Shown: positions 1-53,799 of the stretch, piece after piece
How positions within the stretch are numbered: the first letter of the stretch is position 1
How the letters are laid out: each line of letters starts with the position of its first letter
Origin: Rhizobium sp. Q54
GTDB lineage: Bacteria > Pseudomonadota > Alphaproteobacteria > UBA828
DNA: 53,799 nt
Assembly (NCBI GenBank): GCA_945892755.1
Contig: CAMDDO010000009.1
Location: forward strand, 1 to 53,799
Direction: 5' to 3'
Notes under the pieces: generated by a model
The model's database searches: none
What the model was told of the DNA's origin: nothing
What the model saw: the letters and a program-made list of their open reading frames with translations, nothing else
Program-made: the position numbers and the translations under genes

Positions 1-266
1 TGCTGCTGGCGCGGCCGCGACAAATCGACATCGACTATGTCGACGGGCCATTCCGCCATCTCGAAAACCGCTGGCGCTTCGAGCCCGACGGCGCGGGTTG
101 TCTGATCGACTTCTATGTCGATTTCGAGTTCCGCTCCCGAATCCTGAACCGGGTCATGGCCGGACTGTTCGGCGAGGCGGTGCACCGGATGGTGCGCGCC
201 TTCGAGACCCGCGCGCGCGAAGTCTACGGCGCGCCCGCCCCATCGCTCGGCGCGGCCGGGCGTTGA
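1..266 (+). CDS. COQ10/RatA-type START-domain protein (5'-truncated by window edge)
   Basis: The reading frame is open from base 3 to the TGA at 264-266, giving the last 87 residues. The fragment shows the C-terminal half of the polyketide cyclase/START fold of COQ10 and RatA: a strand with IDIDYVDGPF, then LENRWRFEP, then the FYVDFEF strand, and a long terminal helix beginning near RSRILNRVMAGLF. In bacteria such proteins are annotated as ubiquinone-binding COQ10 homologues or as RatA toxins; the alphaproteobacterial ones are usually taken as coenzyme Q-binding proteins of the respiratory chain. The next gene starts 7 bases after the stop, so the two are probably co-transcribed. The start and N-terminal half lie outside the window. 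Confidence 0.8.
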   Translation, partial: LLARPRQIDIDYVDGPFRHLENRWRFEPDGAGCLIDFYVDFEFRSRILNRVMAGLFGEAVHRMVRAFETRAREVYGAPAPSLGAAGR

Positions 267-273
267 GGCCGTC

Positions 274-1290
274 ATGGCCGATGCCGCGTCCGATCGACCG
301 ATGCCCGTGAACGACAATGCCGCGCCCGATCGGCCGTCGCTCGACCGCCATAACTTGTCGCGCGCCATCGTGCGCGATGCCGCCGCGCGTTATGCCGCGC
401 TCCGGCGCGCGCGGATCGACGCCTTCGTCGATCGCCATTTCTCGCTGGCCGGTTCGCTGGAGCTGAACCGCCACGCGCTCGGTTGGGATCTGGTGCGCGC
501 GCCGACCAATATCTCGCTCGCCGCGCCCGAGCTTGCGCGTCGCGGCATGGTCAGGCTGGCGCGGGCGAGCGGGGCAAGGCGCATCGCGGCCAAGATCGAT
601 CGGCGCCGCCTTGTGCTCGACACCGACGTCGCGCGCGAGCTCGAATGGCGCCTGTTTCGCGACCTGCTCGAGCTGCCGTTCGAGGCGCGGGGCCGCGCGC
701 TCGAGCGCGACGCCTTCGCCGAGGAGATTCTGGCCGATCCCCGGATCGCCGCGCTGGTCGAGGGCGCGCTGCCCGAGGCCCGGCCCGACGCCCGCGCGCG
801 CATCGAGGACGCGATCGCCGCCTATGCCGCGACCCGCGTGGCCGCCGCCGACCTAACCAGCGGCATCGCCTCGGCCGGCATCGGCCTCGCGCTGTTCCAT
901 AAGCTCACGCCGGGTGCGCTTTCACTCGGGCCGGTCGCGGCGCACGCGCTGATCCAGCACGCCGCGATCACGGCGTTTCCGCTCGGCGCCGGGCTCGGCG
1001 GCTTTTGGTACGGCCTGTTTCCGAGCGCGGCGCCGCTGGCGCTGAGCGCGGCGATGACCGGCGGTGTCGCGCTCGGGCTCGCCGTGGTCAGCGCCTTCTC
1101 GGGCGTGGTGACCGATCCGCTCCAGCGCCGGCTCGGCCTCCATCGCAAGCGCCTGCTCAAGTTGATCGATGCGGTCGAAGCCGCGCTCAAGGGCGATGAC
1201 GCGCGCTTCGTCGCGCACGATCAATATGTCGCGCGGCTCTTCGATCTGATCGACGCGCTGGCCACCGTCAGGGCGGCATCGCGGGGTTAG
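274..1290 (+). CDS. Conserved hypothetical membrane-associated protein (DUF6635-like)
   Basis: 338 residues. The N-terminal two thirds are charged and helical (a RARIDAFVDRHFSLAGSLEL block, then ALGWDLVRAPTNI). Residues about 200-290 form a hydrophobic region with Gly/Ala-rich segments that could be two to three membrane helices, separated by a WYGLFPS turn. The C-terminus returns to charged helices. From memory the FVDRHFSL/ALGWD pattern resembles proteins annotated DUF6635; this was not checked and no function is known to me. It starts 7 bases after the COQ10/RatA-like gene, which suggests one transcript. The ATG at 274 is in phase; a second ATG at 301 is possible. Confidence 0.7.
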   Translation: MADAASDRPMPVNDNAAPDRPSLDRHNLSRAIVRDAAARYAALRRARIDAFVDRHFSLAGSLELNRHALGWDLVRAPTNISLAAPELARRGMVRLARASGARRIAAKIDRRRLVLDTDVARELEWRLFRDLLELPFEARGRALERDAFAEEILADPRIAALVEGALPEARPDARARIEDAIAAYAATRVAAADLTSGIASAGIGLALFHKLTPGALSLGPVAAHALIQHAAITAFPLGAGLGGFWYGLFPSAAPLALSAAMTGGVALGLAVVSAFSGVVTDPLQRRLGLHRKRLLKLIDAVEAALKGDDARFVAHDQYVARLFDLIDALATVRAASRG

Positions 1291-1309
1291 GCAGCCAAAC
1301 CCGGCGCTC

Positions 1310-1333
1310 TTCTGTTGTTTTTCTGCAACAGAA
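1310..1333. other. 8-bp perfect inverted repeat (hairpin) after the DUF6635-like gene
   Basis: TTCTGTTG at 1310-1317 and its exact complement CAACAGAA at 1326-1333 flank an 8-base T-rich loop, 19 bases past the stop codon at 1290. The right arm is not followed by a T run, so it is not a classic intrinsic terminator. It may be a 3'-end stabilising hairpin or a protein-binding site. Confidence 0.4.
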
Positions 1334-1450
1334 AGGTCACAACATCGCAACAAAGCCGGCGGTCGGCTTGCCCCGCCTCGGGCTCTGTGCAGATTTCATG
1401 TGGTCGGTGTCAACCGAGTCGCTTTAGCGCGCCATGGAGGGCTTCGAAAC

Positions 1451-1588
1451 GTGATCGACGAGGCTTCGCCCAACCCCACTCATACCGGCCCGCAGACGCC
1501 ACGGCTGACGCGCCGCGTCTCGCACACGCTTGCCGTGCTGTTCGGGATCTTCGCCGGGGTCGCCCTGGTTTTATCGGTCATTCCCTAG
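1451..1588 (+). CDS. Small single-span membrane protein, unknown function
   Basis: 45 residues from a GTG at 1451. GGAGG at 1436-1440 sits 10 bases upstream and favours this start over the in-frame GTG at 1400. The N-terminal half is polar and Pro/Thr-rich, followed by Arg-Arg and one strongly hydrophobic segment (LAVLFGIFAGVALVLSV) that ends the protein. This looks like a tail-anchored or N-in small membrane protein. No family recognised. It lies in an otherwise empty gap, and the RBS plus a clean hydrophobic helix are the only support. Confidence 0.45.
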   Translation: MIDEASPNPTHTGPQTPRLTRRVSHTLAVLFGIFAGVALVLSVIP

Positions 1589-1760
1589 CGCCAGCGGCCA
1601 AACGGCGCGCCGAGACCCGCGCGCCTTGCCGTTCTTTCGCGTCTGATGGCGCACCGAGGGGCGGCGTGTTTCGGGCGCCTTCGCGGCCGTGCTAGTGTCG
1701 ATGATTGTCGCGCGGCGCGCGCCGCGGCATCGAATAGAAAACCGGGGAGAGACGAACGCC

Positions 1761-2666
1761 ATGGCGGTCGAGGCCAATTCCAAGAAAATGCTCGATCTGA
1801 TCGACAAGGAGGCCAAGGTCGAGACGATCGCGACCGGCTTCAAGTTCACCGAAGGGCCGATCTGGCACCCCAAGGAGAAGGCGCTCTATTTCAGCGACAT
1901 GCCAAACGACGTCCGGCGCCGCTGGAGCGCGAAGGATGGCGTCAAGGAAGTCCTCAAGCCGGCCAACAAATGCAACGGCATGACGTACGATGCGCATCTC
2001 AATCTGATTGTCTGCGAGCACTCGACCAGCCTCGTGGTGCGCGAAACGGCCAAGGGCGAGCGTCAGGTGCTCGCCTCGCACTACCAGGGCAAGGAGCTCA
2101 ACAGCCCGAACGACGCGATCGTCAAGTCCGACGGCGCGATCTATTTCTCCGACCCGACCTATGGTCGCATGCCCGTCTTCGGTGAGGAGCGGCCCCAGGC
2201 GCTCGACTTCCAGGCGATCTATCGGATCGATCCGAAGACCGGCGATCTCGCCTGCATGGTCGATGATTTTGGACAGCCCAACGGCCTTTGCTTTTCGCCC
2301 GATGAGCGCATCGTTTATGTCAACGATACCGCCAACGCGCACATCCGCGTCTTCGAGATGAAGTCGGACGGCAAATTCGGCAAGGGACGCCTGTTCGCCG
2401 AAGGCATCGGCAGCGGAACGTTCGCGGGCGGCCTGGTCGATGGCATGAAGTGCGACCGGCAAGGCAATGTCTACGTCACGGGTCCACGCGGCATCTGGGT
2501 CTTCGCGCCCGATGGCGAACATCTTGGCGTCATCGGCATGCCTGAGCACGCGGGCAATCTCAATTGGGGCGGCGATGGCTGGGACGAGCTTTATTGCACC
2601 TGCTCGACCTCGCTCTATCGGGTGAAGCTCAAAGCCTCGGGCAATCGCCTCGGCTACATGCGCTAG
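1761..2666 (+). CDS. SMP-30/gluconolactonase/LRE family protein (lactonase-like beta-propeller)
   Basis: 301 residues from ATG 1761, preceded by GGGGAGA at 1744-1750; an in-frame start at 1689 lacks an RBS. The fold markers of the SMP-30 six-bladed propeller are present: FTEGPIW with E31, SPNDAIV with N117, QPNGLCFSPD with N174, and VDGMKCD with D227. These match the Glu/Asn/Asn/Asp metal site of the family. Members open sugar lactones (for example gluconolactone) or hydrolyse related esters; the true substrate cannot be read here. There is no signal peptide, so it is cytosolic. The next gene begins 12 bases downstream with its own RBS, indicating a two-gene operon with an isochorismatase-fold protein. 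Confidence 0.85.
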   Translation: MAVEANSKKMLDLIDKEAKVETIATGFKFTEGPIWHPKEKALYFSDMPNDVRRRWSAKDGVKEVLKPANKCNGMTYDAHLNLIVCEHSTSLVVRETAKGERQVLASHYQGKELNSPNDAIVKSDGAIYFSDPTYGRMPVFGEERPQALDFQAIYRIDPKTGDLACMVDDFGQPNGLCFSPDERIVYVNDTANAHIRVFEMKSDGKFGKGRLFAEGIGSGTFAGGLVDGMKCDRQGNVYVTGPRGIWVFAPDGEHLGVIGMPEHAGNLNWGGDGWDELYCTCSTSLYRVKLKASGNRLGYMR

Positions 2667-2678
2667 GGGAGACGAAGC

Positions 2679-3293
2679 GTGGCGATCAAGCTCAATCCGA
2701 AGACCAGCGCCCTGATCATTCAGGATCTGCAAAACGACGTGATCATCGAGGGTGGTGCGTTCGCCGATTCAGGCGCGCCCGCTCACGCCAAGAAGCAAAA
2801 TGTCGTCGCCAATGTGAAGGCGACGGCCGAGGCCGCGCGCAAGGCCGGCATGGCGGTGATCCACGTTTGGTACGTGGTCGAGCCGGGCGCGCCGGGCCTC
2901 AAGATCAACGCGCCGCTGTTCAAGGGCGTCAAGGACGCCAAGGCCATGGTGCGCGGCAGCTGGGGCGTCAAGCCGGCCAAGGGGCTCGAGCCCAAGAAGG
3001 GCGACCACGTGGTCGAGAAAATGCGCATGAACGCGTTCCACAATACCCGCCTCGAAACCCTTCTCAATGGCCTCGGCATCGAGACGCTGGTGATCTCGGG
3101 CGCCTGGACCAATTTCTCGATCGAGCACACCGCGCGCCACGGCGCGGATGCGGGCTACCGCGTCGTCGTGCTGACCGACGGCACCTCGACGGTCAACGAC
3201 GAATGGCAGAACGCCGCCATCAACTACGCGCTGCAGAACGTCGCCGAGCGCGTGCCGTGCAAAGACGTCATCAGGGCGCTCGGCAAGCGCTGA
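2679..3293 (+). CDS. Isochorismatase-fold protein with Ser at the catalytic Cys position
   Basis: 204 residues from GTG 2679, with AGGGGAGA at 2665-2672 as RBS. The Rossmann-like cysteine-hydrolase layout is clear: IIQDLQND with D16, VVEKMRMNAF with K114, and the helix start TNFSIEHTAR. In the family the last motif normally reads TN-x-C-V-E, giving an Asp-Lys-Cys triad. Here the position is S147 (codon TCG). Either the enzyme uses Ser, or it no longer hydrolyses C-N or enol-ether bonds and has another role. It shares an operon with the SMP-30-like gene, a pairing that would fit stepwise ring opening and cleavage of some lactone or amide, but the substrate is unknown. Confidence 0.85.
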   Translation: MAIKLNPKTSALIIQDLQNDVIIEGGAFADSGAPAHAKKQNVVANVKATAEAARKAGMAVIHVWYVVEPGAPGLKINAPLFKGVKDAKAMVRGSWGVKPAKGLEPKKGDHVVEKMRMNAFHNTRLETLLNGLGIETLVISGAWTNFSIEHTARHGADAGYRVVVLTDGTSTVNDEWQNAAINYALQNVAERVPCKDVIRALGKR

Positions 3294-3397
3294 GCGCGCG
3301 GACCGCGATAGACGCCGACCACCGCCGCGCCACCATCTCGAGCCGCGCGTCCTTTCCCGACATTCCAGATCGCTTCTCGCCTTCAAAGGGGCTTTTC

Positions 3398-4027
3398 ATG
3401 ACGCTCGCATCGATCGCTACGCGCGCCGCTCTCGCCGCAGGTCTGATCGCCTGGCCCGCCGTCGCGCGGGCGGTCGACGATTGGTCGAAGGTCGAGATTG
3501 TCCATTTCGAGGTCGTCGGCGAGGTCGCCGACAAGCATGTTCAAATACCGCCCATCGACGCCGACCTTTATGCCGACGTTTCCGAGCGCGTGACGCTGTC
3601 GTTCGACTGGAACATGAAGACCAACGCCCTTGTCGGCGTGCCGAGTTTCCAGAATCATCCGGCCAGCGCGACCAACCTTGTCGGTATGGAGCAGGGTTGC
3701 CCGACCGGCAAGCTCAACGGCCCTTACGAGCACTTCGACATCGTCGAGATCAAGCAGAGCGGGGCCGGCAACGCCATTGAGCTCGTCGGGCAGCGCGTTC
3801 ACCCCGATACCATGGTGGCGGACTCTTGCGGCTCCAACCTCCGCCTATTCAAGGGCGCGGTCAGCCCGGTGACCGAATATATCGGCGCGCCCAATCCCGA
3901 GATCTTCGCCTACGCCAAGATGATCCCCGCCGACAGCCCGATCAAGGTCTCGCCGGACGGCAAGTCGATCGTCATGACGGCCCTCAACAACAACTGGATA
4001 TGGACCTACACGCCGACGGCGAAATGA
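3398..4027 (+). CDS. Secreted hypothetical protein
   Basis: 209 residues from ATG 3398, with AAAGGGG about 6 bases upstream. The frame is open far upstream through the isochorismatase gene, but the RBS and a signal peptide (hydrophobic core RAALAAGLIAWPAVARA, cleavage near residue 26) fix the start. The mature part is about 184 residues, with Cys in EQGCPTG and in DSCGSNL that could form a disulfide, and ends NNWIWTYTP. No family recognised. It is 104 bases after the preceding gene and may be transcribed separately. Location is likely periplasmic or outer surface. Confidence 0.7.
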   Translation: MTLASIATRAALAAGLIAWPAVARAVDDWSKVEIVHFEVVGEVADKHVQIPPIDADLYADVSERVTLSFDWNMKTNALVGVPSFQNHPASATNLVGMEQGCPTGKLNGPYEHFDIVEIKQSGAGNAIELVGQRVHPDTMVADSCGSNLRLFKGAVSPVTEYIGAPNPEIFAYAKMIPADSPIKVSPDGKSIVMTALNNNWIWTYTPTAK

Positions 4028-4104
4028 TGGCGACATGCCAGCATCGATGTCGGACCGCGGAACATTGCCGGGCGGCTGAGTTGCAAGGACGTGGCGAAGG
4101 CCGC

Positions 4105-4637
4105 TTACGGTAAGATGTCAATCGGCATGTCGTCTTTGACGACGCGCCAGAGTTCCTCGATCTCGGCATTGGTGACTGCGATGCAGCCGGCGGTCCAATC
4201 TGCAAGCCGATGGCGGGCGCCGATCCAGCCGCCACCATTGGGCAGGCCGTGAATCATGATGTCTCCGCCGGGCGAGACGCCGCGCGCCCTTGCGGCCGCG
4301 ACCTCATGCGGCTCCGGATAGCTGATCCGCAGCGACAGAAGGAAGGCACTGTTCGGATTCCGGCCTAGCGGCCTTCGGGAGTCCTCCCGTCGCCCTCCTG
4401 CATTTTGGGACCTAGACCGCCATTGCCGAGGGCGACCTGATAGGCGCGGATCGGCCTTCCATTCGAGAGCAGCACGAGCTCGTGGCGGGATTTGTAGACC
4501 GCGATGCGGTCGATTTTGGCGTTAAGGGGTAGGGTGGCGTCGTGTCTGGCGTCCCATTCGGTCAGGCCGGCGAGCACGCCGATGCCGACGCCAACCACCA
4601 AGATCACGACACCGAACCACTTAGCCAGATGACGCAT
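4105..4637 (-). pseudogene. L,D-transpeptidase (YkuD family), frameshifted
   Basis: The first part (4637 down to the TAG at 4365-4367) encodes an N-terminal membrane helix (WFGVVILVVGVGIGVLAGL) and the start of a YkuD domain, ending GDGRTPEGR then stop. The second part continues in another frame from about 4362 down to the TAA at 4105. It encodes RNPNSAFLLSLRISYPEP, then IMIHGLP, then TAGCIAVTNAEIEELW, which is the HG...GC catalytic motif of L,D-transpeptidases with the nucleophile Cys intact. In the family about five residues (of the type YxIDY) normally sit between EGR and RNP; only 5 bases remain, so about 10 bases appear lost. Apart from that the sequence is undamaged, so the event looks recent or is an assembly error. 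Confidence 0.8.
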
Positions 4638-4655
4638 GTTAATCGATAAAACGCC

Positions 4656-4886
4656 TCAGAACGCTTTGATGATCGACGTGATCGCGCCATAGAAGGGGAT
4701 GATCACGCTCAGCACCATGTCGAGCCATTCGCTGCGCAGACCCGAGAGAATGCCGCCGGTCGCGGCGCTGCCGGCCCAACCAAGGCCGAAGCCGGCGACG
4801 ATCCGCTTCAGCTTTTGGCCGCTCGCGGTTTCGAGGTAGCGCTTGAAGAGCAGGCCGAGCAGTTTCTTGGTGAGCCAGGTGAGCAT
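4656..4886 (-). CDS. Small hypothetical membrane protein
   Basis: 76 residues, ATG at 4886. It has an amphipathic, Lys-rich N-terminus (TKKLLGLLFKRYLE), a Gly/Ala-rich hydrophobic stretch (VAGFGLGWAGSAATGGIL) and a second hydrophobic segment (MVLSVIIPFYGAITSII) near the C-terminus. Two membrane passages are possible. No family recognised. It lies 18 bases upstream of the L,D-transpeptidase pseudogene on the same strand, so they may once have formed an operon. Confidence 0.6.
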   Translation of the reverse strand: MLTWLTKKLLGLLFKRYLETASGQKLKRIVAGFGLGWAGSAATGGILSGLRSEWLDMVLSVIIPFYGAITSIIKAF

Positions 4887-4996
4887 GACGCCGCCTCGAT
4901 CTGTGGTGAGCGGCCGAGACTACCGCTCGAACGCGCTTTCATCAAATGACGCCATGGGGCATACCTCACCGGCGTGGCATCGAAGCGGGAATCGAT

Positions 4997-5773
4997 ATGG
5001 CGATTAGCGTGCAGGGCAAGGTCGCGATCATCACTGGCGCGAGCCGCGGCATCGGACGTGCCATCGCCGAGATCTTCGCTTCCGACGGCGCGCGCGTCAT
5101 GCTGGTCGCGCGCGGCGCGGCCGAGCTTGAAGCGCTCGAGGCCTCGATCGCGGCGGCCGGCGGCGTGGCGGCGGGCTTTCGTGGCGACGTCAGCCGCAGG
5201 GACGACATGGCGGCGATGGCGAAAGCCTGTCTCGGGCGCTTCGGCCGCATTGATATTCTGTGTCACAACGCCGGCATCTTCCCGACCGCGCGGGTCGAAG
5301 ACACGACCGAGACACTCTGGGACGAGATCCACGCGATCAACCTCAAGAGCACGTTGTTCGCCGTCCAAGCCTGTCTGCCCGCAATGAAGGCGCAACATCA
5401 TGGCCGGATCGTGCTGACCGGCTCGACCGCCGGCCATTATGCGGGCTTTCCCGGCCTCGCGGCCTACACCGCGTCCAAGGCCGGGCAAATCGGCTTTTCG
5501 CGCTCGGCGGCGATCGAATTCGCGCCGCACGGCATCACGATCAACTCGGTGCTGCCGGGCACCGTCTTGACCGAGGGCCTCGCGGCGCTCGGCGAGGCCT
5601 ATGTCAGTTCGGTCGGGCGCAGCATTCCGACCGGCCGCGTCGGCGACCCGAAGGAGATCGCGCACGCGGTCCAATTCCTCGCCTCCGACGAGTCCGGCTA
5701 TATCACCGGGCAGACGCTGGTGGTCGATGGCGGCCAACGCTTGCCGCTTACGCCAGCGGCCGCGGTCATTTAG
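4997..5773 (+). CDS. SDR family oxidoreductase
   Basis: 258 residues from ATG 4997; GCGGGA at 4985-4990 is the probable RBS, preferred over an in-frame ATG at 4946. This is a classical short-chain dehydrogenase: TGASRGIG cofactor loop at 13-20, NAG at 91-93, catalytic S143, Y157 and K161 (YTASK), and the C-terminal ITGQTLVVDGG of the FabG-like group. The Arg after the first strand (VARG) hints at NADP(H), but this is weak. The substrate is not predictable. It stands alone between a minus-strand gene and the tandem paralogue pair. Confidence 0.85.
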   Translation: MAISVQGKVAIITGASRGIGRAIAEIFASDGARVMLVARGAAELEALEASIAAAGGVAAGFRGDVSRRDDMAAMAKACLGRFGRIDILCHNAGIFPTARVEDTTETLWDEIHAINLKSTLFAVQACLPAMKAQHHGRIVLTGSTAGHYAGFPGLAAYTASKAGQIGFSRSAAIEFAPHGITINSVLPGTVLTEGLAALGEAYVSSVGRSIPTGRVGDPKEIAHAVQFLASDESGYITGQTLVVDGGQRLPLTPAAAVI

Positions 5774-5849
5774 GTCGCGGTTTGCCTCGCCAATCCGTTC
5801 AAGCCAGCCTATAATTTCACGGCTTCGCTTTGGTAATTGGGACGCCACC

Positions 5850-6245
5850 GTGCCTGTCAGTTATGCCATCGATCCGAAATACCGCCTTGTTACGCTGACC
5901 GTGGTCGAGGATTTGGACGAGGCGATGATCCGCGTGGTCGAGCGCGACCTCACCACGGACCCGGCCTATGACCGCGACTATGACCACCTTCTCGACGTGC
6001 GCGGGGGGCGCAATCTGATCGGCTCCTCGGGGGTGCTGCGCGAGATGGCGGCGAAACCGATCGTCAATCCGGGCGTGCGGCGCGCCATCGTGACCGGGAA
6101 TTTGGTGGCCTATGGCCTGGCGCGCCTTTTCCAAGCGACGCATGACGCGCAAGGTCTGGGCGACGAGATCAAAGTGTTCCGAAACATGGATGAAGCACGG
6201 GCCTGGCTGGCTCAGCCACGCGCCGCCTTGTCGCGTGGCGCTTAG
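5850..6245 (+). CDS. SpoIIAA/STAS-like protein, first copy of a tandem pair
   Basis: 131 residues from GTG 5850, chosen because its first residues MPVS and its length match the neighbouring copy exactly. The pattern is that of small SpoIIAA-like (STAS/SEC14-type) proteins: an N-terminal strand RLVTLTVV, a helix with ERDLTTDPAYD, a LLDVRG strand, RAIVTGN, YGLARLFQ and FRNMDEARAWL. Such proteins are usually of unknown function, sometimes in signalling. By my ungapped count it shares 84 of 131 residues (64%) with the next gene. The last 13 residues are identical, and about 35 bases at the 3' end are identical too. Confidence 0.75.
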   Translation: MPVSYAIDPKYRLVTLTVVEDLDEAMIRVVERDLTTDPAYDRDYDHLLDVRGGRNLIGSSGVLREMAAKPIVNPGVRRAIVTGNLVAYGLARLFQATHDAQGLGDEIKVFRNMDEARAWLAQPRAALSRGA

Positions 6246-6257
6246 CGGACCTGGGAA

Positions 6258-6653
6258 TTGCCTGTCAGCCATTCGATCGACCGCCAACGCCGACTGATCA
6301 CGATCGTTGTCGCCGGCGATCTCGACGACTCGGCGTTTGATATGATCGAGCGCGACATCGCGTCGGACCCGGCCTATGACCGCGGCTATGACTGCCTGAT
6401 CGACGCGCGCGCGGCGCGCAAGCTGATCGGCTCGCTGGGCGGCTTGCGCGGGATGGCGGCGAAGCAGAGCGTCGATCCGGGCGTACGGCGCGCCATCGTC
6501 ACCGAAAGCCTGTTGTTCTACGGCCTCGCGCGGGTGTTCCAGGCGGTGCACGATGCGCGAGGCCTGCCGGACGAGGTCGCGGTCTTTCGCGACATCGACG
6601 CCGCGGCCGCCTGGCTGGCTCAGCCACGCGCCGCCTTGTCGCGCGGCGCGTAG
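6258..6653 (+). CDS. SpoIIAA/STAS-like protein, second copy of a tandem pair
   Basis: 131 residues from a TTG at 6258, 12 bases after the stop of the first copy. It opens with the same MPVS and keeps all the blocks of its paralogue (ERDIASDPAYD, RRAIVTES, YGLARVFQAVHDA, AAAWLAQPRAA). The TTG start is inferred from the alignment; no strong RBS is visible. The pair is probably co-transcribed. Divergence is spread over the protein except at the C-terminus, where the DNA is nearly identical, pointing to gene conversion or selection on that tail. Confidence 0.75.
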   Translation: MPVSHSIDRQRRLITIVVAGDLDDSAFDMIERDIASDPAYDRGYDCLIDARAARKLIGSLGGLRGMAAKQSVDPGVRRAIVTESLLFYGLARVFQAVHDARGLPDEVAVFRDIDAAAAWLAQPRAALSRGA

Positions 6654-6683
6654 CCGGCGCTTGCTCCGGCCCTTCGCGTCGAC

Positions 6684-7289
6684 TCAGATGTCCTTGTAGT
6701 CGCTCGCGCGGATCTTCGGGTCCGCGCTGCTCAATTCACCCGCCAGACGTTGGTCGATCGCGCCGGTGACGGGGAGTTCGGCATCGGCCTGAAAGCGGCG
6801 CACCGCCTCGCGTGTCGCGGGGCCGATCAGGCCGTCGATCGCGGCCGTGTAATAGCCGCGCGCGGCCAAGCCTTGCTGCACCTCGCTGACCAGTTCGCGC
6901 GACGGGCCGGACGCCACCGCATTGACCTTGGCGTTGACCTTGGGCAGCGCGAACTTCATGTGCTCGAGCAATTCCTTGCTGGCGACGCCGTTGACCTGAA
7001 GACCCGCGTCCTTCTGGTACTGGCGGATCGCCTGCGTGGTCCGGGCGCCGAGCGTTCCATCGGCTGGGCCCGGTTTGTAGCCATGAGCGGCCAATTCCTC
7101 CTGGAGGCCGATCACATAGGCGCGCTCCATTTGTGCCGGCATCGCCTCGACCGGCGTCTCGATCGGCAGCGGCTCCGCGGCAAGGACGTGCTTGACGATC
7201 AGAGCGCCGAGCAAGATCCCGGCGGCGACCGCGACGCCGATGGCCGACGCCTGGACTCCGAAACGTGTCGCCGAACTCAATGCACTCAT
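6684..7289 (-). CDS. Membrane-anchored protein with two peptidoglycan-binding domains
   Basis: 201 residues from ATG 7289, preceded by GAGGA about 8 bases upstream; a longer in-frame start at 7361 is less likely. Residues about 15-35 form one membrane anchor. Two PG_binding_1 domains follow, at about 58-110 (IGLQEELAAHGYKPGPADG, then TTQAIRQYQKDAGL) and about 135-185 (VQQGLAARGYYTAAIDGLIG, then REAVRRFQADAELPVTG). The domains should face the periplasm and hold the protein on peptidoglycan. No catalytic domain is attached. It lies downstream of larB on the same strand, 87 bases away, probably with its own promoter. Confidence 0.85.
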   Translation of the reverse strand: MSALSSATRFGVQASAIGVAVAAGILLGALIVKHVLAAEPLPIETPVEAMPAQMERAYVIGLQEELAAHGYKPGPADGTLGARTTQAIRQYQKDAGLQVNGVASKELLEHMKFALPKVNAKVNAVASGPSRELVSEVQQGLAARGYYTAAIDGLIGPATREAVRRFQADAELPVTGAIDQRLAGELSSADPKIRASDYKDI

Positions 7290-7376
7290 CGCGCTTTCCT
7301 CATGACCATCGAGACGTCCCAGCATGACCACAGGATGATGGCCAAAATTTGACTGGCGCACGGACCTTTCTCGCGG

Positions 7377-8045
7377 TCATGACCGGGCGCGCCCAATGCC
7401 GAGCGCGCGCAGAGCGACGCACGCGGCGCCATAGCCATTGTCGATATTGACCACCGCGATGCCCGGCGCGCAGCTCGCGAGCGCCGCCCGAAGCGCGGTC
7501 TTGCCGCCGGCGGCCACGCCATAGCCGGTCGAGGTCGGCACCGCGACGACCAGCCCTGGCACCAGGCCGCCGACCACGCTCGGCAGCGCCGCGTCCATGC
7601 CGGCCGCGACGATCACCACCGGCAGCGCCCGAATTTCCTCGACCCGTTCCATCAGCCGCCAGAGGCCGGCGACGCCGACATCGCCGATCTCGTGCGTCTC
7701 GACGCCGTAATAGCGGAGCGTGCGCGCCGCTTCGCCTGCGACCGGCGCGTCCGACGTGCCGGCACTCAGCACGGCGACCGCCGCGCCGTGATTGGCCGGC
7801 TTGGTCCAAGCGAAATAGGCCGTGCGCGACACCGCCTCGTGGTCGAGCCGCGTCCGATGGTGCGTCGCGATTGTGGCGAGCCGCTCGGCGGGCAGGCGCG
7901 TGAGCAGCATCGAGACGCCGGCGCCGGCTGCGTGGTCGAGCACGGTATCGATTTGCGCCGTGCTTTTGCCCTCGCACAAGACCGCTTCTTCGAGACCGAT
8001 GCGGGCGTGGCGTTTGAGGTCGAGCTTGACGTGCGGATCGGTCAT
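7377..8045 (-). CDS. larB: LarB, pyridinium-3,5-biscarboxylic acid mononucleotide synthase
   Basis: 222 residues. LarB carboxylates and hydrolyses nicotinic acid adenine dinucleotide to make the first intermediate of the nickel-pincer nucleotide (NPN) cofactor. The PurE-like core is visible: LSAGTSDAPVAGEAARTL at about 93-110, AAGMDAALPSVVGGL, and PTSTGYG. Near the C-terminus SCAPGIAVVNIDNGYGA places Cys at 192, which matches the reactive Cys described for LarB. Its ATG overlaps the larE stop by 4 bases (ATGA), so the two are translationally coupled. It is last in the order larC-larE-larB. Confidence 0.93.
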   Translation of the reverse strand: MTDPHVKLDLKRHARIGLEEAVLCEGKSTAQIDTVLDHAAGAGVSMLLTRLPAERLATIATHHRTRLDHEAVSRTAYFAWTKPANHGAAVAVLSAGTSDAPVAGEAARTLRYYGVETHEIGDVGVAGLWRLMERVEEIRALPVVIVAAGMDAALPSVVGGLVPGLVVAVPTSTGYGVAAGGKTALRAALASCAPGIAVVNIDNGYGAACVALRALGIGRARS

Positions 8046-8872
8046 GGCGCGGCGGCGGCCCGCCCGTCGAGAAAGGCGCTGCCACGCCGATAGGCGCGAA
8101 ACTCGATGGGGCGCGACGCGGCGCGCGCGACCAGGCGAAGCGCGATCGCGTCATGGAGGCGGTTTCGTTCGTTCGCGCCGAGGCGCGCCAAGGCCTGCGT
8201 ATCGAGTTCGATCGCGAGCGCCCCGGCGCGGACACGGCAACGCACGGTCGTCGCGCCGAGGGCCGTCGTCACCAGGCGCTCGACCTCGTGCACCAGCGCG
8301 AGAAGCTCGGGCTCGATCCTGAGCCCGGTCTCGATGCGGCTTGAGAGGCAAGGCGAGGCCGGCAGTTCGGCAATCTCGCCGAGACCAAGATCGCGCGCGA
8401 TCCGGCGCACCTCGTCCTTGATCACACCGGCTTCGACGAAGGGGTGACGCACGCCGTGCGTCTTCGCCGCTTCTAGGCCCGGCCGCACGTCGTCGAGATC
8501 ATCGAGATTGGTGCCCGAGACAATCGTTTCCCGCGTTCGCGCGGCGATCGCGCCGTAGAGATTGGTCTTGCAGAAGAAGCAGCGATTGGCCGGGTTGGCA
8601 CGGTAGGCCGGATCGGCGAACTCGCCCGCGTCGATCACGTCGAGCCGCCAGGCCTGCCGCGCCGCCGCTTCGCGCACGCGCATGGTCGCGTCGGGCGGTA
8701 CGGCTGGCGACACGGCATGCAACATCGAGGCCCGCTCGCCGAGCGTTCGCTTGGCCAGGGTGGCGAGGGTCAGGCTATCGACCCCGCCGCTGACCGCGAC
8801 CGCGACCCGACCGAGGCCGCTCAGCAGCGCGGCGACACGCGCTTGCGCCGTTTCGCTCGCGCCTTCAATCAT
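8042..8872 (-). CDS. larE: LarE, sulfur transferase of NPN cofactor synthesis
   Basis: 276 residues from ATG 8872, overlapping the larC stop by 8 bases; an ATG at 8884 is also possible. The N-terminal PP-loop SGGVDS (28-33) marks the ATP pyrophosphatase fold that adenylates the substrate carboxylates. LarE then adds sulfur. Three Cys sit at conserved places: C98 and C101 in RCFFCKTNLY, and C175 in SPCLSSR. Single-Cys LarE proteins sacrifice their own sulfur, whereas three-Cys LarE proteins are reported to hold a [4Fe-4S] cluster; the pattern here fits the cluster type. It lies between larC and larB. Confidence 0.93.
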   Translation of the reverse strand: MIEGASETAQARVAALLSGLGRVAVAVSGGVDSLTLATLAKRTLGERASMLHAVSPAVPPDATMRVREAAARQAWRLDVIDAGEFADPAYRANPANRCFFCKTNLYGAIAARTRETIVSGTNLDDLDDVRPGLEAAKTHGVRHPFVEAGVIKDEVRRIARDLGLGEIAELPASPCLSSRIETGLRIEPELLALVHEVERLVTTALGATTVRCRVRAGALAIELDTQALARLGANERNRLHDAIALRLVARAASRPIEFRAYRRGSAFLDGRAAAAP

Positions 8873-10046
8873 CGTCGCCCTCATCGCCAAGCGCCGCCAC
8901 CGTGGCGCGCCGGCGCGCGGCGTCGCGCGCTTTGTGGCCACCCGCGACGCCGGCGAGGTCATCGCTCTCCGGCTTCGCGCTGCGTCGCCCCGAGGGCCGC
9001 ATCGCGAGCTTCACGCGGGCGTCGTCGCCCGTCACCATGGCGCGCGGCAACGTGGCGCGTTCGATCAAGCCGTGGCGCAAGCCAAGCGTCGTGGTCTGTT
9101 CGAAGCAGGCGTGAATCGCGGCGTCACGCGCCTCGGGCCGGACCAGAACCTGGACCTGCACCGCGAGCCGGCCCTTTTTGGTCGCGGCCGGAATCTGGAT
9201 GACCTCGAGCACGCCATCGAGCGCGCGCAGGCGATCGAGACCGAGCGCAAGGTCTTCGGGCGATTGATCGTCGATTTCGAAACTGAGCAAGGCGATCTGG
9301 TCGCGCTGCCATGGTCGCGCCGCGCCGATCGGGTCGAGCACGAGCACGCGGAGGACATTGCTGAGCCCCGGCAGACGCCGCGTGCCGAAGCCGAGACCGC
9401 GTCGCGCCAAAACGGCGCTCGGGATCGCCGACGGTAGCGGCGCGAGCTGGCGCAGGATCGCGGCACCGGTCGGCGTCACGCGCTCGCCCGCGATGCCATC
9501 GTCGTGCACGACGAAGCCTTGGAGCAACGCCACCACCGCGGGCGCGGGCACCGGCAATGTACCGTGCGCGCTCTCGATGCGGCCCGAGCCGAGCGGCAGC
9601 GGGCCGATCGAATAAGCCGCCTCGCCGATCGCCTCGATCAGCGTCGCGGCGGCCGCCACGTCGGCGATCGAATCAAGCGCGCCGACCTCGTGGAAGATCA
9701 CGCGTTCAGGCGGGATGCCATGGACCTGCGCCTCCGCCTCGGCGAGCAGGTCGAAGATCGCGCCGGCCCGCGCTCGAACCCGCGGCGGCAAATCGGCGCG
9801 CGCCAATTTGTCCTCGATCTCCGCGCGCCCGACATGTTCATGGGGCGCCCGGGCGATTCTAATCTCGAACCGACGGCCACACAGCACGTGGTCCCGATGG
9901 CTGACCAAGCGCGCCTCGGCCTCGCCTTGCGTCACGGCGCGCACCGCGTCGAGCACCGTGCGCTCGTGCTCGGGAAAAGCGTCGAGCAGGGCCGCCACGA
10001 AGATGTCGCCCGCGACGCCGCCGACCGGATCGAGATGGATATGCAT
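8865..10046 (-). CDS. larC: LarC, nickel insertion protein of NPN cofactor synthesis
   Basis: 393 residues from ATG 10046; the motif MHIHLDPVGGVAGDIFVAAL is the normal LarC N-terminus, so the longer upstream frame is not used. LarC inserts nickel into the dithio-pincer ligand in a CTP-dependent reaction. A His-containing RAPHEHVGRAEIE segment, the EVGALDSIADV block and GERVTPTGAAIL are family marks. LarC1 and LarC2 parts are in one frame here, unlike the frameshifted lactobacillus gene. The C-terminal tail is charged (GDEGDDD). It is first in the operon, with a 195-base gap to the divergent SDR gene. No larA is seen in the window. Confidence 0.92.
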   Translation of the reverse strand: MHIHLDPVGGVAGDIFVAALLDAFPEHERTVLDAVRAVTQGEAEARLVSHRDHVLCGRRFEIRIARAPHEHVGRAEIEDKLARADLPPRVRARAGAIFDLLAEAEAQVHGIPPERVIFHEVGALDSIADVAAAATLIEAIGEAAYSIGPLPLGSGRIESAHGTLPVPAPAVVALLQGFVVHDDGIAGERVTPTGAAILRQLAPLPSAIPSAVLARRGLGFGTRRLPGLSNVLRVLVLDPIGAARPWQRDQIALLSFEIDDQSPEDLALGLDRLRALDGVLEVIQIPAATKKGRLAVQVQVLVRPEARDAAIHACFEQTTTLGLRHGLIERATLPRAMVTGDDARVKLAMRPSGRRSAKPESDDLAGVAGGHKARDAARRRATVAALGDEGDDD

Positions 10047-10241
10047 CAGCCTTAGCGAACACAATCTGCCTGCCGGCCAGACGCCGGCTTTGCCGATTGT
10101 AGCCGCCAAGCACGCCCGGCCCAAGCCGCGATCTCGGTTCCCGAGGACGGCGCTTTCGGTCGCCAAGCCGCTTTGCTACACAAGGCCTCGAGAGGGGCGC
10201 CAATCGCCCGCCGAAACACAGACCGGAAGGGGAGTTGAACG

Positions 10242-11009
10242 ATGCGTCTCAAGGGCAAAACGGCTTTGATCACGGGCGGTTCGCAGGGCATTGGCGAGGC
10301 GATCGCGCTTCGGTTCGCGGCCGAGGGCGCCGAAATTGGCGTGGTCGCGAGCGGCAAGCTGGAGAAGGCCGAAAAGGTCTGCGCGCAAATCAAGCAAAAG
10401 GGCGGCAAGGCCCATGCCTTTGCCGCGGATGTCAGCCAGATGGCCCAGATCAGCGCCTTGGCCAAGGCGGCCGAGAAGGCCATGGGACGGATTGATATTC
10501 TGGTCAATTCGGCGGGCGTGTTCTTCCCGACCCCGATCGGGGGAACCTCGGAGGCGAATTACGACCTCACCTTCGATATCAACGTCAAGGGGACGTTCTT
10601 CATGATCGACGCCGTCGCGCCCGGCATGAAGGCGCGCAAATCCGGCACCATCATCAACATCTCGTCGACCGCCGGCTTGCTTGGCATGAACACCTTCAGC
10701 GTCTATTGCGCCAGCAAGGCGGCGATCATCTTGCTGACCAAGGCGCTGGCCTGCGAGCTCGCGCCCCAGGGCATCAGGGTCAACGCCATCGCGCCGGGCA
10801 ATACCGCGACGCCGATGAACCTCGAAATCCGCACCAGCCCGAAATTCAAGGCGCTGCTCGACTACATGGCCGGGCGCACGCCAAGCGGGCGAACCTATTC
10901 GGAGGCCGAAGACATGGCCGCCGCCGCGGTCTACCTCGCGTCGGACGAAAGCCGCGCGATGCACGGCGCGACCATGGTGCTCGACGAGGGCATGTCGGCG
11001 GGCCTCTAA
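10242..11009 (+). CDS. SDR family oxidoreductase
   Basis: 255 residues, ATG 10242 with a strong GGAAGGGGAG RBS. Classical SDR marks: TGGSQGIG at 11-18, NSAG at 89-92, S142 in INISSTAG, Y155 and K159 (YCASK), and the PGNTATPMN loop. The end MHGATMVLDEGMSAGL replaces the usual GQ-x-xxVDGG with an Asp-Glu version, seen in some glucose or 3-oxoacyl dehydrogenase relatives. The substrate is unknown. It diverges from larC, and no functional tie to the lar operon can be shown. Confidence 0.85.
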   Translation: MRLKGKTALITGGSQGIGEAIALRFAAEGAEIGVVASGKLEKAEKVCAQIKQKGGKAHAFAADVSQMAQISALAKAAEKAMGRIDILVNSAGVFFPTPIGGTSEANYDLTFDINVKGTFFMIDAVAPGMKARKSGTIINISSTAGLLGMNTFSVYCASKAAIILLTKALACELAPQGIRVNAIAPGNTATPMNLEIRTSPKFKALLDYMAGRTPSGRTYSEAEDMAAAAVYLASDESRAMHGATMVLDEGMSAGL

Positions 11010-11032
11010 AGCGTGATGTCGATCGATGGAAT

Positions 11033-11146
11033 CACCCCCTCACCCCGGCAACGCATGCGTTGCCGCCTCCCCCCCTCGAAGGGGGAGAGAGATATTTAGG
11101 CTTGGCGAGCGATGAGCGAGCCTAGCCGAAATTGGGTGAGGGGGTA
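11033..11146. repeat. Dispersed intergenic palindromic element, copy 1
   Basis: The gap between the SDR gene and hyuA begins with CACCCCCTCACCCC and ends with GGGTGAGGGGGT, with an internal CCCCCTCGAAGGGGG hairpin and a GGCGAGCGATGAGCGAGCC arm. The same building blocks (CCCTCACCC/GGGTGAGGG ends, CTCCC...GGGAG inner stems, GGCGAGCGA-GCGAG) recur at 25836-25890 and 51939-52118. All three copies are between genes. It is likely a REP/RUP-like non-autonomous element and could form a bidirectional terminator here. Confidence 0.6.
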
Positions 11147-11225
11147 GGTCCACATAATCTCATCCGGCTCTAGAGACCCCGGTGCGCTGATGACCGAGGC
11201 CCGCGCGATTCTCGGCGTGGCCGTT

Positions 11226-13325
11226 TCACATGGACGGTTGGGCGAGGTCGATCACAATATTGCTGGCAAGGTCCAGACTAGCCCGCGCGCCCGGAGGGAT
11301 AACACAGGTGGCATCGTATTCCTCGACGATCAGCGGGCCTTCCCGGGGTGTCGAGAGGTCGGAGCGACGCAGCACGGGCGTTTCCATCCAACCATGGTCG
11401 GCCCCGAAATAGGCCGGTCGAGGCGGCGGCGGCTCCGGCTCGGCTCGGCTCGGCCACAGGCGCTTCGGCACACCCGCGCCTTGGCGCAGCCCTAGACCGA
11501 TCACCTGGATCGACACGAGTTCGACCGGTTCTTCCGGGCCGGCCCTGTGGCCATAGGTCTTCAAGTGCTCCCGTCCGAACGCTTCCTCAAGATGAGCCAT
11601 CGTCGCGGCGTCGATCGGTCCGTCGGGCACCGGTACAGTGAGTTCGTAGCTCTGGCCCTTGTAGTGCAAGGCGGCGGAACGGCGAAGGCGCGCCTGGTCG
11701 CCACGGAACCCCTCGGCGGCCAATTGATCGGTCGCCTGCCGTGAGAGCCCGTCCCACGCCGTCTGAATCTCCTCCAGCCGGGCCTCGCGAAGCAGACGCC
11801 GGAACGTGCGCCCGAAGCGATGCTCGACATCGGCGTAAAGCAGCCCGAAGGAGGAAAAAAGCCCAGCCGATGGCGGCACCACGATCCGGCGCATGTCCAG
11901 CGCGCCGGCCATGCCACAGGCGAATAGCGGACCGCTGCCGCCGAACGCGAACAACGTGAACTCGCGCGGATCGCGCCCACGCTCGGTGGAAATCGCCTTG
12001 ATTGCACGGATCATATTCGACCCGGCGATCAGGTGCGCGCCATGGGCGGCCCGCTCGATCGTCATGCCCATCGGCTCGGCGATCTTTTGGGCGAACACTT
12101 GCTCGGCCTTCGCCGCGTTCAGCTTCAGCGCTCCGCCAACGAGTTGCTTGGGATTGATGTAACCCAGAAGCACGTTGGCGTCGGTGACGGTCGGGATCTC
12201 GCCGCCCCTGTCGTAGCAGACCGGGCCGGGAAGCGCGCCGGCGCTTTCCGGGCCGATCTGCAACGCCCCGCCCGCGTCGATCCATACCAGCGAGCCGCCG
12301 CCCGCGCCGACCTCGGCCAGATCGATCGCCGGAACTTTCAGCGTGTACCCAGCCCCTGTCATTAGGCGCGAGCCGATCATGACCCCGGCGCCGACCGACC
12401 ATTCCGCCGCTCGCGATACCTCGCCATCCTCGACCATGGAGGCCTTGGCGGTGGTCCCACCCATGTCAAAGGTGATAATGCGCGGAAGGTCCTTGGCGCG
12501 GGCCAACGCTTGGGCACCAACGACGCCACCGGCCGGCCCGGATTCGATGATGTTCATGGGCCGCTCAGCGGCTGCCGTGTCGGTGGTCAACCCGCCGTTA
12601 GACTGCATCAGCAACACCTGCGCCGGGATCCCCGCCTGGTCCAGGCCTTGGCGCAAGGCACGCAGATACACCGCGACGATCGGCATGACATAGGCGTTCA
12701 CCACGGTCGTCGAGGTGCGTTCGTACTCTTTGATTTCGGGCAGCACTTCGTAAGAGATGCTGTACGGCAGACCCGGTGCGGCCCGACGGATCACATCGCG
12801 AATCATCAACTCGTGCGTCGGGTTGGTGAACGAATTGAGCAGGCAAACCGCGATCGCCTCGACGTTCTCGCCCAGCAGGCGGCCGACAGCGCCTTCGGCG
12901 TCGGCGAGGTCCAGGGGTCGCTCGATCCGGCCAAAAGCATCCACGCGCTCGTCCACCACCATCCGCAGATGGCGTTCGATCAAGGGCTTCGGCTTGGTCC
13001 AGCCGATGTCATAGAGACGCGGCATTCGCAGGGTGCGGATTTCCAGGACATCGCGGAAGCCCTTGGAAGTGATCAATCCGACCTTCGCGCCCTTGTGTTC
13101 CAGGATGGCATTAGAGGCGACCGTCGTACCGTGACGGATTTCCTCGATCGACTTGCCATCCAGGCCGATCTCGCCAAATAACTCGGCAAGGCCGTCGATG
13201 ATCGCCAGCGCGTAGTTCTCGACGCTGGACGAGATCTTCTTGGTGTGAACCGTGCCGTCGACCCCCAACAGCACGATATCGGTGAAGGTGCCTCCGACAT
13301 CGACACCAACACGAAACTTGGTCAT
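11226..13325 (-). CDS. hyuA: Hydantoinase/oxoprolinase subunit A (HyuA family)
   Basis: 699 residues. The N-terminus FRVGVDVGGTFTDIVLLG is the ASKHA-type ATP-binding loop of hydantoinase A, followed by the KISS and GTTVASNAILEHKGA motifs. The central block IITFDMGGTTAKASMVEDG and the later TLFAFGGSGPLFACGMA are the phosphate and adenosine sites. The family covers N-methylhydantoinase, 5-oxoprolinase and the acetone/acetophenone carboxylase beta subunits, all ATP-driven; which reaction applies here cannot be read. Its ATG overlaps the stop of the B subunit gene by 4 bases, so a stoichiometric A-B complex is expected. Confidence 0.9.
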   Translation of the reverse strand: MTKFRVGVDVGGTFTDIVLLGVDGTVHTKKISSSVENYALAIIDGLAELFGEIGLDGKSIEEIRHGTTVASNAILEHKGAKVGLITSKGFRDVLEIRTLRMPRLYDIGWTKPKPLIERHLRMVVDERVDAFGRIERPLDLADAEGAVGRLLGENVEAIAVCLLNSFTNPTHELMIRDVIRRAAPGLPYSISYEVLPEIKEYERTSTTVVNAYVMPIVAVYLRALRQGLDQAGIPAQVLLMQSNGGLTTDTAAAERPMNIIESGPAGGVVGAQALARAKDLPRIITFDMGGTTAKASMVEDGEVSRAAEWSVGAGVMIGSRLMTGAGYTLKVPAIDLAEVGAGGGSLVWIDAGGALQIGPESAGALPGPVCYDRGGEIPTVTDANVLLGYINPKQLVGGALKLNAAKAEQVFAQKIAEPMGMTIERAAHGAHLIAGSNMIRAIKAISTERGRDPREFTLFAFGGSGPLFACGMAGALDMRRIVVPPSAGLFSSFGLLYADVEHRFGRTFRRLLREARLEEIQTAWDGLSRQATDQLAAEGFRGDQARLRRSAALHYKGQSYELTVPVPDGPIDAATMAHLEEAFGREHLKTYGHRAGPEEPVELVSIQVIGLGLRQGAGVPKRLWPSRAEPEPPPPRPAYFGADHGWMETPVLRRSDLSTPREGPLIVEEYDATCVIPPGARASLDLASNIVIDLAQPSM

Positions 13326-15127
13326 GGGCGCCGATCAGCAGCGCCGGCGAACGGCTTCGGATCGTGCGACTGTACCTTGGGCGTCTCCCGCCAGTCGCGC
13401 GCCTTGCGGATCTCGGCCCGGCGCCGCTCGGTCGCCTTCGTGTCCACGACCCAGCGCTCGGTGTCGAGGACCACGCCATAGTCGCCTTCGGCCTTCGCCG
13501 GCGAGAGCAGCTCGTTGCGCACGTCGCGCAGCACGGCGGCCGGATCGCGCTCCAGCGGATCGCCCCAGCCCCCGGCGCCCGCCAGCACATGGCGGAAGAC
13601 GTCGCCTTTCCTCACGGTCATGGTGAACTTGCCCGGCAGCACGCGGTTCTCGCCGTCCGGGTTGAGATAGTTCTCGGAGGGTTGCCCTGGGCTACCGCCG
13701 TACAGGCCGAACGGGCGGTGGTCGCGACGGTCTGAGCGCACCTGGAGGACGCCTTCCTCCTCGGTGAAGCGATAGTCGCGACGGAATGGCACGCCGCCGC
13801 GGTACTTGCCCGCGCCCGCCTTGTCGGTGACGAACTCGTAGGCGAGAAGCTGGATCGGATGCTCCGCCTCGGTCACCTCGATCGAGTGCGAGGCCATGTT
13901 GGCGAACATGTGCGAATTGCCATCCAATCCATCGGCCCAGGGACGCGCGCCCCAGGCGCCACAGGTGAAATCGACGTAGACGAACGGCTTGCGGTCCGCG
14001 TGGTAGCCACCGATCGACACACCGGTATTGCCGCCATCGCCCGCGGCCTTGACTTTGTCCGGCAGCATCATGGCCAGCGCGCCGAACATGCAATCGGTCA
14101 TGCGGAATCCGGTCAGGCCCCGCGCCGCGCAGGCCGCCGGCAACACGCCGTTGCCCACCGTGCCCGGGGGGCAGATCACTTCGATGGCGCGGAACACGCC
14201 CTCGTTGTTGGGAATCCCGGGCGGCAGAACCGAGCGCACGCCGGTGTAGGAGGCGGCCTTGGTGTACGACAGCGTGTTGTTGATCGCGCCTTTGACCTGT
14301 GGATTGGTGCCGGTCCAATCAACCACCATCGTCGCACCACGTTTGCGGATCGTGACGAACAGGCGAATCGGCTTGCCGTAGTCGATGCCGTCGTCATCGA
14401 TCCAGTCCTCGAAGGTCCACTCGCCGTCAGGCAGCTGCTCCAAGGCAGCACGGGTCAGTCGCTCGGCGTAGTCAATCGTTTCCCGCATGAACGCCTTGGT
14501 CTGCGCCGCGCCGTACTTGGCGACCAGCTGCCCGAACTGTTTCTCGGCAATGTGGCAGGCGGCCAATTGCGCGCGCAGATCGCCGAACACTTGGACAGGC
14601 AGACGCACGTTGCGCTCGATGAACGTCATGATCGTCGTGTTCAACACGCCGGCGTCGTAGAGCTTGAGCGGCGCAATGCGCAGCCCTTCGGCATAGATTT
14701 CGGTCGAATCGGAAGCATTGGAGCCGGCCACGCGGCCACCCACGTCACTGTGATGGCAGACCGTCGCGGCGAACGCCATCCGCTCGTCGCCGTGGTACAG
14801 AGGCTTGAAGATGAAGATGTCGGGCAGATGCATGCCGCCGTCGAACGGATCGTTCATGATGAAGACGTCGCCCGGCCGCATGTCGTTGCCGAAGTGGCGC
14901 ATGATCGATTCCATGGCGGTCGGCACTGACCCTAGATGTCCCGGCAGGGTCAGGCCCTGTGCCACCAGCTTGCCGTCGGCATCTGCAAAGCCGGTGGAAT
15001 AGTCCATGTTGTCCTTCAAGACACCGGAATAGGTGGTGCGAAAAATCGTCAGCGCCATTTCGTCCGCGATGGAGAAGATCGCGTTCTTGAATAGCTCGAA
15101 GGCGATCGGATCGTGGGCATCAGCCAT
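13322..15127 (-). CDS. hyuB: Hydantoinase/oxoprolinase subunit B (HyuB family)
   Basis: 601 residues from ATG 15127. Family marks: FELFKNAIFSIADEMALTI, then TYSGVLKDNMDYSTGFADADGKL split by the conserved Thr, then HLGSVPTAM, NDPFDGGMHLPD (metal-binding region), and HHSDVGGRVAGS. The C-terminal part holds GAGKYRGG and FGLYGGSPG. With HyuA it makes an ATP-dependent hydrolase or carboxylase of cyclic amides or ketones. It is the promoter-proximal gene of the pair. No third acetone-carboxylase gamma-type gene is present, which favours hydantoinase/oxoprolinase over carboxylase. Confidence 0.9.
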   Translation of the reverse strand: MADAHDPIAFELFKNAIFSIADEMALTIFRTTYSGVLKDNMDYSTGFADADGKLVAQGLTLPGHLGSVPTAMESIMRHFGNDMRPGDVFIMNDPFDGGMHLPDIFIFKPLYHGDERMAFAATVCHHSDVGGRVAGSNASDSTEIYAEGLRIAPLKLYDAGVLNTTIMTFIERNVRLPVQVFGDLRAQLAACHIAEKQFGQLVAKYGAAQTKAFMRETIDYAERLTRAALEQLPDGEWTFEDWIDDDGIDYGKPIRLFVTIRKRGATMVVDWTGTNPQVKGAINNTLSYTKAASYTGVRSVLPPGIPNNEGVFRAIEVICPPGTVGNGVLPAACAARGLTGFRMTDCMFGALAMMLPDKVKAAGDGGNTGVSIGGYHADRKPFVYVDFTCGAWGARPWADGLDGNSHMFANMASHSIEVTEAEHPIQLLAYEFVTDKAGAGKYRGGVPFRRDYRFTEEEGVLQVRSDRRDHRPFGLYGGSPGQPSENYLNPDGENRVLPGKFTMTVRKGDVFRHVLAGAGGWGDPLERDPAAVLRDVRNELLSPAKAEGDYGVVLDTERWVVDTKATERRRAEIRKARDWRETPKVQSHDPKPFAGAADRRP

Positions 15128-15392
15128 GCTGGGATTCTCCGGCGCGGATCCGCGATGCCGTGGGCCGCGGTCAACCTTGTGTGAGCCCTCTCACCCGACA
15201 TCCGCCAGATGGCCGGTACTTCGGGCCAAGGCTGAAGCAAAGGATGGTCATTGGCAAGCCCGAGCCTTGCCGTAAGCGGCCAGATGGCCCGGAGGCCGGT
15301 AGTAGTAAAATCGGCGCGGCGCGTGCCATGGCGCCGACACCGCGCTACGATGGCGGCGTGAGTTTGGGGCGGGGCGATCGACAGGTGCGCGG

Positions 15393-16085
15393 GTGAACCA
15401 GAAACGCCGGCCGAGCGATGAGGAACTCCGTTCGGGCCGCTTCAGGGGCACGGATCTGAGCGGCCTTTTATTGGCCGGCGCGCAGCTCAAGGGCGCCGAC
15501 CTCGAAGGCGCCGATCTCAGCGATGCGGATTTGAGCGACGCCAATTTGTTCGGCGCCAATCTCACGCGCGCCAATCTCGGTCGCGCCAAATTGCGCACCG
15601 CCAATCTGCAGGGCGCGAAGCTCGCTTTCGCGCTCGCCGAGCAATGCAATCTGTGGGGCGCCAATCTCAAGGTCGCCGATCTGTCGGACGCCTATTTGGC
15701 GCGCGCCAATCTGGGCCAGGCTGATTGCCCCGGCGCCACGCTCGTGCGCACCAATCTGACCGAGGCCAATCTGTGGGGCGTCGATTGCCGGCTGGCGCGC
15801 CTGGCGGACGCCAATCTCGGGGGCGCCGATCTCAGCACCGGCCGCTTTCAGGAGTCCGACCTGAGCCGCGCCAATCTGGCCGGCGCCAATCTGACGCGCG
15901 CGAGCTTCAAGGGCGCGCGGCTCGTTTCGGCCGATCTGACCGATACGACGCTGCTCGAAACCCGTTTCACCGATGCCGATTTGCGCCGCGCGGATTTGCG
16001 CCGGGCCGATGCGCGCGAGACGCATTTTGGCGGCGCCAAACTGGCCGGCGCGATCATGCCCGACGGCACGGTGGAGCCGGAATAG
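15393..16085 (+). CDS. Pentapeptide-repeat protein
   Basis: 230 residues from GTG 15393. From about residue 20 to 222 nearly the whole chain is tandem pentapeptides of the form A(D/N)Lxx (ADLEGADLSDADLSDANLFG and onward), about 40 units, which fold as a right-handed beta helix. Short interruptions at ALAEQCN, DCPG and DCRLA insert Cys residues. There is no signal peptide or membrane segment. Some members mimic DNA and protect gyrase (Qnr, MfpA), but nothing here points to that. It converges with the thioredoxin/NHL gene, 9 bases apart. The 265 bases upstream (15128-15392) contain no gene. Confidence 0.85.
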   Translation: MNQKRRPSDEELRSGRFRGTDLSGLLLAGAQLKGADLEGADLSDADLSDANLFGANLTRANLGRAKLRTANLQGAKLAFALAEQCNLWGANLKVADLSDAYLARANLGQADCPGATLVRTNLTEANLWGVDCRLARLADANLGGADLSTGRFQESDLSRANLAGANLTRASFKGARLVSADLTDTTLLETRFTDADLRRADLRRADARETHFGGAKLAGAIMPDGTVEPE

Positions 16086-16094
16086 AGCGCGGCG

Positions 16095-17591
16095 TCAGAC
16101 CGGCGACAGCGAACCCGCGATCGTCCGATAGGTTCGTGCCGAAGGGTCATAGGCGACGACGCGGTGGTTGTTGGTGTCGCTGACCAGAATGCGGCCGTCA
16201 TCGCCGAGCGCGACGCCGGCCGGCTCATCGAGCGGCACGCAAAGTGAATCCTGGCAGACGAAACTCCCATCATCGAGATCGTCGATCGTTCCGCTCGCGA
16301 GGTCGATGATACGCACCGCGCTGTTGTAGCTGTCGGCGACCGCGAGCCGTTTAGCGTCGAGCCACGCGACGCCGAGCGGATGTTGCAGCAACGCCTGGTC
16401 GAGCGGCCCATTGCGGTGGCCGAAATCGAACAACCCGGTGCCGATCAGCGTGCGCACCTTCGGTCCGATGCCGTCGAGGTCGAGCAGGCGGATCGCCGAG
16501 GTCTCGCTGTCGGCGAAGGCGAGGCATGTGCCATCGGGCGATAGCGCGAGGCCGCTCGGCTGGGCGAGCAGGGCATCGCTCGCCCGGCCATCCTCGATGT
16601 TTTCGCCTCCGGTGCCGGCGAGCGGTTGAATCGTGCCGTCCTTGAGGTCGTAGACGCCAATCTGATGCGAACCCGCGTTCGCGAAATAGAGCGCATCGCC
16701 CCGCCGCTCGAGGTCCCAGACCGAGGCAAGCGCCGCGTCGCGGCCGGGCATCGGCCGGGTCAAACGCGGGCCGCGCCGACCGTTTCCGGCCAGTGTCGTG
16801 ACCGCGCCGGTCTTGCGCTCGATCCGCCGGATGGCGTGATTGCCGGTATCGGCGACGTAGATCGCGTCGTCGTCGGCGATCAGGCCTTGCGGCGCACTGA
16901 ATGACGCGTCGGCACGGCCGCCATCCTTCAACCCCGCCGTGCCCGAGCCGTAGCGCGCGCGTTCGCGCCACGCCGCGTCGAGTTCCACGATCTGGTGGTG
17001 GCCGGCATCGGCCAGCACCCAACGCCGCTCGCCATTCGGCATTGGAAGAATTTTTGCTTTGCCCGGAAACAACAGGGGCCCGAGCGGAGCGGGCTGAAGC
17101 GCGAGATCGAGCGCGGCGCCGCGGATGCTGCCATCGCTCTTGCCCGCCGCGACGACTTGGCCGACGACGTCGAGCAAGCGATCGGGATCGGGCTCGCCCG
17201 GTGCGTGGCCGATGACATAGCCATCGGGTGACACGAAGACCAGCGTCGGCCAGGCGCGCACGCCATACTGCCGCCAGATCGTCATGTCGGGGTCGTGCAC
17301 CACGGGATGGTGGATGTCATAGCGCGCGATCGCGGCCTTGACCTTTTCGGGTTCGCGCTCGGCCGAGAATTTCGACGAATGCACGCCGATCACCACGACG
17401 TCGTCGGGATAGGCGTCTTCGACGCGCCGGAGCGTCGGCAGCACCTGCATGCAATTGATGCAGCAGAACGTCCAGAAATCGAGAATGACCAGACGGCCCG
17501 CAAGCTCGGGCAGAGAGAGCCGTGCCGGCACGTTGAACCAGGGCAGCTCGAAGCGGCCGAAATCAGGCGCATGGATCAGGCGTTCGTTCAT
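16095..17591 (-). CDS. Thioredoxin-like domain protein with NHL repeats (NHLRC2-like)
   Basis: 498 residues from ATG 17591, which has GGAG about 8 bases upstream; a TTG at 17612 is less likely. Residues about 25-165 form a TlpA/thioredoxin-like fold with the redox pair C44 and C47 in FCCINCMQV, the VVVIGVHSSKF segment and the cis-Pro region VRAWPTLVFVSPDG. Residues about 190-498 carry several NHL propeller repeats (GNHAIRRIE, PSGLALSPDG, SYNSAVRIID, TNNHRVVAYD). The order matches NHLRC2-type proteins of bacteria and animals. No signal peptide is seen, so it is probably cytosolic. Function unknown beyond a redox or scaffold role. Confidence 0.88.
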   Translation of the reverse strand: MNERLIHAPDFGRFELPWFNVPARLSLPELAGRLVILDFWTFCCINCMQVLPTLRRVEDAYPDDVVVIGVHSSKFSAEREPEKVKAAIARYDIHHPVVHDPDMTIWRQYGVRAWPTLVFVSPDGYVIGHAPGEPDPDRLLDVVGQVVAAGKSDGSIRGAALDLALQPAPLGPLLFPGKAKILPMPNGERRWVLADAGHHQIVELDAAWRERARYGSGTAGLKDGGRADASFSAPQGLIADDDAIYVADTGNHAIRRIERKTGAVTTLAGNGRRGPRLTRPMPGRDAALASVWDLERRGDALYFANAGSHQIGVYDLKDGTIQPLAGTGGENIEDGRASDALLAQPSGLALSPDGTCLAFADSETSAIRLLDLDGIGPKVRTLIGTGLFDFGHRNGPLDQALLQHPLGVAWLDAKRLAVADSYNSAVRIIDLASGTIDDLDDGSFVCQDSLCVPLDEPAGVALGDDGRILVSDTNNHRVVAYDPSARTYRTIAGSLSPV

Positions 17592-17725
17592 GGCACGCTC
17601 CGTTGCCGACAAGGCTCGCCTAGACCATAGAGCGCGAAGGGTTCGGTTTGTAGGGCGGGATCGCAGGGCGCTTGACGGGCGCTGGCCGAGCCGCTTGTCT
17701 GGCGGCCCCGTGGATCGAGGAGCCC

Positions 17726-18520
17726 ATGCCCCGCCTTGCCGCCAATCTGAGCTGGCTGTTCCAGGAGTACGGTTATCTGGCGCGCTTCGAGGCGGCGCGG
17801 CGCGTCGGCTTTCGCGGCGTCGAGTGTCTGTTTCCCTATGACACGCCGGCCGAGGAGACCGCCTTGGCGCTCCAGGATGCGCGGCTCGCCATGGCGCTGA
17901 TCAACACGCCGGCCGGCGACTGGCAAAAGGGCGAGCGCGGCTTCGCCGGCGTGCCCGGCCGCGAGTTCGAGTTTCACGCCGGCTTCGATCAGGCCTTCGA
18001 TTACGCTTGTCGCATCGGCTGCACGCGCATTCATCTCATGGCGGGCCTGGTGCCGGAGGGCGTCGCGCTAGAGGCCTGCGAGGCCGTCTTTGTCGAGAAT
18101 TTGCGCGAGGCCGCCGATCGCTTGGCGCGTCACGGCATGAGCGCGACCATCGAGCCGCTCAATTCGATCGACGTGCCGGGCTATATGCTGAGCGGTTCGC
18201 GGCAGGCGCGCCGGCTGATCGAGGCGGTCGGCCGCGCCAATTTGAAGCTGCAATGGGATGCCTATCATCTCCAGATCATGGAGGGCAATCTTGCGGTTTC
18301 GTTCGAGCGCGACCGGGACATCATCGGTCACGTCCAGATCGCCGGCGTGCCCGGTCGCAACGAACCCGATAGCGGCGAGATCAATTACTGGTTTCTACTC
18401 GCGCGAATGGATGCGCTCGGCTATCAGGGGACGGTCGGCTGCGAATATCGGCCGCGCAGCGGCACGCTGGCCGGCCTTGGCTGGGCCAGGTCCTATGGCA
18501 TCAGGCCGGAAGCGCGTTGA
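17726..18520 (+). CDS. Hydroxypyruvate isomerase / 2-oxo-tetronate isomerase (Hyi/OtnI family)
   Basis: 264 residues from ATG 17726, with GAGGAG just upstream. It is a xylose-isomerase-like TIM barrel. E143 (IEPLN), D178 (QWDAYH), Q204 (HVQIAG) and E240 (GCEYRP) match the metal and catalytic residues of the Hyi family in position as well as sequence, and the length is typical. The family interconverts hydroxypyruvate and tartronate semialdehyde, or 2-oxo- and 3-oxo-tetronates. The next gene, 27 bases downstream, is a matching dehydrogenase; a DenD-like gene lies after that on the other strand, which favours the C4 sugar-acid route. Confidence 0.88.
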   Translation: MPRLAANLSWLFQEYGYLARFEAARRVGFRGVECLFPYDTPAEETALALQDARLAMALINTPAGDWQKGERGFAGVPGREFEFHAGFDQAFDYACRIGCTRIHLMAGLVPEGVALEACEAVFVENLREAADRLARHGMSATIEPLNSIDVPGYMLSGSRQARRLIEAVGRANLKLQWDAYHLQIMEGNLAVSFERDRDIIGHVQIAGVPGRNEPDSGEINYWFLLARMDALGYQGTVGCEYRPRSGTLAGLGWARSYGIRPEAR

Positions 18521-18547
18521 GCGCGAACGGCGGGGGAGATCAAGAGC

Positions 18548-19462
18548 ATGACCAATATGATCGCATTTCTCGGCATCGGGCTGATGGGCGAGCCGATGTC
18601 GGCCAATCTGGTCAAAGCGGGCTATCAGGTCACGGTGTGGAACCGGAGCGCAACCAAGGCCGACCCGGTGGTCAAGCTTGGCGCGAAGCGTGCCGCGACG
18701 CCTGAGGCCGCGACGAGCGGCGCCGATATCATCATCACCATGCTCGAGAACGGCCCGATCGTGCGCGAGGTGTTGTTCGAGCAGGGTGCCGCCAAGGGTA
18801 TCAAGCCGGGCGCCCTGGTCATCGACATGAGCTCGATCCCGCCCGATTACGCGCGCGAGCATGCCAAGCGACTCAAGGCCGAGCGCAAGGCCGAATATCT
18901 CGATGCGCCGGTCTCGGGCGGCACGGTCGGCGCGGTCGAGGCGTCGCTTGCGATCATGGTGGGCGGCGAACCGGCGGTCTTCGAACGCGCGCGGCCGATC
19001 CTCGAGAAGATGGGTCGCCCGACTCTGGTCGGGCCGGTCGGTTCGGGCCAACTCGCCAAATTGTGCAATCAGGCGATCGTCGGCATCAACATCATCGCGG
19101 TCGCCGAGGCGTTGCTGCTCGCCGCCGCCGGCGGAGCGGACCCGGCCGCGGTGCGCAAGGCGATCACGGGCGGCTTCGCCGATTCAAGAATTCTTCAGGT
19201 GCATGGCCAGCGCATGATCGAGCGGAAGTTTCTGCCCGGCGGGCGCAGCCAGGTTCATCTGAAAGATCTCAACTCGGTGCTCGATGCCGCGAATGAAACC
19301 AATCTCAATCTGCCGCTCTCCAAGGCGACGCGCGAGATTTTCAAATATCTGGTCGAGATCGGCGGCGGGCGCTATGACCAGAGCGCGGCGCTGCTGGCGA
19401 TCGAGCACATGAACAAACCCGCCCGCGTTGGCACCGCGCCCGACATCTTGCCGAAGGACTAG
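18548..19462 (+). CDS. 3-hydroxyacid dehydrogenase family (GlxR/GarR/LtnD-like)
   Basis: 304 residues, ATG 18548 with GGGGGAG upstream. Beta-hydroxyacid dehydrogenase marks: GIGLMG at 9-14 for NAD(P), DAPVSGG at about 119-125 for substrate, and K171 (QLAKLCNQ) as catalytic base. The WNRS after the second strand suggests NADP(H). Candidates are tartronate semialdehyde reductase or L-threonate/tetronate dehydrogenase. Together with the Hyi/OtnI-like gene it would join an isomerase with a dehydrogenase of the same metabolite. Its last 4 bases overlap the end of the convergent denD-like gene. Confidence 0.88.
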   Translation: MTNMIAFLGIGLMGEPMSANLVKAGYQVTVWNRSATKADPVVKLGAKRAATPEAATSGADIIITMLENGPIVREVLFEQGAAKGIKPGALVIDMSSIPPDYAREHAKRLKAERKAEYLDAPVSGGTVGAVEASLAIMVGGEPAVFERARPILEKMGRPTLVGPVGSGQLAKLCNQAIVGINIIAVAEALLLAAAGGADPAAVRKAITGGFADSRILQVHGQRMIERKFLPGGRSQVHLKDLNSVLDAANETNLNLPLSKATREIFKYLVEIGGGRYDQSAALLAIEHMNKPARVGTAPDILPKD

Positions 19463-20445
19463 CGCTCGACATAATCCTCGATATAGGCGCGGACGATCGG
19501 GTCGATCCCGGAATCGGTCGGGAAGCCGAGCGCCTTGGCGCGCTCCGCGCTCGCCTTGCCCGGCCAGGTGCGACAGATCGCCTCGATCGCCGGGTCGCGG
19601 ACCGTGGTGACCGCGCCGATCTTGCGGTTGCCCGCGACGCGCTTCAGGCTCTCGACCATCTCGCCGACCTTAACCGCGATGCTCGGGAAATTGATCGTAC
19701 GGTCATGGCCGAGCGCGCCCGGCGCCAGCTCGTGCAAATGGATCAGCCCTTCGACCACGCGGCGATAGCCGAGCACCGGCATGCTGATCTCGGGCCCGAC
19801 CGGCAGCTCGTAGTCGATCCCGGCGAGCGGCTCGCGGAAGACGCCGCTGGCGAACCCCGAGGCCGCCTTGTTGGGCTTGCCCGGCCGCACGATGACGGTC
19901 GGCAGGCGCGCGCCGCGACCATCGAAGAAGCCCTTGCGGGTGTAGTCGGTGACCAGCAGCTCGAGCACCGCCTTGGTCATGCCATAGGTCGTCTTCGGTG
20001 TCGGCTTGGTCTCGTCGGTCACGGTCTCGGGCAGGCGGTCGCCGCCAAACACCGCGATGCTCGAGGTGAACACCAGTCGGGCTGGGCGGGGCAGCGCGCG
20101 CGTCGCCTCGAACAGCGCGAGCCCGCCATGCAGGTTCACGTCGAGCGCCAGGTCGAAATCCAGCTCGGCGCCCGCCGAAACCACCGAGGCCAGGTGGAAC
20201 ACCGAGACACTCTCGCCGCTCACCAATGAGTGGAGCAATTTTGCGTCGGAGACGTCGCCGATTACGACTTCGACCCGCCCATCGAGCGCCTTCGGCAGGC
20301 TCGGCGGCCGCGCGACGTCGAACAGCACGATCTTATCGATCGGCTCCGGCCGGCCCGATGAGCCTGTCAGGGTTCCCCGCTCGATCAGGCGTTGCGCGAG
20401 CAGGAGCCCGATGAAACCCGTGCCGCCGGTGATGACGATCTTCAT
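19459..20445 (-). CDS. denD: D-erythronate dehydrogenase-like NAD-dependent epimerase/dehydratase family protein
   Basis: 328 residues. Extended SDR with TGGTGFIG at 6-13, the FHLASVVSAGAELDFDLAL block, FTSSIAVFGGD, YGMTKAVLE as the YxxxK site, and VIVRPGKPNKAASGF. These blocks are typical of DenD, which oxidises D-erythronate to 2-oxo-tetronate, upstream of OtnI (isomerase), OtnK (kinase) and OtnC (aldolase). The Hyi/OtnI-like and LtnD-like genes beside it support that path, but no OtnK or OtnC is in the window. It may instead act on a related sugar acid. It ends convergently on the dehydrogenase gene. Confidence 0.78.
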   Translation of the reverse strand: MKIVITGGTGFIGLLLAQRLIERGTLTGSSGRPEPIDKIVLFDVARPPSLPKALDGRVEVVIGDVSDAKLLHSLVSGESVSVFHLASVVSAGAELDFDLALDVNLHGGLALFEATRALPRPARLVFTSSIAVFGGDRLPETVTDETKPTPKTTYGMTKAVLELLVTDYTRKGFFDGRGARLPTVIVRPGKPNKAASGFASGVFREPLAGIDYELPVGPEISMPVLGYRRVVEGLIHLHELAPGALGHDRTINFPSIAVKVGEMVESLKRVAGNRKIGAVTTVRDPAIEAICRTWPGKASAERAKALGFPTDSGIDPIVRAYIEDYVER

Positions 20446-20513
20446 GCCGCGCCCCTGTCATTTGGGCGGCCACAATGAAGCGGCGGCCGAGCGGAGGCAA
20501 GGGTCCGGCGCGA

Positions 20514-20541
20514 TTGATAATACTGGCGCGCGGCTTATGGT
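20514..20541 (+). promoter_or_regulatory. Possible sigma70-type promoter for the D-threonine-aldolase-like gene
   Basis: TTGATA at 20514-20519 and TATGGT at 20536-20541 are 16 bases apart, 31 bases before the ATG. The match is moderate and untested. Confidence 0.3.
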
Positions 20542-20572
20542 GTATCGAGCCCCGATTGCAGGAGGTTGCGTC

Positions 20573-21721
20573 ATGCCGAACACTGTCGCGCTTGGTCCGA
20601 ACGCCGGGCTGATCGGCGTCGCGGGCGGCCGCGCCCGGCTGGTCACGCCGGCGCTCGTGCTCGACCTCGAGGCGTTCGAGCACAACATCGCCGCCATGGC
20701 GGCGTTCGCGCGCGAGAAGGCGGTCGGCCTCAGGCCGCACGTCAAGACCCACAAATCGGTCGAGATCGCGCGGCGCCAGATCGCGGCCGGCGCGCGCGGC
20801 GTCTCGGCCGCGACGCTGGGCGAGGCGGCGGTCATGGTCGAGGGCGGCATTCCGGGCGTGCTGATCACCTCGCCGGTCGTGCCGGCGGCGAAGATCGACG
20901 CGCTGATCGCGCTCAACCGACGCGCCAGTGGTTTGATGGTGGTGGTCGATCATCCGGACAATCTCACGGCGCTCGAGACGGCGGCGCGGCATGCGGGCAC
21001 GCGGCTTTGTGTCGTGATCGATGTCGATGTCGGGCTCAAGCGCACCGGCGTCGATTCGGTGCAAAGCGCGCTCGCCTTGGCGAAGACCGCGCTGGCCTCC
21101 GACGCCCTCGCGCTCGGCGGCGTGCAGGGCTATGCCGGCCATTTGCAGCATGTGATCGACTATGCCGAGCGCAAGCGCCTATCGAACGAGGCGTTGCGCC
21201 CGCTCGCGGTGCTTGCCGATCAACTGCGCGCCTGGGGCGTCAAGGATCCGATCGTCTCGGGCGCCGGCACCGGCACGTTCGACATCGACGCCGAGGCCGG
21301 TGTGCTGAACGAGCTTCAGGTCGGCTCCTATGTCTTCATGGACGTGCAGTATCATGACGACGTCGAGGCCGCGCGGGGTGGCTGGCGCTTCAAGCCGTCG
21401 CTGTTCGTCGCGGCCAGCGTGGTCAGCGCGAACCATGCGGGCCATGTGACGATCGATGCCGGTTTGAAATGCTTCGCGACCGACGGCCCGCTGCCGCGCG
21501 TGACGTGTGGCGCGCCGCCCGGCGCGAGCTACGCCTTCATGGGCGACGAGCACGGCAAACTGGTGTTCGCGAATGCGAGCGACCGTCTGGCGCTCGGCGC
21601 GGTGGTCGAGTGCTTCGTGCCGCACTGCGACCCGAGCGTCAATCTGCACGACGTCTATCACTGCGTGCGCGGCGACACGCTCGTCGACCTCTGGCCGATC
21701 GACGCGCGCGGTAGGCATTGA
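20573..21721 (+). CDS. DSD1-family PLP enzyme, D-threonine aldolase-like
   Basis: 382 residues from ATG 20573, with AGGAGG at about 20560-20565. It is a fold-type III PLP enzyme: TPALVLDLEAFEHNI, then RPHVKTHKS with K58 as Schiff-base Lys, and GAGTGTFD as the phosphate-binding turn. The metal site near the C-terminus reads H351-C352-D353. D-threonine aldolases use His-x-Asp and eukaryotic-type D-serine dehydratases His-x-Cys, so this reads as aldolase-like: a D-beta-hydroxy amino acid would give glycine plus an aldehyde. It precedes the ABC importer genes by 76 bases on the same strand and may be co-expressed. Confidence 0.85.
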   Translation: MPNTVALGPNAGLIGVAGGRARLVTPALVLDLEAFEHNIAAMAAFAREKAVGLRPHVKTHKSVEIARRQIAAGARGVSAATLGEAAVMVEGGIPGVLITSPVVPAAKIDALIALNRRASGLMVVVDHPDNLTALETAARHAGTRLCVVIDVDVGLKRTGVDSVQSALALAKTALASDALALGGVQGYAGHLQHVIDYAERKRLSNEALRPLAVLADQLRAWGVKDPIVSGAGTGTFDIDAEAGVLNELQVGSYVFMDVQYHDDVEAARGGWRFKPSLFVAASVVSANHAGHVTIDAGLKCFATDGPLPRVTCGAPPGASYAFMGDEHGKLVFANASDRLALGAVVECFVPHCDPSVNLHDVYHCVRGDTLVDLWPIDARGRH

Positions 21722-21797
21722 TCTTCAACCTTGGCCAAGCCGCACGCGCGGCGAGCGGCGTTGACAGACGCCGGCCCGGCCCGCACCATCGCCGCCC

Positions 21798-22658
21798 ATG
21801 ACCAGCCGGCCAGTCTTCTTCTTCGTGCGCTACGGGCTCATTCTGCTCGCGCTCGTCATCGTGCTGATCCCGACGGTCTGGATGGGCACGATGGCGTTCA
21901 AGCCCTTCCCCGAATGGACCACGGCGACGGGCGATCTGACCTGGCTGCCCAAGGAGGCGACCTGGGGCAATTTCGAATACATCTTCACCGGCCAGACCGA
22001 GGACCTGCTGGTCACGCTCGACCGCACGGCGGAGCGGCCGATCCTGGCCAGCCTGCTCACCGCCGTGCTCGGCACCGCGATCGCGGTGATCGCCGGCACG
22101 CTCGGCGCCTATTCGGTCTCGCGCTTCAAGATCGGCAATAATCTGCCGCTCTCGGTCTTGCAGCTCCGGCTCTTCCCGCCGCTCGCCGTGATGATTCCGG
22201 TCATGATCATGTGGGCCTCGCTCGGCATGGTCGATACCTGGTGGGGTCTCTCGCTGATCTACGGCATCGTCACCCTGCCGTTCGCCTTCTGGCTGATGAA
22301 GACGTTCTTCGACGACGTGCCGATCGAGATCGAGGAGGCCGCGCTGGTCGAGGGTTGCAGCCGCTTCCGCGTGTTCTGGAAGGTCACGCTGCCGATGGTC
22401 AAGGCGGCGCTCGCCTCGACCTGCCTGTTCGTCTTTATTCTCAACTGGAGCGATTATCTGATCGCGCTGCTGTTGACGCGCAAGGATTGGGTGACGATCC
22501 CGGTCTATATGAACTCGCTCGCTTCGGCCATGGGCGGGCAGATGTATGGCTGCAAGGCGGCGCTCGGCCTGATCGCCGCGATCCCGCCCGTCGTCCTCGG
22601 CATCGCGATCCAGAAATATTTGGTGCGCGGCCTCACCTTCGGGGCGCTCAAGCAGTGA
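21798..22658 (+). CDS. ABC transporter permease (MalG-type, sugar/polyol importer family)
   Basis: 286 residues, six predicted membrane segments, starting with RYGLILLALVIVLIPTVWM. The cytoplasmic EAA loop EEAALVEGCSRFRVFWKVTLP contacts the ATPase. The region between helices 1 and 2 (residues about 35-85) is longer than in simple permeases and includes ERPILASLL. The stop overlaps the next permease's GTG start (GTGA at 22655-22658). It is first of four importer genes in the order permease-permease-ATPase-ATPase. The substrate is unknown; the overall layout recalls polyol or glycerol importers that use two ATPases. Confidence 0.88.
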   Translation: MTSRPVFFFVRYGLILLALVIVLIPTVWMGTMAFKPFPEWTTATGDLTWLPKEATWGNFEYIFTGQTEDLLVTLDRTAERPILASLLTAVLGTAIAVIAGTLGAYSVSRFKIGNNLPLSVLQLRLFPPLAVMIPVMIMWASLGMVDTWWGLSLIYGIVTLPFAFWLMKTFFDDVPIEIEEAALVEGCSRFRVFWKVTLPMVKAALASTCLFVFILNWSDYLIALLLTRKDWVTIPVYMNSLASAMGGQMYGCKAALGLIAAIPPVVLGIAIQKYLVRGLTFGALKQ

Positions 22659-23626
22659 CCGCGGGGCTCGCGCACGCTGGCGGCGGTTGGTTGCCTCGAC
22701 CGCTGCGCGTCTTGTTCGCCGACGAAGTCAAGCGCCTCGGCTTTCTCATGTCGCTGCCGGCGCAATTGCTGCTGCTGTTCATCGTCGTTTTTCCGCTGCT
22801 GATGCAGATCTATGTGAGTCTGACTTATTGGGGCCCGCTCGACGGCGAGTCCTGGATCTACGCCTACAAATCGCTCAACCCCTTCGAGAACTATGGCGAG
22901 TTGTTCGCCGACGGCCGGTTCTGGGCGTCGATCGCGCGCACCATGCTGATCGTGGTGGTGAGCGTGCCGATCGAGTTCCTGCTTGGGCTCGGTCTGGCCA
23001 CATTGTTCGTCGACCGCTTTCCGGGCCGGCGCATTTTCTATTCGATCCTCTTGACGCCGATGATGATCGTGCCGGCGGTCGCGGGTTATATGTTTTTCAT
23101 GCTGTTTCAGAGCAACGGCCCGATCAACGATCTGCTCGGACGTCTGACCGGGCTTCAGGTCGACTTCGTCTGGCTCAGCGATCCCGATCTCGCCATCGTC
23201 GCGGTGATGATCGCCGACATCTGGCAATGGACGCCGCTGATGTTCCTGATCCTGCTCGCCGGCATGATGGGCGTGCCGGAGGATCAGCTCAAGGCCGCGA
23301 CCCTTCTGGGCGCCAATTCCTGGCAGCGCTTCTGGCGCATCGTGCTGCCCAAGATGAAGATGGTCATGATCATCGCGGCGGTGATTCGCGTCGTCGAATG
23401 TTTCAAGATCTTCGATCTGCTCGCGGTGATGACCAAGGGCGGGCCGGGCGTCGAGACCGAGACGCTGTCCTATTACATTTACAAGCTGACCTTCGCCGAT
23501 CTCGAATGGGCCTATGTCGCGGCGCTCGGCCTGTTCGTCTTGATCGCGTTGTCGCTGCTCGCCTGGGCCGCGCTGCTGCGCCTGCAAATCGCGCAGCGCC
23601 GCGCCGAAACACAGCCGGGAGCCTGA
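22655..23626 (+). CDS. ABC transporter permease (MalF/UgpA-type)
   Basis: 323 residues from GTG 22655, which overlaps the stop of the first permease. Six membrane segments, from LGFLMSLPAQLLLLFIVVFPLL to the last helix ALGLFVLIALSLLAWAALL. The EAA loop reads PEDQLKAATLLGANSWQRFW followed by RIVLPKMK. A periplasmic segment WGPLDGESWIYAYKSLNPFENY lies between helices 1 and 2. It pairs with the preceding permease as a heterodimer. The stop is 2 bases before the next gene's GTG. Confidence 0.88.
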   Translation: MTAGLAHAGGGWLPRPLRVLFADEVKRLGFLMSLPAQLLLLFIVVFPLLMQIYVSLTYWGPLDGESWIYAYKSLNPFENYGELFADGRFWASIARTMLIVVVSVPIEFLLGLGLATLFVDRFPGRRIFYSILLTPMMIVPAVAGYMFFMLFQSNGPINDLLGRLTGLQVDFVWLSDPDLAIVAVMIADIWQWTPLMFLILLAGMMGVPEDQLKAATLLGANSWQRFWRIVLPKMKMVMIIAAVIRVVECFKIFDLLAVMTKGGPGVETETLSYYIYKLTFADLEWAYVAALGLFVLIALSLLAWAALLRLQIAQRRAETQPGA

Positions 23627-23628
23627 GC

Positions 23629-24732
23629 GTGGCCGCGATCCGTCTCAGCCATCTGACCAAGAAGTTCGGCGCCTTCACCGCGGTCGACGCGCTCGATCTC
23701 TTGATTCCCGACAAGGAATTCGTCGCGCTGCTGGGTCCCTCGGGCTGCGGCAAGACCACGACGATGAACATGATCGCCGGCATCGAGCAGGCGACCGAGG
23801 GGCAAATTCTGTTCGATGACCGCGACGTGCGGCGTCTGCCGCCCAACCAGCGCGATGTCGGCTTCGTGTTCCAGAACTACGCCATCTTCACGCACATGAC
23901 GGTCTACGACAACCTCGCCTTCGGCCTCAGCGTGCGCAAGCTGGCGCGCGCCGAAATCGATCGGCGGGTGCGCGAAATGGCCGCGCTCATGCGGCTCGAA
24001 GACAGGCTCGAATGGCCGTCCTCCAAGCTCAGCGTGAACGAATTGCAGAAGGTCGCGATCGGCCGTTCCGCGATCACCGAGCCGGCGATCTTCCTGCTCG
24101 ACGAGCCGCTCAGCAATCTCGACGCCGCGTTCCGCGCCTTCATGCGCACCGAGCTCAAGCATTTGCAGCACCAGTTTCAGCAGACCATGGTCTATGTCAC
24201 GCACGATCAGATCGAGGCCATGAGCCTCGCCGATCGCATCGCGGTGATGAATCTGGGCGAGCTGCAGCAATATGGCACGCCGGCCGAGGTCTATAACCGG
24301 CCGCGCAACACCTTCGTCGCCAATTTCATGGGCAGCCCGAGCATGAATTTGCTGCCCTGCCGGCTGATCGCGGAGGCCGGCGCGCTTTGCTTCGGCTTTG
24401 GCGAGGCGGGTAGGCTCGACGCCGGTGGCGATGGCGCGATGCAACACCGGGCGCGTGCGGCGGCCGGCGCCGAGGTCATCTTCGGCGTCCGCCCGGAAGA
24501 TCTCGAGATCGCGCCGCCCGACGGGCCGGGCGGGCTCAAGGGCGTGGTTAGCTTCGTCGAGCCGGTCGGCCCGCGCACCATCGTGCATCTCAAGCTCGCC
24601 GAGCAGACCGTGAAGGTCGCCAAGGAGAAGCGCTACAAGGTGAGCATCGGCGCGGCCGTGCGCGTGACGGCGCCGATGGCGAAATGCCATTTGTTCGACG
24701 CCGCCAGCGGCGAAGCGATCGGGCTGGGTTAG
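23629..24732 (+). CDS. ABC importer ATPase 1, degenerate signature motif
   Basis: 367 residues from GTG 23629. Walker A GPSGCGKTT (36-44) and Walker B IFLLDEP with the catalytic Glu (about 154-160) are intact, as is the switch His in VTHDQ. The ABC signature, normally LSGGQ, reads LSVNE at 134-138, while the following QKVAIGR is normal. The C-terminal third is a MalK-like regulatory (TOBE) domain with GVRPEDLEI. In a heterodimer its Walker A would face the intact LSGGE of the second ATPase, and its faulty signature would face that partner's altered Walker A. So one ATP site looks consensus and one degenerate. Confidence 0.9.
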   Translation: MAAIRLSHLTKKFGAFTAVDALDLLIPDKEFVALLGPSGCGKTTTMNMIAGIEQATEGQILFDDRDVRRLPPNQRDVGFVFQNYAIFTHMTVYDNLAFGLSVRKLARAEIDRRVREMAALMRLEDRLEWPSSKLSVNELQKVAIGRSAITEPAIFLLDEPLSNLDAAFRAFMRTELKHLQHQFQQTMVYVTHDQIEAMSLADRIAVMNLGELQQYGTPAEVYNRPRNTFVANFMGSPSMNLLPCRLIAEAGALCFGFGEAGRLDAGGDGAMQHRARAAAGAEVIFGVRPEDLEIAPPDGPGGLKGVVSFVEPVGPRTIVHLKLAEQTVKVAKEKRYKVSIGAAVRVTAPMAKCHLFDAASGEAIGLG

Positions 24733-24735
24733 ACG

Positions 24736-25824
24736 ATGGCCAAGCTCGAGTTCATCGGCGTCAGCAAGTCGTATGGCCGGAACGTCGCGGTCAAGGACGT
24801 CGATCTCGTGATCGCCGACAACGAGTTCTTCTGCATTTTCGGCCCGCCGAGCTGCGGCAAGACGACGCTGCTGCGCCTCCTGCTCGGGCTCGTACAGCCC
24901 GATCAAGGTGAAATCCGCATCAATGACCAGCGTGTCAATGCGCTTGGGCCGAAGGAACGCAATCTGGCGATGGTGTTTCAGAACCTCGCGCTCTTTCCGC
25001 ACATGACGGCGGGGCAGAACCTGGCGTTTCCGTTGGTCGAGCGAAAGATCGACAAGGCGGAGGTCGCGCGCCGCGTCGCCGCGGTCGCCGAGACGCTCCG
25101 CATCGGAAAGCTCTTGAAAAAACTACCGGCGCATCTCTCGGGCGGCGAGCGACAGCGCGTCGCGATCGGCCGGGCGTTGGTGCGTGAGCCGGCGGCATTC
25201 CTGATGGACGAGCCGATCGCGGCGCTCGATGCGCGCCTGCGCGAGGAAATGCGGGTCGAGCTCAAGCGCCTCCAGCGCGAGCTGAAGCACACGCTGGTCT
25301 ACGTCACGCATGACCAGGAGGAGGCCATGTCGATCGCCGATCGCATGGCGATCCTCGAGGGCGGCATGATTCGTCAGGTCGGCACGCCGGACGAAATCTA
25401 CAACCATCCGCAGAGCCGCTATGTCGCCGAGCTGATCGGCTCGCCGCCGATGAACTTCATCAAGGGCACGTTCGATCCGGCGGCGCGCCGCTTCCGTGCC
25501 GACACGTTCGGGTTCGAAACGACGATTGGCCTGAGTGCGCCGGGCGTCGCCGGCGGCGTGACAAGCTTCGCCATTCGGCCCGAAGACATCGTCATTCGCG
25601 AGGCGGCGGACCAGGGAAGCGGCGTCGTCGCCGAGGTCTACGAGATCGAGCCGCTCGGCGCCTATGCCATCGTCGACGTCAATATCGGCGAGACGATTCT
25701 CAAGGTCATGGTGCCGGGCCAGCCGAGCTATCAGCTACGCCAACCGATCAGGCTCGATTTCCCGGCCGGCAAATGCCACCTGTTCGACGGCGCCACTGGC
25801 GCGCTGATCGCCGGCGCGGCGTGA
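24736..25824 (+). CDS. ABC importer ATPase 2, altered Walker A
   Basis: 362 residues from ATG 24736, 3 bases after the previous stop. The signature LSGGERQRVAIGR (134-146), Walker B AAFLMDEP and switch VTHDQEEAMSIADR are canonical. The Walker A reads GPPSCGKTT (36-44), so the fourth position is Ser where GPSGCGKTT has Gly. A TOBE-like domain with FAIRPEDIVI follows. It is the last of the four importer genes; no substrate-binding protein follows. The two ATPases share about the same layout and seem to come from a duplication. Confidence 0.9.
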   Translation: MAKLEFIGVSKSYGRNVAVKDVDLVIADNEFFCIFGPPSCGKTTLLRLLLGLVQPDQGEIRINDQRVNALGPKERNLAMVFQNLALFPHMTAGQNLAFPLVERKIDKAEVARRVAAVAETLRIGKLLKKLPAHLSGGERQRVAIGRALVREPAAFLMDEPIAALDARLREEMRVELKRLQRELKHTLVYVTHDQEEAMSIADRMAILEGGMIRQVGTPDEIYNHPQSRYVAELIGSPPMNFIKGTFDPAARRFRADTFGFETTIGLSAPGVAGGVTSFAIRPEDIVIREAADQGSGVVAEVYEIEPLGAYAIVDVNIGETILKVMVPGQPSYQLRQPIRLDFPAGKCHLFDGATGALIAGAA

Positions 25825-25835
25825 GCCTATCCATG

Positions 25836-25890
25836 CACCCCTCTCCCCTCGTGGGAGAAGGTGGCGAGCGAAGCGAGCGGGTGAGGGGGT
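25836..25890. repeat. Dispersed intergenic palindromic element, copy 2
   Basis: Short copy made of CACCCCTCTCCCCTCGTGGG, then GAGAAGGTGGCGAGCGAAGC, GAGCGGGTGAGGGGG. The CCCCTCTCCC/GGGTGAGGGG ends and the GGCGAGCGA-GCGAG core match the copies at 11033-11146 and 51939-52118. It sits between the 3' ends of two convergent genes, where it could act as a terminator. Confidence 0.6.
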
Positions 25891-25917
25891 GTTCAACCGA
25901 AACGGCTGGGCGCGCCT

Positions 25918-26805
25918 TCAAATCTTCTGCAGCAGCTGAATCAGGCTCGACGTGTCCCAGCGATTGCCGCCGCGCTGTTGGACATGGGCATAGAACTGAT
26001 CGACCAGGGCAGTCAGCGGCAAGAGCGCCTTGTTGCGGTTGGACTCGGCCAGGCAGAGCCCGAGATCCTTCCGCATCCAATCGACCGCGAAGCCGAAATT
26101 GAATTCGCCCTTCAGCATGGTCTTGCCGCGATTCTCCATCTGCCAGCTCTGCGCCGCGCCCTTGGAGATCACCGCCAGCACCTTCTCGCCGTCGAGCCCG
26201 GCGCGCTGGGCGAAGTTCATGCCCTCGGCCAGGCCCTGCAACACGCCCGCGATGCAGATCTGGTTGACCATCTTGGTGAGCTGGCCCATGCCGGCATCGC
26301 CCATATGGGTGACCGCCTTGGCGAAACTCCAGATCACCGGCTCGGCGGTGGCGTAGGTCGCCGCGTCGCCACCGACCATGACAGTGAGCTGGCCGTTGAC
26401 CGCGCCGGCCTGGCCGCCCGAGACCGGTGCGTCGAGAAAGCCGAGGCCGGCCTTCTTGGCCGCGGTGTCGAGCTCGCGCGCGACGTCGGCCGAGGCGGTG
26501 GTGTGGTCGACGAAGATCGCGCCCTGCTTCATGCCGGCGAAGGCGCCTTGATCGCCATAGGCAATGGCGCGCAAATCCTTGTCGGCGCCGACGCAGGCGA
26601 ACACGATCTCGGCGCCCTTGGCGGCCTCGCGCGGCGTCGCGGCCGTGCTGCCGCCATGCTCGGCGGCCCATTGCCGGGCCTTCTCGGCATTGCGGTTATA
26701 GACCGTCACCATGTGGCCCTTTTTGACCAGATGGCCGGCCATCGGATAGCCCATCACGCCGAGCCCGAGAAAGGCGACGTGCCTCGCCTGAATGTCTGTC
26801 GCCAT
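25918..26805 (-). CDS. 3-hydroxyacid dehydrogenase family protein (HIBADH/GlxR-like)
   Basis: 295 residues from ATG 26805, with AGAGGGGGACAGG just upstream; the open frame extends further up without an RBS. Marks are GLGVMG at 14-19, YNRN after the second strand (NADP-type hint), DAPVSGG at 125-131 and K178 (QLTKMVNQ). The C-terminus DTSSLIQLLQKI is typical of the 2-hydroxy-3-oxopropionate reductase/NADP glyoxylate reductase group. It is a diverged relative of the gene at 18548-19462. It diverges from the hydantoinase gene with a 146-base gap. Confidence 0.87.
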   Translation of the reverse strand: MATDIQARHVAFLGLGVMGYPMAGHLVKKGHMVTVYNRNAEKARQWAAEHGGSTAATPREAAKGAEIVFACVGADKDLRAIAYGDQGAFAGMKQGAIFVDHTTASADVARELDTAAKKAGLGFLDAPVSGGQAGAVNGQLTVMVGGDAATYATAEPVIWSFAKAVTHMGDAGMGQLTKMVNQICIAGVLQGLAEGMNFAQRAGLDGEKVLAVISKGAAQSWQMENRGKTMLKGEFNFGFAVDWMRKDLGLCLAESNRNKALLPLTALVDQFYAHVQQRGGNRWDTSSLIQLLQKI

Positions 26806-26807
26806 GA

Positions 26808-28406
<1,599 letters not shown>

Positions 28407-28566
28407 CGCGCTATCGAATAACGTGGCTTGCGGTGGCGTTGGGTCGGTCCAAGAACCTTGGGGGAGGAGGATCAACGCCGGGAGGGAACCGTGATGATTT
28501 CCTGGACTTCCCGTCTCTGCCATCCGCAAGCCTGTTCTTAGATTACGCGGGCTGCGGGTGGGTTCG

Positions 28567-28580
28567 TTGATCTAGGTCAA
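28567..28580. promoter_or_regulatory. FNR/FixK-type box
   Basis: TTGAT-CTAG-GTCAA has the exact spacing of the FNR/FixK palindrome (TTGAT-N4-ATCAA) with one mismatch. It lies in the gap between two genes that both end there, so there is no obvious target. The tract GGCATTTTTTTCG follows. It may be chance, or the remnant of a promoter whose gene was lost. Confidence 0.4.
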
Positions 28581-28605
28581 GCGATGGCATTTTTTTCGCG
28601 ATCCA

Positions 28606-29847
28606 TTATCCGGCGGCATCTTCACTTGCGCCCGGCTGGTTCGGCGAGAGCCGCTCGACCGCGAAGCCGCCGGCTTCGAGCTTGGCGGTGACATGGGCGA
28701 TGTGCGCTTCGTCGCGGGTTTCGAGCACGACCACGAGCCCGGCGGATTTGGCGGAGAATTGCGAGAAGGCGCGCTCGTGATAGACCTCGAGAATGTTGGC
28801 GTGAGCGGCGCCGATGATATGGGCGACCTGCCCCAACATGCCGGGACGGTCGGGGAGCTGAATCCGCAAGCGTGCCAGACGCCCGACGCGCGCCAGCCCG
28901 CGCATCACGATCGAGGCCAAGAGGCGCGGGTCGATATTGCCACCGCTCAGGATCAGCCCGACGCGTTGGCCGGCGAAGCGCCTCGGCTCGCTCAACAGGG
29001 CGGCGAGCGGCGCGGCGCCGGCGCCTTCGACCACGGTCTTTTCGATGTCGAGCAGGCTTAGGATCGCCTGCTCGATGGTGCCCTCGTCGACCAGGAGCAC
29101 GTCCTCGACCAGCGCCTGAACGATCGGGCGGGTCAGCGTGCCCGGCGTCTTGACTGCGATGCCGTCGGCGACCGATTGGCCGCCGAGCGGGCGCGTGCCG
29201 CCGTGCAGCGCATTCCACATCGAGGGATAAGCAGCCGCCTGAACGCCATAGATTCGCGTGCGCGGCGCGCGCGCCTTGAGCGCTGTCGCAATGCCCGCGA
29301 TCAACCCGCCGCCGCCGACCGGCACGACCACGGCATCGAGCGCGACGCCGCCCGCCAGCAGCTCGAGCCCGATCGTCCCTTGACCGGCGATGACCAGCTC
29401 GTCGTCATAGGGGTGGACGAAGGTGAGGCCCTTCGCCGCGGCGAGCCGGTGCGCGTGGTCCGCCGCGTCGTCGACCGTCTCGCCTTCGAGCACCACGGTC
29501 GCGCCGAGCACTTCGGTGCCGGTCACTTTCACGAAGGGCGTGCCCAGCGGCATCACGATGGTGGCCGGAATGCCGAGCCGGCCGGCGTGATAGGCAAGCC
29601 CTTGGGCATGATTGCCGGCCGACATCGCGATCACGCCGCTTTGCTTTACCTCCGGCCCGAGCGTGCTCAGTTTGTTGAGCGCGCCGCGATCCTTGAACGA
29701 GCCGGTGAATTGATGGTTCTCGAATTTGAGCCAGACCTCGGCGCCCGACAGTTTCGAAAGCGTTTGCGAGCGCAGGAACGGCGTCGGCGCGATCGCGCCG
29801 CGCAACACGATGGCCGCCGCTTCGATATCGGCGAGCGTGACGGTCAC
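28606..29847 (-). CDS. Threonine dehydratase (IlvA/TdcB type) with ACT-like domain
   Basis: 413 residues from a GTG at 29847 that overlaps the phnW stop (GTGA). Fold-type II PLP enzyme: FENHQFTGSFKDRGA with K52 as PLP Lys, MSAGNHAQG as the substrate loop and PVGGGGLIAG as the phosphate loop. The C-terminal about 80 residues (RIQLPDRPGMLGQVAHIIG) form one ACT-like regulatory domain. It converts L-threonine or L-serine to 2-oxobutyrate or pyruvate plus ammonia. It is the last gene of the long minus-strand operon that starts with coxG, an unexpected place for it. Confidence 0.9.
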   Translation of the reverse strand: MTVTLADIEAAAIVLRGAIAPTPFLRSQTLSKLSGAEVWLKFENHQFTGSFKDRGALNKLSTLGPEVKQSGVIAMSAGNHAQGLAYHAGRLGIPATIVMPLGTPFVKVTGTEVLGATVVLEGETVDDAADHAHRLAAAKGLTFVHPYDDELVIAGQGTIGLELLAGGVALDAVVVPVGGGGLIAGIATALKARAPRTRIYGVQAAAYPSMWNALHGGTRPLGGQSVADGIAVKTPGTLTRPIVQALVEDVLLVDEGTIEQAILSLLDIEKTVVEGAGAAPLAALLSEPRRFAGQRVGLILSGGNIDPRLLASIVMRGLARVGRLARLRIQLPDRPGMLGQVAHIIGAAHANILEVYHERAFSQFSAKSAGLVVVLETRDEAHIAHVTAKLEAGGFAVERLSPNQPGASEDAAG

Positions 29848-30962
29848 GGCGCGAGGCTCGAGATGCCCATGGCCGTGATGGCGTCGCGCGCGGCCGCGAC
29901 GAAGCCTTCCATGTCGGCGGCGCGCACCTGGCCGATGCAGCCGACCCTGAAACTCTCGACGCCGGTCAGCTTGCCCGGGTAAATCAGAAAGCCGCGCCGG
30001 CCGAGCTCGTCGTAGAAGCGCTCGAAGCGGAAGGCCGGATCGGCCGGCATGCGGAAGGTCACGATGATCGGCGCCTGGAGCGTTTCCGCGAGCAAGGGCG
30101 CGGCGCCGAGCGCGGCCATGCCGCGAAGCAGGATCTGGCAATTCTCGCGATAGCGCGCGAAGCGCCCGGCCACGCCGCCTTCGGCGTCGAGCCCGTCGAG
30201 CGCGGCGTCGAGCGCCGCCAGCCCATGGGTCGGCGGCGTGAAGCGCCATTGCCCATTGGCCTCGAACCCCCGCCATTGCTCGTGCAGATCGAGGCTCAAA
30301 CTATGGCATTTGCCGGCGCTTGCCTCGAGGCGCGCGCGGCTCACGAGCACGAGGCCGATGCCCGGCACGCCTTCCAGGCACTTGTTGGACGAGGCGATCA
30401 GGGCATCGATCGGGGTGCGCCTGAGGTCGATCGGGATCGCGCCGAAGCTGCTCATGGCATCGACGATCAAACCGCGCCCTTCGGCCGCGACCGTCGTGGC
30501 GATCGCTTCGAGCGGATTGAGAATGCCGCTGGTGGTTTCGCAATGGACCAGCACCACATCGGCGATGCTTGGGTCCGCCCTCAACCTTTGGCCCAGTTCG
30601 GCGGGGTCAGGCGGGGTGCTCTCCGCCGTCTCATAGCTGTCGCAAGGCCGCCCGATCAGGCGGCAGATGCGCTCGATGCGTTTGCCATAGGCGCCGTTGA
30701 TCAGCACCAGGGTCTTGCGGGTCGCGTCGAGCAACGTGCCGAGCGTGGCCTCGACCGCGTAGGTGCCGCTGCCCTGAAGCGGCACGCCGACATGCGTGGC
30801 TTCGCCGCGCGCGAGCGCAACCACACGCTCGCGCACGCGCCGCGTCAAGGCGATGAAGGCGGCGTCGCGCGAGCCATAGTCGCGCTGCATGGCGGCGCGC
30901 GTCTCGAGTGCGGTGGTCAATGGTCCTGGCGTGAGCAGAAGCGGGCTAGGGGCTTTGCTCAT
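29844..30962 (-). CDS. phnW: 2-aminoethylphosphonate--pyruvate transaminase-like (PhnW family)
   Basis: 372 residues, ATG 30962 overlapping the stop of the MoeA/MocA gene (ATGA). Class-V fold-I PLP aminotransferase with the PhnW N-terminus LLLTPGPLTT, GSGTYAVEATLGTL, DAMSSFGAIPIDL and the PLP Lys in SSNKCLEGVPGIG. PhnW moves the amino group of 2-aminoethylphosphonate to pyruvate, giving phosphonoacetaldehyde and alanine. No phosphonatase (phnX) or phosphonate transporter is in the window, so a related amine may be the real substrate. GTGA overlap couples it to the threonine dehydratase gene. Confidence 0.85.
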   Translation of the reverse strand: MSKAPSPLLLTPGPLTTALETRAAMQRDYGSRDAAFIALTRRVRERVVALARGEATHVGVPLQGSGTYAVEATLGTLLDATRKTLVLINGAYGKRIERICRLIGRPCDSYETAESTPPDPAELGQRLRADPSIADVVLVHCETTSGILNPLEAIATTVAAEGRGLIVDAMSSFGAIPIDLRRTPIDALIASSNKCLEGVPGIGLVLVSRARLEASAGKCHSLSLDLHEQWRGFEANGQWRFTPPTHGLAALDAALDGLDAEGGVAGRFARYRENCQILLRGMAALGAAPLLAETLQAPIIVTFRMPADPAFRFERFYDELGRRGFLIYPGKLTGVESFRVGCIGQVRAADMEGFVAAARDAITAMGISSLAP

Positions 30963-32611
30963 CGGGGCAGTGCGACGCCGTGCGCGGCGAACGCCTCGGG
31001 CGTATCGAGATCGATCATCGCCGAGCGATCGGTGCATTCGAGCTCATAGACCGCTTCGGCGTGCTGCCCGATCAGATGGCGCGCGCCGACATCGCCCTCG
31101 AGCGCCATGAGCTCGGGGAAATAGCGCGCCGCCCACAGCACCGGATTGCCGCGTTTGCCTTGATAGGTCGGCACGCCGATCGCGCGGCCTTCGAGCGGGT
31201 TGAAGGCGCCGATCAGCCGATCGATCAGGGCGGGATCGGTGCGCGGCATGTCGCCCAGGCAGATCAGCGCGCCGTCAAGGCCCGTCGGCAGTTTTTCCAG
31301 CCCGGCGCGCACCGACGTGCTCATGCCTTGGGCGAACTCGGGATTGTGCACGACGCTGACCTCTCGCCCCGCGAGGGCGGTGCGCACCGCCGCCTCCTGA
31401 TGGCCGGTCACCACCACCACGGGACGCGCCGTCGAGTGCAGCACGGCATCGACCACGCAGGTCACGAGCGGCTCGCCATTGACCGGCACCAGGAGTTTGT
31501 TGGCGCCGCCCATGCGGCGCGATTGGCCGGCGGCGAGCACGATCGCACCGATGCGTGGCGGACGGCCGCGCTCGACCGCCGGCTTGGGTATTGCCGGCTT
31601 GGGCGAGGCCTCGAGGCGCGGCAGCGGCCGGCTCGGGATTTCCATCAGGAGCCCGCCCGCGCCCATCGTCATGATGTCGTGGCGCGTCACGGGCACGTCG
31701 GCAATCAGGCGCTGGAGCACCCAATCGACGCCGTTCAGCTTGGGCGAACGCGCGCAACCGGGCAGGCCGAGCACGGGGGTCGTGTCGTGATGCGCGAGCA
31801 AGAGAAGATTGCCCGGATCGACCGGCATGCCGAAATGATCGATCGCGCCGCCCGCCGCGATGATGCCGGCCGGTACCGTGTCGCTGCGATCGGTGATCGC
31901 GGACGCGCCGGCGATCAAGACCATGGCGCAGCCTTCATCGAGCAGCGCGCGCAGCGCGGCCGCGACCGCCGCCGTCTCATGGGCGCAGCGCCGCTCCTGG
32001 CTCAGCTCGCAGCCAAGCGCGGCAAGCCGGGCGCGCGTCACCGAGGCGGTCGAATCGAGCACGTTCTCCTTGGTGCCGCGCAGCCGGGTCTGGATCAGGC
32101 CGACGGCCCGGCCGCGCAGTCGGGCGATGCGCAGCACCGGGCCGGCCTCGCGCGCGACCGCGATGCAGCGGTCGAGCAGTCCGCGCGGCGCCGAGAAGGG
32201 AATCACTTTGACCGTCGCGACCATTTGCTCGGCGTCGATCAGCTCATGGGGACGCAGCGTGCCGACCGTGATCGCCTCGTCGATCAGATTGATGCGATCG
32301 AGCCGCGCCTTGTCGACGATGACCAGGCCGCGCGCCTCGGCATACAGATTGCACCGGCCGGTAAAGGCCTTGCCGAGCGTGACTCCGTCGCCCTTGAGCG
32401 CGTTCGCGAGGCGAAGCGCCGCCTCGTCCTCGCCAATATCGTCGGCCTCGAGCGTCACGCCGGTCACCGCGCTCAATCCGGCGTCCTTGAGCCGTGCCAC
32501 ATCGGCCGCGCTCAGCACGTGGCCTTTTTTGAAGGCGCGGCCGGGCAGGCGAATGCTGTGCGCGAGAATCAGCCCGACCGATTCATCGACCGGAACCTCG
32601 GCGAACTTCAC
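30959..32611 (-). CDS. MoeA/MogA-like domain fused to MocA-like molybdenum cofactor cytidylyltransferase
   Basis: 550 residues from GTG 32611, overlapping the xdhC stop (GTGA). Residues 1 to about 340 form a molybdopterin-binding module (FAEVPVDESVGLILAHSIRL, then KKGHVLSAADVARLKDAG, and the glycine-rich AGASAITDRSD loop). After a Pro/Lys linker, residues about 350-550 form an NTP-transferase domain with LAAGQSRRMGG and CLGDMPRTDP. This second part matches MocA, which makes the cytosine dinucleotide form of Moco used by xanthine- and CO-dehydrogenase-type hydroxylases. It sits between xdhC and phnW. Confidence 0.87.
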   Translation of the reverse strand: MKFAEVPVDESVGLILAHSIRLPGRAFKKGHVLSAADVARLKDAGLSAVTGVTLEADDIGEDEAALRLANALKGDGVTLGKAFTGRCNLYAEARGLVIVDKARLDRINLIDEAITVGTLRPHELIDAEQMVATVKVIPFSAPRGLLDRCIAVAREAGPVLRIARLRGRAVGLIQTRLRGTKENVLDSTASVTRARLAALGCELSQERRCAHETAAVAAALRALLDEGCAMVLIAGASAITDRSDTVPAGIIAAGGAIDHFGMPVDPGNLLLLAHHDTTPVLGLPGCARSPKLNGVDWVLQRLIADVPVTRHDIMTMGAGGLLMEIPSRPLPRLEASPKPAIPKPAVERGRPPRIGAIVLAAGQSRRMGGANKLLVPVNGEPLVTCVVDAVLHSTARPVVVVTGHQEAAVRTALAGREVSVVHNPEFAQGMSTSVRAGLEKLPTGLDGALICLGDMPRTDPALIDRLIGAFNPLEGRAIGVPTYQGKRGNPVLWAARYFPELMALEGDVGARHLIGQHAEAVYELECTDRSAMIDLDTPEAFAAHGVALPR

Positions 32612-33324
32612 GCCGCCTGTTCCTTCGCGGCCGGCGTCGCGCGCCGCACTTGCGTGATCTGGGCGATGATCGAAATGGCGATCTCGGCCGGCGAGAGCGC
32701 GCCGATATCGAGCCCGACGGGCCCGCGAATGCGCGCGGTCTCGCGTTCGGTGAAGCCCTTGTCGTGCAGCCGTTGCAGGCGCTTCGCATGGGTCCGCGTG
32801 CTGCCGAGCGAGCCGATATAGAACGCCTCGCTCTTGAGCGCGACTTCGAGCGCGGGGTCGTCGATCTTGGGGTCGTGGGTCAGCGTGACGATCGCGGTGT
32901 GGCTGTCGGGCTTGATCTCGCGCAACGCATCGTCGGGCCACGCGGTCGAGACCGTGATATTTGGGAAGCGCGCGCTATGGGCGAAGGCGCGCCTCGGGTC
33001 GATCACGGTGACGCCATAGCCGGCGATCGCCGCCATCTCGGCCAGCGCCTGGGTGATGTGCACCGCGCCGACCACGACCAGTCGTTGCGGCGGATTGTGG
33101 ACCTGAATGAACAGCGTGCGGCCGTCGCTCTCGATCGGGCCGCTTTGATCGTCGGCCAGCGCCTGGCGCGCCGCCGTCTCGACCGCGGCGCCGAACGCCT
33201 CGCCGAGGCTCGCGGCGTGCGGATAGATCAGCGCCTGCGCGCCGCCATCGAGCGCGGTGACGAGCGCGACCGGGCGCTTGGCGGCGCGGTCGGCGATCAA
33301 TCGGTCGAGCAGCTCGCGCTTCAT
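32608..33324 (-). CDS. XdhC C-terminal-domain protein (molybdenum hydroxylase maturation)
   Basis: 238 residues, ATG 33324. It contains the XdhC Rossmann-type domain: RLVVVGAVHITQALAEMA, then VTVIDPRRAFAHSARFP, TLTHDPKIDDPAL and FYIGSLGSTRTHAKR. XdhC binds Moco, helps its sulfuration and hands it to the hydroxylase. In many species one protein holds this and an N-terminal CoxI-type domain; here that domain is a separate gene 12 bases upstream. Downstream it couples to the MoeA/MocA gene by GTGA. Confidence 0.88.
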   Translation of the reverse strand: MKRELLDRLIADRAAKRPVALVTALDGGAQALIYPHAASLGEAFGAAVETAARQALADDQSGPIESDGRTLFIQVHNPPQRLVVVGAVHITQALAEMAAIAGYGVTVIDPRRAFAHSARFPNITVSTAWPDDALREIKPDSHTAIVTLTHDPKIDDPALEVALKSEAFYIGSLGSTRTHAKRLQRLHDKGFTERETARIRGPVGLDIGALSPAEIAISIIAQITQVRRATPAAKEQAA

Positions 33325-33336
33325 GACGGCCTCGCT

Positions 33337-33660
33337 TTATTCGACCCGCTCGACGAAGACGCGCACCTTGCCGCCGCAGGCAAGCCCGACTTCCCAGGCC
33401 TGCTCGTTGGAGACGCCGAATTCGAGCGTCCGGGGCGCGCCGCCGCGCATGACCTCCTTGGCCTCCTGGATCACAGCACCCTCGATGCAGCCGCCCGAAA
33501 CCGAGCCGAGGAAAATGCCCTTGTCATCGACCACGAGCTGGCTGCCGACCGGGCGCGGCGAGGAGCCCCAGGTGGTCACGACGGTGGCGAGCGCGACCTG
33601 CCGCCCGCCCGCGCGCCACGCCGCCGCGGTGCCCAGAATGTCTTCCACGTCATTGGCCAT
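33337..33660 (-). CDS. XdhC/CoxI N-terminal-domain protein
   Basis: 107 residues, ATG 33660. This is a stand-alone XdhC_CoxI domain: ALATVVTTWGSSPRPVGSQL, then GIFLGSVSGGCIEGAVI and FGVSNEQAWEVGLACGGKV. Both conserved Cys (SGGC and ACGG) are present and are thought to handle the cofactor or its sulfur. Together with the next gene it makes up one complete XdhC split in two. 65 bases separate it from the coxD gene upstream. Confidence 0.88.
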   Translation of the reverse strand: MANDVEDILGTAAAWRAGGRQVALATVVTTWGSSPRPVGSQLVVDDKGIFLGSVSGGCIEGAVIQEAKEVMRGGAPRTLEFGVSNEQAWEVGLACGGKVRVFVERVE

Positions 33661-33725
33661 CGGAATATCTCCTCAGGGCTGCGAGCAGGGGTCTGATGCT
33701 ATCTAAGCACGCAAGGCTGCGCCTT

Positions 33726-34634
33726 CTAGTCCTCGCCGAAGCCGATCGCGGCGGCGAACAGCGGGTCGAGATGCTGGGTGCGCACCGCCTCGATGTCGTC
33801 ATGATATTTGAGCACGACGCCGAGCGTCTCGGCCATCACCGCCTGGTCGATGCGCTCGCGGCCGAGCGCGAGCAACGCACTCGCCCAATCGATGGTCTCG
33901 GCGACACCCGGCGGCTTGAACAATTCCAGATGGCGCAAGGCCTGCACCGCGCCGACGACCTGGCGGCTCAGCAGCGTCGGCACGTCGGGAACGCGCGCCT
34001 TCAGAATCGCCAGCTCGCGCTCGGCCGCCGGGTAGTCGAGCCAATGATAGAGGCAGCGGCGCTTGAGCGCGTCATGCACCTCGCGCGTGCGGTTCGAGGT
34101 GATGAACACGATCGGCGGTTCCGTCACCTTGATCGTGCCGATCTCGGGAATCGTGACTTGGAAGTCCGAAAGGATTTCGAGCAGATAGGCCTCGAACGGC
34201 TCGTCGGCGCGGTCGAGCTCATCGATCAACAGCACGGGCGCGCCCTCTGGCGTCGGCTTGAGCGCCTGGAGCAAGGGCCGCGCGATCAGAAAACGTTCGG
34301 AGAAAATATCCTCGGCCAGCGCGCCGCGATCGCGGTCGCCAAGCGCCTCGGCCAGCCTGATCTCCATCATCTGGCGCGCATAGTTCCACTCATAGACCGC
34401 CGAGGCGACATCGAGGCCCTCATAGCATTGCAGCCGAATCAGCGGTCGGCCGAGCCGCGCCGCGACGACCTTGGCGAGCTCGGTCTTGCCGACGCCGGCC
34501 TCGCCTTCAAGGAACAAGGGCCGCTTGAGCTTGAACGAGACGAAAAGCGCGGTCGCCAGCGCGCGGTCGGCGATGTAGTCGCCGCCCGAAAGCATTTCGA
34601 GCGTGGCGTCGACGGAAATCGGGGTCAAAGGCAT
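33726..34634 (-). CDS. coxD: MoxR/CoxD-type AAA+ ATPase
   Basis: 302 residues, ATG 34634. AAA+ MoxR family: Walker A GEAGVGKTELAK (44-55), the IRLQCYEGLD segment, Walker B VLLIDELDRADEPFEAYLLE, and the sensor FITSNRTREVHDALKRRCLYHW. In Oligotropha, CoxD helps mature the Cu-S-Mo centre of CO dehydrogenase, and MoxR proteins generally work with a VWA partner such as CoxE. No coxE is seen here. The neighbours coxG, mobB-like and xdhC support a role in a molybdenum hydroxylase of the Cox type. Confidence 0.88.
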   Translation of the reverse strand: MPLTPISVDATLEMLSGGDYIADRALATALFVSFKLKRPLFLEGEAGVGKTELAKVVAARLGRPLIRLQCYEGLDVASAVYEWNYARQMMEIRLAEALGDRDRGALAEDIFSERFLIARPLLQALKPTPEGAPVLLIDELDRADEPFEAYLLEILSDFQVTIPEIGTIKVTEPPIVFITSNRTREVHDALKRRCLYHWLDYPAAERELAILKARVPDVPTLLSRQVVGAVQALRHLELFKPPGVAETIDWASALLALGRERIDQAVMAETLGVVLKYHDDIEAVRTQHLDPLFAAAIGFGED

Positions 34635-34650
34635 GGGTTGTCCGTATGGC

Positions 34651-35079
34651 TCAGGAGGCGTCGGCGAGGCAGGCAGCGAGGCCGTTCAGATCGTCGCGCG
34701 CGAAGCGGTGGCCTGATGACAGCTGAAGCGCGTCGTCCCGCACCTCGACCGCGTCGAATTCAGGCGCATCGAAGCCGAGCGCGAGAACCACATCGACCGG
34801 CCTCATTCGCGCGAGCAGGAAGGTGAGATCGGGTTCGCGTTCGCTGGGCCGGGCTTCGTGAATCACCGCGTAGCGCGCGGCCGAGATCACGGCGACGTCG
34901 CGCGCGCCGGCCGCGCGATGCCGGTGACTGTCCTTGCCCGGCCGGTCGAGTTCCAAGTCCGGCGCGACCCGGCTGAGCACCGAGACCGCGCGGCCCCGGC
35001 GCGCCAAGGCACCGATCAAAGCGGTGGCAAGCGCGTCGCGCGCCGCCTCATCCGCCGCCACCAATCGAACCACGCGCAT
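34651..35079 (-). CDS. MobB-like protein without a P-loop
   Basis: 142 residues. The middle is clearly MobB: DLELDRPGKDSHRHRAAGAR (41-60), then ISAARYAVIHE and DLTFLLARMRPVDVVLALGF, matching the conserved D-x-D-x-PGKDS and helix-strand order of molybdopterin-guanine dinucleotide synthesis protein B. But the N-terminal strand MRVVRLVA leads into ADEAARDALA where MobB has a GxxGxGKT loop, so GTP binding as known is not possible. The EGF of MobB is LGF here. It may be a structural or regulatory subunit for the neighbouring MocA-like protein. It lies 6 bases after coxG. Confidence 0.75.
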   Translation of the reverse strand: MRVVRLVAADEAARDALATALIGALARRGRAVSVLSRVAPDLELDRPGKDSHRHRAAGARDVAVISAARYAVIHEARPSEREPDLTFLLARMRPVDVVLALGFDAPEFDAVEVRDDALQLSSGHRFARDDLNGLAACLADAS

Positions 35080-35085
35080 CCTGGT

Positions 35086-35721
35086 TCAGAGCGCGAAGAT
35101 AAGAATCAGGACGACCGCGACGACGATCAGCCCGCCAACCCAAATGGCGGTCGGGATGCCCGGCCGCGCCGCCGGCGCTGCCGGCTTCGGTGCGACGCCT
35201 TGAGGCGCCGATGCGGCCGGGCTTGCCGCCGCCGCCGTTTCGGCGACCGTCGGGGCTGAAGCTGGCGCGCCCGCCATGGCGCCGACCGTCGCGGCGAAGG
35301 CGCCGAAGAATTCCTCGGAGAGCTTCTTGACGGTCGAATCGATCAGGCGCGAGCCGATCTGGGCAAGCTTGCCGCCGACGCGGGCTTCGGCCTCGTAGCT
35401 CAAGACGGTGGCGTTCGGCCCATCCTCGACCAGCTTCACCTTGGCGCCGCCCGAGGCGAAGCCGGCAGCGCCGCCTTGGCCTTCGCCGGTGATCGTGTAG
35501 CCGTTCGGCGGGTCGAGGTCAGAGAGCGTGACGGCTCCCGAAAAGCTTGCCTTCACCGGGCCGATCCGCGTGGTGATCTTGGCGTTCATGTGGGTGTCGG
35601 AGGTCTTTTCGATCGAATCGCAGCCGGGCAGGCAAAGCTTCAGCACCTCGGGGTCGTTGAGCGCCTTCCAGACCGTGTTGCGGTCGGCCGGAATGCGGTG
35701 TTCGCCGGTGATCTTCATCAT
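35086..35721 (-). CDS. coxG: CoxG-family SRPBCC protein with C-terminal membrane anchor
   Basis: 211 residues; ATG at 35721 with a second ATG directly after, and GGGAG upstream. Residues 1 to about 145 are the carbon monoxide dehydrogenase G (SRPBCC) domain: GEHRIPADRNTVWKALNDPE, LPGCDSIEKTSD and YEAEARVGGKLAQIGSRLID. An Ala/Pro linker (about 150-185) leads to one membrane helix at the end (AIWVGGLIVVAVVLILIFAL). CoxG recruits CO dehydrogenase to the membrane in Oligotropha. It heads the minus-strand operon and diverges from the Panacea-like gene. Confidence 0.9.
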   Translation of the reverse strand: MMKITGEHRIPADRNTVWKALNDPEVLKLCLPGCDSIEKTSDTHMNAKITTRIGPVKASFSGAVTLSDLDPPNGYTITGEGQGGAAGFASGGAKVKLVEDGPNATVLSYEAEARVGGKLAQIGSRLIDSTVKKLSEEFFGAFAATVGAMAGAPASAPTVAETAAAASPAASAPQGVAPKPAAPAARPGIPTAIWVGGLIVVAVVLILIFAL

Positions 35722-35813
35722 TGCTCCCTTGGTCGTGGCGCCACCCGAACCGAACGGCGGCGGCCAAACTACCGCACTTTAATCGTTTTTTGACCTTGGT
35801 CGCGCAAGTTTTC

Positions 35814-35885
35814 ATGGCGCCGACCGGCGCCGGATCAATGCCGCCGACCGGCGCCGGATCAATGCCGCCGACCGGCGCCGCCGCA
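35814..35885 (+). repeat. Three 24-bp tandem repeats, each starting with ATG
   Basis: Units 35814-35837, 35838-35861 and 35862-35885 read ATG(G/C)CGCCGACCGGCGCC followed by GGATCA, the last unit ending GCCGCA. They are in frame with the Panacea-like gene 18 bases further on and would encode M(A/P)PTGAGS repeats if translation began early. Each unit also holds a GGCGCC palindrome. No strong RBS precedes the first unit. Confidence 0.8.
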
Positions 35886-35903
35886 ATATCGCCCAGAGGT
35901 CAC

Positions 35904-36422
35904 ATGAAGCCAGCCGTCGCCTCCAGCTTCGACGTCGCCGAATGGTTCATCCGGCAGTCCAAACGCGAACACGTGCATCTTTCGCCACTCAAGCTTCATC
36001 GCCTGATGTATCTGGCCCAGGCCGGCTACGCCAAGCGGACCGCCGGCGAGCCATTGTTGCCCTCGATGTTCGTGGCGAGCGAATTAGGCCCGATCGAGCC
36101 CAATCTCTACCGCGCCTTCGAGCACGGCACGCCCAAGGTCGCGGTGCGCGACCCTTCCGAACAGGTGCGCAACTTCCTTCTCCTGATCTGGCACAAATAC
36201 GGCGACAAGCCGGTCGATGCGCTCAACCGTCTGATGAGCGCCGACCCGGCCTTCAAGAAGGCCGAGGCCGAAGGCATCGGCAGCGAGATCACGCTCGCGA
36301 TGATGAAGGGCGGCGAGGAGACGGCCGAACCGGAAAAAACAGCTCCCTTGCGCTTCGTGCGCGGCAAGCGGGTTCAGCAATGGCTGCCGCCCGCCGCGCG
36401 CGCGCCGGGCGAGAGCGGCTGA
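35904..36422 (+). CDS. Panacea/SocA-like (DUF4065) protein
   Basis: 172 residues from ATG 35904, with AGAGG 4 bases upstream; translation from one of the ATG codons in the 24-bp repeats would add up to 30 residues. Domain marks: FDVAEWFIRQSKR, LSPLKLHRLMYLAQAGYAK, LLPSMFVASELGPIEPNLYRA split by the Glu-Leu-Gly-Pro core. The fold is that of the SocA/GepA (Panacea) family. Many members are antitoxins beside varied toxins. The C-terminal 60 residues (about 105-172) are charged and specific. No toxin gene is adjacent: coxG diverges upstream and chaN converges downstream. Confidence 0.82.
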   Translation: MKPAVASSFDVAEWFIRQSKREHVHLSPLKLHRLMYLAQAGYAKRTAGEPLLPSMFVASELGPIEPNLYRAFEHGTPKVAVRDPSEQVRNFLLLIWHKYGDKPVDALNRLMSADPAFKKAEAEGIGSEITLAMMKGGEETAEPEKTAPLRFVRGKRVQQWLPPAARAPGESG

Positions 36423-36473
36423 GGTCGATCCAAGAAAGCCGTCCCTTGCCGGTCATGCGCCGTGGCGCCTTGG

Positions 36474-37508
36474 TCAATCGCCGCTCGACGCGCCTTTCGC
36501 CTTCATCTTTTCCAGCTGCTCCTTGAAGCGCTCGCAGGCGTCGCGCGTATCGATGCGCGCGGTGAAGCACACAAGGTCGAAGGGCAGCATCGCGCCGTCG
36601 AAGCTCGCCGCGTAGTCGGCCGGCTGGTCCTTGCCCGCCGTCACCTCGATCAAGGCGAGACTGACGCTGAGCGCATCCGGCTCGAAGCGCCGCAAATGAT
36701 AGGGCACGCCGCGATCGTCTCGGCAATGCCCGCTGCCCGCGATCAGGACCGCGCCGTCCGGCGTCGCCGCGTCGATCATGGCTCGGGCCATCGCGGCGTC
36801 GCGCGCGCGCTGGCCAAGCGCCATCGCGCCGAGCGCCTCGCCCTCGACATAGCCGCAATGCGCTTGGCCGATCTCGCGCTCGAGCGAGGCTTGGAGCGCA
36901 GGCGGCAAAGGCGCATCGAGACCGAGCCGATCGATCAGCGCCCGATCCGCCGGCTGGCCGCGCGCCAGGGCGCGAACCGTGTTCGGGTCGAGATTGCCGG
37001 CGGCGAGTCTCAGGCCGGCGTCGAGCGCGACATCGGCGATCGGTTGATAGAGCGACCAGGGCGGCCAGCCCGCTTCCGCCCAGCCGAGAGCGCTCCCGAG
37101 ACCGGCGGCATCGTTCGGCTGCGCGCGGAGGTGGCGCTCGAGCGCGTCGGCTTGGCTCGGCGCGATCATCTCGAACACGATCGCCGGTCGGCGCCCGGCC
37201 TCGACCAACGCGCCGATCAGCCGGGCCTGTAGGATATGATGGTCAGGGTTGTCGTGGGTCTCGCCGAGCAGCACATAGCGCGCGGCGGCCAGGCGCTTGA
37301 TGACGGCGGCCTGGTCGACGAAGCGCCCGTCGGACGGCGTGACGAACCGACCGATCAGCGTGTGCTCGCGTCCATAAGGGCTCTGCCACTGATGCGCGAA
37401 GCGGTATGCCAAGCGCTCGCCGGCACGCTCGCAACCGGACGCGGCCACGAGCGCCGCGCCACCCGCGAGCGCAAGAGCGCGCCGGCGCGTGACGGCGGAT
37501 CGGCTCAC
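36474..37508 (-). CDS. ChaN-family lipoprotein (haem-binding uptake-like)
   Basis: 344 residues. The N-terminus MSRSAVTRRRALALAGGAAL then VAASGC gives an Arg-rich signal and a lipobox with Cys at 26, so a lipid-anchored protein, possibly Tat-exported. The ChaN/Tiki fold marks follow: YVLLGETHDNPDHHILQ (about 79-95), IVFEMIAPSQA, then AAGNLDPNTVRALARG, and GSGHCRDDRGVP near the C-terminus. ChaN of Campylobacter binds haem as an iron source; related Tiki proteins are metallopeptidases. It is 19 bases upstream of the next minus-strand stop, so probably not co-translated with it. Confidence 0.85.
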   Translation of the reverse strand: MSRSAVTRRRALALAGGAALVAASGCERAGERLAYRFAHQWQSPYGREHTLIGRFVTPSDGRFVDQAAVIKRLAAARYVLLGETHDNPDHHILQARLIGALVEAGRRPAIVFEMIAPSQADALERHLRAQPNDAAGLGSALGWAEAGWPPWSLYQPIADVALDAGLRLAAGNLDPNTVRALARGQPADRALIDRLGLDAPLPPALQASLEREIGQAHCGYVEGEALGAMALGQRARDAAMARAMIDAATPDGAVLIAGSGHCRDDRGVPYHLRRFEPDALSVSLALIEVTAGKDQPADYAASFDGAMLPFDLVCFTARIDTRDACERFKEQLEKMKAKGASSGD

Positions 37509-37527
37509 CCCGGCCGCGGGGTTCGGA

Positions 37528-38562
37528 TCAATGCCCCGGCGCGCGCATGTCGGGCGGGATCACTCTACCGCGCTCGACGATGAGCTCGTCATCCAAATAG
37601 AGGGTGCAATCCTTCATCGGCAGATCGAGATGGCAGGCGGTGTCATTGTCGCCACCGAACTCGGTGTCGGGCCCGAGCGAGAACAGCACATTGCCATAAT
37701 GCGCGCGTCCATCCATGCCGATGCCGGGCAGATCGACGCGCCATTCGCACTTCTCGTTGAGGCCCCAGCCGATGTGCGAGATCGCATAGGCGCGCGGGTC
37801 CTTGTAGGTCTCGATGAAGGCCTTGAGCGCGGGCGCATCCGGCCCTTTCATCTCGACCACGCGGCCGTCGCGAACCACGAACTCGATGCCCTCCTCGACG
37901 AAGCTCTTGAGCGGATAAATGATGTCCTTCGGCTGCATCACGACGCGGCCGTTGACCTGACCGTCCCGCGCCAGCGTCGCGAGGAAGCCGCCTGGCCAAT
38001 GATCCCAGCGGCCCGGCGTATCGGTGTAGCCGTACTCGGTTAAAATCTCTTTGTCGCCGAGACCATAGGTCACGTCGGTGCCGGCATCGTTGACGAAGCG
38101 CAATGTCTTGGCGCGCTTCAGGCGTGCCTCGGCCGCCTCGACGCGCTGGCGTTGCGCCTTGGTCGGCGCGAGGCGCTTTAGAATCTCGATCGGCTCGACG
38201 ACCAGGATCACGCGCGCGCCGGCCTTTTGCATTTCGATCTGCTCGCGCGAAAACAACAGCAGCATGTGATCGACCACGAGGTCGGCCTCTTTGCAGGTTG
38301 TCATGGCCTCGGGGTGACGCGACAGGCTGTTCTGCCCGATATGGGCGATGCGCTCGCTCGCGCTCATCGCCTTGGCGGCCGGCAGGTGCACGTTCTCGAC
38401 ATTGGCGCCGAGCTCGCGGCCGGCGGCGATGAAGCTCGCGGCATAATCCTGCAATTGATCGCCTTCGGAGAGCACCGCGACCTTGACGCCCGGCTTGACG
38501 CCGCAGAGCACCAACTCGCTCCGGAACAGATCATGCATCTCGCGTTCGGCGGCGGTCGTCAT
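37528..38562 (-). CDS. M29-fold metalloenzyme, 2,5-dihydroxypyridine dioxygenase (NicX)-like
   Basis: 344 residues from ATG 38562 with GGGAGC upstream. The size and the pattern fit the NicX branch rather than the about 410-residue M29 aminopeptidases. Candidate metal ligands are H263 (ISHIGWG) and H311/D313 (ACHLDLPM), close in spacing to the reported His/His-x-Asp iron site of NicX. NicX opens 2,5-dihydroxypyridine to N-formylmaleamate in nicotinate degradation, but no other nic gene is here. So it may be an aminopeptidase-like hydrolase or a ring-cleaving dioxygenase of unknown substrate. Tryptophan-rich RWDHWPGG lies near residue 185. Confidence 0.7.
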   Translation of the reverse strand: MTTAAEREMHDLFRSELVLCGVKPGVKVAVLSEGDQLQDYAASFIAAGRELGANVENVHLPAAKAMSASERIAHIGQNSLSRHPEAMTTCKEADLVVDHMLLLFSREQIEMQKAGARVILVVEPIEILKRLAPTKAQRQRVEAAEARLKRAKTLRFVNDAGTDVTYGLGDKEILTEYGYTDTPGRWDHWPGGFLATLARDGQVNGRVVMQPKDIIYPLKSFVEEGIEFVVRDGRVVEMKGPDAPALKAFIETYKDPRAYAISHIGWGLNEKCEWRVDLPGIGMDGRAHYGNVLFSLGPDTEFGGDNDTACHLDLPMKDCTLYLDDELIVERGRVIPPDMRAPGH

Positions 38563-38727
38563 GGGGCGCTCCCTTGCTTCTGGATTTCCAGTGTATGAAC
38601 CCTCCGAAGCGCACGGCAAGCGCCATATCGGGGCGCGTGTGCACTCGGGGCCGAAAAGAGTTGACGCGATCAACCCGTTCGACCATTTGCTTGATTGAGG
38701 CAAGGCAAAGAGAGGCGGTCCTATTTG

Positions 38728-39939
38728 GTGCGACGATTGGTCGAGGCGCCGGTCCGGGCGATCCGGGAATTTCTCGAACTCGAATCGGCCGGGGGGCTCT
38801 TGCTCGTCGCCATGGCGGCGGTCGCGCTGATCCTCAGCAATTCGCCGGCCGCGGATTTCTACGAACACGTCATCCATCTGCCGATCGCGGCCCATGCGGG
38901 CGGTGTCGGCCTCGAAAAGACCTTGGTCCATTGGGTCAATGACGGCCTGATGGTGGTGTTCTTTCTCTTGGTCGGGCTCGAGGTCAAGCGCGAGATCAAG
39001 GGCGGCGAATTGTCGAGCCGCGAGCAGGCGCTTCTGCCGGTCGCGGCGGCAATTGGCGGCATGGCGGTGCCGGCGCTGATCTATGCGTTCATCAACGCGG
39101 GCGATGAGATCGCCATGCGCGGCTGGGCGATCCCCGCCGCGACCGACATCGCCTTTTCGCTCGGCGTGATTTCGCTGCTCGGCCGGCGCGTGCCGGCCTC
39201 GCTCAAGATTTTCCTCACCGCGCTTGCGATCATCGACGATCTGGGCGCGATCATCATCATCGCGATCTTCTACACGGCCGAGCTTTCGTCGGTCTCGCTC
39301 GGCATCGCGGGCGCTTGCGTGCTGATTTTGATCGCGTTCAACTTGAGCGGCGTCACGCGCCTCGCGCCCTATGTCCTGGTCGGGCTTGTCCTCTGGTTCG
39401 CCGTGCTCGAATCGGGCGTGCACGCCACCTTGGCCGGCGTCGTGCTCGGCCTCTGCATCCCGCTCGACGCGCGGCGCGGCGCGGGCGACCGATCGCCGCT
39501 CCGCCGCATGGAGCACGCGCTCCATCCTTGGGTGGCCTTCATGATCTTGCCCTTGTTCGCCTTGCTCAATGCCGGGGTCAGTTTCGCGGGGGCGGACGCC
39601 AACGCGGTGTTCGGCGCCGTGCCGCTTGGCATCGCGCTTGGCCTCTTCCTCGGCAAACAGGTCGGTGTTTTCGTCTTGGCCGGGCTCTTGATCCGCCTGG
39701 GTATTTGCCGCATGCCGGAGGGCGCCAACTGGCGGCAGCTTTATGGCGTCGCGGTCTTGACCGGAATCGGTTTCACCATGAGCCTCTTTATCGGCGGCCT
39801 GGCGTTCGAGCCCGGCAGCCATGACAGCGACGTGCGCATCGGCGTCTTGATGGGCTCGATCGCCTCGGCCCTGGTCGGCTATGTGCTGCTGCGGAGCACG
39901 GGCGGACCAATTCCGGCTCACCGCACCTCAACCGCATAG
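38728..39939 (+). CDS. nhaA: Na+/H+ antiporter NhaA
   Basis: 403 residues from GTG 38728, with AGAGAGGCGG about 9 bases upstream; a TTG at 38695 is possible. Twelve hydrophobic segments are expected. Family marks: PVRAIREFLELESAGGLLL at the N-terminus, VNDGLMVVFFLLVGLEVKRE, AIPAATDIAFSLGV, and ALAIIDDLGAII with the Asp pair that binds ions. The late GIGFTMSLFIGGLAF is also typical. It expels Na+ in exchange for protons. Its last 22 bases overlap the end of convergent thiY. Confidence 0.93.
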   Translation: MRRLVEAPVRAIREFLELESAGGLLLVAMAAVALILSNSPAADFYEHVIHLPIAAHAGGVGLEKTLVHWVNDGLMVVFFLLVGLEVKREIKGGELSSREQALLPVAAAIGGMAVPALIYAFINAGDEIAMRGWAIPAATDIAFSLGVISLLGRRVPASLKIFLTALAIIDDLGAIIIIAIFYTAELSSVSLGIAGACVLILIAFNLSGVTRLAPYVLVGLVLWFAVLESGVHATLAGVVLGLCIPLDARRGAGDRSPLRRMEHALHPWVAFMILPLFALLNAGVSFAGADANAVFGAVPLGIALGLFLGKQVGVFVLAGLLIRLGICRMPEGANWRQLYGVAVLTGIGFTMSLFIGGLAFEPGSHDSDVRIGVLMGSIASALVGYVLLRSTGGPIPAHRTSTA

Positions 39940-40880
39940 GCCTCGACCGGCAACGCCTCCTTGATCAGCCCGCGCGTGGCCAAGAACGCCGCGAAGCGCT
40001 CATAGCGCGCGCGGTCGAGCGCCGCCGGACGCAGCGCGAAGCGGGGCAGGGTGTCGCGCCAGGCGCGCCGATTGAGCTCATCCTTGAGGTCGGGATTGGC
40101 CGAGGCGACCAGCGCATAGGCCTCGTCCGAATGATTGACCAGATATTGCACGCCGCGCTCGATGGCATCGAGGAAGCGGCGCATGAGCGCGGCGTCATAG
40201 CCGTCGCGCTTGGCGACGAAGATCAGCTCGTCATAGGCCGGCACGCCTTCTTCCTCGACATAGAAGGCGCGGCCCTTGCGGCCTTCGATCTCCAACTGGT
40301 TGAGCTCGAAATTCCGAAACGCGCCGATCACGGCATCGACCTGGCCCGAGAGCAGCGCCGGCGAGAGCGAGAAATTGATGTTGATCAGCGTGACGTCGTT
40401 CAGCGCGAGGCCGTGCTTCTCGAGCATGGCGCCGAGCAGCGCGTCCTCGAAGCCGCCGACCGAATAGCCGATGCGCCGGCCCTTGAGGTCGGCGATCGAT
40501 TTGATCGGGCCGTCGGCCAGCGCGAGCAAGGTATTGAGCGGCGTCGCGATCAGCGTGCCGACGCGCACCAGCGGCAGGCCCTCCGCGACCTGGATATGAA
40601 GCTGCGGCTGATAGGAAACGGCAAGGTCGGCCTTGCCGGCGGCGACCAGCTTGGGCGGATCGTTCGGATCGGCCGGCGCGATGATCTCGACCTCGAGCCC
40701 GGCCTCGCTGAAATAGCCCTTTTCCTTGGCGACCAGGATCGGCGCGTGATCGGGGTTGACGAACCAGTCGAGGATGAGAACGAGCTTGGCCGGCGCGTCA
40801 TCGGCGCGCGCCAGGATCGGGGCGCCGAATATCGCAAGGCCGAGAGCAACGACGATCAACGCGGCGCGACGTGTCGGCAT
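39918..40880 (-). CDS. thiY: ThiY, hydroxymethylpyrimidine-precursor binding protein
   Basis: 320 residues. A signal peptide (core ALIVVALGLAIFGAPILARA, cleavage near 25) precedes a NMT1/THI5-like fold: KLVLILDWFVNPDHAPILVA, KGYFSEAGLEVEI, then KADLAVSYQPQ and FRNFELNQLE. ThiY binds N-formyl-4-amino-5-aminomethyl-2-methylpyrimidine, a thiamine breakdown product. It is third in the thiZ-thiX-thiY operon, 4 bases after thiX, and under a TPP riboswitch. Periplasmic. Confidence 0.9.
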   Translation of the reverse strand: MPTRRAALIVVALGLAIFGAPILARADDAPAKLVLILDWFVNPDHAPILVAKEKGYFSEAGLEVEIIAPADPNDPPKLVAAGKADLAVSYQPQLHIQVAEGLPLVRVGTLIATPLNTLLALADGPIKSIADLKGRRIGYSVGGFEDALLGAMLEKHGLALNDVTLININFSLSPALLSGQVDAVIGAFRNFELNQLEIEGRKGRAFYVEEEGVPAYDELIFVAKRDGYDAALMRRFLDAIERGVQYLVNHSDEAYALVASANPDLKDELNRRAWRDTLPRFALRPAALDRARYERFAAFLATRGLIKEALPVEAYAVEVR

Positions 40881-40884
40881 GACG

Positions 40885-41649
40885 CTAGTCTCCTTGTTTG
40901 GCGGGCACGGTGGTGTCGGCGACCCAGGGCAGCGCGCGCCTCAGGCTGGCATCGACGGCGAAGTAAAGCGCGACGCCAATCACCGCGAGCGTGAGCAACG
41001 CGGCGAACATCAGGTCGATCTGCATGCGGCCATTGGCCTGCAACATCAAATAGCCGAGGCCCGCGCTCGAGCCGACCCATTCGCCGACCACCGCGCCGAT
41101 CGGCGCGACCGCGGCGGCGACGCGCAGGCCCGAGGCGAGCGCGGGCAGAGCGGCCGGCGCGCGCAGATGCCAGAGCACGCGCCAGCGCTTCGCGCCCATG
41201 GTATGCGCGAGGTCGAGCCAGCCCGGCTCGGTGCGCCTGAGGCCATCGAAGAACGCGGTCGTGACCGGAAAGAAGATGATCAGCGCCGCCATCGCGATCT
41301 TGGAGCCGATGCCATAGCCGAACCACAGCACCAGGATCGGCGCGAGCGCGAAGACCGGCACGGCCTGCGAGGCGACCAGCACGGGCAACAACCATTGCCG
41401 CGCCGGGCGGAAATAGGCGAGGGCGAGCGCGGAGATGCAGCCAAGCGCGGCGCCGAGCACGAGGCCGAGCAGCATTTCGAGCACGGTGATACCGGCATGG
41501 CCAAGCAGACGCTCCCAATGCGCGCCGATCGCGCGCGCGACGCGGAGCGGGCCGGGCAGGATATAGGGCGGCAGCTCGGCAAGCGCCGCGACCACCGCCC
41601 AGAGCACGGCAAGTCCAACGAGGACGATCGGCAGGCGGAGCCACTTCAT
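40885..41649 (-). CDS. thiX: ThiX, ABC permease for pyrimidine precursors of thiamine
   Basis: 254 residues, ATG 41649 overlapping the thiZ stop (ATGA). Six membrane segments of the SsuC/TauC type, from LRLPIVLVGLAVLWAVVAAL. The periplasmic-side YILPGPLRVARAI and the EAA loop DLAHTMGAKRWRVLWHLRAP are clear, as is the VVGEWVGSSAGLGYLML end motif. It is the membrane part of the ThiXYZ importer, and a homodimer is expected since only one permease gene is present. Confidence 0.9.
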   Translation of the reverse strand: MKWLRLPIVLVGLAVLWAVVAALAELPPYILPGPLRVARAIGAHWERLLGHAGITVLEMLLGLVLGAALGCISALALAYFRPARQWLLPVLVASQAVPVFALAPILVLWFGYGIGSKIAMAALIIFFPVTTAFFDGLRRTEPGWLDLAHTMGAKRWRVLWHLRAPAALPALASGLRVAAAVAPIGAVVGEWVGSSAGLGYLMLQANGRMQIDLMFAALLTLAVIGVALYFAVDASLRRALPWVADTTVPAKQGD

Positions 41650-42425
41650 GGCGGATCGAGCGCTTCGGCGTCGCTCGCGAGCAAGGTGCGGAACAGGCGC
41701 GCCTCGGCTTCGAGCACATCGGCGTCGTCGGCCCGACGCGGGATCGCCGAGCGCGGCAACGTCGCCTCGATCAGCCGCGCGGGGCGCCCGGCCATGACCA
41801 GGACGCGCTGGCCGAGCCGGACCGCTTCGAGCGGATCGTGGGTCACCAGCACGATGGTGCGGCCGCGCAGCATCTCGACCGCGAGGTCCTGAAGCCTGAG
41901 CCGGGTCACCGCGTCGAGCGCGGAGAACGGCTCGTCCATCAAGACGACCGGCCGATCCTCGGCGAGCGTGCGGGCCAAGGCGACGCGCTGGCGCATGCCG
42001 CCCGAGAGCGTCGCCGGCCGATCGGCGAAGCGCGCACCGAGGCCGACGCGCTCTAAAAGGCGGCGCGAAGCGGCGCCATCGACGGCGGCCCCGCGCAGCC
42101 GCGCGCCGAGCCCGACATTGCCGAGCGCGCTCAACCAGGGCAGCAACAAATCCTGCTGCGCCATATAGGCGATGCGCCCGCTCAGCGGCGCGCCGTCGCT
42201 CGCCGCGACCCGGCCGGGCGGCAGCGGCGTCTCGAGCCCGGCGATCAGGCGCAGCAGGGTCGATTTGCCGACGCCGCTCGGGCCCAAGAGGCAGGTCCAT
42301 TGTCCCGGCGCGAAGCTGACCGAGAGATCCGCGAACAGATCGCGGCCGGCATAGCTCAGCCGAGCGCTCGAAAGATCGATCCCAGGAGGGGCGCCGCGGC
42401 CAATCGCCGCATGGTTAAGATTCAC
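41646..42425 (-). CDS. thiZ: ThiZ, ABC ATPase for pyrimidine precursors of thiamine
   Basis: 259 residues, ATG 42425. NrtD/SsuB-type ATPase: Walker A GPSGVGKST, Q-loop AYMAQQDLLLPW, signature LSGGMRQRVALARTL, Walker B VVLMDEPFSALD and switch VTHDPLEAVRLGQR are all canonical. It is first gene after the TPP riboswitch, so translation or transcription of the operon should fall when TPP is high. It joins ThiX and ThiY in a high-affinity importer. Confidence 0.9.
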   Translation of the reverse strand: MNLNHAAIGRGAPPGIDLSSARLSYAGRDLFADLSVSFAPGQWTCLLGPSGVGKSTLLRLIAGLETPLPPGRVAASDGAPLSGRIAYMAQQDLLLPWLSALGNVGLGARLRGAAVDGAASRRLLERVGLGARFADRPATLSGGMRQRVALARTLAEDRPVVLMDEPFSALDAVTRLRLQDLAVEMLRGRTIVLVTHDPLEAVRLGQRVLVMAGRPARLIEATLPRSAIPRRADDADVLEAEARLFRTLLASDAEALDPP

Positions 42426-42434
42426 GCTCTCGAT

Positions 42435-42514
42435 TCCTACGCCGGCATGACCCGGGTCAGGTTCAAGGGGTCGCCGGCTTGCCGGCCTCTCAGCCCGAAA
42501 TGGGCTCCCCCCGA
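42435..42514 (-). ncRNA. TPP riboswitch (thi box)
   Basis: On the minus strand the order is GGGGGGAGCCCATTTCGGGC then CTGAGAGG (the conserved CUGAGA of the pyrimidine-sensor arm), a variable stem with GGCCGGCAAGCCGGC, then ACCCCTTGAACCTGACCCGG and ATGCCGGCGTAGG. The conserved ACCUGA and the closing GCCGGCGUAGG are exact. It ends about 10 bases before the thiZ ATG, which suggests control at translation start. Confidence 0.93.
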
Positions 42515-42524
42515 GATGTCACAG

Positions 42525-42553
42525 ATTATTCGCTGGGATCGCCCAGGATTCAA
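42525..42553 (-). promoter_or_regulatory. Sigma70-type promoter of the thi operon
   Basis: Minus strand: TTGAAT (-35) at 42553-42548 and AATAAT (-10) at 42530-42525, exactly 17 bases apart. Transcription would start near 42517, right at the 5' edge of the TPP riboswitch. Confidence 0.6.
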
Positions 42554-42567
42554 GGCTGCCGGCCGGC

Positions 42568-42581
42568 ATTCGTTTACGAAT
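42568..42581. promoter_or_regulatory. Perfect inverted repeat upstream of the thi promoter
   Basis: ATTCGT-TT-ACGAAT is a perfect 6-bp palindrome with a 2-base centre, 15 bases upstream of the thi -35 box and about 64 bases before the divergent small gene. It could be a repressor or activator site for either side. No known consensus assigned. Confidence 0.35.
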
Positions 42582-42644
42582 AATTCACCCTCGAATAGGC
42601 ATTCTTAACGCGAATGTTAGACCATCACAGAGCGGAGGGGGCTT

Positions 42645-42905
42645 ATGCGGCTTCTCTTTGTGCCCCGGTCTGGTACGCGCCTTGACGCGGAATTCGGGGG
42701 CCACTTGTTTACTTTGTTTTTCGACAGCGCGGACATCGCCGCGCCCGTTCCAGACGGGCGTTGGATGCTCGGCGTCGATGGCGAGATCGTTTCGAGCTTT
42801 GGCAGCTTGAACCAGGCCAAGCACGCGGCGGAGCAATTCGCCACCGGTCTCAATCTGGGTCCTGGATCGGGCAGCCTGGAGCAGGTGATCGCCAATCGGA
42901 TTTGA
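42645..42905 (+). CDS. Hypothetical protein, 86 residues
   Basis: ATG 42645 with a strong GGAGGGGG RBS 5 bases upstream. No signal peptide or membrane segment. A central beta-like stretch (WMLGVDGEIVSSFGSLNQAK) is followed by a short helix and a flexible Gly-rich end (NLGPGSGS). No family recognised. It stands 58 bases ahead of the HTH regulator and may be co-transcribed with it. Confidence 0.55.
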   Translation: MRLLFVPRSGTRLDAEFGGHLFTLFFDSADIAAPVPDGRWMLGVDGEIVSSFGSLNQAKHAAEQFATGLNLGPGSGSLEQVIANRI

Positions 42906-42963
42906 ACCGGCGGAGCGGCCGCAGGACAAAGCCGCGCGCCAGCCTTGGGCGGAGAAGACTGCG

Positions 42964-43410
42964 ATGGAAAAGGATGTTGCGCGCCACCTTATCGAAGCGC
43001 GCGCCAGGCTCGGTTTGACGCAAGATGAATTCGCGGCGCGCATTGGCGTCAGCCAGGGCGCCGTCTCGCGCTGGGAGAAGGGCCGCCATCGGCCCAACCC
43101 GGAGGTGATGATACGCTTGGGAGAGCTCTCCGGCGCGGCGCCTCCGGTGCTCAAGCTCAGTGGCGCCTCGCCCGCCGGCCCGTTGACGGTCGCCGGGCGA
43201 CTCGGCGCGGGCCGCTCGCGCCTGCGCTTCCGCCCGATCGAGGAGCCGCGGCGACGCCTGAGCGATCTGGTGGAGGCGTCGATCGTCTGCGCGCGGCGCA
43301 CCGGCAAGCATGACTTGGCGGGCGCGCTTCAGCCGATTCTCGAGCGTTGCCATGAGACCGATCGCCGTCATCCGCAGGGTCTCCGGGCCGATGACGCGAC
43401 CTCTCACTGA
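42964..43410 (+). CDS. Cro/CI-type helix-turn-helix regulator
   Basis: 148 residues, ATG 42964. Residues about 5-60 are an HTH_3 domain: VARHLIEARARLGLTQDEFA, then the turn and recognition helix IGVSQGAVSRWEKGRHRP. A Gly/Ser/Arg-rich linker follows, then a C-terminal helical part (LSDLVEASIVCARRTGKHDL) of unknown role. It could bind the ATTCGT palindrome upstream, but this is only a guess. The DUF192 gene begins 9 bases after its stop, suggesting one operon. Confidence 0.82.
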   Translation: MEKDVARHLIEARARLGLTQDEFAARIGVSQGAVSRWEKGRHRPNPEVMIRLGELSGAAPPVLKLSGASPAGPLTVAGRLGAGRSRLRFRPIEEPRRRLSDLVEASIVCARRTGKHDLAGALQPILERCHETDRRHPQGLRADDATSH

Positions 43411-43419
43411 CCGCCTTCG

Positions 43420-43902
43420 ATGCCCAACTGCCTGAGGGCGAGGTTGTGGCTGGGCGTCGCGCTGCTTCTATCCGGGGCGCTCACGGCACAGGCAAGTGCC
43501 GCCGAAGCGCCCTTGGCGACGATTCCGGTCACGATCGAAACCGCCAACGGAACCCGCGTTATTCAGGCCGAAGTTGCGTGCAAGCTTGAGGACCGGATGC
43601 GCGGTCTGATGGGCCGCGAGTCGCTGGCGCCCGATTCCGGCATGATCTTTTTCCTGCCCAAGCCCCGCCCCATGCGCATGTGGATGAAGGACACGCCGCT
43701 CGCGCTGGACCTCGTGTTTTTCGATAAAGATCGAAAAATCATACTTCTGGCGAGAAACGCTACACCGAATAGCGAGGCAATTGTCGAGTCGGGCGGCGCC
43801 GTCATTGGCGTGCTCGAGATCGCTGGCGGGCGGGCCACCGAGATCGGAATCTCCCCTGGCGACAGGCTCCTATATAGTTATCCTCAGGGCACCTGTGAAT
43901 AG
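43420..43902 (+). CDS. DUF192 family secreted protein
   Basis: 160 residues, ATG 43420. A signal peptide (LWLGVALLLSGALTAQASA, cleavage near 28) precedes the DUF192 domain: VACKLEDRMRGLMGRESLA, MIFFLPKPRPMRMWMKDTPL split by the Pro, LDLVFFDKDRKII and VLEIAGGRATEIGISPGD. DUF192 proteins are small, widely conserved and of unknown biochemical role. Likely periplasmic. It precedes the tRNA-Pro gene, with a 224-base gap that contains a copy of a repeated element. Confidence 0.88.
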   Translation: MPNCLRARLWLGVALLLSGALTAQASAAEAPLATIPVTIETANGTRVIQAEVACKLEDRMRGLMGRESLAPDSGMIFFLPKPRPMRMWMKDTPLALDLVFFDKDRKIILLARNATPNSEAIVESGGAVIGVLEIAGGRATEIGISPGDRLLYSYPQGTCE

Positions 43903-44052
43903 CGGGGATTATTCGATCCCGAATACGGGCCGCCCGGCGCGAATACACCATGAAGGTTTGTCGTGGCCGGTGGCCTTGCTTTCGCCGAGGCCGCGCGATA
44001 ATACCAAGCCGCGATGAGCTTGGCCTAGCGGCTTGGCCGGCGCGGCCGCGCC

Positions 44053-44107
44053 GCGCGCGCCCGGCGCTTGAGGGAGCCTCGATGGTCGGCCACGATCTCG
44101 CGGCCTA
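44053..44107. repeat. Dispersed element B, copy 1
   Basis: This stretch (GCGCGCGCCCGGCGCTTGAG, then GGAGCCTCGATGGTCGGCCA, CGATCTCGCGGCCTAA) matches 47259-47315 at about 45 of 57 positions by my alignment. It lies 20 bases before the tRNA-Pro gene. A CCTAGCGG block upstream also has a partner (CCTAGGCGG) ahead of the second copy, so the element may be about 100 bases long. Confidence 0.55.
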
Positions 44108-44126
44108 AACCAAGTCAGGCGCGGAC

Positions 44127-44203
44127 CGGGGTGTGGCGCAGTCTGGTAGCGCATCTGCTTTGGGAGCAGAGGGTCGCTGGTTCGAATCCAGTCACCCCGA
44201 CCA
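44127..44203 (+). tRNA. tRNA-Pro (TGG)
   Basis: 77 bases with encoded CCA. The acceptor arms CGGGGTG and CACCCCG pair; the D arm contains GGCGCAGTCTGGTAGCGC; the anticodon stem TCTGC/GCAGA holds the loop TTTGGGA with anticodon TGG; the T arm is CTGGTTCGAATCCAG. All arms pair well. Confidence 0.96.
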
Positions 44204-44265
44204 CCCACAAGGGCGAAGCGAGGCTCTTGATACCGAGCCCCGAGGCGAGGAGCGGAAGCGAGGCC

Positions 44266-44553
44266 ATGGAGGTCAAGATCTATCAGCCGGCCAAGACGGC
44301 CATGCAGTCAGGCCGGGCCAAGACGCAGGATTGGGTGATCGAGTTCGTCTGCGACGAGCCGACGCCGATCGACGGCCTGATGGGCTGGACCGGCTCGCGC
44401 GATACGCGCAACCAGCTTCAGCTCCGCTTCGCGAGCAAGAACGAAGCGGTCGCCTATGCCCGCCGCCAGCGCTACAGCTATTCGGTCGAGGAACCGCATG
44501 GCCGCCTGGTGCGGCCGAAATCCTATGCCGAGAATTTCACGCGCCGCGACTGA
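44266..44553 (+). CDS. NDUFS4-like ETC complex I accessory subunit
   Basis: 95 residues from ATG 44266 with a GGAAGCGAGG upstream context. Family marks: MEVKIYQPAKTAMQSGRAKT, WVIEFVCDE, GWTGSRDTRNQLQLRFASK split before the Lys, EAVAYARRQ and RPKSYAENF. It matches the mitochondrial NDUFS4 (18 kDa) core, an accessory subunit of NADH dehydrogenase found in Alphaproteobacteria and mitochondria. It supports the taxonomic call. Usually cytosolic-side of complex I. Confidence 0.9.
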   Translation: MEVKIYQPAKTAMQSGRAKTQDWVIEFVCDEPTPIDGLMGWTGSRDTRNQLQLRFASKNEAVAYARRQRYSYSVEEPHGRLVRPKSYAENFTRRD

Positions 44554-44572
44554 ACGCGCGAAACGGGCCGGC

Positions 44573-44989
44573 TCAGCAGCCCTTGTCCTTGTCGCACAGG
44601 CCGAAATAGACGCCGGCATTGCTGTAGGAGCGATCGGCCTCGGCCCACCAATCGCGCGCGACGCTGCCGCGCAACTCGCCCGGCACCGCCTTGTTGTTCT
44701 TCGGCGCATCGAGATAGGCCTGGGCGCGTTGGTCGCCATTGGCGGCCGCCTTGCCCCACCAGAATTTCGCCTTGGCGTCGTCCTGTTCGACGCCTTCGCC
44801 CCAGTGATACATGTTGCCGAGCACGCGCTGCGCGTCGACCTTGCCGGCCTCGGCGTGGGCGGTCATCACCTCGGGCGTGACCGCGGTGCCCACGCTCGAG
44901 AACGTATCGAGGTTCCGATAGCCGCTCTGCGAACAGGCGGCAAGGGCAAGGCCCGTGACCAATACGACACCAACGGCGATCGCGCGCAT
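44573..44989 (-). CDS. Sel1-repeat-like lipoprotein
   Basis: 138 residues from ATG 44989, which has GGGGGA 8 bases upstream; earlier in-frame starts exist. The N-terminus RAIAVGVVLVTGLALAAC ends in a lipobox with Cys. The following region contains one to two Sel1-like helical repeats (AEAGKVDAQRVLGNMYHWGE, then DAKAKFWWGKAAANGDQRAQ). A Cys pair at the end (LCDKDKGC) may form a disulfide. It should be a lipid-anchored periplasmic protein, perhaps a scaffold. It converges with the NDUFS4-like gene. Confidence 0.75.
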   Translation of the reverse strand: MRAIAVGVVLVTGLALAACSQSGYRNLDTFSSVGTAVTPEVMTAHAEAGKVDAQRVLGNMYHWGEGVEQDDAKAKFWWGKAAANGDQRAQAYLDAPKNNKAVPGELRGSVARDWWAEADRSYSNAGVYFGLCDKDKGC

Positions 44990-45164
44990 GCGGAAATCCC
45001 CCATCAAACGGCCGGCGACTCGACAATATCGCAAAGGTTGATCGATGGCCAGCCGAGGTAGGAGCGGGCCGTTTGGCGCCGGACCGGCGCGCGCTTGCCG
45101 GCTTCCGCCGCCAATGTGATAGTTGCGCCCAGGCGGCCGCGCGCCGCTTGTTCGCCGTTGACGG

Positions 45165-45241
<77 letters not shown>

Positions 45242-45298
45242 AATTATGACTTACGGCGGGGTCAGCCGCTGGCGAACCGAACGCCGCGAAGGTCGCGA

Positions 45299-46711
45299 TC
45301 AGAGCGTCAGCTTGTTGTTGGCGTCGAGCGCGGCCACCTTGTAGCACTCGGCGAGCGTCGGGTAGTTGAAAACCGTATCCATGAAATATTCGAGCCCGCC
45401 GCCGAGGCCGAGCACGGCCTGACCGATGTGAATGAGTTCGGTCGCGCCCGTGCCGATGACGTGGACGCCAAGCAGCTTGCGCGTCTCGGCGTGAAAAATC
45501 AGCTTCATCATGCCGGAATCATCGCCGAGAATTTGACCGCGGGCGATTTCGCGGTAGCGCGCGACGCCGGTTTCATAGGGAATCCCCGCCTTGGTCAGCG
45601 CATGCTCGGCTTGGCCGACCATCGAGATTTCCGGAATCGAATAGATGCCGATCGGAAAATGGCTCGACATCGATCCGGCGGGCGCATCGAAGGCGTGGCA
45701 GGCGGCGAGGCGCCCTTGTTCGGACGAGGTCGCGGCCAGGCTCGGATAGCCGATAATGTCGCCGGCGGCGAAGATGTGCGGCACCGCCGAGCGAAATGCC
45801 GAATCGACCTTGATTCGGCCGCGCTCATCGGCGTCGAGGCCGGCGAGTTCGAGGTTCAGTGTATCCGATGCGCCAACGCGGCCGGTGCAGGCGATCACCA
45901 GATCGCTCACCAGGCGTTTTCCGGATTCAAGGCGGACGAGCGCTTGGCGCGGTGGGCCGTCGCGGGTTTCGATTTCGGCAACTTTTTCGCCCAGACGAAA
46001 CGTCACATTGCGCTTGCGCAATTGGTAAATGAGGTCATCGACGATCTCGAAGTCGAGAAATTCGAGCGGGCGATCGCGGCCGTCGATCAGCGTCACCTTG
46101 GCACCGAGCGCTGCGAACATCGAGGCGTATTCGATCCCGATGACGCCGCAGCCGATCACCGTGATGCTGCGTGGCAGCTCGCGCAGGCGAGGGATTTCGT
46201 CGCTGGTGATGACGCATGACATATCGCCGGCGAGGCCCGTCTGGCGGTGGGCGCGCGTGCCAACCGCGATCAGCAACTTATCCGCTGTCACCTCGCGCGT
46301 GCCGTTCGACGATTGCACGATGATCGAATGCGGGCCGCTGAAGCTGGCTTTGCCGGGGATGACATCGACGCCGTTGCGGAACAATTGGTCGCGCTGAATG
46401 CGCGATTCGGTTTGCACGATCGCGCTCACGCGCGATAACAGCTTCTCCGCCGTGGCGCGCTCCTCGGGCGCTCGGTGGCCATTGCCAATATGGGGCGCGC
46501 CGAATGCTTCCCGCGACCGGCCGAAGGACAACACGGCCTCGCGAAAGGTCTTGGAGGGGATTGTGCCGGTATGTAGACAAACCCCGCCGACTTCCACCTC
46601 GCATTCAACGATGGCGACGCGCTTGCGCAGTTTCGCGGCCTGGACCGCCGCCCGTTGACCGGCCGGACCGCTGCCGATCGCGACAAGATCAAACTCGTGC
46701 GCTTGATTCAT
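45299..46711 (-). CDS. sthA: Soluble pyridine nucleotide transhydrogenase
   Basis: 470 residues from ATG 46711. FAD-binding GSGPAG at 13-18 and NAD-binding VIGCGVIGIEYASMFAALGA. The lipoamide dehydrogenase-like redox motif (GGxCxNxGCxPSK) is replaced by GGVCLHTGTIPSK, with C45 but no second Cys. This is the hallmark of SthA/UdhA, which exchanges hydride between NADPH and NAD+. The C-terminal dimer domain IGTGATELIHIGQ lacks the His-Glu pair of disulfide reductases. It would balance NADPH and NADH in the cytosol. Confidence 0.9.
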   Translation of the reverse strand: MNQAHEFDLVAIGSGPAGQRAAVQAAKLRKRVAIVECEVEVGGVCLHTGTIPSKTFREAVLSFGRSREAFGAPHIGNGHRAPEERATAEKLLSRVSAIVQTESRIQRDQLFRNGVDVIPGKASFSGPHSIIVQSSNGTREVTADKLLIAVGTRAHRQTGLAGDMSCVITSDEIPRLRELPRSITVIGCGVIGIEYASMFAALGAKVTLIDGRDRPLEFLDFEIVDDLIYQLRKRNVTFRLGEKVAEIETRDGPPRQALVRLESGKRLVSDLVIACTGRVGASDTLNLELAGLDADERGRIKVDSAFRSAVPHIFAAGDIIGYPSLAATSSEQGRLAACHAFDAPAGSMSSHFPIGIYSIPEISMVGQAEHALTKAGIPYETGVARYREIARGQILGDDSGMMKLIFHAETRKLLGVHVIGTGATELIHIGQAVLGLGGGLEYFMDTVFNYPTLAECYKVAALDANNKLTL

Positions 46712-47317
46712 GGCTCTACCGATGTGTTCCGGGTTTCGAACAGCCGATCTTAGGTGCCGATCCTTAACAACAAGGTGACGCGCGCCCGTGAACGTGGTTA
46801 CCAAAACGTTGCACGGGTCGGCCTTGAGGCGGCCATCCAGTCTTCTGGATAAAACCACGGTGCCGCCGCCGCCGGATTGCCGGGTCCACGCCCACGGCTG
46901 TCCGGTTTGGTTCGCGTAGTCCGCGATCCATCTCCAATTCGTCGTCCCACGGCTTGGCCGGGGGACCCAGAATTACTGGAAACCCGCTTGTGCCGCCGCC
47001 CCTGGATACTCCGCCTGCGCGGAGTATGACGAAGGAAAATATCCAACTTGGCGCACTTCAGATCCGTGTCCCGCTCTCCTCCAATCGAACGGAGGGACGC
47101 GGCGGTTGCGGGCCTCACGGAAGATGCCGACACCTCAACCGGAGAGCCGTGGGTCAAGCCGGCAATGACGAGAAAGAGAAGGGGGGGACCGCGCCCCGCC
47201 GCCTAGGCGGCGAAAGCCAAGCGCGTCGTGCGCCCCTGCGCGCGCCCGAGCACGCGACGCGCGCGCCCGGCGCCTGAGGGCGTCACGATGATCGGTCACG
47301 ATCATCGCGACTTAGTA
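46712..47317. other. 606-bp gap without a gene; several palindromic repeat pieces
   Basis: No reading frame here has a believable start and protein. The sequence holds parts of common proteobacterial intergenic elements: the hairpin ATACTCCGC-CTGC-GCGGAGTAT at 47006-47027 followed by TGACGA, a GCCGTGGGTCAAGCCGGCAA piece followed by TGACGA near 47145-47170, and element B at its right end. The first about 90 bases should contain the sthA promoter, but no strong boxes were found. Confidence 0.6.
47259..47315. repeat. Dispersed element B, copy 2
   Basis: GCGCGCGCCCGGCGCCTGAG, then GGCGTCACGATGATCGGTCA, CGATCATCGCGACTTAG. It matches copy 1 at 44053-44107 with few gaps. It ends 2 bases before the stop of the minus-strand oxidoreductase gene, so it may serve as its 3' end. 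Confidence 0.55.
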
Positions 47318-48328
47318 TTAGAATCCTTCGAGCACCACCTTGCCCTTGGCCTTGCCGCTTTCGATGAAGGCGTGGGCGCGCTTGAGGTTGGCCGCGTTGA
47401 TCGCGCCATAACGCTCGCCGAGCGTGGTGCGCAGGCGCCCGGCATCGACCAGCGCCGCGACCTCGTCCAAGAGCGCCCCTTGCTGGGCGATGTCCGCCGT
47501 CTCGAACATCGAGCGCGTGAACATGAACTCCCAATGCAAGGACGCGCTCTTGCGCTTCAGGAGATTGACATCGATCGCCTTCGGGTCGTCGATCACGGCG
47601 ATGCGCCCTTGCGGCTTCAACGCTTCGGCGAGCGCCGGGAAGTGCGTCTCAGTCTCGGTCAAGGCGGCGATGCAATCGACCTGCGGCGTGCCCAGCGCCT
47701 TCAATTGATCGCCGAGCGGCTTCGCATGGTCGATCACCTGATGCGCGCCGAGCGAGCGGCACCATGCGCTGGTCTCGGGCCGCGAGGCGGTCGCGATGAT
47801 GTCGAGCGCGGTCAATTGACGCGCGAGCTGAATCAGGATCGAGCCGACGCCGCCGGCGCCACCGATGATGAGCAGGCTCTGGCCCTTGCCGCCATCGCGC
47901 GCCATGCCGAGCCGGTCGAACAGCAATTCCCACGCCGTGATCGTGGTGAGCGGCAGGGCCGCCGCCTCGGCATTGGAGAGGCTCTTCGGCTTGTGCCCGA
48001 CGATACGCTCATCGACGGTTTGGTATTCGGCGTTCGAGCCCGGCCGCACCAGCGCGCCGGCGTAATAGACCTGATCGCCGGGCTTGAAGCGGCGCGCGCT
48101 TGCGCCGACCGCCTCGACCGTGCCGCACGCATCCCAGCCCAGAATGCGAGTTTCGCCGGCCGGCACCGGGAATTTGAGACGCACCTTCCAATCGACCGGG
48201 TTGACCGCGACCGCCGCGATCTTGACCAGCAGGTCGCGCGCGTCCGGCGCGGGCTTGGGCGCGTCGAAATCGACCAGCGCATTGGGATCGGTGATCGGCA
48301 GATTGGCGCGATGGCCGACGGCTTTCAT
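47318..48328 (-). CDS. Zinc-type MDR / NADPH:quinone oxidoreductase-like protein
   Basis: 336 residues, ATG 48328 overlapping the metC stop (ATGA). Medium-chain dehydrogenase/reductase: AVAVNPVDWKVR, GWDACGTVEAVG and the NADP loop GGAGGVGSILIQLARQL. The catalytic and structural zinc Cys residues of alcohol dehydrogenases are absent, which places it in the quinone-reductase/enoyl-reductase branch (ZADH-type annotation). It likely reduces quinones or enones with NADPH. Third and last in the operon with the E1-like gene and metC. Confidence 0.87.
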   Translation of the reverse strand: MKAVGHRANLPITDPNALVDFDAPKPAPDARDLLVKIAAVAVNPVDWKVRLKFPVPAGETRILGWDACGTVEAVGASARRFKPGDQVYYAGALVRPGSNAEYQTVDERIVGHKPKSLSNAEAAALPLTTITAWELLFDRLGMARDGGKGQSLLIIGGAGGVGSILIQLARQLTALDIIATASRPETSAWCRSLGAHQVIDHAKPLGDQLKALGTPQVDCIAALTETETHFPALAEALKPQGRIAVIDDPKAIDVNLLKRKSASLHWEFMFTRSMFETADIAQQGALLDEVAALVDAGRLRTTLGERYGAINAANLKRAHAFIESGKAKGKVVLEGF

Positions 48329-49533
48329 GACCTAGCTTTCCTCATTCGTTCGAAGCCTTCCTCGAGATCGGCGATCAGGTCGGCCGGGTCTTCGAGCCCG
48401 GCATGGAAGCGGAGCATCGGATATTTCGGGTCCCAGCGCGACGGGTCGGCGCGCAACAGATGCGGCTCAGTCGGCACCACCAGGCTCTCATAGCCGCCCC
48501 AGGAATAGCCCATGCCGAACAGCTTGAGGCCATCCAGCATGGCGGCGACCGCGTCGCTCGAGACCGGCTTCAGCACCACGCCGAACAGGCCGCTGGCGCC
48601 CTTGAAGTCGCGCTTCCAGATCGCGTGACCGGGGTCGTCGGGCAGCGCGGGGTAGAGCACGCGATCGACCTCGGGGCGCGCTTTGAGCCAGAGCGCGAGT
48701 TCGGTCGCGACCTCCTGATGGCGCCGCAAGCGCACGCCGAGCGTGCGCAGGCCGCGCAACGCGAGATAGATGTCGTCGGGCCCGGCCGAGAAGCCGAGCT
48801 CCTCGAAGGCGTGGCGGATCGCGGGGTAGGTTTCCTCGGTGCCGGTGACCAGGCCGAGCATGGCGTCCGAATGGCCGACGACGTATTTCGTGCCGGCCTG
48901 GATCGAGACGTCGACGCCGTGCGCGAACGGATCGAAGAACAGCGGCGAGGCCCAGGTGTTGTCCATCAGCACCGCCAAGCCCGCCGCCTTGGCGACCTTG
49001 GCAAGCGCCGGCACGTCCTGCACCTCGAAGGTGAGCGAGCCCGGCGATTCGAGGAACAGCACGCGCGTGTTCGGCTTGATCAAGCGCGCGAGCTCATTCC
49101 GCGCGATCAAGGGATCGTAGAACGTGGCTGTGATGCCGAAACGCGCCGAGGTCTTCTCGGCGAACTGGCGCGAGGGCGAATAGGCGGAATCGACCATCAA
49201 GACATGATCGCCGGCTTTCAGGAACGCGAGCAGCGCGCAGACCACGGCGGCTTTTCCCGAGCCGACGATGACCGAGCGGTAGCCGCCCTCGATCTCCGCC
49301 ACGGCCTCTTCCAGGGCGAACGTGGTCGGCGTGCCATAGCGGCCGTAAAAGACCTTGCCGGGCGCCCTGTTGCCCGGGTCCTTCAGCGCCTTCACGGTCG
49401 GGAACAGCACGGTCGAGGCGTGATAGACCGGCGGATTGACGATGCCGTGATGCGCGAACGGGTCGCGCCCGAGCACCGAAAGCTTGGTGTCGGGGCGGTA
49501 GGAGTCCTTTTTCGGATCGTCGCGCTCGGTCAT
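48325..49533 (-). CDS. metC: Cystathionine beta-lyase-like PLP enzyme
   Basis: 402 residues, ATG 49533 overlapping the stop of the upstream gene. Cys/Met metabolism fold-I PLP enzyme: FYGRYGTPTTFALEEAVAEI, IVGSGKAAVVCAL, LFLESPGSLTFEVQDV and the PLP Lys K216 in QAGTKYVVGHSD. SPGS and SAGPDDIYLALRGLRT are typical of MetC from proteobacteria. It cleaves cystathionine to homocysteine, pyruvate and ammonia, and may degrade cysteine. ATGA overlaps on both sides tie it to its neighbours. Confidence 0.88.
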   Translation of the reverse strand: MTERDDPKKDSYRPDTKLSVLGRDPFAHHGIVNPPVYHASTVLFPTVKALKDPGNRAPGKVFYGRYGTPTTFALEEAVAEIEGGYRSVIVGSGKAAVVCALLAFLKAGDHVLMVDSAYSPSRQFAEKTSARFGITATFYDPLIARNELARLIKPNTRVLFLESPGSLTFEVQDVPALAKVAKAAGLAVLMDNTWASPLFFDPFAHGVDVSIQAGTKYVVGHSDAMLGLVTGTEETYPAIRHAFEELGFSAGPDDIYLALRGLRTLGVRLRRHQEVATELALWLKARPEVDRVLYPALPDDPGHAIWKRDFKGASGLFGVVLKPVSSDAVAAMLDGLKLFGMGYSWGGYESLVVPTEPHLLRADPSRWDPKYPMLRFHAGLEDPADLIADLEEGFERMRKARS

Positions 49534-51887
49534 CGACGGCGTGCGGCGTCCACGCAGGCGAGCGCCGCCATGTCGAGCATCGCGTCGGAATCGAGCCCGT
49601 GTTTGTGATAGAGGTCGGGGATGTCGCCCGATTCACCGAAGCGCGTCGCGCCGAGCGGGTAGGGCCTGAGGCCCGCGACCGAACCGAGCCAGGAGAGCGT
49701 GCTCGGATGACCATCGATCGCGGTGATCAACCCCGCGCCGTTGCCAAGCCGGCTCAGCAAATGCTCGGCATGAGAACGCGCGCTGGGATTACCGGTCGCG
49801 CGGGCGTGCAGCGCATCGAGCCAGCCATGATAAAGCCGGTCGGCGGAGGTGATCGCGAGCACGCCGAGGCCCGGGATTTCCTCGGCCAGCGCGGCGTGGG
49901 CCTCGAGCACCTCGGGCGCCAACGCCCCTGAATAGGCGATGGCCAAGCTCGCCTCCGGTCCCGGCTCGATCTGCCAATAGCCGCCGGCGATCACGTCCTC
50001 CGCCGATAGAGTTCGTTCGGGCTGCTCGATCGTGCGCGTCGAGAGCCGCATATAGAGCGAGCCGCCGTCCTCGGCCTGCATGTGGCCGAAGCCCCACTGC
50101 ATGATCGCGGCGAGCTCATCGGCATAAGCGGGCTCAAAGAAGGTCACGCCGGGCTGGCCGAGGCCGATCAGCGGCTCGACCACCGATTGATGCGCGCCGC
50201 CCTCGGGCGCCAGCGTCAGGCCCGAGGGCGTGCCCGCCAGCATGAAGCGCGCGTCCTGATAGGCGGCGTAGTTGAGCGCGTCCAGCCCGCGCGCGATGAA
50301 CGGGTCATAGACCGTGCCGACCGGCAGCAGGCGCGCGCCGAACAGCGAGCCCGAAAGCCCGAGCGCCGCCAGCATGAGGAACAGGTTGTTCTCCGCGATG
50401 CCGAGCTCGATGTGCTGGCCGTGCCGGCTCATCGCCCATTTCTGCATCGAGACGACCTTCTCGGAATGGAACACGTCCTCGCGGTCGGCGCGGTTGTAGA
50501 TGCCGCGCTGATTGACCCAGCCGCCGAGATTGGTCGAGACGGTCACGTCGGGCGAGGTGGTGACGATGCGCTCGGCCAAGGGCCCGCCCTCGCGCCCGAG
50601 CTCGTTCAGAATTCGCCCGAAGGCCTCTTGCGTCGAGGCGCGCTTGGCGGCGCGAAAAGGCAGGCTCGCCGGCAGCGCGATCGGCTCGCTCGACAGCCGC
50701 CTCGTGCCCTCGCGCGTGAACGGCACGGCGGCGAGAAATCCCTTGAGCGCCGCCTCGTCCATGTCGAGCCCGGCGAAGCGCTCCCACTCCTGGCCCTCCG
50801 CGATGCCCATTTGATGCTTGAACGCGACCATCTGGTCCTGGTTCATCAGCCCGGCGTGATTGTCCTTGTGGCCGGCGAAGGGCAGGCCATAGCCCTTGAT
50901 GGTGTAGACGATGAAGCAATGCGGCTTGTCGTCCTCGACCGCGTGGAAGGCTTCGAGCACGCTCTCCATGTCGTGGCCGGCGAGATTGGTCATCAGCGCC
51001 TGGAGCGCGTCGTCGTCCATCTCGGCGAGCAATGCCGGGACGCCGTTGATGTGGCCGAGATCGGCGCCGAGCCGCTCGCGCCAGGCCTTGCCGCCCTTGA
51101 AGGTGAGCGCCGAATAGAGCTCGTTCGAGCAATCGTCGATCCACTGGCGCAGCGCCTCGCCGCCGGGCCGGCGGAACGCGGCTTGTTGCAGCCGGCCGTG
51201 CTTCAGAATCACCACGCGCCAGCCGACCGTGTCGAAGAAATCCTTGATCTTCTGGAACAGCTTGTCGTTGACCACGCGATCGAGGCTCTGGCGGTTATAG
51301 TCGATCACCCACCAGAGATTGCGCACGTCGTGCTTCCAGCCTTCGAGCATCGCCTCGTAGACATTGCCCTCGTCGAGCTCGGCGTCGCCGATCAGCGCGA
51401 CCATGCGGCCCAAGGGCCGTTCCGCCGGAATCAGCTTGTGGAAATGCAGATAGTCCTGCACCAGCGAGGCGAAGAGGGTGACGCCCACGCCCAGACCCAC
51501 CGACCCGGTCGAGAAATCGACGTCGTCGGCGTCCTTGGTGCGCGACGGGTAGGACTGCGCGCCGCCGAGCGCGCGGAACCGCTCCAGCTTCTCGCGCGTC
51601 TGATTGCCGAGCAGATATTGGATGGCGTGGAACACCGGGCTGGCATGCGGCTTGACCGCGACGCGGTCCTCGGGCTTCAGCACGTCCAAATAGAGCGCGG
51701 TCATCACGGTCGCGATCGAGGCGCAGCTCGATTGGTGGCCGCCGACCTTCAGCCCGTCGCGCGGGGCGCGCACATGGTTCGCGTTGTGGATGGTCCAGGC
51801 GGCGAGCCAGAGCACCTTCTTCTCGAGCGCGCGCAGGCACGCCAGCCGCTCCGGCGTCGCGCCATGCCGCAATCCTGCCTGAACCAT
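49530..51887 (-). CDS. Transketolase / homodimeric pyruvate-dehydrogenase-E1-like protein
   Basis: 785 residues, ATG 51887. Thiamine diphosphate enzyme with N-terminal GGHQSSCASIATVMTALYLD, the TPP/Mg motif GDAELDEG (167-174) with NRQ at 198-200, then a transketolase central domain (SPDVTVSTNLGGW, IELGIAENNLFLMLAALGLS) and a C-terminal domain. It is shorter than AceE (about 890) and longer than transketolase (about 660), as in the alphaproteobacterial group often annotated simply as transketolase. Its substrate is not settled. It leads the operon with metC and the MDR gene. Confidence 0.85.
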   Translation of the reverse strand: MVQAGLRHGATPERLACLRALEKKVLWLAAWTIHNANHVRAPRDGLKVGGHQSSCASIATVMTALYLDVLKPEDRVAVKPHASPVFHAIQYLLGNQTREKLERFRALGGAQSYPSRTKDADDVDFSTGSVGLGVGVTLFASLVQDYLHFHKLIPAERPLGRMVALIGDAELDEGNVYEAMLEGWKHDVRNLWWVIDYNRQSLDRVVNDKLFQKIKDFFDTVGWRVVILKHGRLQQAAFRRPGGEALRQWIDDCSNELYSALTFKGGKAWRERLGADLGHINGVPALLAEMDDDALQALMTNLAGHDMESVLEAFHAVEDDKPHCFIVYTIKGYGLPFAGHKDNHAGLMNQDQMVAFKHQMGIAEGQEWERFAGLDMDEAALKGFLAAVPFTREGTRRLSSEPIALPASLPFRAAKRASTQEAFGRILNELGREGGPLAERIVTTSPDVTVSTNLGGWVNQRGIYNRADREDVFHSEKVVSMQKWAMSRHGQHIELGIAENNLFLMLAALGLSGSLFGARLLPVGTVYDPFIARGLDALNYAAYQDARFMLAGTPSGLTLAPEGGAHQSVVEPLIGLGQPGVTFFEPAYADELAAIMQWGFGHMQAEDGGSLYMRLSTRTIEQPERTLSAEDVIAGGYWQIEPGPEASLAIAYSGALAPEVLEAHAALAEEIPGLGVLAITSADRLYHGWLDALHARATGNPSARSHAEHLLSRLGNGAGLITAIDGHPSTLSWLGSVAGLRPYPLGATRFGESGDIPDLYHKHGLDSDAMLDMAALACVDAARRR

Positions 51888-51938
51888 GACCTTTCTCCTG
51901 AACGACCCGCGCTACCGGCCGGAATCTATCACGCGTTT

Positions 51939-52118
51939 CCCCTCACCCGCGCCCCTCGGGCATTCGCCCAAGGGGCGCACCCTCTCCCACACGGGGAGAG
52001 GGTATCTCCGCGCGCCCCCCTTTAATCCCTCGCCCCTCCGTGGGAGAGGAAGGGGCCCATCGCGTCAGCGATGGGAAGGTGAGGGGGCGCAAGACCGCCC
52101 GATGGTTGGGTGAGGGGT
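51939..52118. repeat. Dispersed intergenic palindromic element, long copy 3
   Basis: The largest copy: CCCCTCACCC at the left and GGGTGAGGGG at the right, enclosing nested hairpins GCCCCTCGGGC, CCCAAGGGGC, CCCTCTCCCACACGGGGAGA followed by GGG, and CCCATCGCGTCAGCGATGGG. It lies before the E1-like gene's start and after the CopD-like gene's stop. See copies at 11033-11146 and 25836-25890. Confidence 0.6.
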
Positions 52119-52151
52119 ATCCGAAGCGTCAGACTCCAACCGTTATCAACC

Positions 52152-52607
52152 CTACCAATACCGGCCCGACGCGCCGATCGCCACAACGATCAGGCCGAGA
52201 TAAAGATTGATGTGGATGATCCGGCGGATGGCATCGAGCGCCGCGCCGGCCGCCTTGTGGTCCTTGGCGTCGAGCGCGTTCAGGAACCGCCGATAGGGCA
52301 GGCCAAGGAGGCCGAGGAAGAGAGCCACCATCACCCAGCCGCCGCCCTGCATGAGGTCGACATGGAGGCCGGCGCCCGCGAATCCGCCGAAGCCCTCGAA
52401 CATCATCGCGTAGCCGGTGCCGAGCAGCACGACGATCGCCGCGCCGACGATCCAGAAGAAGCGCCGGAACGCGCGGCGCCAAAAACCTTGACGCTGGGGC
52501 GGCTCGAACGGCCCGACCGCCGGGCGCGCCACGTGATAGGCGAACACCATCCCGCCGACCCAGAGGACGGCGGCGAGGACATGGAGCGCGACGAGAACGG
52601 CCATCAT
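52152..52607 (-). CDS. CopD-like four-helix membrane protein
   Basis: 151 residues, ATG 52607 followed by a second ATG. Four hydrophobic segments: LVALHVLAAVLWVGGMVFAY, FFWIVGAAIVVLLGTGYAMM, WVMVALFLGLLGL and LYLGLIVVAIGA. His in the first helix (ALHVLAAVLWVGG) and HINLYLG in the last are typical of the CopD/DUF2269-like group, which includes copper-export and haem-handling proteins. Exact role unknown. It stands alone between repeat copy 3 and the AT-rich island. Confidence 0.75.
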   Translation of the reverse strand: MMAVLVALHVLAAVLWVGGMVFAYHVARPAVGPFEPPQRQGFWRRAFRRFFWIVGAAIVVLLGTGYAMMFEGFGGFAGAGLHVDLMQGGGWVMVALFLGLLGLPYRRFLNALDAKDHKAAGAALDAIRRIIHINLYLGLIVVAIGASGRYW

Positions 52608-52790
52608 GGGACGGGCCTATGGCCTCGCGGGCGGCTCAACTGGCCGCTGACCGGAGGATGCGACGCCTGAGAATAGGGCGGGGAGACAACGCCGGCAAGA
52701 TTGGGGTACATTCGACGCCCGCCAGCATCAACGGAGCGTCAGCGCCATATATTGAAAATTCAACCGGTTACGTAAGGTGACAATAAATTA

Positions 52791-53363
52791 ATGGACGCTT
52801 ACGAATTTTCAGTTTCTATTTTGGGTATACTAGTGTGGCCGCTGGTTATACTTACATCTGTGTTTTTGTTTAGAAAACCTATTTCAGATATTGGAAAAAG
52901 ACTAACGAAATTAACATACCGTGATCTTCGGGTTGATTTTGGTGAAACCCTGACGCGAGTAGAGCATGCCGTTTCCCAGGAAACAGCGGAAAAAGTCGGC
53001 TCCCCAGCAGTTGTTGTGGCCCCAGCTATCAGTGCGCGCGACCGCTTTGAACGCCTAGCAGAGATATCTCCAACTGCCGCCGTCGTAGAGACATGGATCG
53101 ACGTCGAAAACATGCTGAACACAATGGCTCTCCATCACGGCTTGATTGACGAAAGGGTAAAATCATCATCGAAGTTAATAAAACTCATGGGTTCTGCGAA
53201 AGTAATTGATCATAGGACAGCGGCGATTCTCGATGACCTTCGCTCGTTGAGGAATGCTGCTGCTCATGGCGATGCAGGTCGAGATATCAGCACCAACGAC
53301 GCGCTCAGATTTCGAGCGTTGTCCGACAACATGATCAGTATTCTGGCCTCCAGTGCGGATTAA
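52791..53363 (+). CDS. Membrane-anchored HEPN-like protein (DUF4145-type) in an AT-rich insert
   Basis: 190 residues, ATG 52791, with AAGGTG about 12 bases upstream. One membrane helix at residues 6-27 (FSVSILGILVWPLVILTSVF), then a charged linker and an all-helical domain about 85-190. The last domain ends LRSLRNAAAHG with R154 and H159, which is the R-x4-H motif of HEPN ribonuclease and dimer domains; the whole resembles DUF4145-type proteins. Composition is strikingly unlike the rest: a 60-base line at the start of the gene is only about 38% GC, and codons such as TTA, ATA and AGA are used. This points to horizontal gain. No partner gene is seen. Confidence 0.65.
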   Translation: MDAYEFSVSILGILVWPLVILTSVFLFRKPISDIGKRLTKLTYRDLRVDFGETLTRVEHAVSQETAEKVGSPAVVVAPAISARDRFERLAEISPTAAVVETWIDVENMLNTMALHHGLIDERVKSSSKLIKLMGSAKVIDHRTAAILDDLRSLRNAAAHGDAGRDISTNDALRFRALSDNMISILASSAD

Positions 53364-53799
53364 GTTGTTCAAAGACCGGAGCGTTGCACCCCTTCAAGCC
53401 GGGTACTCTTGCAAGTATATCTTCTGCGCCCATCCACCAATATGACCGAAGTTTGCCGTGAAATGTGCGCCCGGTAGCTCGAGGGCCATGCCGCAGCGTT
53501 TCAAGACCAATCTCTAAATTGCTTGGGGTTAGAGTTGTCTGGCTCGGTCATGAAGGCGAGCAATTTCGTTTCGCCTGGAACGATAGGTTGGACAAAGCAG
53601 TGACTAACTCGGATGAGCCCAAGCAGCAGATTACTACTGTCATTTTCTTAGCGACCGCCGGCCGGATCACACCGTGAAAGGAATTCTTCAAGTTGACTGC
53701 ATAGTACAATGTGCCATTCAGCTTGCGCCAGCTTGCGCCAACGGATGATCAAACTCCAGCCGTTTAGAGGTTTGAGTCATGGCCTTCAATGCGGGGAAA
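53364..53799. other. 436-bp AT-rich tail without a convincing gene
   Basis: This continues the low-GC segment. Short frames exist on both strands but none has a start, RBS and recognisable protein. A minus-strand open stretch ending near 53339 reads LETLRHGPRATGRTFHGKLR and onward for about 65 residues without a start codon, and may be debris of a lost gene. A 10-bp tandem duplication GCTTGCGCCA lies at 53721-53740. Confidence 0.4.

Follow-up and report, generated by a model that had tools for sequence, protein, structure and literature searches.

What kind of gene occupies the abruptly AT-rich end of an otherwise GC-rich contig of Rhizobium sp. Q54, and does it mark the edge of a defence island, as an earlier note on this DNA had supposed? 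The window, that is, the whole stretch of 53,799 nucleotides analysed here, is the complete contig C9, which ends 436 bases beyond the gene. We read the gene as coding for a WP-signature, membrane-anchored HEPN protein that would serve as a membrane-tethered RNase in phage defence, and as lying at the left edge of an island that was acquired horizontally and inserted between host genes; we give this reading a probability of about 0.58. The features concerned are the following.

49530-51887, minus strand: transketolase / PDH E1-like protein of the host flank, by Pfam; present in 12 of 13 relatives, with weak matches only in G010.
52152-52607, minus strand: CopD-family membrane protein of the host flank (Pfam CopD 35.8 bits, cut-off 32.1).
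52700-53799, strandless: AT-rich presumed island edge, 49% GC, with its left boundary near 52700 and its right at the contig end; by composition and lack of a DNA match elsewhere.
52774-52780, plus strand: Shine-Dalgarno-like AAGGTGA, 10 bases 5' of the ATG, by reading of the sequence.
52791-53363, plus strand: WP-type TM-HEPN gene of 190 amino acids; an ATG-start open reading frame with homologues that share its N- and C-terminal parts.
52809-52871, plus strand: single membrane helix, about residues 7-27, including W16-P17; by hydropathy, model and alignments.
53028-53360, plus strand: HEPN domain, about residues 80-190; by model helices, DUF4145 match and structural matches.
53250-53267, plus strand: R154-N155-A-A-A-H159, the HEPN R-x4-H motif; by sequence and alignments.

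The earlier note had the gene span 52740-53363; the end was correct, the start about 50 bases too early. Its observation that the composition falls to about 38% GC at the start of the gene was borne out, with 40.5% over the first 200 bases, 33% at 52801-52900 and 47.3% over the whole gene, against a contig background of 66.5% (positions 1-52650). None of the 5,265 overlapping 100-base windows left of the gene was at or below 38% GC, the lowest reaching 49%, and the lowest 600-base window stepped through positions 1-52000 had 59.8%. The gene is foreign-looking in composition. The DNA of the AT-rich edge found no match in the 21 other genomes searched, and the final 436 bases of the contig held no long open reading frame in six frames; elsewhere in the genome they had 17 matches, all of them short (E 0.19 or worse). 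What the earlier note had set against its own proposal, the same locus recurring in all relatives, was not found: none of the 20 other genomes of the same taxonomic family had the gene, and the matching locus lacked it in G001, G002, G004 and G005. Both absences speak against a housekeeping gene of odd composition, an explanation already disfavoured, with nothing found in its favour and, in our estimate, next to no likelihood.

The protein consists of an N-terminal helix, a linker for which the model has low confidence, and a C-terminal domain made up of helices. It has a single hydrophobic segment, with a best 19-residue hydropathy mean of 2.47 from residue 8, and the AlphaFold2 model places a helix at residues 3-26; the single membrane helix of the earlier note stands. 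The K/R-rich stretch directly after it suggests a C-inside topology. R154 and H159 were found exactly where they had been claimed. Pfam DUF4145 (PF13643) matched residues 126-172 with 20.3 bits (E 6e-4), short of the curated cut-off of 23.1 bits, as were the 21.4 bits obtained in a genome-wide search with this family; weaker HEPN families ranked after it. DUF4145 was matched at E 0.01 or better by 11 of 15 aligned relatives, this protein counted. NCBIfam and PADLOC models gave weak matches only (best PADLOC E 0.015), and no known PADLOC system was recognised in the protein.

The AlphaFold2 model, built on an alignment of 25 sequences, had a mean pLDDT of 86.3, rising above 90 for the greater part of residues 81-190, and a pTM of 0.67. 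Its helices at 80-92, 94-115, 126-135, 141-158 and 168-189 make a HEPN helical fold likely for residues of about 80-190. Foldseek returned no match at E <=0.001 (best E 0.1), but its first 23 rows were HEPN or HepT/MNT chains, with probabilities up to 0.99 at E 0.1; among these is 1wwp, which we take to be such a chain. In VIA-align the top row was 2hsb, a HEPN protein from an archaeon (Z 10.2, rmsd 2.5, 103 residues); after it came further HEPN chains and, at Z 8.0, the prophage protein HepS, in a comparison where unrelated helical bundles reach Z 6.8 and a helical-bundle Z below about 13 may be due to chance. The best structural matches spanned residues 82-190. A PDB profile search gave E values of 0.085-0.55, four of its five rows being named HepN or HepS and one being an ApeA-type defence protein; a viral structure library yielded no useful match (one row with probability 0.90 at E 0.67). 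Taken with the DUF4145 match, the relatives and the motif, the model supports the identity of a membrane-anchored HEPN protein.

This kind of protein is already known, and the present case adds informative context. A TM-HEPN group with a "WP signature" was described in 2013 by Anantharaman et al., with a HEPN domain overlapping DUF4145 and predicted to be a cytoplasmic RNase; the group was proposed to comprise membrane-associated RNases that sense cell-surface stimuli (PMC3710099). The protein studied here fits membership of this group, having in common with it, as far as the group is set out in that paper, the single N-terminal TM helix with a conserved WP and the C-terminal HEPN domain overlapping DUF4145 (PMC3710099). 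It differs in its setting: the passages of that paper on the group give no phage or island context, whereas here the gene lies at an apparent island edge and its relatives occupy phage and defence loci (PMC3710099).

The family is patchy in its spread. Protein search found full-length relatives in 4 of 95 relatives and in 11 of 398 genomes of the phylum, this genome counted in each; both tallies still contain L005 (G058) and L035 (G279), which we left out of the family, the former with a weak tblastn match lacking the N-terminal part, the latter with no tblastn match. Relatives were also present on 7 of 72,556 plasmid records and on 1 of 50,697 phage records, a P2-type prophage in which the gene adjoins the integrase. 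A pattern search added eight loci in genome contigs, one of which (L048) lies on the same contig as that of G074, and there were 26 loci on 25 viral contigs, L053 and L064 sharing one. Among 5,426 E. coli genomes, relatives were detected in 20 with the L056 gene as query and in 21 with the L037 gene, largely the same genomes among the matches listed.

W16, P17 and R154 were invariant in the alignments of 25 and of 15 sequences, the latter (A1) omitting the truncated L004 and the stop-broken L027. Among 45 non-redundant members, counted after removal of eight near-duplicates, W16 and P17 were kept in 44, R154 in 43, N155 in 39 and H159 in 40. The sole W/P gap was L079, a broken gene whose WP lies on its other piece; this WP-TM-HEPN gene (8005-8694, in G394) carries an in-frame stop. 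Three measurable close pairs showed purifying selection (dN/dS 0.042/0.284, 0.142/0.409 and 0.031/0.360); a fourth pair was too close to tell, and two had saturated dS. Two members are longer, with an extra C-terminal region: L085 (1083-1970, 296 amino acids) and L086 (9499-10449, 317 amino acids).

Conservation of the motif also bears on whether the domain cuts RNA at all. The protein might instead be a membrane superinfection-exclusion or sensing protein that uses its HEPN domain to bind RNA or a partner, without cutting, which we consider unlikely. Such a role would accommodate the loss of R or H in six members, by count of the alignment rows (L066, L069, L076, L077, L084 and the truncated L008), and the pairing of the WP helix in L076 with a C-terminus unlike the HEPN part. 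It would also suit the fusion of the same WP helix to receiver domains instead of HEPN, as described in PMC3710099. However, both R and H were kept in 39 of the 45 members, which would be needless for a pure scaffold. L076 (5251-5769), with its WP membrane helix and a C-terminus that is not HEPN-like, hints at a helix that could be exchanged as a module.

We turn to the place of the gene in this genome. In G004 and G005 the CopD-family and transketolase-like genes adjoin AdhC, by our reading a class III alcohol dehydrogenase, and the AdhC relative of the present genome lies on another contig, C22 (5000-6106, 82% identity). Both same-genus genomes, G001 and G002, had matches to the transketolase-like gene of C9 and to C22 on one contig, the C9-like and C22-like DNA being separated by about 0.2 kb in G001 and by 2.1 kb in G002. 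By our reading, the part of C22 matched there holds two genes, one small and DUF411-like, the other of receiver type; in G002 it also takes in AdhC. Since the orientation is the same in both genomes, the right end of C9 should face the left end of C22. That end of C22 is AT-rich too, with 40-42% GC to about position 750, and the only two DUF4145 matches of the whole genome stand at these facing ends. From the locus shared with the same-genus genomes and the AT-rich, DUF4145-bearing ends we infer that one island was inserted between C9 and C22, with HEPN-type genes at both edges and its middle in the assembly gap; the claim that an island edge continues past the window is thereby supported. The two contig ends had no exact overlap, so that their link is likewise deduced from synteny.

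The second DUF4145 gene (C22, locus L100, 1-618, minus strand, 51.2 bits) is cut by the contig end and is followed by a hydrolase gene and two LigB-like genes of host-like GC (one of the latter two profile-tested), and then by the DUF411-like gene. G074, too, has a DUF4145 gene immediately upstream of its WP-TM-HEPN gene. Two further observations concern the same region. An intergenic repeat of about 90 bases with inverted-repeat character, which looks REP-type, occurs both in the window (51972-52063) and on C22 (L100, 1788-1875), the copies being 74% alike. In G002 the interval that holds the island here, between the transketolase-like and DUF411-like genes, contains a gene for a caspase-like protein, by reading (L129, 6715-8523).

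An assembly artefact, a wrong join of the final 1.1 kb, would explain the abrupt jump in composition and would be in keeping with the position at a contig end in an assembly of 117 contigs. We nevertheless regard it as very improbable, since the facing end of C22 is AT-rich as well and bears the only other DUF4145 gene. Other marks of a mobile element were sought around the gene. The earlier note had suggested looking for an integrase: none was found on C9 or C22, the integrases of this genome lying on C3, C73 and C28, and C73 was not assigned to the island, as the 15,000 bases of it that were examined had a normal GC content. The only tRNA genes, at 44127 and 45165, are not near the gene; Rfam over 45000-53799 gave tRNA only. 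Positions 51900-53799 contained no convincing flanking repeat, the right boundary being beyond the contig. The visible island edges on C9 and C22 held no defence gene besides the DUF4145 types.

The link to defence divides. In this genome no defence system or integrase stands beside the gene, but its relatives do occupy mobile and defence contexts, and to that extent the link drawn by the earlier note is plausible. We scanned 141 open reading frames, by crude calls, within three of the gene at 24 non-viral loci; set apart from these were C9, the loci on viral contigs (26), L043 from a phage and L048 as a duplicate. These frames matched 137 PADLOC models at 1e-5 (25 of the 137 among the matches shown), models not being independent systems. 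In a control of 138 chromosomal frames from this genome and relatives, in other hosts than the 24 loci, seven models were matched (mad3, mad8, AriA, HEC-01A, caspase, HEC-02A and PDC-M01A), which provides a contrast but does not measure an enrichment. Twenty neighbours were picked by hand, hence non-randomly, and tested singly against PADLOC: 9 of them, at 7 of the 16 loci, had a match and 11 had none.

Individual loci illustrate this setting. At L080 (7979-10046) KwaA and KwaB of Kiwa stand directly upstream on the same strand, the gap from kwaB to the gene being 55 bases. A CBASS cyclase with a 4TM effector was found at L041, a cyclase at L036, a type I restriction enzyme at L040, AbiTii on the opposite strand at L037, a Ppl-like ATPase at L038 and a HEC-05-like protein at L083. 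The gene is flanked by head and portal genes on an E. coli phage-plasmid that we presume to be P1-like; two E. coli chromosomes carry it flanked by an integrase and tRNA-Thr, as part of an element that also contains trb/tra genes.

Partner genes, which the earlier note had recommended to look for, did not emerge as a general feature. Neighbour clustering of 52 loci (blastp E 1e-4, at which remote partners may be missed) yielded none that was widely shared; the largest cluster, a short downstream frame, comprised 5 of the 52 loci and another comprised 4, all related prophages. This bears on the possibility that the protein is the toxin of a toxin-antitoxin pair with its antitoxin past the contig end, as in HepT/MntA. 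HepT structures (PDB 5yep, 6m6u, 6m6w and 7bxo) were among the best structural matches, sharing the HEPN fold and an R-x4-H type motif at a Z of about 7, a value that helical bundles may reach by chance, and the right-hand neighbour is out of view. HepT is soluble with an adjacent MNT antitoxin; to the left of the TM-HEPN gene there is no MNT gene. The lack of a widely recurring partner in the 52 loci, together with the solitary position of the gene among structural genes in several phage loci, argues against such a pair. We judge this reading quite improbable.

Three further published cases resemble the present gene in part. The HEPN-TM anti-phage system of PICIs is borne by phage satellites and is reported to provide broad defence (PMC11087260, PMC12948488). 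By description, the only level at which the two were compared, it likewise combines HEPN and transmembrane parts on a mobile element, as far as these sources present it (PMC11087260, PMC12948488). Tha, the tail-activated HEPN anti-phage system, is a prophage-borne single HEPN protein, an RNase in abortive-type defence (PMC11087260). In the account given there it shares the R-x4-H motif, in Tha RNSIMH, but has another kind of N-terminal domain, a phage tail protein as trigger and a paired inhibitor gene (PMC11087260). In M. abscessus GD01 a DUF4145 gene, EXM25_05825, lies at the end of a candidate PICI and thus, like the present gene, at an island edge, according to the part of the report that deals with it (PMC10465359). 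Phage-resistant mutants carried transposon insertions upstream of EXM25_05825, for which the authors suggest overexpression (PMC10465359).

The gene is most likely a portable phage-defence module encoding a membrane-tethered putative RNase. The N-terminal helix would hold the protein in the inner membrane, its HEPN domain facing the cytoplasm. A signal caused by the phage at the membrane, or one borne by the phage, may act as trigger. Two HEPN domains would then pair to form a shared R/N/H active site, RNA would be cut near the membrane and growth would stop before phage release. Activation, RNA cleavage by a HEPN dimer and arrest are proposed by analogy with other HEPN systems such as Tha and from the conservation of the motif. 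More tentatively, the WP-TM-HEPN protein could be a self-contained anti-phage RNase that senses the membrane through the WP helix, carried on prophages, phage-plasmids and islands for inter-phage competition, and sometimes serving as a back-up killer beside membrane or signalling systems (Kiwa, CBASS with its 4TM effector).

The spread of the family over phage-like contigs, phage-plasmids and defence neighbourhoods points to phage defence for a group proposed in 2013. A direct test would be simple, since there is a single small gene and the sites to change are the two catalytic residues and the WP motif. If the protein does defend, it would add to the RNase effectors one that is anchored in the membrane and may need no partner.
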